IMG/VR virus record: IMGVR_UViG_3300044632_002016
Location: 1 to 41,386 of that record
From: a virus
Direction: 5' to 3' (one strand)
Length of the DNA stretch: 41,386 nt
The first letter of the stretch is position 1, and every line of letters begins with the position of its first letter. Below the pieces are notes generated by a model that did not search any database, was not told the DNA's origin, and saw only the letters and a program-made list of their open reading frames with translations. Shown here one piece after another: positions 1-41,386 of the stretch. Both the position numbers and the translations under genes were made by a program.

Positions 1-127
1 ACGGGGTCAAGATTTTTGAGCGCTGGATAGACTCAAGGTATGCGAACACCACCGTCGCCGGCACCCGCGAGCAATCCACCACCCTCCTCGAGGAACTCGA
101 AGATGTCGGCATGTCCTTCCGATCCTG
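1..127. repeat. Terminal direct repeat, left copy (circular overlap)
   Basis: Bases 1-127 are identical to 41260-41386. The repeat lies inside the TerL reading frame, which continues in phase across the junction. A 127-base exact overlap is what a circular sequence gives when assembled with k = 127, so I read it as an assembly overlap closing a 41,259-bp circle and not as a physical terminal repeat. This is consistent with circularly permuted headful-packaged DNA, or with a circular prophage or replicative form. Confidence 0.9.
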
Positions 128-398
128 TCCCGGCGAGAACATCGAGGAAGGCGTCGGCCTCATCAACAACGCATTGTTTTATGACGAAGAAGCACCCATC
201 GACCACACCAACGCGCCTCGGCTCTATATCTCCGAGTGCTGCACCAACACCATCTGGGCCCTTAAAGAATGGACCGGCACCGACGGCCAAAAAGGCGCCA
301 GCAAAGACCCCATCGACTGCCTTAGATACTTACTCACCTCAGGAGTCGGCAATGTGGAAGGAGGTCGGCTCCATGTCACCGGAGGAGGTGCCTATTAA
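1..398 (+). CDS. terL: Terminase large subunit, C-terminal part (continues from 40047)
   Basis: This is the end of the TerL gene that starts at 40047. Codons are in phase from base 3, and the joined gene is 1611 nt, 536 residues. This part would hold the C-terminal portion of the RNase H-fold nuclease that cuts concatemeric DNA during packaging. The visible sequence includes a stretch reading ALFYDEEAP and ends with LHVTGGGAY before the stop at 396-398. In the window it appears start-less only because the circle was opened here. The next small gene overlaps its 3' end by 26 nt. Confidence 0.9.
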   Translation, partial: GVKIFERWIDSRYANTTVAGTREQSTTLLEELEDVGMSFRSCPGENIEEGVGLINNALFYDEEAPIDHTNAPRLYISECCTNTIWALKEWTGTDGQKGASKDPIDCLRYLLTSGVGNVEGGRLHVTGGGAY

Positions 399-564
399 AC
401 GCCGCACGCTCCGCAAACGCGATGTCATGGACCTCCTCGGCATTTCGGAGCGCACCTACAAGACCTACCTCGAAGTCGGCCTCCTGCACCCGCTCCCCGC
501 GCCCCGGCAGAAACGCCACACCTTCAGCCTCGCAGCCATCATCAAAAAATTCCAACTCGCCTGA
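373..564 (+). CDS. Small helix-turn-helix (MerR/excisionase-like) protein
   Basis: A 63-residue protein. Its core, VMDLLGISERTYKTYLEVG, is a MerR- or excisionase-type winged helix-turn-helix: a short first helix, a turn at GIS and a recognition helix at ERTYKTYL. The C-terminal part (RHTFSLAAIIKKF) resembles the wing and following helix of HTH_17 proteins. I prefer the ATG at 373 because AAGGAGG lies about nine bases upstream; an in-frame ATG at 352 would add seven residues. The gene overlaps the TerL stop. Its position behind TerL suggests a regulator or DNA-binding packaging accessory, but the role is not known. Confidence 0.65.
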   Translation: MSPEEVPIKRRTLRKRDVMDLLGISERTYKTYLEVGLLHPLPAPRQKRHTFSLAAIIKKFQLA

Positions 565-568
565 CCTT

Positions 569-850
569 ATGATCACCCTAAAAAAAACCACCCGCTACAT
601 GCTGCCAGACCGCCTCGACGAAGACGACATGGCGACCGCGCTGTGCATGCCCGGCAGCAAGCCGCTCGTCGTGCAGGCCGTCCTCCAAGTCCTCCGCGAC
701 CACATCGACGACGCCGTCGAGTTGGTCGGCAGCATCAAGACCGCCACCGAGCACGGCCAGATCGCCCACTGCGCCGGAGCCCTCGACGCCCTGCGCGGCT
801 TTGAGTCCGACCTCCTCCAGCGCATTGACGAAGCGAGCAAGAAGATGTAG
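569..850 (+). CDS. Hypothetical protein, 93 aa, helical
   Basis: A 93-residue protein with no family I recognise. The sequence is rich in Asp, Glu, Leu and Ala and looks largely alpha-helical, from about residue 30 (LVVQAVLQVLRDHID) to the end (FESDLLQRIDEASKKM). It starts four bases after the preceding stop, so it is probably co-transcribed with the HTH gene. A strong terminator follows about 100 bases downstream, making this the last gene of the terminase unit. Confidence 0.6.
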   Translation: MITLKKTTRYMLPDRLDEDDMATALCMPGSKPLVVQAVLQVLRDHIDDAVELVGSIKTATEHGQIAHCAGALDALRGFESDLLQRIDEASKKM

Positions 851-949
851 AAAACTTTCGGCGGTCATTGAGGGCATGCCGTCTCGCCGTTCCCAGTGGG
901 TAAGCGAGGCGACCATGAGCGACCTGAGCCGTCGGACCTTTTTCAGCCC

Positions 950-988
950 AGCGAACCGTCAAGTAATCCTTGGCGGTTCGCTTTTTTC
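950..988 (+). terminator. Rho-independent terminator before the head genes
   Basis: A 14-bp stem pairs 950-963 (AGCGAACCGTCAAG) with 969-982 (CTTGGCGGTTCGCT), with one G-T wobble, a five-base loop and then six T residues from 982. It separates the terminase and small-gene unit from the scaffold-capsid operon. The rest of the 851-1130 spacer holds a weak GC-rich hairpin near 1019-1035 and probably a promoter for the scaffold gene, which I could not identify. Confidence 0.85.
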
Positions 989-1130
989 TGCCGTTATAGG
1001 TCGGTCGATGCCTGTTTCTGCCGCTCTGGGTGCGGCTCTATAGATTTCCAGAATTCTGTCGTCATTCTGAATTTCAACGAGCCCCTGTGCCGCTCGCCCC
1101 AGAAGGCACTGACCCACTTGGTTGGAAACC

Positions 1131-2153
1131 ATGACGCCAGACACAAACGACACCCCAATGACGCTCTCCGACATTGCAGCCGAAATCGGCTTCGATCTCG
1201 AAGAGATAACCCCGCAGGAACAACCCGCCGCCGAGGAGACCGAAGCCGCGCCAGAAGCGCAGCCAGAGGCCACCGAGACGGAGGACGCCTCAGCGGAAAC
1301 TGATCTTTCACAGGATACCGACGAAAACACTGACGACGACAGCGACGCCGAGTCCGAAGAGGACAAAGACGACGCCGAGCCGGAAGAGGAAAAGAACCCC
1401 GTCCCCGAGAAGCTCCTTAAGCGCATCGACAAAATCACGGCCAAGCGCCGCGAGGCTGAAGAACGCGCCGAGACGCTCGAGAGCGAGGTCAGCGAGCTGC
1501 GAGCCAAACTCGACGCCACCGTTCCCATCCAAGTTACGCCCACTGCCAGCGACCCGCTCGCCGATGTGGAAACGCCCGAGCAACTCGAAGACCGGGTTGC
1601 CACCGCGAAGAAAATCCGCGCTTGGGCCATCAAGAATTTGGAAGGCGGCACCGTCCAGAATGCCGCCGGCGAGGATGTCTACTACGAGCCCTCCCAGGTT
1701 CGTGAATACCTCGCCACCGCCGACGAGCTCCTCACCGAGCACGCCCCCAAGCGCAAGGAATGGATCTCGCAGCGCAGCATGGTCCTCAACGAAGCCAAGG
1801 CCGTCTACCCGGCTCTGTTCAAGGCAGGCACCCAAGAGCACGAAAGCCTCTTGGCCACCATCAAAGCCCATCCCTACCTCAAAAATCTCCCCCAACTCGA
1901 GATGATCGTGGGAGACGCGATGGAAGGCATGAAGCTCCGCTTCGCCCGTGCCGAGGCCGCCCAGAAAAAAGCCGCAGCGTCCAAGACCGAGTCGAAATCC
2001 CCCGTGAAGACCAGCAACCCGCCCAGCCCTGCAAAAGGTGCCCGAGTGCCCGCCCAAGACATAGCGAACCGCGAAGGAGCAAGAAACCTGCTCACTCGAG
2101 GATCCGCACTGAAGACCGACGACATCGCCGCGTTCCTTGAAGGAGCGCTCTAA
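1131..2153 (+). CDS. Capsid scaffolding protein (probable)
   Basis: A 340-residue protein placed directly before the major capsid gene, the usual scaffold position. The N-terminal third is extremely acidic (residues ~18-90, with runs of E and D). A predicted coiled coil follows around residues 95-125 (ITAKRREAEERAETLESEV). The middle is helical, and the C-terminus is basic to mixed with a Lys/Ala-rich linker. This matches scaffolding proteins of podoviruses and of phages with SU10-type capsids: acidic, coiled-coil, with a helical C-terminal capsid-binding end. I use ATG 1131; an in-frame TTG at 1122 is possible. No clear Shine-Dalgarno sequence is present. The function is inferred from composition and position. 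Confidence 0.75.
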   Translation: MTPDTNDTPMTLSDIAAEIGFDLEEITPQEQPAAEETEAAPEAQPEATETEDASAETDLSQDTDENTDDDSDAESEEDKDDAEPEEEKNPVPEKLLKRIDKITAKRREAEERAETLESEVSELRAKLDATVPIQVTPTASDPLADVETPEQLEDRVATAKKIRAWAIKNLEGGTVQNAAGEDVYYEPSQVREYLATADELLTEHAPKRKEWISQRSMVLNEAKAVYPALFKAGTQEHESLLATIKAHPYLKNLPQLEMIVGDAMEGMKLRFARAEAAQKKAAASKTESKSPVKTSNPPSPAKGARVPAQDIANREGARNLLTRGSALKTDDIAAFLEGAL

Positions 2154-2187
2154 CCCCCCAAATCCAAACCAACCCCCCCTTAACACA

Positions 2188-3204
2188 ATGCCCGCAACAC
2201 TCATCACCTCCCAAACTGGCATCCGCCAGGACCTCTCCGACCTCATCGCAGTCGTGGACGCCAAATCATGCCCCGTCGTCTCCATGGCGAAGAAGGGCGC
2301 TGAACCCATCAACCCCCTCACCCAGTGGCAAGCCGACGCCTTCGGCACTCCAACGCTCGCCGGTGTCCTCTCGAACTCGGATGTCACCGCTTCCGACTAC
2401 GAAGACCAAGCCGCGAATCGCGTGCTCCTCTCGGCCCGCATTCAGAAGTTCCGCCGCGTTCCCTCTGTGGACGATCTGGCGAACACCGTTTCTGAGGTAG
2501 CAGGAATCGGCAAAAAGAAAGAAATGGCCCGCGCCGTCAGCAAATCCCTCGAGATGCTCAAGCGCGACATGGAAGCCACATTCTGCTCGGACCAAAACTC
2601 CCGCGAGCAGAGCGGTGCGAATAGTTACCTCACCCGTGGCCTCGGTCGTTGGATCCAGAGCACTGCGCAAGGTGACCTCCCCGTCAACGCCAACTACCTG
2701 ACCCCTGCTGGCTCGATCAACGCGACCGCCACAGCGAGCCTCACTGAAAACAACATCCAGGACATGCTCCAGAGCATCTACTCCCAGACCGGCAAGGTTT
2801 CGACCTACAGCCTCGTCTGCGGACCGACGCTCAAGCGCCAGTTCACATCCTTCACCCGCACTCAGTTCGCCAGCACCAATGTTGCCTCGGCAATCCGCGT
2901 GTTGAACCAGAAGGACGAGAATAAAATCGTCTCGACGGTGGATATCTTCGAGGGCGACTTCGGCACTCTCGAGCTCATCCCATCGCTCTTCCTGGCCGCT
3001 GATGCGACCACCAACGCAGCCGCTGTGCAAAACGGCCGTGGCTATGTCCTCGACATGGACATGGTCGAGCTCCGCTACAACCGCAAGCCCCGCTTCCAAG
3101 AGCTGGAAGACCGTGGCGGTGGTCCACGCGGCATCGTGGACGCGATCTGCGCCCTCTGCGTCAAGAGCCCTCTGGCTCTCGGCAAGTTCGCACCGACAGC
3201 CTAA
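2188..3204 (+). CDS. Major capsid protein, SU10/DUF5309-like
   Basis: A 338-residue protein matching the SU10-type major capsid family (DUF5309), an HK97-fold shell protein. Family-like features are the N-terminal stretch around residues 8-40 (SQTGIRQDLSDLIAVV), the following PLTQWQAD and ASDYEDQAANRV segments, and a late VDIFEGDFGTLELIPS followed by a domain ending near the C-terminus with MVELRYNRKPRFQELEDRGG. The chosen ATG at 2188 begins MPATLITSQTG, and the leader (C- and A-rich) has no Shine-Dalgarno sequence. The gene lies 34 bases after the scaffold and is followed by a large hairpin, consistent with high separate expression. Confidence 0.88.
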   Translation: MPATLITSQTGIRQDLSDLIAVVDAKSCPVVSMAKKGAEPINPLTQWQADAFGTPTLAGVLSNSDVTASDYEDQAANRVLLSARIQKFRRVPSVDDLANTVSEVAGIGKKKEMARAVSKSLEMLKRDMEATFCSDQNSREQSGANSYLTRGLGRWIQSTAQGDLPVNANYLTPAGSINATATASLTENNIQDMLQSIYSQTGKVSTYSLVCGPTLKRQFTSFTRTQFASTNVASAIRVLNQKDENKIVSTVDIFEGDFGTLELIPSLFLAADATTNAAAVQNGRGYVLDMDMVELRYNRKPRFQELEDRGGGPRGIVDAICALCVKSPLALGKFAPTA

Positions 3205-3214
3205 TCCAGCCTCC

Positions 3215-3294
3215 CCCGCATAGGCCCTACGGAGGGGCGCTCACCACCCTCCAGATAAACCCTGAGCGCCCCTCCCAATGCGGGACAATTTTCT
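3215..3294 (+). terminator. Large hairpin downstream of the capsid gene
   Basis: Two nested inverted repeats occur. GGAGGGGCGCTCA at 3231-3243 pairs perfectly with TGAGCGCCCCTCC at 3263-3275, and an outer CCCGCAT at 3215-3221 pairs with ATGCGGG at 3278-3284. A short T-rich run (ATTTTCT) follows at 3288-3294, immediately before the next start codon at 3297. This looks like a partial terminator or mRNA-stabilising hairpin that sets high capsid and lower portal expression. Confidence 0.75.
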
Positions 3295-3296
3295 AA

Positions 3297-3629
3297 ATGT
3301 CCGACCTCGCAGTAGAACTCGAAGCCGATCTTGGTGACCTCGCCCCGCTGGTCACTGAGGAACTCCGCACCGGCTGGCACGCCAGCATGGTCAACGCCGA
3401 GATGCGCCAGCAGCGCATCAAAGCCGCCAGCGACCGCATTGCCGCAGCCCGCAGCACGGTCGAAGGAATCGGCCAGCACACCATGTCCGTCGATTTCGAT
3501 TCCTACATCTACTGGAACAACCTCTACCCCGGTTGCTGGAAGGACAAAGGATTCCGCGAGGAATTCAAAAAAGCCAACCCCCACACCGTCGTCACCACCA
3601 CCGCCAAGCCGACCATCGTCGTCCAATGA
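3297..3629 (+). CDS. Hypothetical head-region protein, 110 aa
   Basis: A 110-residue protein between the capsid and portal genes. The N-terminal half is helical (residues ~35-58, rich in Ala, Arg and Gln), and the second half carries a Trp/Tyr-rich segment (SYIYWNNLYPGCWKD). I recognise no catalytic motif. Its stop overlaps the portal start (ATGA at 3626-3629), so it is translationally coupled to the portal. It may be a minor head, decoration or connector protein; this rests on position alone. Confidence 0.7.
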   Translation: MSDLAVELEADLGDLAPLVTEELRTGWHASMVNAEMRQQRIKAASDRIAAARSTVEGIGQHTMSVDFDSYIYWNNLYPGCWKDKGFREEFKKANPHTVVTTTAKPTIVVQ

Positions 3630-5707
3630 AATCCTCGGACATCTCAGAAATCATCGGCCTCGTCGAAGAAGCGGAGACCGACGCCGCGAACTACTGGTCG
3701 CGCAAAAATCTCAACTACAACCAGCGCTTCTGCCTCTGGCCGGGGCAAGACGACACCGGCCGCAAATACTCGTCGAACCTCGGCAAAAACGCATTCCCAT
3801 GGGATGGGGCGAGTGATTCGCGCATACGGCTTTCCGATATGTTAATTAATGAGCGCGTGCGGCTTATGAAGAATTCCTTCACCCGCGCCCGTCTCGCTGT
3901 GATGCCCACCGAGACGACCGACATCATGGCCGGCCGCAAAGTCGAGACCGTCATCCAGTGGATCCTCAATTCCCACTGCGCAGCCATGACCAAGCGCGAG
4001 ATCGAACTCGCCGCAAACATCCGCGAGACCTACGGCCTCGCCGTCATGGGCGTTTTCTGGCGCCGCACCACTCGCAACGAAAAACTCACTTTCACGCTCG
4101 AGTCTCTCCAGATGCAATACATGGAGACCGGCGACCCTCAGATCGCCATGATGATCGAGGCCATCCTCGACCCCACGCAGGAAGAAGCCGTGGCCCGCGA
4201 GATGGATCTCCTGCTCCCTGGCCAAGGCACCGCAGCCAATGTCCGCAAGCTCCGCGAAACCGGAGCGTTTGAATACGACTCGCCCTACATCTTCGAGAAC
4301 CTCCCCGACTGGCAAGCCTACGAGCCGTGGGAGGACATCATCTTCCCGCCCTCCACCTACGACCTCCAGCGGGCACCCTTCATCGCCTGCCGCGAGCTAT
4401 TGCGCGAAGACGAACTCCGCGAGCGCGAAGTCACCGAGGACTACGACCCACGCTGGATCGAAGAAGCCGTGAAGCACAAAGGCATCTCCCGCCGCACCGG
4501 CCGCAACATGTATCGCATCACCGATACATTCCTGCTCTCCGACGACCGCGACATGATCGAGGTCTGGCGCGTCTACCAGAAAAAGTGGAACGAAAAAATC
4601 GGCGCCATGGAGGTCATCTGCACCCACATTCAGCCCAGCGTTGTAGACCGCGTCGCCAAGTCCGAGGCCATGGGCTACGAGCACGGTCAGTATCCCTTCA
4701 TCGAGCTACCCCTCGAGCGCACCAGTCGCCCCCTCATTGAGGCCCGAGGCGTGCCCGAGCTCGTCGCCAGCCAGCAGAGCGAGATCAAGGTGCAACGCGA
4801 TTACCGTAGTGACCGCGCCTCACTGACCATTCTCCCTCCCCTTAAAATCCCGGCCTCGAGAGGAAAAATGGAAATCGTGCTCGGCCCTGCCAAGATGCTC
4901 CCAGAGCGTCGCCCCGGCGAATTCCAATGGATGGCCCCGCCTGTGAATGACATGGGCACCATTGAAATCGAAGCCGCCACCCGTCGCGATGTGGACGAGT
5001 ATTTCGGCATTCCCCGCGCCGACATGGCCCCGCAGCGGGCACTGCTCGCCCAGCAGGATCTGGTCGATACCTGGCTCGCCGACATGGCCCTCATCCTCGG
5101 CCAGACATTCCAACTCTGTCAGCAATACCTCGACGATATCCAATTCGTGCGAGTCGCCGGCGGACTGCCTACACCCTTCCGCGCCAGCCGCCAGGATATC
5201 CAAGGCAAATACGATCTCCGCCTCGACTTCGACGCCCGCACGCTCGACTCCGAGGCTCTCAAAATCAAGCTGCAAGGGCTCACGCAGCTCATCCCCCTCG
5301 ACACGCAAGGCGTCATCGACCGCGCCGGTCTCGTCAAATTCCTCTTCGGCTCCATCGACCCCAATCTCTCCGAGCTCCTCATCCGCGACGCTGAGGCCGC
5401 CAGCCAGCAAGAGATCGACGACGAGCAGGTCCAGTTCACCAAAATCGCCGCAGGCACCGAGCCGCCACTCAAAGGCGAAGGGCAAAACTTCCAGCTCCGT
5501 TTGCAGACGCTGCAAAACATCATCCAGAGCAACCCGGCCATCCAGCAGCGCCTGCAACAAGACCAAATCTTCGCCGCCATGCTCAACGCCCGCATGGAAT
5601 CCTTCGCCTTCCAGGTCCAACAACAGCAAAACGCCCAAATCGGCCGAGTCGGCGCCCAGCCTGGTCTCCAGAAAGTCGCCGAAGAAATGCAAGGAGGCGC
5701 ACAATGA
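3626..5707 (+). CDS. Portal protein (podovirus type)
   Basis: A 693-residue protein, close in size to P22-like portals, forming the dodecameric channel at the DNA-packaging vertex. The N-terminus is helical and acidic. The region 55-200 contains segments typical of portal wings (for example ARLAVMPTETTD and IRETYGLAVMGVFW), and around residue 270 there is an aromatic-rich stretch (DWQAYEPWEDIIFPPS). The C-terminal 100 residues are Gln-rich and helical, as in a portal barrel (LQTLQNIIQSNPAIQQRLQQ). It starts at ATG 3626, overlapping the previous stop, and ends overlapping the next gene's ATG at 5704. The assignment rests on size, layout and position between capsid and connector genes. Confidence 0.8.
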   Translation: MKSSDISEIIGLVEEAETDAANYWSRKNLNYNQRFCLWPGQDDTGRKYSSNLGKNAFPWDGASDSRIRLSDMLINERVRLMKNSFTRARLAVMPTETTDIMAGRKVETVIQWILNSHCAAMTKREIELAANIRETYGLAVMGVFWRRTTRNEKLTFTLESLQMQYMETGDPQIAMMIEAILDPTQEEAVAREMDLLLPGQGTAANVRKLRETGAFEYDSPYIFENLPDWQAYEPWEDIIFPPSTYDLQRAPFIACRELLREDELREREVTEDYDPRWIEEAVKHKGISRRTGRNMYRITDTFLLSDDRDMIEVWRVYQKKWNEKIGAMEVICTHIQPSVVDRVAKSEAMGYEHGQYPFIELPLERTSRPLIEARGVPELVASQQSEIKVQRDYRSDRASLTILPPLKIPASRGKMEIVLGPAKMLPERRPGEFQWMAPPVNDMGTIEIEAATRRDVDEYFGIPRADMAPQRALLAQQDLVDTWLADMALILGQTFQLCQQYLDDIQFVRVAGGLPTPFRASRQDIQGKYDLRLDFDARTLDSEALKIKLQGLTQLIPLDTQGVIDRAGLVKFLFGSIDPNLSELLIRDAEAASQQEIDDEQVQFTKIAAGTEPPLKGEGQNFQLRLQTLQNIIQSNPAIQQRLQQDQIFAAMLNARMESFAFQVQQQQNAQIGRVGAQPGLQKVAEEMQGGAQ

Positions 5708-6651
5708 AGGCCACGCCCTACCGCACCGTCCGCGATGGCGTCATCAGCCGCATGGGCATCGACCCCGCGCAGCCGCTCATGGCTTCTCAAGCCACGGCGC
5801 TGGCGGAGTATTTGACCACCGCTGCCGCGACGGCATGGACTTTCTTTGATTGGCCGGAGACGAACTACACCGAGAAGCGTGTTGTGCTGGGCACTGGCTT
5901 TGCCGAAGGAGGCTACACCTACGAGCACGATTACCAGGGCACGACCTCCTACATTGGCCGCGCTGTGCAGGGCTCGGAATTTTCCGACCTTGTGTGGCGC
6001 ATCAAGCGGGTGAGCACCACGACAAGCGGCGAGGTTTCCAATATCGACACCGCGCTCAATGTCGCGTGGAACGACCGCGCCACGGCAACCTATGTCGAGG
6101 ATTCCGGCAACGAGGCTCCCGAGGATGCGTTGCCCTACATTCCGCTCATCCAGACAGGCCAGACGCCTATCGGCAATGTTGTCGCGGTTTATTCCGACAA
6201 GCCGAGCGAGTATGCCATCACGCAGAAATTGGAGTTCGTCATCACCGGCGACAGCCTCGTCATCATCGACGAGAACTATGTCTCGGGTCCGGTGTATGTG
6301 GAGTTCTCGCTGCCTCAGCCAAAATTCACCAGCACCGCGTTCAACTCCTCCAACACCTACTCCGCTGGCGACCTCGTTTACTACAACTCGACCGGCGATT
6401 GCTACGAAGCCCTCGCCGACACGACCGGCAATCTCCCGACGAATGAGGAGTTCTGGCTACGCCACCGCATCCCCGCCTTCCTCGCTGATTACCTTAAATT
6501 TTACGCACTCGCCGAAACGCTTTCCGAGGACGGCCAGATGGACAAAGCCAACTACCAGTTCTCCCGCGCCGAAGGCATCCTGCAACAACGCATGGATGAC
6601 GCGTGGTTGAGAAAAGGCGAGGTCCGACGCTACTCCGCCAGCTTCCAATAA
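5704..6651 (+). CDS. Head-tail connector/adaptor-like protein
   Basis: A 315-residue protein translationally coupled to the portal by a four-base overlap. The N-terminus (residues 1-45) resembles podoviral adaptors that dock under the portal. The region around 215-260 is a small beta module with the pattern NTYSAGDLVYYNSTGDCYEA, reminiscent of carbohydrate-binding or chitin-binding-type modules found in phage proteins. The C-terminal ~60 residues are helical (residues near FLADYLKFYALAETL and ANYQFSRAEGILQQR), a layout seen in head-completion adaptors whose C-terminal helices contact the portal. A role as head-tail adaptor is likely; a sugar-binding role of the inner module is speculative. 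Confidence 0.65.
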   Translation: MKATPYRTVRDGVISRMGIDPAQPLMASQATALAEYLTTAAATAWTFFDWPETNYTEKRVVLGTGFAEGGYTYEHDYQGTTSYIGRAVQGSEFSDLVWRIKRVSTTTSGEVSNIDTALNVAWNDRATATYVEDSGNEAPEDALPYIPLIQTGQTPIGNVVAVYSDKPSEYAITQKLEFVITGDSLVIIDENYVSGPVYVEFSLPQPKFTSTAFNSSNTYSAGDLVYYNSTGDCYEALADTTGNLPTNEEFWLRHRIPAFLADYLKFYALAETLSEDGQMDKANYQFSRAEGILQQRMDDAWLRKGEVRRYSASFQ

Positions 6652-6691
6652 CCACCCCCTTGACACCCTCTCCCATAATAAAAATAACGAC

Positions 6692-6988
6692 ATGAGTAAC
6701 CCCACAATTCAGATCGCCGCCCGCAACACCGCTGGAATTGTCCAGCCCGTCCAAGCCACACCAGATGGGGCTCTGCGGGTGAGCACAGGTTTTCCCACTC
6801 CCGCTTATACGAAGTATGAAAATGTTCGTTTCACATCCCCCGCGACGAACAACACAAGCTATGTCGATTTCACTTTCAACGGCACCTCGGTAGCCCGAAT
6901 CGTGAATACCTATTTCGGAGCCAACCCCCCCACAGCAGACAACGCCGAACTCCGTAGCGCCGAGATTAAATTCCCGCCCTATACCTAA
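6692..6988 (+). CDS. Small beta-rich structural protein, 98 aa
   Basis: A 98-residue, Thr/Asn/Pro-rich protein without charged helices, probably all-beta. It begins MSNPTIQIAARNTAGIVQPV, which resembles small phage tail-associated or decoration proteins. The leader (CCCATAATAAAAATAACGAC) is AT/C-rich with no Shine-Dalgarno sequence. The stop overlaps the next gene's start by one base (TAATG). I cannot name its family. Confidence 0.6.
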   Translation: MSNPTIQIAARNTAGIVQPVQATPDGALRVSTGFPTPAYTKYENVRFTSPATNNTSYVDFTFNGTSVARIVNTYFGANPPTADNAELRSAEIKFPPYT

Positions 6989-7254
6989 TGTCGCAGGTTT
7001 TTTTCAATCCCTTTTCCGGCGCGGCGCAAAACATCGCTCTGCCCCAGCTCGACTCAGCGGGCCAGATCAGTGGCTCGATGATCCCCGACGACTTTGACGA
7101 TGTGCAGCGCTTCGACTCCGTGGCCGATTTCCCGAACCCCGGCACCGTCGCCCGCATTTACTTTCCCGCAGATACCAACATCCCGCACCGCTGGGATGTG
7201 GACACCCTTTCCTACAAGCCCATCTCGTCCGACACGGACGGCGGTGAGTTTTAG
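6988..7254 (+). CDS. Small tail-fibre-associated protein, 88 aa
   Basis: An 88-residue protein with two recognisable patterns: an N-terminal segment ending GQISGSMIPDDFDDVQ, and a later segment VADFPNPGTVARIYFPADT followed by a Trp-containing strand (HRWDVDTLSYKPIS). The second pattern is frequent in phage tail fibres and receptor-binding proteins, where it forms a small beta domain. It overlaps the upstream gene by one base and precedes a coiled-coil fibre, so it is likely part of the adsorption apparatus. Confidence 0.65.
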   Translation: MSQVFFNPFSGAAQNIALPQLDSAGQISGSMIPDDFDDVQRFDSVADFPNPGTVARIYFPADTNIPHRWDVDTLSYKPISSDTDGGEF

Positions 7255-7296
7255 GCAACCCCCGCAGTAACAACCCCCAATACCCCCCAAAACATC

Positions 7297-8070
7297 ATGG
7301 CTAATACCCTACGCATTAAACGCAGATTGACAGGTGCCTCCGGCGCCCCTACCGGCCTCGCTCTCGGCGAGTTGGCCCATAGCTTCGTTGACGACAAACT
7401 CTGGATCGGCAATGGCTCGACCTCAGTTGTCATCGGCGGCGAAGGCCACTTCGCTACCAACGCCGACCTCGCATCCGAAGTCTCGACGCTGAACTCCAGC
7501 ATCAGCTCCGAAAACTCCCGCGCCGTCGCAGCGGAGCAAGCCCTCGGAACTCGCATCGACAATGTGTTGAGCAATGTCACCCCCGGTTCGCTCGACTCCC
7601 TCACAGAGGTTGTCACAGCCTTCCAGGCCGCAGACTCCAACCTCAACGGAGCCATCACCACCCTCGCCAATAGCGCCTCCAGCGCCCTCAGCTCGGCCGT
7701 GGCGACACTCGAAGCAGCCGACAGCGCCCTCGACGGACGCCTCGACACCGCAGAGAGCGACATCAACGCGCTTGAGAGCCGCGCCACGACCATCGAAGGC
7801 GACGCCTCCGCTCTGGCCGCACGCGTCACCACAGCCGAAGGCGACATCAACGCCATCGAGTCAGCAGCCACAGCCCTTGCAGGCCGTGTGTCAACTGCCG
7901 AAGGTGACATCAACTCCATCGAATCCGCAGCGACAGCCCTCACAGGCCGCGTCTCCACTTTGGAGACCACCGCAGCAGGACTCGGCACGATGTCCACGCA
8001 GAATGCCAACAATGTCGCCATCACCGGCGGCAGCATCGACGGCATCAGCTTCGACGGCGGCAGCTTCTAA
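7297..8070 (+). CDS. Tail fibre protein with coiled-coil repeats
   Basis: A 257-residue fibre. The N-terminus (residues 4-50; LRIKRRLTGASGAPTGLALG then a DDKLWIGNG strand) matches the attachment domain found at the start of many phage fibres. Residues ~56-150 form a long coiled coil, and residues 151-220 carry tandem 21-28-residue heptad units (TAEGDINAIESAATAL). The C-terminus (TQNANNVAITGGSIDGISF) is a typical fibre tail element and lacks a large receptor-binding head, so it may be a trimeric stalk to which other proteins attach. The leader before ATG 7297 is AC-rich without a Shine-Dalgarno sequence. Confidence 0.8.
   Translation: MANTLRIKRRLTGASGAPTGLALGELAHSFVDDKLWIGNGSTSVVIGGEGHFATNADLASEVSTLNSSISSENSRAVAAEQALGTRIDNVLSNVTPGSLDSLTEVVTAFQAADSNLNGAITTLANSASSALSSAVATLEAADSALDGRLDTAESDINALESRATTIEGDASALAARVTTAEGDINAIESAATALAGRVSTAEGDINSIESAATALTGRVSTLETTAAGLGTMSTQNANNVAITGGSIDGISFDGGSF
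7747..7956 (+). repeat. Tandem coiled-coil coding repeats
   Basis: Two adjacent 63-bp units (7831-7893 and 7894-7956) encode near-identical 21-residue segments beginning TAEGDIN and ending GRVS. A diverged 84-bp unit precedes them (7747-7830). The unit length is a multiple of seven residues, so repeat gain or loss would change fibre length without breaking the coiled coil. Confidence 0.85.
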
Positions 8071-8169
8071 GCTCCCCTCCCTCCCCACAGCGGCGGTGCG
8101 GTTCCAACCCGCCCGCCGCCCCAGGGCCCCTTTCTTAAAACTTAATCCTTAAAACTTAAAACTTCCCAA
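8071..8169. other. Spacer with GC hairpin and TTAAAAC repeats
   Basis: This 99-bp spacer contains a GC-rich inverted repeat (GCGGCGG at 8090-8096 with CCGCCGC at 8113-8119). Close to the next start codon it has three copies of CTTAAAACTTAA-like sequence (8133-8163). The hairpin has no long T-tail, so it may be a weak terminator or an mRNA processing or stability element. The A/T-rich repeats may serve as an SD-less translation leader. Confidence 0.45.
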
Positions 8170-8538
8170 ATGGCCACGGTCATAAAACTCCTGCGAAGCA
8201 CGGTTCCCGGCCGAGTCCCTACAGCCGCGCAAGTGGCGCAGGGTCAACTCGCCCTCAACCTCCCCGACCGGCGCTTGTATTCAAAGGACCAAAACAACGA
8301 AGTTTTCAGAATAGCCCGTCCCCGCGACCCCTCGGACTACCAACTCCTGCACGCTGCGGACGGCAACCACCTCTACCTCGGCCGCCTCGCCTGGGCAGAC
8401 TACCCCGCCTCCGGCCCCGCCGAGGACGCCGCAGAGTGGACCATCTACAAAATCACCACCAACGCCGCAGGCGATGTCTCCTCGGAGCAATCCGCAGTCG
8501 GGCAGTGGTCTTCCAAAGAAACTCTAACCTACTCATAA
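8170..8538 (+). CDS. Tail fibre N-terminal-domain protein, 122 aa
   Basis: A 122-residue protein whose first 50 residues (VIKLLRSTVPGRVPTAAQVA, then GQLALNLPDRRLYSKD) match the N-terminal virion-attachment domain of phage fibres. This domain is also seen, in a different form, in the 7297 gene. The rest (residues 55-122) is a short beta-rich segment with Trp and Tyr. It may be a short fibre or an adaptor for another adhesin. It is in a run of fibre genes with almost no spacing to the next gene. Confidence 0.7.
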   Translation: MATVIKLLRSTVPGRVPTAAQVAQGQLALNLPDRRLYSKDQNNEVFRIARPRDPSDYQLLHAADGNHLYLGRLAWADYPASGPAEDAAEWTIYKITTNAAGDVSSEQSAVGQWSSKETLTYS

Positions 8539-8539
8539 T

Positions 8540-8821
8540 ATGCAAGCCACCAACCCAATCGAAATCGACGGAAAATCCTACCCGCTCTATTCGCTCAATT
8601 TAATCGTCAGCGGCTCATACAATGCCGAGGGTCAACCAGACGCCTCTGTCGTCTGCAACCTCGTTCCCACGCGCATCGACGGCGACATGGTGGAAACCGC
8701 CCCGCAGCACGCCCTCAACATCCGCCTCGGCAAGCTCGATCAAGCCGACGAGCCGACTCTCGCAGCCGTGACAGCAATTCACGCCGCACTCCAAACATTC
8801 ATCATCTCGAAAGGAATCTAA
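8540..8821 (+). CDS. Hypothetical tail-region protein, 93 aa
   Basis: A 93-residue protein starting one base after the previous stop. It has a beta-strand pattern (SYPLYSLNLIVSGSYN; ASVVCNLVPTRIDGD) and a short C-terminal helix (TLAAVTAIHAALQTFI). No family is recognised. It sits between two fibre genes and is probably a minor tail component or chaperone. Confidence 0.6.
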   Translation: MQATNPIEIDGKSYPLYSLNLIVSGSYNAEGQPDASVVCNLVPTRIDGDMVETAPQHALNIRLGKLDQADEPTLAAVTAIHAALQTFIISKGI

Positions 8822-8825
8822 TATT

Positions 8826-11006
8826 ATGGCAACAGCACGCGCAATCGCCTCCGGCAACTGGTCCGCCACCGGCACATGGAACGGTGGTGTCCTGCCCGGC
8901 AACGGCGACACCGTTTATGCAAACGGGTTCACGGTCACCATCGATCAAAACATCGACATCGGTGGAGCCAACAACCCCATCGTCAATGCCGGATCATTCG
9001 TGAGCGGTCAATGGTATGAGATCACATCCTCCGGCACGACGACCTTTCCCGGCGCAGCCTCAAATGCGGTCGGCACAATTTTCCAAGCCAACGGTGTAGG
9101 ATCGGGAACCGGCCAAGCTCGCGCCCGCGCTACCCTGACCACGGCTACAAATACCGCCGCAGGAGCAACAACGGGTGGAGGTGGTTTTGTTATGAACACT
9201 GTGCGGAATCTAACTACTGATATTCGCGCAGGGACTACATTATGTTTTGATTTAACAGCCTCCAGTGAAACACTAAATATTAATTCACTATTTTTGATTG
9301 GCGGGTCTTCCACGAATGCTAATGCGGTGAGAAATAGCGGAGCCGCTTCTATTAGCGTCACCGCATCAACGCTATTGGCTGGCACCGGCGCTTCCACCAT
9401 GGCTATTGCAAATAATGGCACTGGAAACATTTCGATTTCTGGCGGATCAATTAGTGCTGGCGGGGGGAACCCAGGCATATGCGTCGCCAACGGATCTGCT
9501 ACAGGAACAATTTCATTAAGCCTTTGCACAATAACAGGCGGTGGGTCAGGCGTTAACAATGTTGCCGTAAACAATGGTTCGTCTGGAAATATTACGATAA
9601 GTTCTTCAACGCTTGTTGCAGGCTCAAGTTTCGGGGCAATCAACAATGCACAAACAGGAACAATATCAGTAAATTCAAGCACGGTGACGGCGTCATCTGG
9701 ATCGGCCGCAATTTCTAACGCTTCAAGCGGAACTCTCGTTTGCACAGCTTGCACAATTACTGCCGCCAACGCCTCTGCCGCCATTTCCTCCACAAACGCC
9801 AGTGCGACCAACCGATTCAGCGGCACATTCGTCAGCTCGCAAAACGGAACTCAGCCTATTAACGCAACTCGTTGGATTCTTAATAGCAGCCCTACAGCCA
9901 GCTACATCCAACACGCTCTTGACGGCATCAACTCAAGCTCATTCGTCCGTTTCTACACAGCCGACAACAACCTCGGCCAAGCCAACCCGACGGATGTCCG
10001 CAGCGGCGTAAGCTACGCATCCGGCGCCCTCGCCGGACGCCTCACCGTCCCCGCTCGCGGATCGGTGGCGTTGAGCGTCAACTACGGCCCGTCGATGCCA
10101 TTCACGGCAACCCGCAGCGGCACGACCGCAACGGCAACCTTGGCGTATAGCTACCCGCTCGTCGTTGGTGACCAGATCACCGTGACCGGCGCATCGAACT
10201 CCGAGTGGAACAGCACCTACACCATCGCCTCGGTCGTGAGCGGAACATCGGTCACATTCACCGTGCCGGATACGCACAGCGTCACCGCAGGCACAGGCGC
10301 AACAATGCAGACCACCGGCACAGCCGTCCTCGATCCCGCTGCCGTGGCAAGCGCAGTCTGGGGTGCAGGCAGCCGCACCATCACGGGCGGGCTTGTGGAT
10401 ACCGCGACAACGCTCACAAATGCGCCCACGGTTCCAAGTGTAGTTCAAATCCGTCAGGAAATGGACGCCAACAGCGTCAAGCTTGCTAATCTCGACGCCG
10501 CAGTTTCCAGTCGATCAACCCTCACCGCCGCGCAAGTCAACGCCGAAGCGGACACAGCCCTTGCCGATGTCGGCCTCACAAGCACCGTTACCGGGCGCAT
10601 CGATACCGCTATTTCATCAAGGCTCTCGCCATCCGGCACGCTTGCCGTTGTGACCACTCTCACCAACGCGCCGACCGTCCCAAGTGCAACCGATATTGCC
10701 ACACAGGTTCGCACCGAACTTGCCACCGAACTGGCCCGAGTGGATGCCGCCGTGAGCACCCGCCTCGCAGGCAGCTCCTACACCGCACCAGCAAACAGCG
10801 ACATCTCGGCCATCAAAGCCAAAACCGACAACCTGCCTGCCTCACCAGCAGCGACCGGAGACATTCCTACAGCCGCGCAGAACGCCACCGCCGTCTGGTC
10901 CAAACCGGCAAATGAATTGACGGTGGCAGACTCCATCGGTGAACGCGCAAAGCAACAAAGCACGGTAGCAATTACTGGCGCTCAACTCGCAGCCGCCCTC
11001 AGCTAA
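8826..11006 (+). CDS. Large tail fibre/adhesin with beta-repeat region
   Basis: A 726-residue adhesin. The first ~55 residues (SGNWSATGTWNGGVLPGNGD) form a module common at the start of phage and bacterial surface proteins. Residues ~120-325 are a Ser/Thr/Asn/Gly-rich repetitive region typical of a beta-helix or beta-solenoid, and the DNA there is noticeably more AT-rich. Residues ~425-485 form an Ig-like module (TRSGTTATATLAYSYP ... SVTFTVPDTHS) similar to one in the 13651 gene. The C-terminus has two copies of a segment beginning TLTNAPTVPS, followed by DISAIKAKTDNLPASPA, a motif of phage fibres. The composite looks like a mosaic receptor-binding protein. It ends overlapping the first lysis gene by one base. 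Confidence 0.8.
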   Translation: MATARAIASGNWSATGTWNGGVLPGNGDTVYANGFTVTIDQNIDIGGANNPIVNAGSFVSGQWYEITSSGTTTFPGAASNAVGTIFQANGVGSGTGQARARATLTTATNTAAGATTGGGGFVMNTVRNLTTDIRAGTTLCFDLTASSETLNINSLFLIGGSSTNANAVRNSGAASISVTASTLLAGTGASTMAIANNGTGNISISGGSISAGGGNPGICVANGSATGTISLSLCTITGGGSGVNNVAVNNGSSGNITISSSTLVAGSSFGAINNAQTGTISVNSSTVTASSGSAAISNASSGTLVCTACTITAANASAAISSTNASATNRFSGTFVSSQNGTQPINATRWILNSSPTASYIQHALDGINSSSFVRFYTADNNLGQANPTDVRSGVSYASGALAGRLTVPARGSVALSVNYGPSMPFTATRSGTTATATLAYSYPLVVGDQITVTGASNSEWNSTYTIASVVSGTSVTFTVPDTHSVTAGTGATMQTTGTAVLDPAAVASAVWGAGSRTITGGLVDTATTLTNAPTVPSVVQIRQEMDANSVKLANLDAAVSSRSTLTAAQVNAEADTALADVGLTSTVTGRIDTAISSRLSPSGTLAVVTTLTNAPTVPSATDIATQVRTELATELARVDAAVSTRLAGSSYTAPANSDISAIKAKTDNLPASPAATGDIPTAAQNATAVWSKPANELTVADSIGERAKQQSTVAITGAQLAAALS

Positions 11007-11188
11007 TGGACACTCACCAAGCCAGCGCCTCGATCACCGGCCTGCTCGCTACGGCGACGGGCCTCACGGTCTCCATGCTGCCGGAGCTGGAAGCGTGGCT
11101 GCGTATCGCGTCCTTGCTCATAGGCTGTGCCGTCGGTCTCGCCTCCCTCTACGCCATTCTCCGCAACAAAAAACACCCCCATGAATAA
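11006..11188 (+). CDS. Small membrane protein, holin candidate
   Basis: A 60-residue protein with two hydrophobic segments (about residues 10-25 and 34-53, SLLIGCAVGLASLYAIL) and a basic C-terminus (RNKKHPHE). It opens the lysis cassette just upstream of another membrane protein, a lipoprotein and the endolysin, so it is a holin candidate. No family-specific motif is visible. It overlaps the start of the next gene by eight bases. Confidence 0.6.
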   Translation: MDTHQASASITGLLATATGLTVSMLPELEAWLRIASLLIGCAVGLASLYAILRNKKHPHE

Positions 11189-11348
11189 ATTCCTCTCGCA
11201 CCTAAAACAACCGTCCACTTTTCGCGGCCTCGCCGTCCTCGGTGGCCTCGCTGGTTTGAGCCTTTCTCCCCAGCATTGGGAAAGTATTGGCAGCGCCGTG
11301 GCGGCGGTCATAGCCCTCATCGAGATTTTCCGCAACGAGAAGAAATGA
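11181..11348 (+). CDS. Second small membrane protein, holin/antiholin candidate
   Basis: A 55-residue protein with a basic N-terminus (MNKFLSHLKQPSTFRG) and two hydrophobic stretches (residues ~16-30 and 36-50) separated by a short polar turn (SPQHWES). It ends with a charged tail (FRNEKK). This two-helix hairpin topology is common in phage holins or holin partners. It overlaps its neighbours on both sides (8 bases upstream, 4 downstream). Which of the two membrane proteins is the holin cannot be told from sequence. Confidence 0.6.
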   Translation: MNKFLSHLKQPSTFRGLAVLGGLAGLSLSPQHWESIGSAVAAVIALIEIFRNEKK

Positions 11349-11521
11349 TCCATCCCGCCCAGATCGTCACCGGCCTCCTGGCGACCGCGTTTGCCGTAGG
11401 AGCCCTCCTGCTCCTCGGCGGATGCGCCAGCATGGGCTCGCCCCAAGTCTGCCTCAAGACGGACTACGGCACCTTCTGCTACGCGCTACCGGAGCTGCCA
11501 AAGCCTACATCGAGCAAATGA
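11345..11521 (+). CDS. Small lipoprotein, Rz1/o-spanin-like
   Basis: A 58-residue lipoprotein. The hydrophobic N-terminus (residues ~8-26) ends in the lipobox LLGGC with Cys27, followed by a short mature chain ending PELPKPTSSK. Size, lipobox and a Pro-containing tail in a lysis cassette resemble Rz1-type outer-membrane spanins, which would imply a Gram-negative (diderm) host. A matching inner-membrane spanin is not evident, so it could be another lipoprotein. ATG 11345 overlaps the previous stop, and its own stop overlaps the endolysin start (ATGA). Confidence 0.6.
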   Translation: MIHPAQIVTGLLATAFAVGALLLLGGCASMGSPQVCLKTDYGTFCYALPELPKPTSSK

Positions 11522-11970
11522 CCTTCGACGAGCGCACCGAGCGGAATATCTCGACGCTGCACCCGGCCGCCCAGCCGAGAGCGCGAGAGTTCATGCGACT
11601 CGCGCTCGACCTCGCAGCCAAGCACGGTGTGGTAGTCCGCATCATCAGCGGCCTCCGCAGCTACGCCGAACAGGATGCGCTCTACGCCAAGGGCCGCACC
11701 ACCGCAGGCCCGAAAGTCACCAACGCCCGCGCTGGCTTTTCCAACCACAATTTTGGCACAGCCTGGGACATCGGCCTTTTTAGAGGCAAAGCCTACCTCA
11801 CAAACTCGCCCATCTACACCGAGATCGGCCAAGCCGCCCGCAGCCTCGGGCTCACATGGGGAGGAGATTTCAAGAGCTTTAAAGACACACCTCACTACGA
11901 AGTGCCCACCGGACTGACCCTCGCCCAAATGCGCGAGCGAGTCGCCGCAGGCAAGGATATATTTGCATGA
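11518..11970 (+). CDS. Endolysin, M15 family L-alanyl-D-glutamate peptidase-like
   Basis: A 150-residue peptidoglycan peptidase of the M15 (VanY/T5-Lys-like) family. The signature residues are visible: ISGLRSYAEQDALYAKGR (residues 43-60), SNHNFGTAWDIGLF (75-88) with zinc ligands His77 and Asp84, and PHYEV (125-129) with the third ligand His126. No signal peptide or cell-wall-binding domain is present, so release depends on a holin. It starts at ATG 11518, overlapping the lipoprotein stop. Confidence 0.9.
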   Translation: MTFDERTERNISTLHPAAQPRAREFMRLALDLAAKHGVVVRIISGLRSYAEQDALYAKGRTTAGPKVTNARAGFSNHNFGTAWDIGLFRGKAYLTNSPIYTEIGQAARSLGLTWGGDFKSFKDTPHYEVPTGLTLAQMRERVAAGKDIFA

Positions 11971-12206
11971 GCGCCAAACGCAAACCCGCCACCCGCAAAG
12001 CCGTGCTGGAGCGCATCCGCAAGGAACTCGTCGATCAATTCGATGTCGGTCTCGCAGTGGTGAGTTGGGAGGAAGGCGGCGAAACATTCCACATGGATTT
12101 TAAATTTGGGAACGAATACGCGGTCGAGAAGCTCGCCGAGCGGACCAGCGACATTTTGTTCCCTATGGAAGACGACGAAGAAGAAGAGGAGGAAGAAGCA
12201 TCATGA
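11967..12206 (+). CDS. Hypothetical acidic-tailed protein, 79 aa
   Basis: A 79-residue protein with a basic N-terminus (SAKRKPATRKAVLERIRKEL), a central beta-like segment (GLAVVSWEEGGETFHMDFKF) and an extreme acidic tail (EDDEEEEEEEAS). I recognise no family. It is coupled by overlap (ATGA) to both the endolysin and the downstream phosphoesterase, so it is expressed late. Confidence 0.6.
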   Translation: MSAKRKPATRKAVLERIRKELVDQFDVGLAVVSWEEGGETFHMDFKFGNEYAVEKLAERTSDILFPMEDDEEEEEEEAS

Positions 12207-13210
12207 AAACATCCTGGAGTTCCATAGCCCGCGAGCAAGCTGACAAGGCGCACAAAACCGAGGTCGATGCGCTCAAAGCCAAGCTCGCTCAATACCAAGC
12301 CAGCGTTGAATCGCTGGAAAAGCAACTCGGCATCGCGCTATCGCTCGGCAAGACACGCATCCGCCCGCATCCGCTCTCCGTCTCGATGAACGACAAAGCC
12401 GAGGCCGTGGCCATCGCGCTCGCCAGCGATTGGCATGTGGAAGAGACGGTGGAAGCGGCATCGGTCAACGGCCTCAACGAATACCGCCTGCCCATCGCCA
12501 AGACCCGCATCGAAAAATTTTTCAGCACCATTTGCCGCCTCACCGAGATCGAGCGCCACGGAGCCAAGATCGACGACCTCATCCTCTGGCTTGGCGGCGA
12601 TTTGATGACCGGAATGATTCACGAAGAGCTTGCTGAATCGAACTCCAAAACCCCGACGCAAGTCATCCTCTGGCTCCAAGACCGGCTCGCAGACGGACTC
12701 GCCACGCTCAAGCCTCACTTCAAGCGAATCATCATTCCCACCAGCTACGGCAACCACGGCCGCACGACCGTGAAGCCCCGCCACGCCACAGGTGCAGCGC
12801 ACTCTTACGAGTGGCTTCTGTATCGCATCCTCGAAGGCCGTTTCCACGGTGACCAACAGATCGAATGGCAGATTGCGGACAGCTATTTTAACTTCATGAC
12901 GGTCTATGACCGCCGCCTGCGATTCCATCATGGGGACGGTTTGAAATTTCAAGGCGGCATCGGGGGCCTCACGATCCCTACCGAAAAAGCAATAGCATCA
13001 TGGAATAAGTCGCCGAACCGAGCCGACCTTGATCTCTTCGGCCACTGGCACCAATACCAGCAGAACCGCCACTGGCTCTGCAACGGCAGCCTCATCGGTT
13101 ACAACGCTTACGCCCTTTCGATCAAGGCCAGCTTCGAGCCGCCCACGCAGACCTATTTCCTGCTCGATAAAAAACGCGGCCGCACCATGACCTCCCCCAT
13201 CTACCTATGA
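12203..13210 (+). CDS. Calcineurin-like metallophosphoesterase
   Basis: A 335-residue protein. An N-terminal coiled coil (residues ~5-45) precedes a calcineurin-like phosphoesterase domain with its metal-binding motifs in order: SDWH (about residue 73), GGDLMTG (about 132), YGNHG (about 181), FHHGDG (about 245) and FGHWH (about 277). Such enzymes hydrolyse phosphodiesters or phosphomonoesters using two metal ions. The substrate cannot be read from the sequence. The family is common in phages, where it may process DNA or nucleotides. Here it lies in the late operon after the lysis genes, overlapping both neighbours, which is an unusual place for a DNA-metabolism enzyme. Confidence 0.85.
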   Translation: MKTSWSSIAREQADKAHKTEVDALKAKLAQYQASVESLEKQLGIALSLGKTRIRPHPLSVSMNDKAEAVAIALASDWHVEETVEAASVNGLNEYRLPIAKTRIEKFFSTICRLTEIERHGAKIDDLILWLGGDLMTGMIHEELAESNSKTPTQVILWLQDRLADGLATLKPHFKRIIIPTSYGNHGRTTVKPRHATGAAHSYEWLLYRILEGRFHGDQQIEWQIADSYFNFMTVYDRRLRFHHGDGLKFQGGIGGLTIPTEKAIASWNKSPNRADLDLFGHWHQYQQNRHWLCNGSLIGYNAYALSIKASFEPPTQTYFLLDKKRGRTMTSPIYL

Positions 13211-13650
13211 GCACTTGGAAACACCTTGCCAAAAAATCCAACTCGCTCCCGCCCGGCTGGAGCAGCACCGACGAAATCGCCGCCGATCTTGATTGCGAGC
13301 CAAGCGAAGTGCCAAAAATCCTCGCCGCTTCAATCCGTGCCAACCTTGTTGAGAAAGAAAATTTCCCGCACTGGCAACCCGGCAGCAGACAACTCCTCTA
13401 CCAAACCGGCTACCGGCAAAAGACCGGCAAGGTTATCTCGGAAAAAAGCCCACAAGTTTCTGACAAAACCCCAGACTCCATCCCCGGCATCCCTGACGAT
13501 CTCCTGCCCAAGGTTCGCCAAAAAATCCTTGCGAACCCGCACAAAACCGCCAGCGCCATCAAAGACCTGTTTTCCACAAACAACAGAATGCGCCTAAGCG
13601 TAGCAGCCATCCGAAGCCTACTTGACAAGCATCCGCACAATAGAAAGTAG
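13207..13650 (+). CDS. Hypothetical winged-helix-like protein, 147 aa
   Basis: A 147-residue basic protein. Residues ~18-55 (GWSSTDEIAADLDCEPSEV, then a helix ILAASIRANLV) read like a winged helix-turn-helix. The C-terminal half carries a second possible HTH (KTASAIKDLFSTNNRMRLSV). It may bind DNA and regulate late expression, but there is no recognisable family. It starts overlapping the phosphoesterase stop and ends directly before the next ATG at 13651. Confidence 0.55.
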   Translation: MSTWKHLAKKSNSLPPGWSSTDEIAADLDCEPSEVPKILAASIRANLVEKENFPHWQPGSRQLLYQTGYRQKTGKVISEKSPQVSDKTPDSIPGIPDDLLPKVRQKILANPHKTASAIKDLFSTNNRMRLSVAAIRSLLDKHPHNRK

Positions 13651-15552
13651 ATGCCAGACGATCAGACCATAGTCGAAGGCGACGCCGGATTCCTCGGCAT
13701 GGCCTCCCGCCTCAACCCGCTGCAACTCCAGCCGGGCATGGTCCAGTATGTCGAAAACATGCGCCTCGACCGAGGCGTAGCCCAGACCCGCAAAGGAGCC
13801 AAGCGGCTGGGAGATGGCATATCGGCAGGCACGCAGCCTCTTACTCTGCCCTTTGTGCTGGATGCCAATGCCCGCGTGCGCACAATCTACAGCGGCGGCA
13901 TCTTCGCCAGCGGCGTTTTCAGCTCGCCAAATTACGACGATGAAAATGAATACATCGTCCTCTGCGGGCCGACCTCGGCTTTTCTTTACCGGCAAGACGA
14001 GCCTATTGAGGAGATCAACTATCCCGCCACCGGCACAGCGTCCGACGAGATCATCGAGCCAACGGACAGCGTTTCGACGATCCAAGCGTTCAACCGCTTC
14101 TACCTCTTGCGCGAGGCTGACATGACGCTCCCAGCGTGGGATTGGAAATACACCACCGCCTCGGGGATTGCCGTCTCGGGCACCACGGCCACGGTTCACA
14201 TCACCGCCCATGGCCTCGCCGCCGGGCAGCGCGTGCGGATAGAGGAGGGGAGCGAAGCGGCATTTCAGGGGCATGAGTATGACATCCTCACCGCTACCAC
14301 AAATTCCTTCACCATCGCCGTGCCCGCTGGCACAGCGCCAGATGTCTCCGCCGACATCGCAATCCGCCGAGTAAAGCCCCCGCTGTGGTGGGATGGATCG
14401 ACGATGGAGTTTCAACGCGCCGCCTCGGGCGTGCCTGCCGAGGGCGTGACCTTCAAGACCCTGCGATCCACCGGCTGGGCCAGCTATATCGGAAACAGAC
14501 TCTGGATCCCCGATGGCCGCGACACCGTGGCCATCTCGGATGTTCTTGAGCCTGATCTTTTCGACCCTTTTTTCCAATCATTCCGCGCCAACCAGGGCAG
14601 CAACGACTACCTCGTCGCCATCCACCCATGGGTCGAGGGCCAAGCGCTGGTCTTCCTACGCAACTCGATCTGGCTTGCCAACCTCGCCGACACCAGCAAC
14701 GCCACCGGCACAGATTTCACGGTGGACTCCGCCGTTTCCAAGCTCACGCTCCTCACCGACGAGATCGGCTGCGTAGCCCGCCGCTCGATCCAGACGGCAG
14801 GGCAATTTGTTTTTTTCCTCTCCGACGCCGGAGTTTACCGGCTGGACACCCAGCTCGACCTAAAGCTCCGAGCCAACACCCAGCCGCTCTCGGACCCCAT
14901 CGCCGACCAGATCGACGAGATCAACACCGACTACGCTCATCTCGCCGTGGGCAAGTGGTGGAACAACCGCTACTACCTCGCCGTGCCCATCGGCGAGAAT
15001 GCCACAAGCAACAACACGCTTTTTCTCTGGAACGCGCTCAATTCGCAGTGGGAAAGCCGCGACACCTACGCCATCAATCTCGACGAGCTACTGGTCGCCA
15101 CCTACTCCAGCCAACGCCGACTCTTCGCCGCCAGCCGCGCTGGGACGCTCTTTTTGCTTGATGAGCTGGACTACGGCGACGAAGTGCCCTACGCCAACGC
15201 GCAAGACCTCTACACCGAAATCCCCTCCGAACTCATTACCCGCCGCTACGGCTGGGGGAGCCTCAATACCAAACGCCTCACCCGAGCCAAAGCCAGCGTG
15301 CTCCTGCCAGACGCCTCCGCCTGCACGCTAGATGCCGTGACTACTGACTACGACGCTGACTTCCAAGTCGCCGCCCTGGAGAACACCACCGGGGAGGATG
15401 AAGACTACACGCTCAAAGCCCCCCTGCGCTGCAAAGCCACCGGCCTCGACCTCCGCTTCCGCACACAAAGCGGCCGCCCCATCCTCCGCCAGATCAGCGC
15501 CGAAGCCACCCGCTCCGCCCTCGACCCCACCGAAACCCGCACCCTTAATTAA
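13651..15552 (+). CDS. Large tail/stabilisation-like structural protein
   Basis: A 633-residue, beta-rich protein. It begins with FLGMASRLNPLQLQPGMVQY, a start shared by many podoviral tail proteins of the beta-propeller or stabilisation type, followed by YVENMRLDRGVAQTRKGAKR. Residues ~172-230 form an Ig-like insertion (SGTTATVHITAHGLAAGQRV), a module also found in the 8826 adhesin. The second half contains repeated strands with Trp/Tyr (GKWWNNRYYLAVPIG; LFLWNALNSQWESR), consistent with a propeller. It is likely the tail nozzle or hub protein beneath the adaptor. The name is inferred from pattern and context. Confidence 0.65.
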   Translation: MPDDQTIVEGDAGFLGMASRLNPLQLQPGMVQYVENMRLDRGVAQTRKGAKRLGDGISAGTQPLTLPFVLDANARVRTIYSGGIFASGVFSSPNYDDENEYIVLCGPTSAFLYRQDEPIEEINYPATGTASDEIIEPTDSVSTIQAFNRFYLLREADMTLPAWDWKYTTASGIAVSGTTATVHITAHGLAAGQRVRIEEGSEAAFQGHEYDILTATTNSFTIAVPAGTAPDVSADIAIRRVKPPLWWDGSTMEFQRAASGVPAEGVTFKTLRSTGWASYIGNRLWIPDGRDTVAISDVLEPDLFDPFFQSFRANQGSNDYLVAIHPWVEGQALVFLRNSIWLANLADTSNATGTDFTVDSAVSKLTLLTDEIGCVARRSIQTAGQFVFFLSDAGVYRLDTQLDLKLRANTQPLSDPIADQIDEINTDYAHLAVGKWWNNRYYLAVPIGENATSNNTLFLWNALNSQWESRDTYAINLDELLVATYSSQRRLFAASRAGTLFLLDELDYGDEVPYANAQDLYTEIPSELITRRYGWGSLNTKRLTRAKASVLLPDASACTLDAVTTDYDADFQVAALENTTGEDEDYTLKAPLRCKATGLDLRFRTQSGRPILRQISAEATRSALDPTETRTLN

Positions 15553-15554
15553 CC

Positions 15555-15974
15555 ATGGCCACTATTACCAAAGGCAAAACCTTCACCAACGGCGAACTCG
15601 TCACGCCTGCCAACCTCCACCAGATGGTCGATGCCGCCACCGTCGCCAACATTGTCAACGCCGACATCTCCGCCGCCGCTGCTATTGCCGACACGAAACT
15701 TGCGCAGATCACCACGGTAGGAAAAGTGCTGCCTGCTGCGGTGCAAGGCACGGCAGTTATCACGACTGACTCGCGCCTGTCCGATGCCAGGACGCCGACC
15801 ACGCACACGCACGATGATCGCTATTACACAGAGTCGGAGATCAATACTTTGCTTGCAGGTAAGCAAGCGTCTGGAAGCTATGTCACCAACGGCGGCAATG
15901 TTTCTTCAATCCAGCGCGTTACGGCCATGCCAGCCACACCTGCCGCAAACACTCTTTATATTGTTATTCCTTAA
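15555..15974 (+). CDS. Short tail fibre protein
   Basis: A 139-residue protein with hallmarks of phage fibres: an N-terminal TKGKTFTNGELVTPANLHQM, a helix-rich middle, and the very common fibre motif LSDARTPTTHTHDDRYYTES followed by EINTLLAGK (residues ~76-105). The C-terminal part (AMPATPAANTLYIVIP) is a short strand. It begins three bases after the previous stop, with no Shine-Dalgarno sequence, and its own stop abuts the next ATG. It probably links the lectin-like protein that follows to the tail. Confidence 0.8.
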   Translation: MATITKGKTFTNGELVTPANLHQMVDAATVANIVNADISAAAAIADTKLAQITTVGKVLPAAVQGTAVITTDSRLSDARTPTTHTHDDRYYTESEINTLLAGKQASGSYVTNGGNVSSIQRVTAMPATPAANTLYIVIP

Positions 15975-16817
15975 ATGTCTGATATATCCACAGCGAGCGA
16001 AATACGCTTAGGCAGCCAAGCTGCTACGGAGGTTTGGTTGGGCTCGACTTTGGTATGGTCCGATTTTGTGAATCCGAAGAGCATCCCGGGCTTGTATGCA
16101 TGGTATGACTCTACGCAAGGGCTTTACTCGGCAACATCAGGCGGCAGTCTTGTCACGGCAAACGGTGCGGCCATCGCCCGCTGGGAAGACCAAAGCGGCA
16201 ACGGCAGACATCTCATTCAGTCCGATACTACCTATCAGCCAAAAATTCAAGCGTCCGGCCTCAATGGGAAAAATGTCGTTCATTTCACCAGCGATGTGCT
16301 GGTTTCCAATGCGGCCAATTGGGGATTGGGTCAGAACAAAGTGTTTTTCTTCTATGTGATTAAGTGGGACAGCCAGCCAGCAGACGCAACACTTATGCGG
16401 TTAAGCGACAGCGCCGCAGGGAATTTTGTATTTTTCAATTATTGGGACGGGGCCAGCTACTCATTTTATCCGCGCTTTTACACAAACGGCTTTTGGTCTC
16501 CAACTGTTGCTACTTCTACCATAGGCACGGCCTGGCAGTCGCAATATGTGCTGTTCCCGAGGGCGTCCAGTTTCCAGACATCCCTCTACAAAAACAACAG
16601 CCAAGTCGCCTCAATTAGCGCCAACGACAATAATATCAATTTCGCCAGCAACAGATACTTCGGCCTTGGAGCTAACATTACCACTGCGGCAGCCCCCAAC
16701 GGGAACTACTTCGACGGCAAAATCGCCGAGTTGGCCATCTACATCACCCCGCGATCCATGACCGACCGCGACCTCACTAACCTTACCAACTACTTTTCCG
16801 CAAAATGGGCAATTTAA
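15975..16817 (+). CDS. LamG/concanavalin-like lectin tail protein
   Basis: A 280-residue protein. The first 30 residues (IRLGSQAATEVWLGSTLVW) are a small attachment motif found in phage tail proteins. The rest is a LamG/concanavalin-A-like jelly-roll, recognised from SIPGLYAWYDSTQGLYSATS, ARWEDQSGNGRHL and the late KIAELAIYITPRSMTDRD. Such domains bind glycans, so this is a strong candidate for host-surface recognition. The DNA is somewhat more AT-rich than neighbouring late genes, suggesting recent exchange. Its end overlaps the SET-domain gene by 13 bases. Confidence 0.8.
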   Translation: MSDISTASEIRLGSQAATEVWLGSTLVWSDFVNPKSIPGLYAWYDSTQGLYSATSGGSLVTANGAAIARWEDQSGNGRHLIQSDTTYQPKIQASGLNGKNVVHFTSDVLVSNAANWGLGQNKVFFFYVIKWDSQPADATLMRLSDSAAGNFVFFNYWDGASYSFYPRFYTNGFWSPTVATSTIGTAWQSQYVLFPRASSFQTSLYKNNSQVASISANDNNINFASNRYFGLGANITTAAAPNGNYFDGKIAELAIYITPRSMTDRDLTNLTNYFSAKWAI

Positions 16818-17212
16818 CCCCCGCCCCCACCATGCTCCGCCCCGAGCCATACCACGCGACCAAGCTCGCCGTGCGCCGCTCTCCGTTGCACCGGTGGGGC
16901 GTCTTCGCCACGGCCCCTATTGCCAAGCACGAAGTGCTTGAGGAGGCCCCCTACGCCTGCGTGCCCAAGAAGCAACTCGCCAAAGCCCCAGCCTGCGAGA
17001 CCTACAGCTACTATCTCGACGACGCCACCAGCATCATCGGCTTCGGCCTCGCCCCCCTCTACAACCACCACGACACCCCCAACGCCTGCCACGAGATCGA
17101 CCAGGTAAACGAACTCATGCGGCACTACGCCCTGCGCGACATCGCCGCAGGCGAAGAGATCACCCTCAACTACGGCGCTGAAAACGCCAAGCACTTCTTA
17201 GAAAAGGAATAA
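16805..17212 (+). CDS. SET-domain protein (putative protein lysine methyltransferase)
   Basis: A 135-residue minimal SET domain. The three conserved blocks are visible: LHRWGVFATAPIAKHEVLEE (residues 28-47) with the GxG-like SAM-binding start, YNHHDTPNA (86-94) corresponding to the NHxxxPN motif, and RDIAAGEEITLNYG (111-124), the pseudoknot motif with the catalytic-type Tyr. Cysteine-rich pre- and post-SET modules are absent, as in small viral and bacterial SET proteins. SET enzymes transfer methyl groups from SAM to lysines of proteins; the target is unknown. The start may be ATG 16805 or ATG 16832, the latter avoiding overlap with the lectin gene. It lies within the virion-protein operon. 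Confidence 0.85.
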   Translation: MGNLTPAPTMLRPEPYHATKLAVRRSPLHRWGVFATAPIAKHEVLEEAPYACVPKKQLAKAPACETYSYYLDDATSIIGFGLAPLYNHHDTPNACHEIDQVNELMRHYALRDIAAGEEITLNYGAENAKHFLEKE

Positions 17213-17216
17213 TCCT

Positions 17217-19763
17217 ATGGCAATGAACATGAGCAACAGCGGCGGAGGAGGGGGAATGTCCGGCGGCGGAGGTGGCGGAGGTGGCGCGATGAGCGCAGCC
17301 CCCGCAATGAGCGCAGCCATGTCCGACAACAACATGGGCGGCAACGCCATGTCCGGCAACAACGCCATGTCAACAGGGTCAACAGGGTCAGCAATGTCCA
17401 ACGCCATGAGCGGCGGCAACAACGCCATGTCCGGCGGAGGAATGTCCAGCGGCGGCATGGGTATGGGCATGAGTGCTCCGCCAGCCCCGCAGCAGCGCAG
17501 CCTCGCCGACGAGATGGCCGCGATCTCAGGCTATGCCCAAGCAAACGCCCAGGCTCAAGCCAACACCACCGTCGATACCGCAGACCGCCTCAGCGATCAG
17601 GCCATTGAGAACACCGGCGACATTGCGCAAAGACTCCAAGACAGCACCTACACCGCCGCCGCCAACCAAAACATCCGCGACGCCGGAACATCTGCCGCCC
17701 AGCTCGGGCAAAGCTACAACCAAGTCGGCCAGACTGCCGACCGTGTAGCCGCATACAACGACCCCGCCCAAGCCCGGTTGAACCAAATGGCCCTCGGCCA
17801 GCTCTACCGGCCCGACCAGATTTCCTCCCAAAATGTCGCCGCCGACCAAGTGACCGGCTCTCGCGTTGCTAATGTGGGCCAGATGGACTACGCCCGCCTC
17901 GGCCAAGTTGCCGATGTCCAAGGCCCAGCAGGCTACACGCCTGACCAAATCCGCGCCCAACGCATCCGCGCCGCTCAAGCGGGGGCCGTGGCCGATGTCA
18001 ACGCCCAGCAAATAAACGCCGCCAGCACCGGAGGCATCGAGCGTGTCGGAGGCACACAGGTATCCTCGGTGGACCCCATGCAAGCCGCTCGCATCCGCCG
18101 CACGCAGGATGTCGCATCCCGCGACATCCGCGCCAGCGCCGCCGAGCGTGGCCTTATGGATGAAGCCCGAGGCAATGGACTCTATGGGCAACTCCGCGAT
18201 CAAGCCAGCAACGACCTCGCCCTCGGCCGGTCCCTCTCCGCCGAGCAAAGCCGCGACGCAATCCAATCTTCCCGCGCCGCATCCTCCGCCCGTGGACTCG
18301 GCCTCGGCCAATCCGCCATGGCCGCCGAGCTTCTCAACCGCGACCGCTTCGCCACCGCCAGGGAAAACGAACGCCGCACTTTTGCTGGCAATGTCCTTGG
18401 ACAAGGCACCGCCGTCCAGCAAGCCGCCAACCAAGCCTACATGGGCCGCCAAGAAAGCAATGTCGGCCGCTCACTCCAAGCAGGGCTCGCCAACCAATCC
18501 GTCGCTGCCAACCGATCCCTACAGCAAGCCCAGCTCCAGCAGCAGGCCAACCTCACCACCAACCAAAACGAACAACAGCGAGTGCTCGCCGAGGCCGGTT
18601 ACGCACAACAGGCCGGTCTTTCCAACCAAAGCTTGGGTTTCCAAAGCGCAAGTCAGGATGCTCAATTTTCCCAAGCCGCAGCCCTGGCAAACCAAGACGC
18701 CTCACTTCGAGCCGCTCTGGCAAACCAATCTGCGGGTCTCACATTAGGCCAAACAAACGCCCAGCTCTTACAGCAAAGCCGCCTCGCCAACCAATCTGCC
18801 GGTCTTCAGGCGCAGCAAGCCAACCAAGCCGCCAACGCCCGCGCCGCTGAGTTTCAGCAGCAAAGCGGTCTTCAAGCCTCCTTGGCAAACCAGCAAGCCG
18901 GACTCTCCCAAGCCGCCGAGCAGGCCCGCCTGCAACAAACCGCTATTGGCGCGTCCTACGACGCATCCCAACAACGCGCCATGGCCGATGCAGGCTACGC
19001 CCAGCAGGCCAACCTCGCCAACCAAGACGCCAATCTCCGCGCCGCCCAATACAACAGCAGCCAAAACCTCGCCGCCCAGCAGGCGAACCAATCGGCCAAC
19101 TACAACGCTAACTACGCCAATCAAAATTTCCTCCAAGGCGTCGCGTCGCAGAACTTCAACCAATTTTCGGGCCAGCAAAGCATGCTCGGATCCCTTTACG
19201 GCCAGCAAGCAGGCATCGCCCAAAACCAATACGCCAACAACCTCGGCCTCGCCCAAGCCAATGTCGCCCTCGACCCCTACCAACGCGCCCTCGGATCAAA
19301 CATCCCCATAGCCAGCCAAGGCAACGCCGCCAATATGATCGGCACAGCCTACGGCCAGACCATGAACTACGGCAGCGACCTCTTCAACACGAACACGAAC
19401 ATGCAGGCGTCGATCTACAACAGCTTCCAAAACAACCAAGCCTCGTTGCAAGGAGCCCGCTTGCAAGCCGGTGCAAGCGCAGCCGCTGGACAAAGCGGCA
19501 TGATCGGAAGCATTGCTGGTGGTGCTGGAGCGGCAATCGGCGGAGCGGCTATCGCTGCCGTGTGCTGGATCGCTCGAGCGGCATTCGGCTTAGAGACAGA
19601 TCGCTGGCAAAAATTCCGACGCGCCATGCTCCGCCATGCCAGCGACCGCACGATCCGGCTCTACTGCCAGCATGGTCAATCCATCGCCGCCACTCTCACC
19701 ACCCCCCTCCGTCGCCTTGCGGCTCGACTCACGCTCCGCTCGCTGGAATTTGCATGGAAATAA
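17217..19763 (+). CDS. Internal virion (ejection) protein, Met/Gly- and Gln-rich
   Basis: An 848-residue low-complexity protein. Residues 1-85 are a Met/Gly/Ser/Asn region with repeated AMS and GGGMS units. Residues ~95-350 are Ala/Gln/Arg-rich. Residues ~420-640 are imperfect repeats built on ANQ(S/D)AGL and QQAN. Near residues 755-780 there is a Gly/Ala-rich hydrophobic stretch (GAGAAIGGAAIAAV), followed by a distinct C-terminal domain beginning CWIARAAFG at residue 783 and rich in Arg/Lys, a pattern seen at the end of phage internal virion proteins. I read it as an ejection protein that enters the host envelope with the DNA. Its last ten bases overlap the start of the YcaO gene, so the two are translationally coupled. 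Confidence 0.7.
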   Translation: MAMNMSNSGGGGGMSGGGGGGGGAMSAAPAMSAAMSDNNMGGNAMSGNNAMSTGSTGSAMSNAMSGGNNAMSGGGMSSGGMGMGMSAPPAPQQRSLADEMAAISGYAQANAQAQANTTVDTADRLSDQAIENTGDIAQRLQDSTYTAAANQNIRDAGTSAAQLGQSYNQVGQTADRVAAYNDPAQARLNQMALGQLYRPDQISSQNVAADQVTGSRVANVGQMDYARLGQVADVQGPAGYTPDQIRAQRIRAAQAGAVADVNAQQINAASTGGIERVGGTQVSSVDPMQAARIRRTQDVASRDIRASAAERGLMDEARGNGLYGQLRDQASNDLALGRSLSAEQSRDAIQSSRAASSARGLGLGQSAMAAELLNRDRFATARENERRTFAGNVLGQGTAVQQAANQAYMGRQESNVGRSLQAGLANQSVAANRSLQQAQLQQQANLTTNQNEQQRVLAEAGYAQQAGLSNQSLGFQSASQDAQFSQAAALANQDASLRAALANQSAGLTLGQTNAQLLQQSRLANQSAGLQAQQANQAANARAAEFQQQSGLQASLANQQAGLSQAAEQARLQQTAIGASYDASQQRAMADAGYAQQANLANQDANLRAAQYNSSQNLAAQQANQSANYNANYANQNFLQGVASQNFNQFSGQQSMLGSLYGQQAGIAQNQYANNLGLAQANVALDPYQRALGSNIPIASQGNAANMIGTAYGQTMNYGSDLFNTNTNMQASIYNSFQNNQASLQGARLQAGASAAAGQSGMIGSIAGGAGAAIGGAAIAAVCWIARAAFGLETDRWQKFRRAMLRHASDRTIRLYCQHGQSIAATLTTPLRRLAARLTLRSLEFAWK

Positions 19764-20929
19764 TCAAACATCGCGCAGATGGCGCTCACCGCGCTTGCAC
19801 CCCTGAGCAGACGCTTGAGCGCATGCGACCGCATTTCCACGCCGCAGGCATTACCCGCCTCGCCGAGATCACCGGGCTGGACCGCATTGGCATCTGTGTC
19901 GCCCAGTGCATCCGGCCAGATGCCATCGTGCTGGCCGTGGATTCTGGCAAAGGAGCCACCCCCGCCGCAGCCAAGTGCTCGGCCATGATGGAAGGCTTCG
20001 AGCGCCATGTGGGCGAGACAAGCCATGTCCCTCACTTTACGGCCGCCGCGAGCAGCCTCGGCCAAAGCGCCGAAACGCGACTGCCTCTTCTAAATGGGGC
20101 GGCATTCAATCCAAATATCCCAATCCGCTGGGGCATCGCGCAGGGAATAAAAAGCGGGGCGGCAAAACATCTCCCCCTTGCAGCCATACATCTCACTGCC
20201 CGTGGACCCGCTGACGAACCATTGGCGGCATCTATGTTTTCCTGCACCAGCAACGGACTATCTGCCGGGAATACCTATGCAGAAGCAATCTGTGGCGGGC
20301 TCTACGAAGTCATCGAGCGCGACCAAGTGGCCATAGGCATGGAAAACCCACAGCCTGTGCCGCGTGTTGATCTCGACACCATCACCGACAGCACCTTGTC
20401 TGGCATTGTCCGCCGCCTGCGACAGGCCGACCTCATGCCTGTGCTCTTCGATTGCACCTCTGATATCGGCGTGCCGACTTACACGGCTTATATCTACGAC
20501 ACAGAAGAGCGTGGAGTCGGATTCTACCGAGGCTACGCGGCACACCTCGACCCCGCTGTCGCTCAGTGCCGGGCATTGTGCGAAGCAATACAAGGACGCC
20601 TTGTTTATATCGCCGGAAGCCGCGACGACATCTTGCACGAACGCTACCAGGCAACGAAAGACTCCGACACCGCTCATAATCTGGGGCGACTCCTGGCAGT
20701 CAAAGATGTCGTCTCAAGCCGCGCCCACCCAGACCGATCAGGCGACACCTTTGAAGAGGATATCGACACCCTTCTGAGCCTACTCGCCGCCGCCGGCATC
20801 CCCGAGCCGCTCGTCCATGAGTTCACCCATGATTACCCTTGCAGCGTCGTGCGAGTCATCATACCGACCCTTGAAGGATACTACAACCGACACATAGCGC
20901 GTGGATCCCGCGCCAGGAGGAACGCATGA
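19754..20929 (+). CDS. ycaO: YcaO-domain protein (thioamide/azoline-forming ATPase family)
   Basis: A 391-residue stand-alone YcaO protein. YcaO enzymes use ATP to activate a peptide-bond amide: cyclodehydratases make azolines, and TfuA partners make thioamides. The family blocks are clear: SGKGATPAAAKCSAMMEGFE (residues 64-83), SNGLSAGNTYAEAI (166-179) continuing into YEVIERD (184-190), and HLDPAVAQCRALCEAIQGRL (264-283) followed by AGSRDD (287-292). The Glu-containing blocks form the ATP-Mg site. The C-terminus is VVRVIIPTLEGYYNRHIARG (365-384) and lacks the PxPxP tail of azoline-forming YcaOs, fitting the TfuA-associated class. It starts inside the end of the ejection-protein gene and overlaps tfuA by four bases. 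Full length, with no disruption. Confidence 0.93.
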   Translation: MEIIKHRADGAHRACTPEQTLERMRPHFHAAGITRLAEITGLDRIGICVAQCIRPDAIVLAVDSGKGATPAAAKCSAMMEGFERHVGETSHVPHFTAAASSLGQSAETRLPLLNGAAFNPNIPIRWGIAQGIKSGAAKHLPLAAIHLTARGPADEPLAASMFSCTSNGLSAGNTYAEAICGGLYEVIERDQVAIGMENPQPVPRVDLDTITDSTLSGIVRRLRQADLMPVLFDCTSDIGVPTYTAYIYDTEERGVGFYRGYAAHLDPAVAQCRALCEAIQGRLVYIAGSRDDILHERYQATKDSDTAHNLGRLLAVKDVVSSRAHPDRSGDTFEEDIDTLLSLLAAAGIPEPLVHEFTHDYPCSVVRVIIPTLEGYYNRHIARGSRARRNA

Positions 20930-21918
20930 AAATCTTTATCGGCCCCACTCGCCCCGGCAATATCCCTGCCGATGCCGACATACGCCCTCCAGCGCAGCAA
21001 GGCGACATCGCCGCCGCCGCTCTCGAAGGTCTAGATACCATCCTCCTCATCGACGGCCTCTTTCACCAAAGCCTCGCCCCATGGCATAAGGAAATCCTCT
21101 TCGCCATCGAGCGTGGCTGCCGCGTCATCGGCGCAGGAAGCCTCGGCGCACTCCGCGCCGTCGAGTGCGCTCGCTACGGAGCCGAGCCTGTCGGCGTCAT
21201 CGCGGGGTGGTATGCCGATGAGTCCTGCACCGACGATGCCGATGTAGCCCTTGCCCACGGCCATGCCGAAGACGGCTACCGCCCGCTCTCCATTCCGCTC
21301 GTCAACCTCCGCGCCACAGCAGAAGCTCATATCGACGAAGCCGGTCACATCCTCGCCGTTGCCCGCTCCATCTACTACCCCGAGCGCACCTGGCAGCGCC
21401 TCCGCCGCGACCTCGGCGATGTGGTGGATATCCTGCAAGCACGCTACATCGACCAGAAAGCCCTCGACGCCGAGGAAGCTATCCGCCACGCCCAGCATGT
21501 CGCCGCTCCCATCCGTTGCGATACCCCTCAGCACATCCACACGGCACATCTCCGGGCTTTGCTTGACAACGATCTTCCAACTCCCGCAGGCCGCACCTAC
21601 ACGCTTTTCCCAGACGCCCAGCGCCAAGCGGCGACGGATGCCAGGCTACTCGCCGAGCTCGCCCAAGCGGCAGGCATCACCATCACGCCTCACGATATCA
21701 TCCAAGCCTCCCGCAGCATGTGGAATCGGCTTGGCATACAGGACGAAAAGACCGCCTCAGATTGGCTTTTAGAAAACCAAATCCCCGAAGCTGCATGGAC
21801 CCAAGAGTCTATGAACGAAGCCCTGCGCACAGCCGCACGCAACTGGCTCTCCTCTGCAAGTAATTCGTTCGACGCTATACCCATCACAAAACTCCACACA
21901 ACAATCCACCCCTCATAA
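20926..21918 (+). CDS. tfuA: TfuA-like protein, YcaO partner
   Basis: A 330-residue protein with the TfuA core: IGPTRPG at residues 5-11, IDGLFHQ (42-48), HKEIL (54-58), GAGSLGALRAVE (69-80) and a Asp-rich TDDADVALAHGHAEDGYRPL (102-121). TfuA proteins partner with YcaO in thioamide synthesis, for example thioglycine in methyl-coenzyme M reductase and thioviridamide-like peptides, possibly by supplying or handling sulfur. The C-terminal half is helical and less conserved. The ATG at 20926 overlaps the ycaO stop (ATGA) and has a good AGGAGG just upstream, so expression is tightly coupled. The next virion-associated gene follows after three bases. Confidence 0.93.
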   Translation: MKIFIGPTRPGNIPADADIRPPAQQGDIAAAALEGLDTILLIDGLFHQSLAPWHKEILFAIERGCRVIGAGSLGALRAVECARYGAEPVGVIAGWYADESCTDDADVALAHGHAEDGYRPLSIPLVNLRATAEAHIDEAGHILAVARSIYYPERTWQRLRRDLGDVVDILQARYIDQKALDAEEAIRHAQHVAAPIRCDTPQHIHTAHLRALLDNDLPTPAGRTYTLFPDAQRQAATDARLLAELAQAAGITITPHDIIQASRSMWNRLGIQDEKTASDWLLENQIPEAAWTQESMNEALRTAARNWLSSASNSFDAIPITKLHTTIHPS

Positions 21919-21921
21919 CTT

Positions 21922-22437
21922 ATGCCATACAACCCCGCCGTAAACGACCGATCTGGAGAAATCCTCGCAAATGCCACAGCCAACGCAGCTCAAATCCGCG
22001 CCCAAGGCATGATGGCTATGGGCGAGGGAATAGGCGACGGCCTCGCCGCAATCGGCGGCGGTCTATCTCAAGGCATGGCGAAATCCCAAGAAAACCGCAT
22101 CGCCTCGGACGGCGTCAACGCCAAGTTCGACATGCTCAAGGATTTTAGAAAAACCAACGGGCAGCCCCTTATAACTCAAGAAACCATCGACAAATTCGAC
22201 ACCATGCCACTCGGCAAGCGCCAAGCCATTGTATCCACGGCAGAATCTTTCATGGATTACGACCTCAAGCAATGGATGGTTAATACCCAGATGTCCCGCG
22301 CCAACGCTAACATGCTCGCCCAGCAACCGGCCGCAAACCAAGTCCCCATAAACACAAACGCTGCCCCCGCAGCGCAACCGCAGGCCAATCCTGCGGCAGC
22401 TTCAAAAGATTGGCACCCTCTGGTCCCTAAGCGCTAA
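21922..22437 (+). CDS. Putative internal virion protein, 171 aa
   Basis: A 171-residue protein. The N-terminus (SGEILANATANAAQIRAQGM, then a Gly-rich GEGIGDGLAAIGGGLSQGM) resembles the amphipathic starts of phage ejection proteins. The middle is helical, and the C-terminal 40 residues are Ala/Pro/Gln/Asn-rich and probably disordered. It follows tfuA at once and precedes two larger internal-protein-like genes, so it is probably a virion component. No enzymatic motif is visible. Confidence 0.6.
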   Translation: MPYNPAVNDRSGEILANATANAAQIRAQGMMAMGEGIGDGLAAIGGGLSQGMAKSQENRIASDGVNAKFDMLKDFRKTNGQPLITQETIDKFDTMPLGKRQAIVSTAESFMDYDLKQWMVNTQMSRANANMLAQQPAANQVPINTNAAPAAQPQANPAAASKDWHPLVPKR

Positions 22438-22442
22438 TCATT

Positions 22443-23402
22443 ATGACACCGCAACCCAATCCCACCGCCGAGGACATGGCAGACTTCGTAACGCCCGTTG
22501 CAGAAATGCCAGCCCCACCGCCACAGCGCCAATCCAAGGGCCTGTCTTTCGATTTCAACGGCCTCATCAACCGTTTACAGACCGAGGGCTTTGATTCTCT
22601 TTCTCGCCCACAGCAAGAGCTGCTTTACCATCTCAAGGACAATCCAGACCTCGAAATGAGCCCCGAGCAGATGGCCATGTTCGTAACCGAGACCGACAAA
22701 AGACTCCGCGAGCAAGCTTCTCCAGAAGCTCAAGCACGACTTGCTAACACCCAGCTTGATGTTGCCACAAAGAAAACTGCACTTACTACTGCCGCAAAAG
22801 AATCCCAAGAAGACGCGAAAAAAACATACCAACGCGCATCCAATATGGTCTGGCTCCTTGATAATTTGAGGGGAGGAAAACGCGGAGAGGTTGCAGAAAA
22901 AAATGAAAAATGGAGGCCGCGTGTCGGATCAGTCGATGGGCGTTGGCCATCCTTACTTTCATCCGAAGAGACACTTGGTTGGAATGCTGACTTTAACAGC
23001 TTAAAGGGCATGATTAATTTGACCGAGGCACAGGCCAACCGAGGGCAGGGTTCGCTGACTGAAGGCGAGCGCACACTTATGGCGCAAGCTGCATCTTTGG
23101 GACTAGATCAAGTCCGCGACGAGGCAGGATTCAATAAAGCCTTTGAGCGCATGTATGACATGGCCGTCGAAACTCAACAGGCAAACATGAAAAAACTTTC
23201 CGGCGCCGACAAGGCCGACCCTTCATCCACGCCCGCACAACAACCCGCAACCACCGCCCCAGCCGCAGCACCGCAACCCCAGCCGCAATTCCGTAGCAAA
23301 GAAGAAATCGTCCAAGCCGTAAGCGCCGGCAAACTCACCCGCGAGCAAGGAGTTTCGATCCTCCGCTCCCAGTTCAACAACGATTTCCGATCTGGCCAAT
23401 GA
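22443..23402 (+). CDS. Putative internal virion protein, 319 aa
   Basis: A 319-residue protein. A Pro-rich N-terminus is followed by a helical region (residues ~55-150, including TDKRLREQASPEAQARLANT), then a globular middle with RWPSLLSSEETLGWNADF, an Ala/Pro/Gln-rich linker (about 265-290), and a short SHOCT-like C-terminal helix pair (SKEEIVQAVSAGKLTREQGV). The layout of helix, disordered linker and short C-terminal motif is typical of ejection or packaging-associated virion proteins. It overlaps the next gene by four bases. Confidence 0.6.
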   Translation: MTPQPNPTAEDMADFVTPVAEMPAPPPQRQSKGLSFDFNGLINRLQTEGFDSLSRPQQELLYHLKDNPDLEMSPEQMAMFVTETDKRLREQASPEAQARLANTQLDVATKKTALTTAAKESQEDAKKTYQRASNMVWLLDNLRGGKRGEVAEKNEKWRPRVGSVDGRWPSLLSSEETLGWNADFNSLKGMINLTEAQANRGQGSLTEGERTLMAQAASLGLDQVRDEAGFNKAFERMYDMAVETQQANMKKLSGADKADPSSTPAQQPATTAPAAAPQPQPQFRSKEEIVQAVSAGKLTREQGVSILRSQFNNDFRSGQ

Positions 23403-26400
23403 GCGCACTTCTTGACCCAGAAGCCTGGTTAGACGAGCAACTCGCCACCACAAAGCCCACGGTCGTTTCCAATAAAGAAATGACTTCCGAAGAACTCGAT
23501 GCCCTGGCAGCCGCCGAGCTGCCGGTGCAGGACGCCCCCATCCCCCCGAACGCCTCTACGGCTATCGCCGCAAGCGGAGCGCCTGAACAGACAGGCTCAC
23601 CCGGACTGATCACCGGGGAGGGGGCTCTTCCTGCAAGCGGCGATCCACGCATGGATGCCGAAGCATGGCTCGACAACGCCATCGCCACAACTCCCACCCC
23701 CCGCGCCGTCAAGCTCCCAAACGGCCGCTCCAGCTACGGCAACGACTTTCTCAAGACCATCGACACCACCAAGCTCACGCCCGAAGAATATCTTTCCATT
23801 GAGCCAGATGTGGAGGTCGTTAAAGGGATGCTTCACAATCCCCAATACACTCCCACCTTTGAAGAGTGGCAGGATTTGACCGCTGTTGAAAAGCGCCTCG
23901 TTGACGAGGGCAAAATCAAAAAACCCGGTAGCCTTGAGATGGTCGGCAATGCCGTAGGCGGCCTCGTCGTCCTCGCCAGCGACTTCATCTACAACACCGC
24001 CATCGATGCCGACGGCTCCATCACCCGACCAGGCGAAACTATTGACCGCATGCAGCAAGGCACATGGCGCGTTGCTCCCGCCGAAACTCTCGCCCGATCC
24101 CCAGCCACCATGGTCTCCGCAGGTAAGCTCGCTGGCGCTACTTTGCAATACATCGGCCAGATGATCGATGCTGATTGGAACGAACGCCCACAATATGTCG
24201 TGAACGAAACCGGCGAATTTCTCGCCAGCAGTTCACAGCTTCGCCTCCCGCCCGCAGATATTCTTGCCAAGCAATATGCTGCTCGCGGTCAAACCGTGCG
24301 CCCTATCAACGAACAAGAACTCCAGCAATTCGACTACGACCGCTTCGTCCAACGCCGCCAGACACAGAAACTCGAGGATGACGCGCTAAACAATACCACC
24401 GCACCTACCGAGTTCATCACCATGCTCCTCACTGGGCGCAACCAAGCGGAAAAGCCCATCCAATCGCAAGCACAGGTGGGCGCCACCGCAGTAGACCCAT
24501 TAGCTGTGGGTCCTGTTGCTTCCGCAGGCACACGATGGGGCCTTTCGGCCTTTGGAAAAAACGCCAGCGCCAAGATGCTCAGTGGGCTGGAAAAAGCCAG
24601 CGGCGGCATCGTCCGCGCCAATGATGCACTTTTAGACCGCTTCGCCAAAACCGTCTCCGATCAGACCGGAGTCGAACTCAGCACATGGCAGAAAGGAATC
24701 GAGGCTACCAAAGATGTTGCCAAAAAATCTGTCCTTCCAGTATTGGGAGGAGCAGGAAACACAATTGCGGGAGGCGACCCATATGTCTCTGCCGCGATAG
24801 CCGGTTCATACGGCCTCTACAAAGGTGGCCTCCTCGTCCTTCGCCGCATTGAAACCGGCTCCCGCGCAGGCAAGACCATCCTTCGCGAATCTGCCGATGC
24901 CACCAACGGCCTTGACCAAGTCGCCCGACTTGCCGTCGCAGCCAATCCCGCAGTCCCTACCGCAGTCCGCGAGGTATTGGAGCGCCCATCAAACTTTATC
25001 CCGCTCGAAAGCACTCCCGCCCGCATTGCCTCCAATCCCGCATTTGGCCCCACCACTCGCGCTGTAGCAGATCGCCTTTCAAATCCCCTCGTTGTCCAAG
25101 CCGTCCGCAACACCGCCGCACTCGCCAAAGGCTCTGCCAAAGGAGCCATAGTCAACGCCCCCTTCGCCTACATGTCAGCAAATATGGGCGACCAAGAAGG
25201 TGCCGCTGGAGCTATCGGCTCCGGCCTTGCCTTTGGTGCCGCAGGTGCCGCATTTGAGCGTGTCGCCGGAGTGCGCGACCGTCGCTACCAACAAGCTGTA
25301 GGCGACATCGGCCGCATGCTCGTCGATGTGGAACTCGTCGGCGGCGATGTCAATCACCTCGTCAAAACCCGCGACATGCAGGGACTCGCCGATCTCGCCG
25401 CCATCCAAGGCTATTACCGCAACGGCTTTGATTTCGTCCCGCTCAACAACGCCGATTACAACGACAATCGCCTCGTCAACGGCCAGAAAGACATGGTCTC
25501 GCCAAACAAGAAAGGCACCGCAGGATATTTTGTCCAGACGGTCCCAGATGGTGGAAAGCCCATCATCTACATGAATCTCGACGCCACCAACCGCAACCCC
25601 CTCCCGCACGAGATCGGCCACCTCATCACCGCAGGCGGCTTGGAGAATCCTCAGAAGATAGCAGCCCGCGCCTGGGTCGATAAAACCTACGGCACCGATG
25701 GCATTAAAGCTCGAGGCGAAGAATACGCCCGCACCCTCATCCAAGCCCGCGCCGATGCCGCCGCCCGCGCCGAAGGCAAACAACCCAAGTCCATCGACAT
25801 CACTCCCGACATGCTCGCCGCCGAGATAGAAAGCCTCGGACAGGACGGTCTCGTTCGCGGCGACATCACCACCATGGATTGGGCACGCGACGAAATCTTC
25901 GCCGAAACATTCGCCACAAACTCCGAGACCATGGATTGGTCCTCCATCCGCCGAGGCAACCCCGCCGGCGGAAATTTCCTCACTTTTGCCGAAGGCATCC
26001 TAGGTGCCCAAGCCCGAGGACTCATGGCCGCAGGCGTCCGCATCGATCCACAGACCGGCAAGCCCCTCGACACCCCAGCCAGACTTTTCAACGAAAACCC
26101 CGTCCTCGCCGCCGATCCCCAAATCGTCAAGCAACTCGAGACCTACAGCAAAAACTACCGTTCCTACCTCCTCGCCCCCGAGCAGTCAAAACCACGCGGG
26201 GCTCGCGTCGCCCCAAGCGGCCGCGCCCAAGACATCGCCAACACCGGCCTCGTCAAAAACCACGCCAACGACCAAGGAGGGCAGGAAAACCTCTTTCAAG
26301 TCACAGACCCCGCCGGCAACACACGCGCCAAAGAACAGAGTGAACTCAACGCCGAGCAAAAACTCCGCTCGCAACAAGTCGAAAACATTTTTGAAACCAA

Positions 26401-27163
26401 AAAACTCACATCGCCTGCAAACCCCATAGTCGCAAAAAAGAAACGCATTGATGGAAAACATGAAATCTTCGGCCGCCGCTTGCCACAGAATTTCTTTTTC
26501 TCAAATTCCTTTGGCCGCCACATCCGCGATTTTGCCCGCGTCTTCGAGGAAGCCATGGACTCCGGTGAGACGCTCAACACAAGCTATTTTGCCCTCCTCA
26601 CCCGCTCCGACACTGGCGCTGTTCGCGTCAAAGACCTCGGCAACACCGTCCGCATCGACCGCGAGGTCGTGCCGTTCCAGTGGTTCGTATCCAAACAAAA
26701 CAACATCCTTGCCGAAGTCCTCGATGTCACAAAATTCCGCAACCGCTTCAACCGCGCTGTTGCCGATGGCGACGAACCCATCGCCCGCCTCTTCGATAAC
26801 AAATGGGACAACATCGAGCCCACATTCAAGAAGCTGCTCGACAACCACCGCAACAACCTCCCTGGCGAGTCCGGCCTCGGCGGAAGCGCCGTCGAGAAAA
26901 AGGATGTCCTCAACGCCCTCATCGGTATCGCCACAAACGAAAACCGCTCCCGCAACCCCTACAACGGCCGCTACGGCAGCGGCAGCGCCATTGAAAGATT
27001 CCGCCTCGACCGCATCAACGACTCCACTAAATCCGGCCGCACAGGCTACCAATTCGACTACCCCAAAGCCGCAGGCAACGCCCTCCCCGACAAGCCAGCC
27101 CCCATGCCGGACTTGTCAAGAGACCTGCCAACGCCACAAAGCCAAGCCATGCCTACCGAATAG
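23399..27163 (+). CDS. Giant internal virion protein with HExxH metallopeptidase-like domain
   Basis: A 1254-residue protein, the largest in the genome. The N-terminus carries a duplicated motif, DPEAWLDEQLATT (residues 6-18) and DAEAWLDNAIATT (86-98). A long helical region follows with Gly/Ala-rich stretches around 455-480 and 585-625, which could insert in membranes. A zincin-like segment has NPLPHEIGHLITAGG (His737, Glu738, His741) and a downstream DEIFAETFA (831-839) that can supply the third ligand. The C-terminal ~350 residues include a long basic and helical part. I infer an ejected internal protein with peptidase activity for virion maturation or crossing the host envelope. It ends 1 bp before a terminator, closing the late operon. 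Confidence 0.75.
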   Translation: MSALLDPEAWLDEQLATTKPTVVSNKEMTSEELDALAAAELPVQDAPIPPNASTAIAASGAPEQTGSPGLITGEGALPASGDPRMDAEAWLDNAIATTPTPRAVKLPNGRSSYGNDFLKTIDTTKLTPEEYLSIEPDVEVVKGMLHNPQYTPTFEEWQDLTAVEKRLVDEGKIKKPGSLEMVGNAVGGLVVLASDFIYNTAIDADGSITRPGETIDRMQQGTWRVAPAETLARSPATMVSAGKLAGATLQYIGQMIDADWNERPQYVVNETGEFLASSSQLRLPPADILAKQYAARGQTVRPINEQELQQFDYDRFVQRRQTQKLEDDALNNTTAPTEFITMLLTGRNQAEKPIQSQAQVGATAVDPLAVGPVASAGTRWGLSAFGKNASAKMLSGLEKASGGIVRANDALLDRFAKTVSDQTGVELSTWQKGIEATKDVAKKSVLPVLGGAGNTIAGGDPYVSAAIAGSYGLYKGGLLVLRRIETGSRAGKTILRESADATNGLDQVARLAVAANPAVPTAVREVLERPSNFIPLESTPARIASNPAFGPTTRAVADRLSNPLVVQAVRNTAALAKGSAKGAIVNAPFAYMSANMGDQEGAAGAIGSGLAFGAAGAAFERVAGVRDRRYQQAVGDIGRMLVDVELVGGDVNHLVKTRDMQGLADLAAIQGYYRNGFDFVPLNNADYNDNRLVNGQKDMVSPNKKGTAGYFVQTVPDGGKPIIYMNLDATNRNPLPHEIGHLITAGGLENPQKIAARAWVDKTYGTDGIKARGEEYARTLIQARADAAARAEGKQPKSIDITPDMLAAEIESLGQDGLVRGDITTMDWARDEIFAETFATNSETMDWSSIRRGNPAGGNFLTFAEGILGAQARGLMAAGVRIDPQTGKPLDTPARLFNENPVLAADPQIVKQLETYSKNYRSYLLAPEQSKPRGARVAPSGRAQDIANTGLVKNHANDQGGQENLFQVTDPAGNTRAKEQSELNAEQKLRSQQVENIFETKKLTSPANPIVAKKKRIDGKHEIFGRRLPQNFFFSNSFGRHIRDFARVFEEAMDSGETLNTSYFALLTRSDTGAVRVKDLGNTVRIDREVVPFQWFVSKQNNILAEVLDVTKFRNRFNRAVADGDEPIARLFDNKWDNIEPTFKKLLDNHRNNLPGESGLGGSAVEKKDVLNALIGIATNENRSRNPYNGRYGSGSAIERFRLDRINDSTKSGRTGYQFDYPKAAGNALPDKPAPMPDLSRDLPTPQSQAMPTE

Positions 27164-27192
27164 TCGCACCAAAAAACGGTGTGAATTTTTTG
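27164..27192 (+). terminator. Rho-independent terminator, end of the late operon
   Basis: TCGCACC at 27164-27170 pairs with GGTGTGA at 27178-27184 (one G-T pair), leaving a loop of AAAAAAC, and is followed by six T residues. It starts at the base after the stop codon of the giant virion protein and separates late transcription from the attachment site and integrase. Confidence 0.8.
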
Positions 27193-27245
27193 TGGTCACA
27201 ACCCCCAAAACCTCTCCGCCTCCGACTGCCGGACTGCCCACAATA

Positions 27246-27460
27246 TTGTCAATTTTCCAATAAATCGGAAACCATTGACACTTTCAGTAGGTAAAAAAGT
27301 GGGTTCGAATCCCACCTCCTCCGCTCTTTTGAGTGTCAATGCAAGAGTGTGCAAAATGCCCGCAAAGGTAGACTGGGCGGGGGTTGGCGGCGATTGAAGG
27401 CGATTGCAAAAAATTGGAAGAATTTGCAAAAGTGTCAATGGATGTCAATGATGTGTCAGT
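27246..27460. other. attP: Phage attachment site (attP) with tRNA 3' end and arm-type repeats
   Basis: Bases 27299-27323 reproduce the T arm (GTGGG, TTCGAAT, CCCAC), the acceptor 3' strand (CTCCTCC) and a discriminator G, as in the 3' end of a serine-type tRNA. No complete tRNA can be folded here. Around it are copies of TGTCAATG: an inverted CCATTGACACTTT (27272-27284) is the exact reverse complement of AAAGTGTCAATGG (27429-27441), and further copies lie at 27331-27341 and 27442-27450, with TTGTCAATT near 27246. These look like integrase arm sites flanking a core in which the phage restores the tRNA end upon integration. The integrase starts at 27461. Confidence 0.75.
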
Positions 27461-28471
27461 ATGAATTTACAGGCTCTGATTCCACGGTTTGACCGAAAGT
27501 TGGCGCGGTGGGTGATCGACATCCCGAAGGCGCTGAATGGCGGAAAGCGTCGGCGGATGTTTTTCAAGGACGCGGCGGATGCTAACAAGGCTCACGCGGA
27601 GCTTGTTTTTTCGCTGGCTCATACGGGCGAGATTCCGTCGAAGGCGGAGGATGGCGAGACGGTGGCTCATTTTGTGGCGGCGTTCCTTGCCAAAAAATCT
27701 GTGGAGGTGGAGCCGGTCACGCTGCGCCAACTTAAGTGGGGCCTTCTTAAATTTTCGGATGCGCATGGCAAGAAGCGGCCGGAGGACTTGGATTCGGTGG
27801 CGATGCGCAGGTGGGTGGACAAGCTGCCGCTCACGACTCGCGGGAGGTTCAATGTTTTTGCAGTGTGCCGAGATTTTTTCTCGTCAACTGCCATGCGGGA
27901 GAGGGTGAGCCATAATCCGTTTTCTGACGCACCGCCGAAGAAGGACAAGGGGTCGCGCTTGCCTATCCTCACGGTGACGCAGATGAGGGCTCTGCTGGAG
28001 CATGAGTGGCCGGAGTGGTTTCGTGCTTGGTTGGTTGCGGGAGCATTTGCGGGCCTTCGGACGCGGGAGATTTTTTCGATTCCGGCATCGGCGATTGACT
28101 TTGAATATGACGAGATCGTGATTCGCCATGAGGATGCCAAGCAGGGCGAGGCGGCGAGGCCGCGCTCTGCGACGATCTACGAGGCGTTGCGGCGGCACAT
28201 GCCTCGCCGAGCTGCGGACAAGCCGCTGGTGGATGGGTGGAGCAAGAAACGCTGGAAGCCTGTGATCCGCGAAGCCTGCGAAGTAATCGGCGTGGATCCG
28301 CTGGAATGGCCGGCGAACTGCCTGCGGCATTCTTTTGCGAGCTACCACCTGGCGCACTTCAAGGACACGGTGACGACGGCGTTTCTCATGGGCACATCGC
28401 CGCGCCTCTTATACGAGACTTATGCCAATCAAGTATCGAGGCGCGACGCGGCGAAATGGTGGGAGCTGTAG
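27461..28471 (+). CDS. int: Tyrosine recombinase/integrase
   Basis: A 336-residue integrase for site-specific insertion at the adjacent attP. It has an N-terminal arm-binding and SAM-like core-binding region (residues ~65-155) and a catalytic domain from about 165. Visible catalytic residues are Arg200 in AGLRTREI, Arg289 in the CLRHSFASY box, Trp/His-type positions replaced, and nucleophile Tyr321 in MGTSPRLLYETYANQV. The usual His of the HxxR box is Asn286, and the Gly-His of the last box is Gly-Thr (Thr312), a variation reminiscent of some integrases in Planctomycetota-Verrucomicrobiota. It converges on the minus-strand lipoprotein gene, only one base away. Confidence 0.92.
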   Translation: MNLQALIPRFDRKLARWVIDIPKALNGGKRRRMFFKDAADANKAHAELVFSLAHTGEIPSKAEDGETVAHFVAAFLAKKSVEVEPVTLRQLKWGLLKFSDAHGKKRPEDLDSVAMRRWVDKLPLTTRGRFNVFAVCRDFFSSTAMRERVSHNPFSDAPPKKDKGSRLPILTVTQMRALLEHEWPEWFRAWLVAGAFAGLRTREIFSIPASAIDFEYDEIVIRHEDAKQGEAARPRSATIYEALRRHMPRRAADKPLVDGWSKKRWKPVIREACEVIGVDPLEWPANCLRHSFASYHLAHFKDTVTTAFLMGTSPRLLYETYANQVSRRDAAKWWEL

Positions 28472-28472
28472 T

Positions 28473-28868
28473 TTACCGCTGCGAGAGGGCGAGTGGCTTA
28501 GGATTTGGATAGAGGTGGGCGTGCGGGTGGATGAAGGCGACTTTTCTGGGGGGAGTAGCGGTGGTGAAGAAATGTTGTTCCTGGGAGGTGCCGTCCCAGA
28601 AGCGGGCTCGGAGGATTTGCACGGGGTTGCCGTTGAGGGGCCAGCCTCCTTGGTAGCAGCGCTTGAGCTCAAGGGTGCAGGGGGTAATGCCTACCACATC
28701 GCCGTTGAGGTCGACCATGGCGCCGTAGGGGAGGGTGTGGATTTCGACGGTGCGGTCGCTGTGCTTGGCTTCCCAGGCTTTTTTGCTGGCCTCAAGGTCG
28801 ATGGTGCTTTTAGTGGCGCAGCCGCTCAGGAGCAGGGCGAGGGCGCAGAGAGTTAACAGAGTTTTCAT
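28473..28868 (-). CDS. Lipoprotein with PEGA-like domain
   Basis: A 131-residue minus-strand lipoprotein. A hydrophobic signal (residues 4-17) ends in the lipobox LLSGC, then a short helical linker and a small beta domain with LPYGAMVDLNGDVVGITPCT, which resembles PEGA surface-layer domains, and RARFWDGTSQEQHF. The ATG at 28868 is preferred because it places the signal peptide at the N-terminus; a longer in-frame start at 28943 is possible. It lies seven bases after the RHH gene on the same strand. In a lysogen it would probably be expressed, and it could be a surface-altering or superinfection-exclusion protein. This role is inferred from position only. Confidence 0.75.
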   Translation of the reverse strand: MKTLLTLCALALLLSGCATKSTIDLEASKKAWEAKHSDRTVEIHTLPYGAMVDLNGDVVGITPCTLELKRCYQGGWPLNGNPVQILRARFWDGTSQEQHFFTTATPPRKVAFIHPHAHLYPNPKPLALSQR

Positions 28869-28875
28869 GGCGAGG

Positions 28876-29226
28876 TCAGGTCGATGACTTGCGCCGTCCA
28901 GCCTTCTGGTAGCGGGCCGTCGTAGCTGTTGATAATCCACCATCTAAGGTCTCTGTGGAGGGCCGGATCAAGTTGTTCTGGGGCGTATGAGGGTCCTCAT
29001 TGAGCCGGTAAGATGGCATGTCGGGCATGGCTTGGCCGAATATTTTAGATTTGCGATCTTCTTCCATCATGGTGCGAATGGCTTTCTGAACCATTTTAGA
29101 AAAATCGGTGGGGCAGTAGGCGTTTTCTGGTTTGGCGTTGTGCTCATCGACCATTTTTTTCAAATAGTCGTAGAGCTCTTTCGGCATCGAGATGTTTACT
29201 TTTTCTGATGCGGTTTTCGTTTTCAT
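28876..29226 (-). CDS. Ribbon-helix-helix DNA-binding protein, probable lysogeny regulator
   Basis: A 116-residue minus-strand protein. The N-terminus (KVNISMPKELYDYLKKMVDE) is a ribbon-helix-helix (CopG/Arc-type) fold: a beta strand followed by two helices, with the second helix around DFSKMVQKAIRTMMEE. The C-terminal half is Pro/Thr/Arg-rich and probably disordered. It starts at ATG 29226, divergent from another RHH gene, and the spacer has three copies of AGTAGCACC. No cI-like repressor is present elsewhere, so this is the best candidate for the prophage repressor. An antitoxin role is less likely because no toxin is visible. Confidence 0.75.
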   Translation of the reverse strand: MKTKTASEKVNISMPKELYDYLKKMVDEHNAKPENAYCPTDFSKMVQKAIRTMMEEDRKSKIFGQAMPDMPSYRLNEDPHTPQNNLIRPSTETLDGGLSTATTARYQKAGRRKSST

Positions 29227-29384
29227 GCTCCTACCAGTAGCACCGATTGCCACCGAGTGCAAAATATTTTTTCGCCCTGCGCTCCTTTATTTATGCGGGT
29301 GTCAAGTGTTTTTTTCGTATGGGGCGATCACCCTATTTATTTTTTTTCTTTACCGAGTAGCACCAGTTTTATTCAGTAGCACCC
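29227..29384. promoter_or_regulatory. Divergent switch region with repeated operator motif
   Basis: This 158-bp AT-rich spacer separates two divergent RHH genes. It contains CAGTAGCACC at 29235-29244, GAGTAGCACC at 29355-29364 and CAGTAGCACC at 29374-29383. The last two are spaced 19 bp, near two helical turns, and the final copy ends one base before the ATG at 29385. A GGGCGATCACCC imperfect palindrome lies near 29325. On the minus strand TTGACA (29300-29305) could be a -35 element, but no good -10 follows. The repeats are probably RHH operators. Confidence 0.65.
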
Positions 29385-29558
29385 ATGCAAGGTGCATATG
29401 TAAAAATCTCAGTGAGTCTGCCGGACGAGGTCTACGGGTTCCTCAAGGCGAAGAGTAAAGCGGGGGCAACTCCGGTGAGTCGGTTGGTGGCTCAAGCTGT
29501 GGGCCGCATGGCCGAGCGGGATGCCAAAACCAAAAGCAAGGGGAGGGCGTCGAAATGA
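29385..29558 (+). CDS. Small RHH protein, Cro-like counterpart
   Basis: A 57-residue protein beginning MQGAYVKISVSLPDEVYGFL, a beta strand plus first helix of a ribbon-helix-helix fold, with the second helix TPVSRLVAQAVGRMAE. It ends in a basic tail (KTKSKGRASK). The start codon directly follows a copy of the AGTAGCACC motif and has no Shine-Dalgarno sequence. Opposite strand and similar fold to the 28876-29226 gene suggest a Cro/repressor-type pair. The stop overlaps the next gene (ATGA at 29555). Confidence 0.7.
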   Translation: MQGAYVKISVSLPDEVYGFLKAKSKAGATPVSRLVAQAVGRMAERDAKTKSKGRASK

Positions 29559-29728
29559 AGCCGGGATATTTGAGACCCGAGGAAGCGGCCCAATACCTCT
29601 CAGTCTCACTAAGCACTATCTACAACAAGAAGCGGGCCGGGCTTCTCAAATTCTACAAATTTGGCGGCTCGACCTTGCTCAAGGTGAGCGAACTCGACGC
29701 GGCTGTTGAAAAGGGAGTCCAGGAATGA
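29555..29728 (+). CDS. Helix-turn-helix excisionase-like protein
   Basis: A 57-residue protein starting MKPGYLRPEEAAQYLSVS, a HTH_17-type winged HTH (helix, turn at SVS, recognition helix STIYNKKRAG), followed by KFYKFGGSTLLKVSELD, the wing and last helix. This is the usual layout of phage excisionases and MerR-like regulators. It overlaps both neighbours by four bases. An excisionase role would fit with the integrase about 1 kb away. Confidence 0.75.
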   Translation: MKPGYLRPEEAAQYLSVSLSTIYNKKRAGLLKFYKFGGSTLLKVSELDAAVEKGVQE

Positions 29729-29877
29729 AGACGCCACGACTCTACCTGTGTGAGGGCTACGACCCTTTGTTTGGGCCGGTGCGGCACATGATCCAGGCAT
29801 GCGGGTTTAGCGATGCTCGGACGAAATTTTACCACCTGCATGGCATTCAAGCCCTGCATGTCTCGCTGGAGAGATAA
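29725..29877 (+). CDS. Hypothetical protein, 50 aa
   Basis: A 50-residue protein (MKTPRLYLCEGYDPLFGPVR, then a helical segment HMIQACGFSDARTKFY and HLHGIQALHVSLER). It overlaps the excisionase stop by four bases, which supports it being translated, but no family is recognised. Confidence 0.5.
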   Translation: MKTPRLYLCEGYDPLFGPVRHMIQACGFSDARTKFYHLHGIQALHVSLER

Positions 29878-29882
29878 TTTTT

Positions 29883-30005
29883 ATGGAACACGAAGTCATA
29901 ATTAGACAACTGCAGTTCGCGTGGGAGTTTCTCCGCGCTATCGGCCCAGCCGTTGTGCTGGGGGTCGCAACCTACTGGGTCACCACTTGGGGGGAGGCAC
30001 GATGA
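29883..30005 (+). CDS. Small membrane protein, 40 aa
   Basis: A 40-residue protein with one hydrophobic segment (FLRAIGPAVVLGVATYWVTT). It overlaps the next gene's start (ATGA at 30002). Single-pass early phage proteins of this kind can act on host membrane processes, but the function is unknown. Confidence 0.5.
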   Translation: MEHEVIIRQLQFAWEFLRAIGPAVVLGVATYWVTTWGEAR

Positions 30006-30262
30006 GCGCTTTTTATGTCACCGACACTGAGGCTCGAAAAATCGGCATGCTTGACATGTTTGGGCCCTACGAGACCCGTGCGGCTGCGGAGGCTTTTATC
30101 CGCAAGGATTTTGCTGACTGGTGGGAAGACTCAGAAACACCGCTAAAAGATCGGGATGAATCTGCATGTGGGACTTATCAGATTCTTGAACTGGTGGCCG
30201 AGGTGAGGCCGGTCGGCACTGCGTCGCTCAAGGTGAAACTGGTGGAGGAGGCCGCGAAATGA
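30002..30262 (+). CDS. Hypothetical early protein, 86 aa
   Basis: An 86-residue protein of mixed alpha/beta character (MSAFYVTDTEARKIGMLDMF, then GPYETRAAAEAFIRKDF and YQILELVAEVRPVGTASLK). The pattern 'GPYETRAAAEAFI' resembles short phage proteins of unknown function. It is chained by four-base overlaps to both flanking small genes. Confidence 0.6.
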   Translation: MSAFYVTDTEARKIGMLDMFGPYETRAAAEAFIRKDFADWWEDSETPLKDRDESACGTYQILELVAEVRPVGTASLKVKLVEEAAK

Positions 30263-30408
30263 GCGTGACGCTGGGGATATCTATCGCGCTGCTGACGCTG
30301 GGTTCGTGCTTTGCGAGCTACTGCTTGGGCCGCGAGTCGATGCGCTCAGACATACGGGATTTCCATGAGCGGCGGCGCCGCTGGGAAGAATTTGATGACG
30401 AGGATTAA
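30259..30408 (+). CDS. Small membrane protein, 49 aa
   Basis: A 49-residue protein with an N-terminal hydrophobic segment (LGISIALLTLGSCFASYCLG) and a highly charged C-terminus (DIRDFHERRRRWEEFDDEDE-like). It is the last of the small overlapping genes before the ATPase, from which it is separated by four bases. Function unknown. Confidence 0.5.
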   Translation: MSVTLGISIALLTLGSCFASYCLGRESMRSDIRDFHERRRRWEEFDDED

Positions 30409-30412
30409 AATT

Positions 30413-31345
30413 ATGAAACTGAACATAGTAACAGGAAAACTACAACGCGCCCAGCGGGTCTGCGTTTATGGGGTCGAAAGCGTGGGGAAGACTACGCTGG
30501 CGGCCAAGATGCCACAGCCGGTCTTTTTGGATGTGGAGAAGGGGACGGCGCACCTCGATGTGCCTCGCCAGGAGATCGGGACTTGGGCGGAGCTGCTGGA
30601 GGTGGTGCGGGAGCTGGCCTCGGGGAGCTATGGCTACAAGACGGTGGTGCTGGATTCTATCGATTGGGCGGAGCGCCTGTGTATCGAGGACTTGAAGGCG
30701 GAGAAGAAGATCAAGTCGCTGGAGGAGATTCCGTATGGGAAGGGCTTTACGATGGCCTCGGAGCGGATGGCTCGTTTTCTGAACGATCTGGACCGGCTCA
30801 TCGATGCGGGAATCCATGTGGTGCTGATCGGTCATGCACAAGTCAAGCGGGTGGAGCCGCCTGATCAAGTGCAAGCCTACGACCGCTATGAGCTGAAGCT
30901 CATCAAGCAGACGGGGCCGCTGGTGAAGGAATGGGTGGACCACCTGTTTTTCCTTAACTTCAAAACCCGCATCGTCGAGTCGGAATCCGGCAAAGCCAAG
31001 GGCCGAGGCGGCAAAGAGCGGGTGCTCTATACGACGCACACGGCGGCCTACGATGCGAAGACTCGCTCGGAGCTGGCGGATGAGTTGCCTCTGGACTACG
31101 CGAGCATCTCCTCGCTCTTCGGGCCGGTGAAGACTCCGGTGGCGGCTGCGGCTCAGGCTTATGCGGCGGCTCAACCTCTGGAGACTTACCTCGAACCCCA
31201 TGAGCAGGCTGTGAATGCCTGGCTTTTGGCGAAGGGCAAGATCACCGAGGGGCAGACTTGGCGGGATATGCCGCCAGCGCTGCGGGACCAGGTATCGGCG
31301 AGGCCGGAGGATTTCCTACAAGCGGTGGCGAAAGCGGCTGCGTGA
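30413..31345 (+). CDS. Sak4-like / AAA_24 phage ATPase
   Basis: A 310-residue RecA-like P-loop protein. Walker A is GVESVGKTT (residues 20-28) and Walker B is KTVVLDSID (76-84) with Asp81, in the layout of phage nucleotide-binding proteins of the AAA_24/Sak4 class. Sak4-type proteins act in phage recombination, promoting ssDNA annealing with an SSB partner. The C-terminal ~90 residues are Ala/Gln-rich and helical, perhaps a DNA- or partner-binding tail. An SSB-like gene (32702) and a Cas4-like nuclease (31595) are in the same operon, which fits a recombination or replication module. ATG 30413 is chosen over upstream in-frame ATGs, which would overlap the membrane gene. Confidence 0.8.
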   Translation: MKLNIVTGKLQRAQRVCVYGVESVGKTTLAAKMPQPVFLDVEKGTAHLDVPRQEIGTWAELLEVVRELASGSYGYKTVVLDSIDWAERLCIEDLKAEKKIKSLEEIPYGKGFTMASERMARFLNDLDRLIDAGIHVVLIGHAQVKRVEPPDQVQAYDRYELKLIKQTGPLVKEWVDHLFFLNFKTRIVESESGKAKGRGGKERVLYTTHTAAYDAKTRSELADELPLDYASISSLFGPVKTPVAAAAQAYAAAQPLETYLEPHEQAVNAWLLAKGKITEGQTWRDMPPALRDQVSARPEDFLQAVAKAAA

Positions 31346-31605
31346 GCGTCGAGCGCACATGCCGCGAGGTGCTGGGGGAGGACATTGGGTATTTCCTATT
31401 CAAAATCTCCCCCGATGGGGGGATCCAACGCCGATTGCGTTACGAGACCTACTCGCACAACGACATCCGCGCCTTGGGCCCCTACCTCTCGGTCTCGAGC
31501 TGCGATGAATTCAATGCCGCGTGCGACAGGTTTCTGGCCTCCCGAGGAAAAAAGACAGGAAGAGATTATTCAAAACACATCAACAAAAAGAATTATGACA
31601 TCTAA
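31342..31605 (+). CDS. Hypothetical protein, 87 aa (GTG start)
   Basis: An 87-residue protein. I use GTG 31342, which overlaps the ATPase stop (GTGA), because the sequence from there (VERTCREVLGEDIGYFLFKI) reads as a compact alpha/beta domain ending with a basic tail (DYSKHINKKNYDI). No family is recognised. Its end overlaps the nuclease start by 11 bases. Confidence 0.5.
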   Translation: MSVERTCREVLGEDIGYFLFKISPDGGIQRRLRYETYSHNDIRALGPYLSVSSCDEFNAACDRFLASRGKKTGRDYSKHINKKNYDI

Positions 31606-32623
31606 TATACGACACAGCATGTTGCCGAAGCTGGCGGCTTGCCCGAAATTTACCCCGACTCCTGGCGATGCCGGTCCGGCTGCCCAGCGGGGAACCGTAA
31701 TGGACGAGGCTTTTCGATTGGGGTTGCAGGGCGACTATATCAAGACCGGCTTACTGCCAGAGGAAGATCGCTTGGCGGTCGAATGGGCAATTGCCCTTTT
31801 AGAAGATTATAAACGCACTGGGACTATCGAGGCTCGGGAGGAATACTTGGCGATGCATACGCCGGGCATCGCCCATGTCGGCACGGCCGATGCGCTGTGC
31901 GAGAAGTTGCGCTGGGTTGCTGATCTTAAGACGGGGCAACTAAGAAGCTACATGGAACAGCTCGCCGCCTACGCTTATGCCATGATGCACAGCAGTTTTG
32001 AGCAGGATTACACTGCCCATGTTCTCTACTGCGACCATCAGGTCGTCAAGAGCTACCGCTTTACCTTGGAACAGGCGAAGCAGATCGTGGAACGCATTAT
32101 TGCGGAGGTGAATGACCCCGCAGCGGAGCCTCGGGCGTGTGACTATTGCGGCTGGTGCGCCAATCAAAATTTCTGCCCTGCCGTTGTGAAGCCTGTAGAG
32201 CAGGGGTTGGCGCTGGCAGCACAGCCAGTCACGAGCCTCGAAACGATCCTCGGCACCATCATGGATTCGCCCGAACGGATGGGGGAATTTTTCGCCCAAT
32301 GGAAGATGGCCGAGAAGCTGGTGGCCGAGCCAGTGGAGAAATTCATGCGTGCTCGCCTGGAGACTGGCGCCGAGATACCCGGCTGGAAGCTCACCGATGT
32401 GAAAGGCCGCGAATATGTGGACATCGAGGGCATCGCTTGGGCCGTGAAGGAGGGGAACGCTCCGCTCGGGCAAGTCATCGAGGTCATGGGCGGGAAGATG
32501 ACCGGCACCAAATTCCGCGAGTGGGTCTCGGCGATGCTCGGGACGAACCCGCCGGAGGGTCTCATCCGCACCGGCACCAGCAGCAAACAACTTCGCCAGG
32601 TCAAAGTCACCAAGAGCAAATAA
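31595..32623 (+). CDS. PD-(D/E)XK nuclease, Cas4/AddB-like
   Basis: A 342-residue protein with PD-(D/E)XK exonuclease features: Asp99 in VGTADALC, the ADLKTGQ motif (Asp110, Lys112) and the QxxxY-type helix MEQLAAYAYAM (Gln122). It also has a Cas4/AddB-like cysteine set: Cys16 in AACPKF and a cluster CDYCGWCANQNFC (Cys182, 185, 188, 194), a candidate [4Fe-4S] site. Such nucleases resect DNA ends for recombination. It sits between the Sak4-like ATPase and the SSB-like protein. The C-terminal 120 residues are less conserved. Confidence 0.8.
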   Translation: MTSNIRHSMLPKLAACPKFTPTPGDAGPAAQRGTVMDEAFRLGLQGDYIKTGLLPEEDRLAVEWAIALLEDYKRTGTIEAREEYLAMHTPGIAHVGTADALCEKLRWVADLKTGQLRSYMEQLAAYAYAMMHSSFEQDYTAHVLYCDHQVVKSYRFTLEQAKQIVERIIAEVNDPAAEPRACDYCGWCANQNFCPAVVKPVEQGLALAAQPVTSLETILGTIMDSPERMGEFFAQWKMAEKLVAEPVEKFMRARLETGAEIPGWKLTDVKGREYVDIEGIAWAVKEGNAPLGQVIEVMGGKMTGTKFREWVSAMLGTNPPEGLIRTGTSSKQLRQVKVTKSK

Positions 32624-32701
32624 TTTCTTCGCCAACCTGGTGAACACCGGGGGCAGGAGACAAGGGGGGCTGCGCATCCCAAAAAACGCAGACCAAACAT
32701 T

Positions 32702-33196
32702 ATGCCTACATACCAAGCAAAAAAACCAGAAGCGCCGCAGAGCGGCAACAAATACCATGTCGAGCCAGGGGTCTATAAGTGTGAAGTTTTCACAGCAGAG
32801 GAGAAGACCAGCAAGCGCAAGCCGGATGGCACGGGCGGAAATCCGATGATCGAGCTGACTCTCAAGGTCATGCTGCCGGATGGCAAAACGGGGCCGGAGA
32901 TCCGCGACTACCTTGTTTTCACCGCAAAAAGCGGATGGAAAATCGACGCCTTTCGTGCCTCCTCGGGCGAGGCTGTGCTGGAGGGCGATGCCGAACTCAC
33001 CGCAGAGTCCTGCGAAGGCCGCGAGGTGGTGGCCATGATCGGCGACAAGCCGGGTGACAAGGAAGGCATCTTCTGGAACTTCATCGAATACTACCTCCAC
33101 GGTGAGGAAAGGTCCGAGTTTCTCTGCGGCAAGCCTTTGGCCAAGACTGCACCTAAACACGCAACAACAACTGACGGAGACGACATCCCTTTCTGA
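32702..33196 (+). CDS. SSB-like protein (DUF669-type)
   Basis: A 164-residue protein with the layout of DUF669-type single-stranded-DNA-binding proteins: EPGVYKCEVFTAEEKTSKRK near the N-terminus, a beta-rich core with ELTLKVMLPDGKTGPEIRDY, and an acidic C-terminal tip (TDGDDIPF) like that of SSB proteins, which contacts partner enzymes. It follows a 78-bp spacer and lies with the Sak4-like ATPase and nuclease, which is the expected setting. A G-rich stretch (GACAAGGGGGGCTGC) precedes it. Confidence 0.8.
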   Translation: MPTYQAKKPEAPQSGNKYHVEPGVYKCEVFTAEEKTSKRKPDGTGGNPMIELTLKVMLPDGKTGPEIRDYLVFTAKSGWKIDAFRASSGEAVLEGDAELTAESCEGREVVAMIGDKPGDKEGIFWNFIEYYLHGEERSEFLCGKPLAKTAPKHATTTDGDDIPF

Positions 33197-33199
33197 CCA

Positions 33200-33427
33200 A
33201 TGAGAGGCGTTCTGGAATTTGATCTGCCGCAGGACCAAGCGGAGATGCGTTACGCACAGGCAGGGCTCGACGCCTTGCTGCTGCTTAACGACCTGGACCA
33301 AGAGTGCCGGAGCCGTCTCAAGCACGGCGCCGGCGCGTTTGCCGACCTCGATGAGAGCACCATCGAGCGCATTCGCGAATGGGTGCGAGGCGAGTCGGTG
33401 CGCAGGAATCTGCCGGAGTTGGAATGA
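33200..33427 (+). CDS. Small phage protein, 75 aa
   Basis: A 75-residue protein (LEFDLPQDQAEMRYAQAGLD, then ALLLLNDLDQECRSRLKHG and an acidic helix). The beginning FDLPxDxxE, a helix and LNDLDQECRS are patterns I associate with a small conserved protein in phage replication modules; the function is unknown. It starts three bases after the SSB stop. Confidence 0.65.
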   Translation: MRGVLEFDLPQDQAEMRYAQAGLDALLLLNDLDQECRSRLKHGAGAFADLDESTIERIREWVRGESVRRNLPELE

Positions 33428-33430
33428 GGC

Positions 33431-33637
33431 ATGATCTGGAACCGGCCAGTCACAGAAGCGTGCAATTTCAATGCTCGCCGCTGCATGTGCCTCAAGAAGA
33501 AACGCTACGACACAAAAGAAATGGCCGCCGCGCTCTTAGCAAGGCGGCTGGCCTCGGAGAAAAACCCACCAGAATACCTGCGAGCCTACCACTGCATAAT
33601 CTGTAAGGGCTGGCACTTAACGAAACAGAAAAGATGA
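33431..33637 (+). CDS. Small Cys-rich, zinc-ribbon-like protein, 68 aa
   Basis: A 68-residue basic protein with CNFNARRCMC near the N-terminus and HCIICKGWHLT near the C-terminus, suggesting a zinc-binding fold (Cys pairs separated by ~35 residues). Such small zinc-finger proteins are common in phage replication regions. It overlaps the RuvC-like gene by four bases. Confidence 0.6.
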   Translation: MIWNRPVTEACNFNARRCMCLKKKRYDTKEMAAALLARRLASEKNPPEYLRAYHCIICKGWHLTKQKR

Positions 33638-34071
33638 CTATCCTTGCCCTTGATCCTGGCACGACGGAGACGGCGTTTGTCCTTTGGGACGGGCGCCGGA
33701 TCCTCGAGGCCGACCACCTGCCGAATGCGGAGATCCGCCAAATCCTCATTGGCCGCGAATATGACGCGGTCGCCTGTGAGATGATCGCCTCTTACGGCAT
33801 GGCGGTGGGCAAGGAGGTCTTCGAGACCTGTGTGTGGATCGGGCGGTTCGTGGAAGTGGCTCGGGTGGAGCCGCGCTTGGTCTACCGGCGCGATGCGAAG
33901 CTGCACCTGTGCCACTCGCCCAGGGCGAAGGATGCCAATGTTCGCCAGGCGCTGATCGACCGCCTCGGGCCGCAGGGCACGAAGAAGAACCCCGGCCCGA
34001 CCTACGGCATGCGCTCCCACCTGTGGGCGGCGCTGGCTGTGGCGGTGTATGCGGGGGATGTGAAGGAATAA
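33634..34071 (+). CDS. RuvC-like Holliday junction resolvase
   Basis: A 145-residue RNase H-fold nuclease of the RuvC family. Visible acidic residues are Asp7 in ILALDPGTT and Glu49 in AVACEMIASYG. The helix MAVGKEVFETCVWIGRF and the C-terminal SPRAKDANVRQALIDRLG, then RSHLWAALAVAVY, resemble phage RuvC resolvases, in which Asp/His residues complete the site. It would resolve branched DNA before packaging. A short A/T-rich spacer separates it from the ParB-like gene. Confidence 0.8.
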   Translation: MTILALDPGTTETAFVLWDGRRILEADHLPNAEIRQILIGREYDAVACEMIASYGMAVGKEVFETCVWIGRFVEVARVEPRLVYRRDAKLHLCHSPRAKDANVRQALIDRLGPQGTKKNPGPTYGMRSHLWAALAVAVYAGDVKE

Positions 34072-34075
34072 TAAT

Positions 34076-34795
34076 ATGATAAACAACATAAGTATAGATG
34101 CAGAGTTTCAAAACCTTATTCGACCGCTGTCGGATCAGGAACGGGCGGAGCTTCGGGACAGCCTGTCAAGGTGCGGGTTATTGTCCCCACTTATTATTTG
34201 GAACAACGAAGGCAAAAACATTCTGGTTGATGGTCATAACCGCCTCTCGTTGTGGAAGGAGTTCAATGGGTTCAACGATGAATATGAGCTTAAAACCCAA
34301 GAACTTCGTTTCGGCAACAGGGACAAAGTGAAAGAGTGGATCATCAAGAACCAACTTGGGCGCCGGAACCTTTCGCCGGATGATTACAAACTCCTCGTTG
34401 GGATGCTTTACAACCAGAGGAAAAAGGCAGCTCCAAACCCTGATGGGAAAAACCAGCATTCCGAGGTTAAGGGCCAAAATGGCACTCAACAATCAACAGC
34501 CGAACAAGTAGCCGAAGAAACGGGGGTTTCTCCAAGAACGGTCAAAAGGGCCGCAAAACTCGCCGCAAAAGTTGAGGAAATCCAGCAGGCCGAGCCGGAG
34601 TTGCCGAGGCAGGAAGTCATCACCAAAGCGAAGGAGATCATCGCCGAGGCCGCTCCTAACCCTGAGCCACCCAATCGTTCGTTGGATGAAATGCTCGCCG
34701 AGCGTTGGAATCGGTTCATCAAAGACATCCCCGTAACAGACCACACCGCCGTGCGGTTGTGGGTCACAGCAAAACTCAAGGAGGCCGCGCTATGA
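34076..34795 (+). CDS. ParB/Srx-fold nuclease-like DNA-binding protein
   Basis: A 239-residue protein. Residues 1-62 match a ParB/sulfiredoxin-fold domain: ALR-like helices, GLLSPLIIWNNEGKNIL, and the signature VDGHNRL (51-57). Residues ~138-162 form a helix-turn-helix (TAEQVAEETGVSPRTVKRAA), and the C-terminus is a helical acidic region. This architecture can bind DNA and, with CTP, load as a clamp; it could also act as a regulator. The gene begins a stretch with more AT than its surroundings and overlaps the GHKL gene by four bases, so the two probably act together. Confidence 0.8.
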   Translation: MINNISIDAEFQNLIRPLSDQERAELRDSLSRCGLLSPLIIWNNEGKNILVDGHNRLSLWKEFNGFNDEYELKTQELRFGNRDKVKEWIIKNQLGRRNLSPDDYKLLVGMLYNQRKKAAPNPDGKNQHSEVKGQNGTQQSTAEQVAEETGVSPRTVKRAAKLAAKVEEIQQAEPELPRQEVITKAKEIIAEAAPNPEPPNRSLDEMLAERWNRFIKDIPVTDHTAVRLWVTAKLKEAAL

Positions 34796-36105
34796 ACCCA
34801 AGAGAATTAAAAATTAATGTGGCGAGCACCTTGGTTCGCCTTCGCAATCAGAGTTTCACGCTTCAATCGGCACTCCTTGAATTGATCGACAACTCGATTG
34901 ATGCCGGAGCCAAGAATGTTCGCATCCGGGAATCTGAAAACGATTTGTTTATCGAAGACGATGGGAACGGATTTGAAGATATCTTTCGAGCCTTCGACAT
35001 AGGCGAGAGCCGAAAGGTCGGACAAATCGGACGCTACGGCGTGGGGCTTAAAGATGCCTCGGTTAAGTATTCGCGGAAAACAACAATCATGAGCCGTGGC
35101 AATGCCGCTTCATGTGATTGGGATGAGGCTATGGAAACCGGCACCGCAGAAATCGTCCCAGAAAAGTGCTCTATTGATAGCACGGTCATTGCTTGGTGGG
35201 GCTTTGGCGACCTCTATGGCCGTCAAATCCAAACGCAGGAGATTCGGCGCTGCTATGCTCTGGCATTGGCCCGAAACCTCAACATCGAAGTCAACGGGGT
35301 TAAGTTGCTACCCACCGCACAGCCGGTTTTTATCGAAAGTATCGATGAGACTTTTCAGTATGAAGACAAGCGGGTTCGACTGACGGGCGGGATTTTCAAC
35401 CCGAACGACGAGAACCGCAAGAACTGGGCTGGCTACAACCTGTATTATCAAGGCCGATTAATCGGGCCTGGCCGAATCATGGATTCCGGCATGGGCGACA
35501 CGGCCTGCTCAAACTTTTCTTTTGTTGTGGAGCTTGAGGATGCGGATGCACGGTGGGTGCTGGCGACAAACAAGGACTCGGTGGATGGGTCGGAAGCGTT
35601 GCTGGATTACATATTCACCACCTACACCCGCCCGCTGCTGAAAAAAGCTGAGGTTCAAACTATTGATGTGGCTCTTCGGGAAGTGATCGAGGCCGTGGAA
35701 TCGACCTGTTCGGTTCGCGGGAACATTACCCGAGGGCCTCGTGTGAATACGAATACTCGGGGAGAAGTTCAGAAACAAGGAAGGCCGAAGCAAAATACTT
35801 TTTCCGCAGACAGGGAAGGGCATTACGCCGGAGGGCACTTTGGAAAAATGAACGACGGTGGCTTGCGCCTTCATTTTGTTGATTTGGATAGCCCAACACT
35901 TGGAGAGGTTGAAACCCAAAGCAAGTTGTTGGTGAGCCTTAATAAGCTCAACCCATTCATCGCTGAAAACCTTTCCAACATAGCGGTAATGAAGGCTGTG
36001 GCCGTTATTATTTATTCCATGCATCGCTGCGCTCCAAACGATTTGTATACAAAGCATGTCATCGATGACGCGCTTCAAATCGCAGGGCAGAATTTAGTTA
36101 AATAG
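34792..36105 (+). CDS. GHKL (HSP90/MutL/MORC-like) ATPase
   Basis: A 437-residue protein with an N-terminal Bergerat-fold ATPase: N-box ALLELIDNSIDAGA (residues 27-40) with Glu30 and Asn34, G1 box EDDGNGF (55-61), and G2 box IGRYGVGLKDAS (79-90). The central part (GGIFNPNDENRKNWAGYNLY, then LYYQGRLIGPGRI) resembles the S5-like transducer that follows the ATPase in MORC/MutL-type proteins. A C-terminal ~120-residue region has no clear motif. It could be a chromatin- or DNA-conformation factor, an anti-defence or a defence component. Starts with AAGGAGG close upstream and overlaps the ParB-like stop. Confidence 0.82.
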   Translation: MNPRELKINVASTLVRLRNQSFTLQSALLELIDNSIDAGAKNVRIRESENDLFIEDDGNGFEDIFRAFDIGESRKVGQIGRYGVGLKDASVKYSRKTTIMSRGNAASCDWDEAMETGTAEIVPEKCSIDSTVIAWWGFGDLYGRQIQTQEIRRCYALALARNLNIEVNGVKLLPTAQPVFIESIDETFQYEDKRVRLTGGIFNPNDENRKNWAGYNLYYQGRLIGPGRIMDSGMGDTACSNFSFVVELEDADARWVLATNKDSVDGSEALLDYIFTTYTRPLLKKAEVQTIDVALREVIEAVESTCSVRGNITRGPRVNTNTRGEVQKQGRPKQNTFSADREGHYAGGHFGKMNDGGLRLHFVDLDSPTLGEVETQSKLLVSLNKLNPFIAENLSNIAVMKAVAVIIYSMHRCAPNDLYTKHVIDDALQIAGQNLVK

Positions 36106-36116
36106 TTTTTATTTTA

Positions 36117-37625
36117 ATGCAATACCCTGAGAAAGAGAGCGCCGTCGTCGGCTATATTAGCGTCGCTGGATTCGCCGGCGTGCCGAAGTCGGCGGTCGTG
36201 GACCCCGAGGCATTCAGCTCAACACTGAATGGGCTCTACTACGCCGCTGCGCACCGGCTGCACCACGCTGGCAAGGCTGTAGTTGGCACGACGATCCTTG
36301 AGGCCATCGAGCGGGAGCCGTATTGGCTGAGGCTCGCCGAGGCCGAGGCGAAGGCCGCCGGGATGGTCTCTTGGCAGGATGGTGTGGTGCTGGCGGATAC
36401 TTCGTTGGCATTCAACCCAGCGGGCGGCGCCATCATTGCCGAATACCTTGCCGACATTTCCTCAGCCTCGAATACCCGCAAAGCAACCCGAATAGGCCGG
36501 AATCTGGCAGATGGCAGCATGCCTGTGGCCGAGGCGCTCGAGGAACTGAAACTCCTGGCGAAGCCGAAGTCGGCCATGGTCGGCGTGGAGATGCATACTT
36601 TCGAGCAGCTCTGGGAATACAAGGCGGAAGACGATTCCAGCACCTTGGTGGGCAATCGCTGGCTGTGCCGTGGTGGTCAACTTCTGCTTCTCGGGCAGTC
36701 GGGCATCGGCAAATCCTCCTACACACTCCAGCAGGCGATGACCTGGGCGCTGGGCATGCCGTTCTTTGGCATGAAGCCCAAGCACAAGCTCAAGTGCCTA
36801 ATCGTCCAAGCTGAGAACGACATGGGCGACATGGCTGAAGTGGTGCAAGGCGTGATGTCCTATGTCGTCGCGCAAAGCAAGATGACGCAGCGCGAGGCGG
36901 TGGATATCCTGCGGGAAAATGTGATCGTGGCTCGGGTCACAGCACAGACCGGCGAGGCATTCATCGAGGTGATCCGCGAGCTGATCGTTAAGCACGGTCC
37001 GTTCGATCTGGTGTATGGGGATCCGTTGCTGTCTTTCATCGGCGACGACATTTCCCAACAGGCTGTGGCCAGTCACTTCCTGCGCGAGCTGTGCAACCCG
37101 CTGGCATTCGAGCACGGCTTCGCATGGGTATGGAGCCACCACACCGGCAAGCCCCAATCGGACAGCAAGAGTCGGGCGCATTGGAACGCGAATGACTACG
37201 CCTACATCGGCCTCGGCTCGTCTGAGCTAACGAACTGGGCACGCGCTATCGCCGTGCTGCAAACCACCAAGCATGAAGGAATCTTCAAGGTTCTCCTGGC
37301 GAAGCGTGGCAACCGCGCCGCTGTAGTAGACGAACACGGCCACCCGACCACGGACATCATCATCAAGCACGCCGACAAGGGACTACACTGGGAAGTCGCA
37401 GAACTCCCCGAGGAGACCCAAGAAGAGGGTAAGCCGCAGGGCAAGTCGGGCAGACCGTCCGCACTCACCGCTGTGCAAGAACTCGAGATCGTGACCATGC
37501 ACGCCAAATGGCCAGAGAACAGCCGGGGTTTCTATTCCACTGCCATGAGCAAATACAAGGTCTCTCACGACACCATCAAGCGGGTCTTAAACAAGCACAC
37601 TCACCCACAGAAAGCCGCCGCATAG
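36117..37625 (+). CDS. Replicative helicase, RepA/DnaB-like
   Basis: A 502-residue protein. The N-terminal ~150 residues resemble the DnaB N-terminal helical domain (an alpha-helical core around HRLHHAGKAVVGTTILEAIE). The central RecA-like domain has Walker A GQSGIGKSS (193-201) and Walker B DLVYGDPLLSF (297-307, Asp302), and the WSHHTGKP stretch is typical of AAA_25/RepA-type helicases. The C-terminal ~70 residues hold a winged or HTH-like segment (SKYKVSHDTIKRVLNKHT). It unwinds the phage origin, which probably lies in the iteron array immediately downstream. Confidence 0.85.
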   Translation: MQYPEKESAVVGYISVAGFAGVPKSAVVDPEAFSSTLNGLYYAAAHRLHHAGKAVVGTTILEAIEREPYWLRLAEAEAKAAGMVSWQDGVVLADTSLAFNPAGGAIIAEYLADISSASNTRKATRIGRNLADGSMPVAEALEELKLLAKPKSAMVGVEMHTFEQLWEYKAEDDSSTLVGNRWLCRGGQLLLLGQSGIGKSSYTLQQAMTWALGMPFFGMKPKHKLKCLIVQAENDMGDMAEVVQGVMSYVVAQSKMTQREAVDILRENVIVARVTAQTGEAFIEVIRELIVKHGPFDLVYGDPLLSFIGDDISQQAVASHFLRELCNPLAFEHGFAWVWSHHTGKPQSDSKSRAHWNANDYAYIGLGSSELTNWARAIAVLQTTKHEGIFKVLLAKRGNRAAVVDEHGHPTTDIIIKHADKGLHWEVAELPEETQEEGKPQGKSGRPSALTAVQELEIVTMHAKWPENSRGFYSTAMSKYKVSHDTIKRVLNKHTHPQKAAA

Positions 37626-37639
37626 ATATGTTTTTACTA

Positions 37640-37815
37640 CCTCCGCAAAACCTCCGCAAAACCTCCGCAATATTCCAATTCTGCGGAGCATGGATGACCT
37701 CCGCAAAATTACCTCCGCAAAATCCCCCTAAGAAGGGGGGATTGTTTTGCGGAGGAGTAATTTTTCGGAGGGGTCATTTCCAACCATCAAAATCCGCAAA
37801 ATAGATTATGCGGAG
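37640..37815. promoter_or_regulatory. ori: Iteron cluster, putative replication origin
   Basis: The motif CCTCCGCAAAA is repeated: three copies with 11-bp period at 37640-37650, 37651-37661 and 37662-37671, and two more at 37698-37709 and 37712-37723. Inverted copies occur at 37682-37688 (TGCGGAG), 37745-37755 (TTTTGCGGAGG) and 37809-37815, and a variant (TTTTTCGGAGGGG) at 37761-37773. A direct partial copy is at 37793-37802. A hairpin (AATCCCCC with GGGGGATT) lies at 37721-37744. The array follows directly after the helicase gene. This is the classic arrangement of an iteron-type origin bound by an initiator; which phage protein binds it is unknown. Confidence 0.75.
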
Positions 37816-37822
37816 CAACCAC

Positions 37823-38080
37823 ATGAACACCCCAAAAAAACAAATCGACCCATACATCGCGTGCCAAGCCTGCGGCCGCGAATGGCAAGACCACCCAGGC
37901 CTCGCTCACACCTGCCGACTCGCCACCGATCTGGCGACCTACCTCCGCTGGGCCCTCGATCATGTCGAGCCGCCCGAATACTCCCGCGACATCGGCGAGC
38001 AGGAAGTCTACTGGCAATCCGTCGAGGAAGCCCGACGACTCGTCGTCGAGGCAAGCAATTGGAAAGCACGCCAACCATGA
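37823..38080 (+). CDS. Hypothetical protein with Cys pair, 85 aa
   Basis: An 85-residue protein (NTPKKQIDPYIACQACGREW, then QDHPGLAHTCRLATDLATYL and a helical C-terminus). The CQACG and later HTC give a possible single zinc-binding site. I choose ATG 37823 because the upstream ATG at 37808 lies within the iteron array; GGAG is about seven bases before 37823. Function unknown; its place next to the origin might suggest a replication or initiator role. Confidence 0.55.
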   Translation: MNTPKKQIDPYIACQACGREWQDHPGLAHTCRLATDLATYLRWALDHVEPPEYSRDIGEQEVYWQSVEEARRLVVEASNWKARQP

Positions 38081-38865
38081 AACCCAAACGATCCGCCAAA
38101 CCCGAAACAAAGCACAGCATCGCCACCAAGCTGGCCACCGAATTCCAAGTCAGCGTCCAGACGGCCACCCAGTGGTTCGATGCCGGTTGCCCCATGGATT
38201 ACGAGGAGGCCGTGCAATGGAAGCTCCAGAAGCGTGCACAAGCCGCGATTAAGTCCGAGCAAGGGTCGCAGCCCAACAAGCTGGAAAAAGCCCTACAACA
38301 GGCCGCAGCGTGCGAAGAAACAGTCAACTGGGATGCCATGTCAACCCAGTTCCGCCAGATGTGCGATATCGTCGCCGAGTTTTTCCTGATGGGCATGACG
38401 GTTACAACCATCAATACCAAGCTCGGTGTCGCCGTGCCTGTCATCAACCGCATCATCGCTAACCACCCAGACACCAAAGAGAAGGAAGCCCAAGCCCGCA
38501 CCAATCGCCTCCGAGAGATCGCCAGGCTGTCATCCGATGCACTCGTTGACATGCTCGGGAACCCCATGCAACTCGCTAAGATGAAACCCGCCGAGCTCAA
38601 CTTCATCCTCGGCACAGCTCAAGACAAGCTCAGAGACTCCGAAGGTGCAGCGCAGCTCACCATCAGCATTCACAACAAGATCAATGCATTGTCATTTGAA
38701 GAGCTCATCAACTCCATCCCCAAACAAGTCGATGCCATCGATGCAGAGTTCGAGTTCGAGACCCCGTCGGGAACCAGTAACAGTGCGCAGGCCCCTGTTT
38801 CAAAACCTCCGCTCAGTCTCAATAAGAGCACCGAAAACGAGCCCGATTCTGACGCGTCCGAGTAA
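38077..38865 (+). CDS. DNA-binding HTH protein, small terminase candidate
   Basis: A 262-residue protein. An N-terminal helical HTH-like segment (ATKLATEFQVSVQTATQWFD, residues ~16-35) is followed by long helices (QTKxKE-like; LREIARLSSDALVDMLGNP) and an acidic C-terminus (DAEFEFETPSGTSN and a tail NEPDSDASE). The layout of HTH, helical oligomerisation core and acidic tail fits a small terminase subunit. Four small genes separate it from TerL, which is more than usual, so it may instead be a late regulator. It overlaps the upstream gene by four bases. Confidence 0.5.
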   Translation: MKPKRSAKPETKHSIATKLATEFQVSVQTATQWFDAGCPMDYEEAVQWKLQKRAQAAIKSEQGSQPNKLEKALQQAAACEETVNWDAMSTQFRQMCDIVAEFFLMGMTVTTINTKLGVAVPVINRIIANHPDTKEKEAQARTNRLREIARLSSDALVDMLGNPMQLAKMKPAELNFILGTAQDKLRDSEGAAQLTISIHNKINALSFEELINSIPKQVDAIDAEFEFETPSGTSNSAQAPVSKPPLSLNKSTENEPDSDASE

Positions 38866-39010
38866 GTCATTGCAAATCAACCCAAGCTCACTATCTATTC
38901 TAGGTGTTATCAGAAGTTATCAACCAATAATCGCCCGACAGGGGGGGGAGGGGGGTCGGTCCGCTGGCTCCGCAAAATTACCCCCACTCGTCCAGCCCCC
39001 GAAAAATTTT
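38866..39010. promoter_or_regulatory. Spacer with DnaA-box-like pair, G-tract and a further iteron
   Basis: This 145-bp spacer contains two near-repeats TTATCAGAA (38908-38916) and TTATCAACC (38918-38926), similar to DnaA boxes. A G-rich tract (ACAGGGGGGGGAGGGGGG) follows near 38939-38957, then a copy of the iteron CTCCGCAAAATTACC at 38968-38982. It may be a second part of the origin region or a promoter for the following genes. Confidence 0.5.
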
Positions 39011-39289
39011 ATGAAAAAAACCCAATCGAACAAGCAAGAAACAAAACAAGATCAACCGCCTATGCCGCCTGAGTGGCCGAGGATGGGCAAGGCCGCGCCT
39101 GGGCGGCAGCCGCAGAACCCCCGTGTGTTGCGGGTGGACCTCGACGGGGAGGTGGTGAATGTGCAGGTGCGGTCGAATACCTTCTACCGGGCGAACGAGC
39201 CGGTCTTGGTGGGGGTGGACGCCGGCGGGGCATTAGTGGCTGTGAAGCCGAAGACGAATGCGTTGTTGCACGGGGGGTATGAGGGATGA
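39011..39289 (+). CDS. Hypothetical protein, 92 aa
   Basis: A 92-residue protein with a basic/Gln-rich N-terminus (KKTQSNKQETKQDQPPMPPE), then a beta-rich part (VLRVDLDGEVVNVQVRSNTF and ANEPVLVGVDAGGALVAVK). It may be a small OB-like or barrel fold. No family recognised. It overlaps the next start by four bases. Confidence 0.55.
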   Translation: MKKTQSNKQETKQDQPPMPPEWPRMGKAAPGRQPQNPRVLRVDLDGEVVNVQVRSNTFYRANEPVLVGVDAGGALVAVKPKTNALLHGGYEG

Positions 39290-39468
39290 GCGCCGAAAAG
39301 CACAGCCAGATGCTCGGGCAGATCGCGTGTCTGGTTGAGGAGTTTGTCACCGCAGAAGAGACCACCCTGCAAGGAGTGGCGCATCTCTTGGCCAGGTATT
39401 TCGACCTACGAGCAAAGCAGGCATGGGATTTCGTCGATCAACTCAAAGAGGAGGCCAGCGATGAGTGA
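39286..39468 (+). CDS. Hypothetical small helical protein, 60 aa
   Basis: A 60-residue helical protein (HSQMLGQIACLVEEFVTAEE, ending LKEEASDE). No family recognised. It is chained to its neighbours by overlaps (four bases upstream, eight downstream), which supports translation in the operon leading to TerL. Confidence 0.5.
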   Translation: MSAEKHSQMLGQIACLVEEFVTAEETTLQGVAHLLARYFDLRAKQAWDFVDQLKEEASDE

Positions 39469-39802
39469 CACGCCCGAGACGGACGCGCTGTATGCGCAAA
39501 TGCTGGCCGAGAACCCCGGCAACTTCATTCACCTTGAGGAGTTTTTGGAACTGGCTTGCCGACTGGAGCGGGAGAGGAATGAGGCGCTGATGGATCGTGC
39601 CTCTGGAGACATTGCCACCATGACGCGCAACCACTACGAGCGCGTTATCAAAGAGCGCGACGAGGCGAGGGAATTGTTACGCATTTTGGCCGGTCTTGTT
39701 GCCTACGGCCTTGGCCAGTCAGGTGAGGAGTGGTCGCTGGAGGCCATGCGCCAAGCGACGGCTGCGATTCAAAATGCAAAATTTTTGGAGACAGCAAAAT
39801 GA
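39461..39802 (+). CDS. Hypothetical coiled-coil protein, 113 aa
   Basis: A 113-residue protein. It begins MSDTPETDALYAQMLAENPG, a start shared with many phage proteins of unknown function, followed by a coiled-coil region (LELACRLERERNEALMDRAS; YERVIKERDEARELLRILAG). It has no recognised catalytic residues. GGAGG lies close before ATG 39461. It overlaps the zinc-ribbon gene by four bases. Confidence 0.6.
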   Translation: MSDTPETDALYAQMLAENPGNFIHLEEFLELACRLERERNEALMDRASGDIATMTRNHYERVIKERDEARELLRILAGLVAYGLGQSGEEWSLEAMRQATAAIQNAKFLETAK

Positions 39803-40050
39803 CCTGCCCCACCTGCCAATCTGCCACCCGAGTTGTATCCTGCCGTTCTGTTGGCGATGGGTTCATTCGTCGGCGCCGGTGTGAGAACGACCACCGTTTC
39901 AACACCGCCGAGGTCTCGCACCTCGGCCCCTTTCCCTGGGCAAAGAAAACCGCGACCAAGCCCACCAAGCGCCCCAAACGCACCCGCAAGGCCAAGTCTG
40001 TGACCTCCGATTGGATCACCCGCATTAACGACAAGCTCGCCCCCCTATGA
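39799..40050 (+). CDS. NrdR-like zinc-ribbon protein, 83 aa
   Basis: An 83-residue protein whose N-terminus (MTCPTCQSATRVVSCRSVGD, then GFIRRRRCENDHRFNTAE) reproduces the zinc-ribbon of NrdR (CPxC, SRxxxxGxxIRRRRxC, FxTxE), but the ATP-cone domain is absent. The remainder is Lys/Arg-rich (KKTATKPTKRPKRTRKAK). It could bind DNA as a transcription regulator or packaging accessory. It overlaps the TerL start (ATGA at 40047-40050). Confidence 0.7.
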   Translation: MTCPTCQSATRVVSCRSVGDGFIRRRRCENDHRFNTAEVSHLGPFPWAKKTATKPTKRPKRTRKAKSVTSDWITRINDKLAPL

Positions 40051-41386
40051 CATTCACGCAAACCGCCCACCCGCTGCTGCCATTTATCCCGCCCGAACTC
40101 TTTGTTTCCGACTTCGAGTCGGCGAGGACCCTCTTGGCCGAGAGGGAACGCCGCATTGCGTTGGAAAAAGAGGATCCGATCCGCTACGGCTACGAGCCCG
40201 AGCACTGGACCAAGGCCGAAAAAATCGCCAAACGCTACCGCGACCTGTTGGTGCTGGGCGGCAACCGTTCCGGCAAGTCCACTTGGGCGGGAAAAATGGT
40301 CGTCCGCACCCTGCTCGAGAAGCCCGCGAGCCGCGTGTGGTGCTTCCAGACCACAAACGACAACTCCATCTCCATGCAGCAGCCCATCGTGTGGAATTTC
40401 ATGCCCGCCGAGCTGAGAACGGCCAAACGCAGCAAGATCACGAACATCAGCTACACGCAGAAGAACGGTTTTTCCGAAAATACCGCCGTTCTTCCCAATA
40501 AATCGCAGGTGTGGTTCCGCAATTACGCCCAGGACATCACGACAATAGAGGGCGGAGAGATAGATTTAGCCTGGTGCGACGAATTATGTCCCCTTGAGTG
40601 GCTTGAAACAATCCGTTTCCGATTATTAGATCGAAATGGCATCCTCCTCGTCACCTTTACCCCCATCGAAGGCTACAGCCCCACGGTAAAAAACTACCTC
40701 CAAGGCGCGAAGACGCTTGAGGAGTGCGATGCCGAGCTTTTGCCGAGAAAAAGCGGCAAGGGATTTGAAAAAGTCCCCGTCGTCCAGGAATGCGTCACTC
40801 GCCACGCCGGCATCATCTATTTTCAGACCAAAAACAACCCGTGGGCAGGCTATGGCCGCATGAAGACCGAGCTCGCCAAGCAACCCCGCGAAAAAATCCT
40901 GTGCCGCGCCTACGGCGTCCCAGTCAAGGCCGCCGCCACGCGATTTCCCCGCTTCCGCGAGTCGGTGCATGTCGTCAAGGCCGACCAGATTCCCCAGGAC
41001 GGCACGAACTACCTCTTCTGCGACCCTGCGGGCGGAAAAAACTGGTTCATGCTCTGGATTCGAGTGGACGCCGCCGAGCGGGCGTGGGTCTACCGCGAGT
41101 GGCCGCAGACCGACACCTACATCGAAGGCGTCGGCTACGCCGGACCGTGGGCGATCTCCAGCGGCAAGAAAGCCGACGGCGAAGCCGGTGAAGGGCAGAA
41201 ATCCTTCGGCTTCGGCCTGCTCGCCTACAAGGCCGAGATCGAGCGCATGGAAGCCCTCGACGGGGTCAAGATTTTTGAGCGCTGGATAGACTCAAGGTAT
41301 GCGAACACCACCGTCGCCGGCACCCGCGAGCAATCCACCACCCTCCTCGAGGAACTCGAAGATGTCGGCATGTCCTTCCGATCCTG
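40047..41386 (+). CDS. terL: Terminase large subunit, N-terminal part (continues at 1-398)
   Basis: TerL packages concatemeric DNA through the portal. The N-terminal ATPase carries Walker A GGNRSGKST (residues ~71-79) and Walker B IDLAWCDE (ending in catalytic Asp-Glu, ~174-181), plus LLVTFTPIEG as the coupling segment. The nuclease domain begins near residue 325 with FCDPAGGKNW, where Asp is the first metal ligand. The gene runs off the end of the window in phase with bases 3-398, giving a 536-residue protein of usual TerL length. ATG 40047 overlaps the zinc-ribbon gene stop by four bases. Confidence 0.92.
   Translation, partial: MTFTQTAHPLLPFIPPELFVSDFESARTLLAERERRIALEKEDPIRYGYEPEHWTKAEKIAKRYRDLLVLGGNRSGKSTWAGKMVVRTLLEKPASRVWCFQTTNDNSISMQQPIVWNFMPAELRTAKRSKITNISYTQKNGFSENTAVLPNKSQVWFRNYAQDITTIEGGEIDLAWCDELCPLEWLETIRFRLLDRNGILLVTFTPIEGYSPTVKNYLQGAKTLEECDAELLPRKSGKGFEKVPVVQECVTRHAGIIYFQTKNNPWAGYGRMKTELAKQPREKILCRAYGVPVKAAATRFPRFRESVHVVKADQIPQDGTNYLFCDPAGGKNWFMLWIRVDAAERAWVYREWPQTDTYIEGVGYAGPWAISSGKKADGEAGEGQKSFGFGLLAYKAEIERMEALDGVKIFERWIDSRYANTTVAGTREQSTTLLEELEDVGMSFRS
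41260..41386. repeat. Terminal direct repeat, right copy (circular overlap)
   Basis: Identical to 1-127. Removing one copy yields a circle of 41,259 bp with an intact TerL gene. Confidence 0.9.

Follow-up and report, generated by a model that had tools for sequence, protein, structure and literature searches.

Lysogeny repressors are usually sought by their HTH or S24 signatures, so phages whose switches are built from ribbon-helix-helix (RHH) proteins are likely to be counted as repressor-less or virulent. In the lambdoid switch, both CI and Cro belong to the HTH class, with an S24-type C-terminal domain in CI, and the two bind shared operators in opposite order of preference and so decide between lysis and lysogeny; the two repressor genes diverge, repeated sites lie at both promoters, the Cro-side operon leads to the early genes, and the cassettes are exchanged. 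RHH proteins take part in the control of other viruses. The immI region of phage P22 has two small RHH genes, the longer mnt running leftward (minus strand) and the shorter arc running rightward (plus strand) at a distance of 90 bp as the first gene of its operon, with the antirepressor gene ant, which the region controls, behind arc (AF217253). Arc works during lytic growth and also acts on itself, and Mnt, in lysogeny, blocks the synthesis of Arc and of the antirepressor (PMC7549136). The immI region is a second immunity region beside c2, which encodes an HTH repressor with an S24 domain and belongs to the independent c2/cro switch (PMC8022706; PMC6550527). Pf filamentous phages carry a single Arc-family RHH gene close to genes for an excisionase and a repressor, in most cases with a separate repressor C gene alongside; a role in the lysis-lysogeny decision has been suggested for the Arc-family gene (PMC7549136). 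In the archaeal fusellovirus SSV1, the RHH protein F55 keeps lysogeny via repeats at the early promoters and at its own (PMC5569661).

Here, we analyze a divergent pair of RHH genes in virus record IMGVR_UViG_3300044632_002016, the whole of which (41,386 bp) is referred to below as the window. From the sequence, we put at roughly 0.78 the probability that two paralogous RHH repressors make up the primary immunity region, or lysis-lysogeny switch, of a temperate phage at this locus.

RESULTS

Gene organization around the divergent pair

A terminase gene spans both ends of the record, as expected if the window is a complete phage genome in circular permutation, which is most likely the case. Almost all of its genes run rightward; in a reading of the open reading frames made with no gene caller, the left RHH gene and a lipoprotein-like gene downstream of it were the leftward exceptions recognized (Table 1). 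Two divergent RHH genes around a 158-bp spacer had been proposed in the initial annotation, and both open reading frames and the spacer length were confirmed. The left start codon, an ATG at 29226, is conserved in relatives.

Table 1. Features of the RHH locus and its surroundings (window positions)
Feature	Position	Strand	Description
Proposed attP core	27299-27323	+	25 bp, identical to tRNA-Ser 3' end; just ahead of integrase
Tyrosine integrase	27461-28471	+	PHROG integrase, 3.4e-22
Lipoprotein-like gene, PEGA domain	28473-28868	-	PF08308, 2.1e-4; downstream of left RHH gene
Left RHH gene	28876-29226	-	116 aa; RHH domain at about residues 8-60, then low-confidence tail; proposed lysogeny (CI/Mnt-like) repressor
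Spacer between divergent RHH genes	29227-29384		158 bp
Putative leftward promoter	29234-29262	-	TTGCAC 29262-29257, 17 nt, TACTGG 29239-29234; 7 nt before ATG
AGTAGCACC copy 1	29236-29244	+	Proposed left operator; other alleles carry allele-specific sequence in same place
Central spacer block	29271-29335		TGTCAAG and neighbors; partly conserved across alleles in alignments while outer sites vary
Putative rightward promoter, tentative	29348-29375	+	CTTTAC 29348-29353, 16 nt, TATTCA 29370-29375; 9 nt before ATG; found by eye
AGTAGCACC copy 2	29356-29364	+	Proposed right operator 1
AGTAGCACC copy 3	29375-29383	+	Proposed right operator 2; 19 bp after copy 2
Right RHH gene	29385-29558	+	57 aa; proposed Cro/Arc-like repressor; first gene of early operon
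HTH_17 excisionase-like gene	29555-29728	+	PF12728, 1.3e-10; PHROG excisionase, 3.6e-6; start overlaps right RHH stop
Sak4-like recombinase	30413-31345	+	PHROG 124, 2.6e-50; Pfam AAA_24; same rightward operon as right RHH gene

When 388 genomes from the phylum of a Verrucomicrobia MAG were sampled, 4 carried an exact match to the 25-bp attP core in tRNA-Ser; in the relatives examined, an identical or almost identical motif stands ahead of the integrase. An integrase together with a tRNA-derived attP is what marks an integrating temperate phage, and with its tRNA-Ser-derived att site this phage is very probably temperate. Integrase relatives in genomes came from Verrucomicrobia, Opitutaceae, and Puniceicoccales MAGs and one Lentisphaerae MAG; they were mostly 24 to 36% identical, with one 31-residue fragment at 65%, and no close prophage was found among them or in the 388 genomes. 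The hosts of this family of uncultured phages are probably Verrucomicrobiota. Searching 50,697 phage records by tblastn with both RHH proteins returned nothing, and the portal protein had only relatives of 22 to 30% identity among named phages.

The position of the RHH genes fits an immunity region, with the integrase and attP on one side and the operon of the excisionase-like gene and Sak4 on the other. Behind the right RHH gene, the operon holds the HTH_17 gene, a 50-amino-acid open reading frame with no family, small open reading frames, Sak4, a PDDEXK/DUF2800 protein, and a DUF669-like protein, and no antirepressor family appeared among its Pfam and PHROG matches. The PEGA lipoprotein-like gene on the other side has a weak Cor-like PHROG match (1.9e-3), probably to the signal peptide only, and is a candidate lysogenic or superinfection-exclusion gene.

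The same surroundings bear on whether the RHH pair could be a plasmid-type control of copy number or partition, as with CopG, omega, and ParG, in a phage able to persist as a plasmid. We regard this as very unlikely, since the integrase and att site favor integration, the Pfam and PHROG matches include no ParA-like gene beside the pair, and the pair heads an excisionase-like/recombination operon. What speaks for plasmid-type control is that RHH proteins serve partition, in phages as well (PMC6669507), and that the window holds a ParB-like gene (34076 to 34795) and an iteron-like region (37639 to 37806). The latter consists of many ACCTCCGCAAA copies on both strands in the gap after an AAA_25 (DnaB-like) gene, and it is a candidate replication origin.

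Other genes of the window deserve mention in their own right. At 19562 to 21918, a YcaO gene (PF02624, 1.1e-66) stands ahead of a TfuA gene (PF07812, 4.1e-31). Such a pair, which modifies backbones or peptides, is unusual for phages; it is present in two related genomes (G005 and G004) and absent at the same place in a third (G001). A small SET-domain protein (16805 to 17212; PF00856, 2.2e-13) brings a eukaryote-like methyltransferase domain into a phage, and an NrdR-like zinc-ribbon protein (39730 to 40050; PF22811, at the curated cutoff) is encoded just ahead of the large terminase gene.

Two paralogous RHH proteins

The right protein matched an Arc-like repressor in PHROG (1.3e-3). In its family, Pfam RHH_5 was found in 15 of 18 members (best, 4.8e-5), along with matches to RHH_3, RHH_1, and RHH_4; the window's own right protein scored 17.6 bits in the Pfam RHH search, under the curated cutoff. 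Its AlphaFold model (pLDDT 85) retrieved mostly RHH folds from the PDB, among them CopASO, ParD2, CdbA, Arc, CopG, and SvtR, with TM scores of 0.6 to 0.8 for the better ones and E values that are nonsignificant for a 57-residue query. The left protein alone gave no confident family match in profile searches, and RHH_1 was found in 4 of the 18 members of its family (best, 1.1e-3). Comparison of the left profile with the right one gave 98.2% (E value, 3.8e-14), which identifies the two as paralogues, and tblastn cross-matches between left and right of about 1e-4 to 1e-7 were obtained in several relatives. Both proteins can thus be placed in the RHH (MetJ/Arc) superfamily, the right one firmly, by the Pfam models in most family members and by its fold matches, and the left one by its paralogy in the profile comparison.

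Sequence-profile searches of solved structures gave no convincing RHH match for these proteins. Comparison by hhalign with Arc and Mnt gave probabilities of 25% and 20%, respectively, which are weak, in the expected register. Chains of this superfamily have a beta-alpha-alpha order, and the ribbon, which needs an RHH dimer, does not show in the monomer models. The left model has a pLDDT above 85 for residues 11 to 60 and below 50 for residues 70 to 116, and a fold search with it was uninformative because of this low-confidence tail. The 50-residue tail (28876 to 29035), modeled as disordered, is near-identical between phages whose RHH domains are only about 25% alike.

RHH antitoxins dominate the fold matches, and such antitoxins autoregulate via repeats of the kind described below, so that one could see here two unrelated, autoregulated small regulators of the toxin-antitoxin type with no role in lysogeny. 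The left and right proteins, however, are paralogous and evolve together, and no toxin adjoins either gene, the neighbors being the lipoprotein and HTH_17 genes; we consider this explanation extremely improbable.

Repeated sites and putative promoters in the spacer

The initial annotation had noted three copies of a repeat in the spacer, and AGTAGCACC indeed has exactly three copies in the whole 41,386 bp, all of them within the spacer and in one orientation. The last copy had been described as touching the right start codon, which is nearly so; it ends one base short of the ATG, and exact contact is not made. Clusters of a 9-mer with three copies inside 160 bp arose at 0.017 per simulated genome (60 genomes, order-2 Markov, same composition), and the real genome has others at three places only, two of them within predicted genes (7.8 kb and 17.3 kb) and the third in the iteron-like region at 37.6 to 37.8 kb. 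Copy 1 is half of an imperfect inverted repeat, AGTAGCA-CCGAT-TGCCACC (29236 to 29254), the second half, TGCCACC, lying at 29248 to 29254.

In 13 of 17 alleles (shuffles, 0.35), the minus strand at the left edge of the spacer carries TTGnnn-N15-18-TACTnn, ending 6 to 9 nt short of the ATG; these alleles are related, and the count is a measure of conservation, not of independent events. TTGnnn...TAnnnn stands in the equivalent place before the right gene in most other alleles, less regularly than the left pattern, and the assignment of the putative rightward promoter is weak. A scan for the sigma-70 consensus from 28400 to 30500 returned no promoter, and conservation is what both proposed promoters are based on. 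The patterns lie a few nucleotides before both ATGs, so if these promoters are right, both transcripts would start close to the ATG. A hairpin at 29319 to 29336 was considered as a rightward terminator and rejected, as inspection by eye showed it disrupted in many alleles.

The AGTA of the left AGTAGCACC copy probably doubles as the leftward -10 element (TACTGG on the minus strand). This coincidence with the putative -10, seen in the same 13 of 17 alleles, might be taken to mean that the AGTAGCACC copies are mainly promoter elements and not operators. That is unlikely, considering that all copies have the same orientation and cannot all be the -10 of opposing promoters, and that GCACC, which this comparison suggests is the allele-specific part of the left copy, varies with the RHH allele and shows a matched change at the opposite end of the spacer.

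Exchange of the module among relatives

Four scans of viral contigs supplied the relatives, with many loci that have the divergent pair. The pair is kept in all close relatives, where the AGTAGCACC copies also stay in place, and in other relatives both DNA-binding domains differ. Contig 3300042561_001110 (L009/L023) encodes integrase, HTH_17, and Sak4 proteins 100% identical to those of the window, and the C-terminal tails of both RHH proteins are near-identical, whereas DNA identity drops to 36 to 75% from about 29021 to about 29510, between flanks of 90 to 100%. The breakpoints fall inside both RHH genes, near the ends of the RHH domains. In the places of the window's AGTAGCACC, its spacer has GATATGATC beside the right gene and the related words GATATGA/TCATATC at the left gene; GATATGATC has three copies in that genome, all in the switch. 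Mosaicism is widespread in the genomes of the relatives, with one small swap at about 30000 to 30250. A swap alone is ordinary in mosaic genomes; what is notable is that its limits match the two DNA-binding domains and the sites between them.

Over 17 loci, left-domain distances correlated with right-domain distances at an r of 0.87 (P = 0.0002), versus only 0.22 to 0.23 for comparisons with Sak4. The longest word common to both spacer ends gave 138, against a mean of 109 for permuted partners (0/20000), and 92 against 71 when the loci were collapsed to 11 alleles (3/20000); taken singly, the sharing was not significant in L028, L075, or L086. In locus L027, where the RHH pair is very different in sequence, the left start codon has one TGTGCACA palindrome, the vicinity of the right start has two, and a fourth lies between them. 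A lysine or arginine at the first contact position matches between left and right proteins across the alignable phage alleles, which is weak evidence of pairing because the arginine alleles may be one event and the pair in the Verrucomicrobia MAG nzgw610 breaks the match. The alleles seem to resemble heteroimmune cassettes, with members swapping a module that includes its DNA sites, and the fact that both DNA-binding domains move together with the intervening sites adds strongly to the case for an immunity switch.

Related arrangements were seen farther afield. Two more distant Sak4-bearing phages (L119, 356 to 1521, and L122, 657 to 1822) have a divergent RHH-like pair with a left protein of 262 amino acids, a hint that this layout extends outside the present lineage; little could be learned from most of the distant Sak4 relatives (from L100 on). 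Among integrase relatives, L039 has two tandem RHH-like open reading frames (1543 to 1934), and L041 has one leftward RHH-like open reading frame divergent from an HTH_17-like gene (6060 to 6744), RHH being assigned by eye in both. The nzgw610 MAG has its own divergent RHH pair (L155, G018:C18, 16731 to 17194) near the end of a 17.7-kb contig, along with an integrase-like open reading frame and a relative of the phage's AAA protein, and the contig is perhaps a satellite or other mobile element. Only 2 of 388 genomes sampled from the MAG's phylum gave a match, nzgw610 included.

Search for another repressor

The absence of a recognizable cI-like HTH repressor, part of the original proposal, held across 18 records, the window and 17 related ones, some of which are fragments: none had HTH_3 above the cutoff, and none had any Peptidase_S24 match, while both families were found in control genomes. 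These scans bear on the possibility that the pair is a secondary module like P22 immI, running a side function such as early-gene tuning or an unrecognized antirepressor, with another, unrecognized protein as the true immunity repressor. P22 itself is the precedent, many genes of the phage have no family, and the ParB-like protein of the window contains an HTH-like stretch. Against these points stand the HTH_3 and S24 results, the lack of an antirepressor family in an operon that instead holds the excisionase-like gene and Sak4, and the fact that the sole recognized leftward genes sit at the RHH locus. We give the secondary-module explanation a small chance and prefer a primary switch.

DISCUSSION

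That the locus is a lysogeny switch, as the initial annotation had suggested, finds support at the sequence level in the paralogous RHH proteins, the repeats at either spacer end, the position expected of an immunity region, and the joint swapping. We infer how it works, including the site preference of each protein, the direction of the effects, and lysogeny itself, as follows. The left protein, made leftward together with the lipoprotein, would hold the prophage silent by binding, as dimers, both right-hand sites and so covering the rightward promoter, from which the right RHH gene, the excisionase-like gene, Sak4, and the recombination genes would be transcribed. Via the left site, it would regulate its own promoter. 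The right protein would probably recognize the sites of the left one, or sites that overlap them; after commitment to lytic growth, it would act as Cro and Arc do, shutting first the left promoter and then its own. Induction by the lambda route is unlikely, since there is no S24 domain; the low-confidence tail of the left protein is, speculatively, a candidate for regulated degradation.

More broadly, it is reasonably likely that this is a phage lineage, probably of Verrucomicrobiota, that places its primary decision on a duplicated RHH pair with at least four to five interchangeable operator specificities and with transcripts that are perhaps leaderless. The specificities proposed are GTAGCACC; GGTAGCA-N5-TGCTACC and TTACTAC-N3-GTAGTAA; GATATGATC; GTATGACC with AGTAATAC; and TGTGCACA. 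With paired repressor and operator alleles in such close relatives, one could test the evolution of immunity specificity in proteins that contact DNA through a two-stranded ribbon, and also whether duplicating a repressor is enough to yield a Cro-like partner.

Comparison with known switches

The CI/Cro-like arrangement with an RHH fold on both sides that had been proposed for this locus is supported by the divergent pair and the repeats at both spacer ends, in a topology already known from P22 immI. With immI, the locus shares divergent small RHH genes around a short regulatory region, the longer gene leftward and the shorter one rightward as the first of an operon, with a spacer of 158 bp here and of 90 bp in immI. 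It differs from immI in having the excisionase-like and recombination genes, and no ant, behind the right RHH gene, and in that no c2-like gene was found in the 18 records. The lambdoid switches are matched in the divergence of the repressor genes, the repeated sites at both promoters, the operon leading to early genes, and, at the level of sequence, the exchange of cassettes, whereas the HTH fold and the S24-type domain are both absent. F55 of SSV1 resembles the proposed switch as an RHH protein that keeps lysogeny via repeats; SSV1, however, is an archaeal virus with a single RHH regulator in that role and tandem ATAGATAG repeats, and no paralogous, divergent Cro-like partner is described in PMC5569661. 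The Pf phages are similar in having an Arc-family gene near an excisionase gene and differ in being filamentous, with no divergent RHH pair described. In the literature, we found no bacterial phage with an RHH pair as its main switch, which is weak evidence of novelty given the limited coverage of subscription papers.

The locus thus lacks two defining features of immI, ant and dependence on c2, as well as the fold that defines CI/Cro, yet it would work like both. The divergent RHH topology is known, and the use of an RHH pair as the primary switch is apparently new. P22 immI shows this topology to be workable, and in the window it has apparently been promoted to the main switch.
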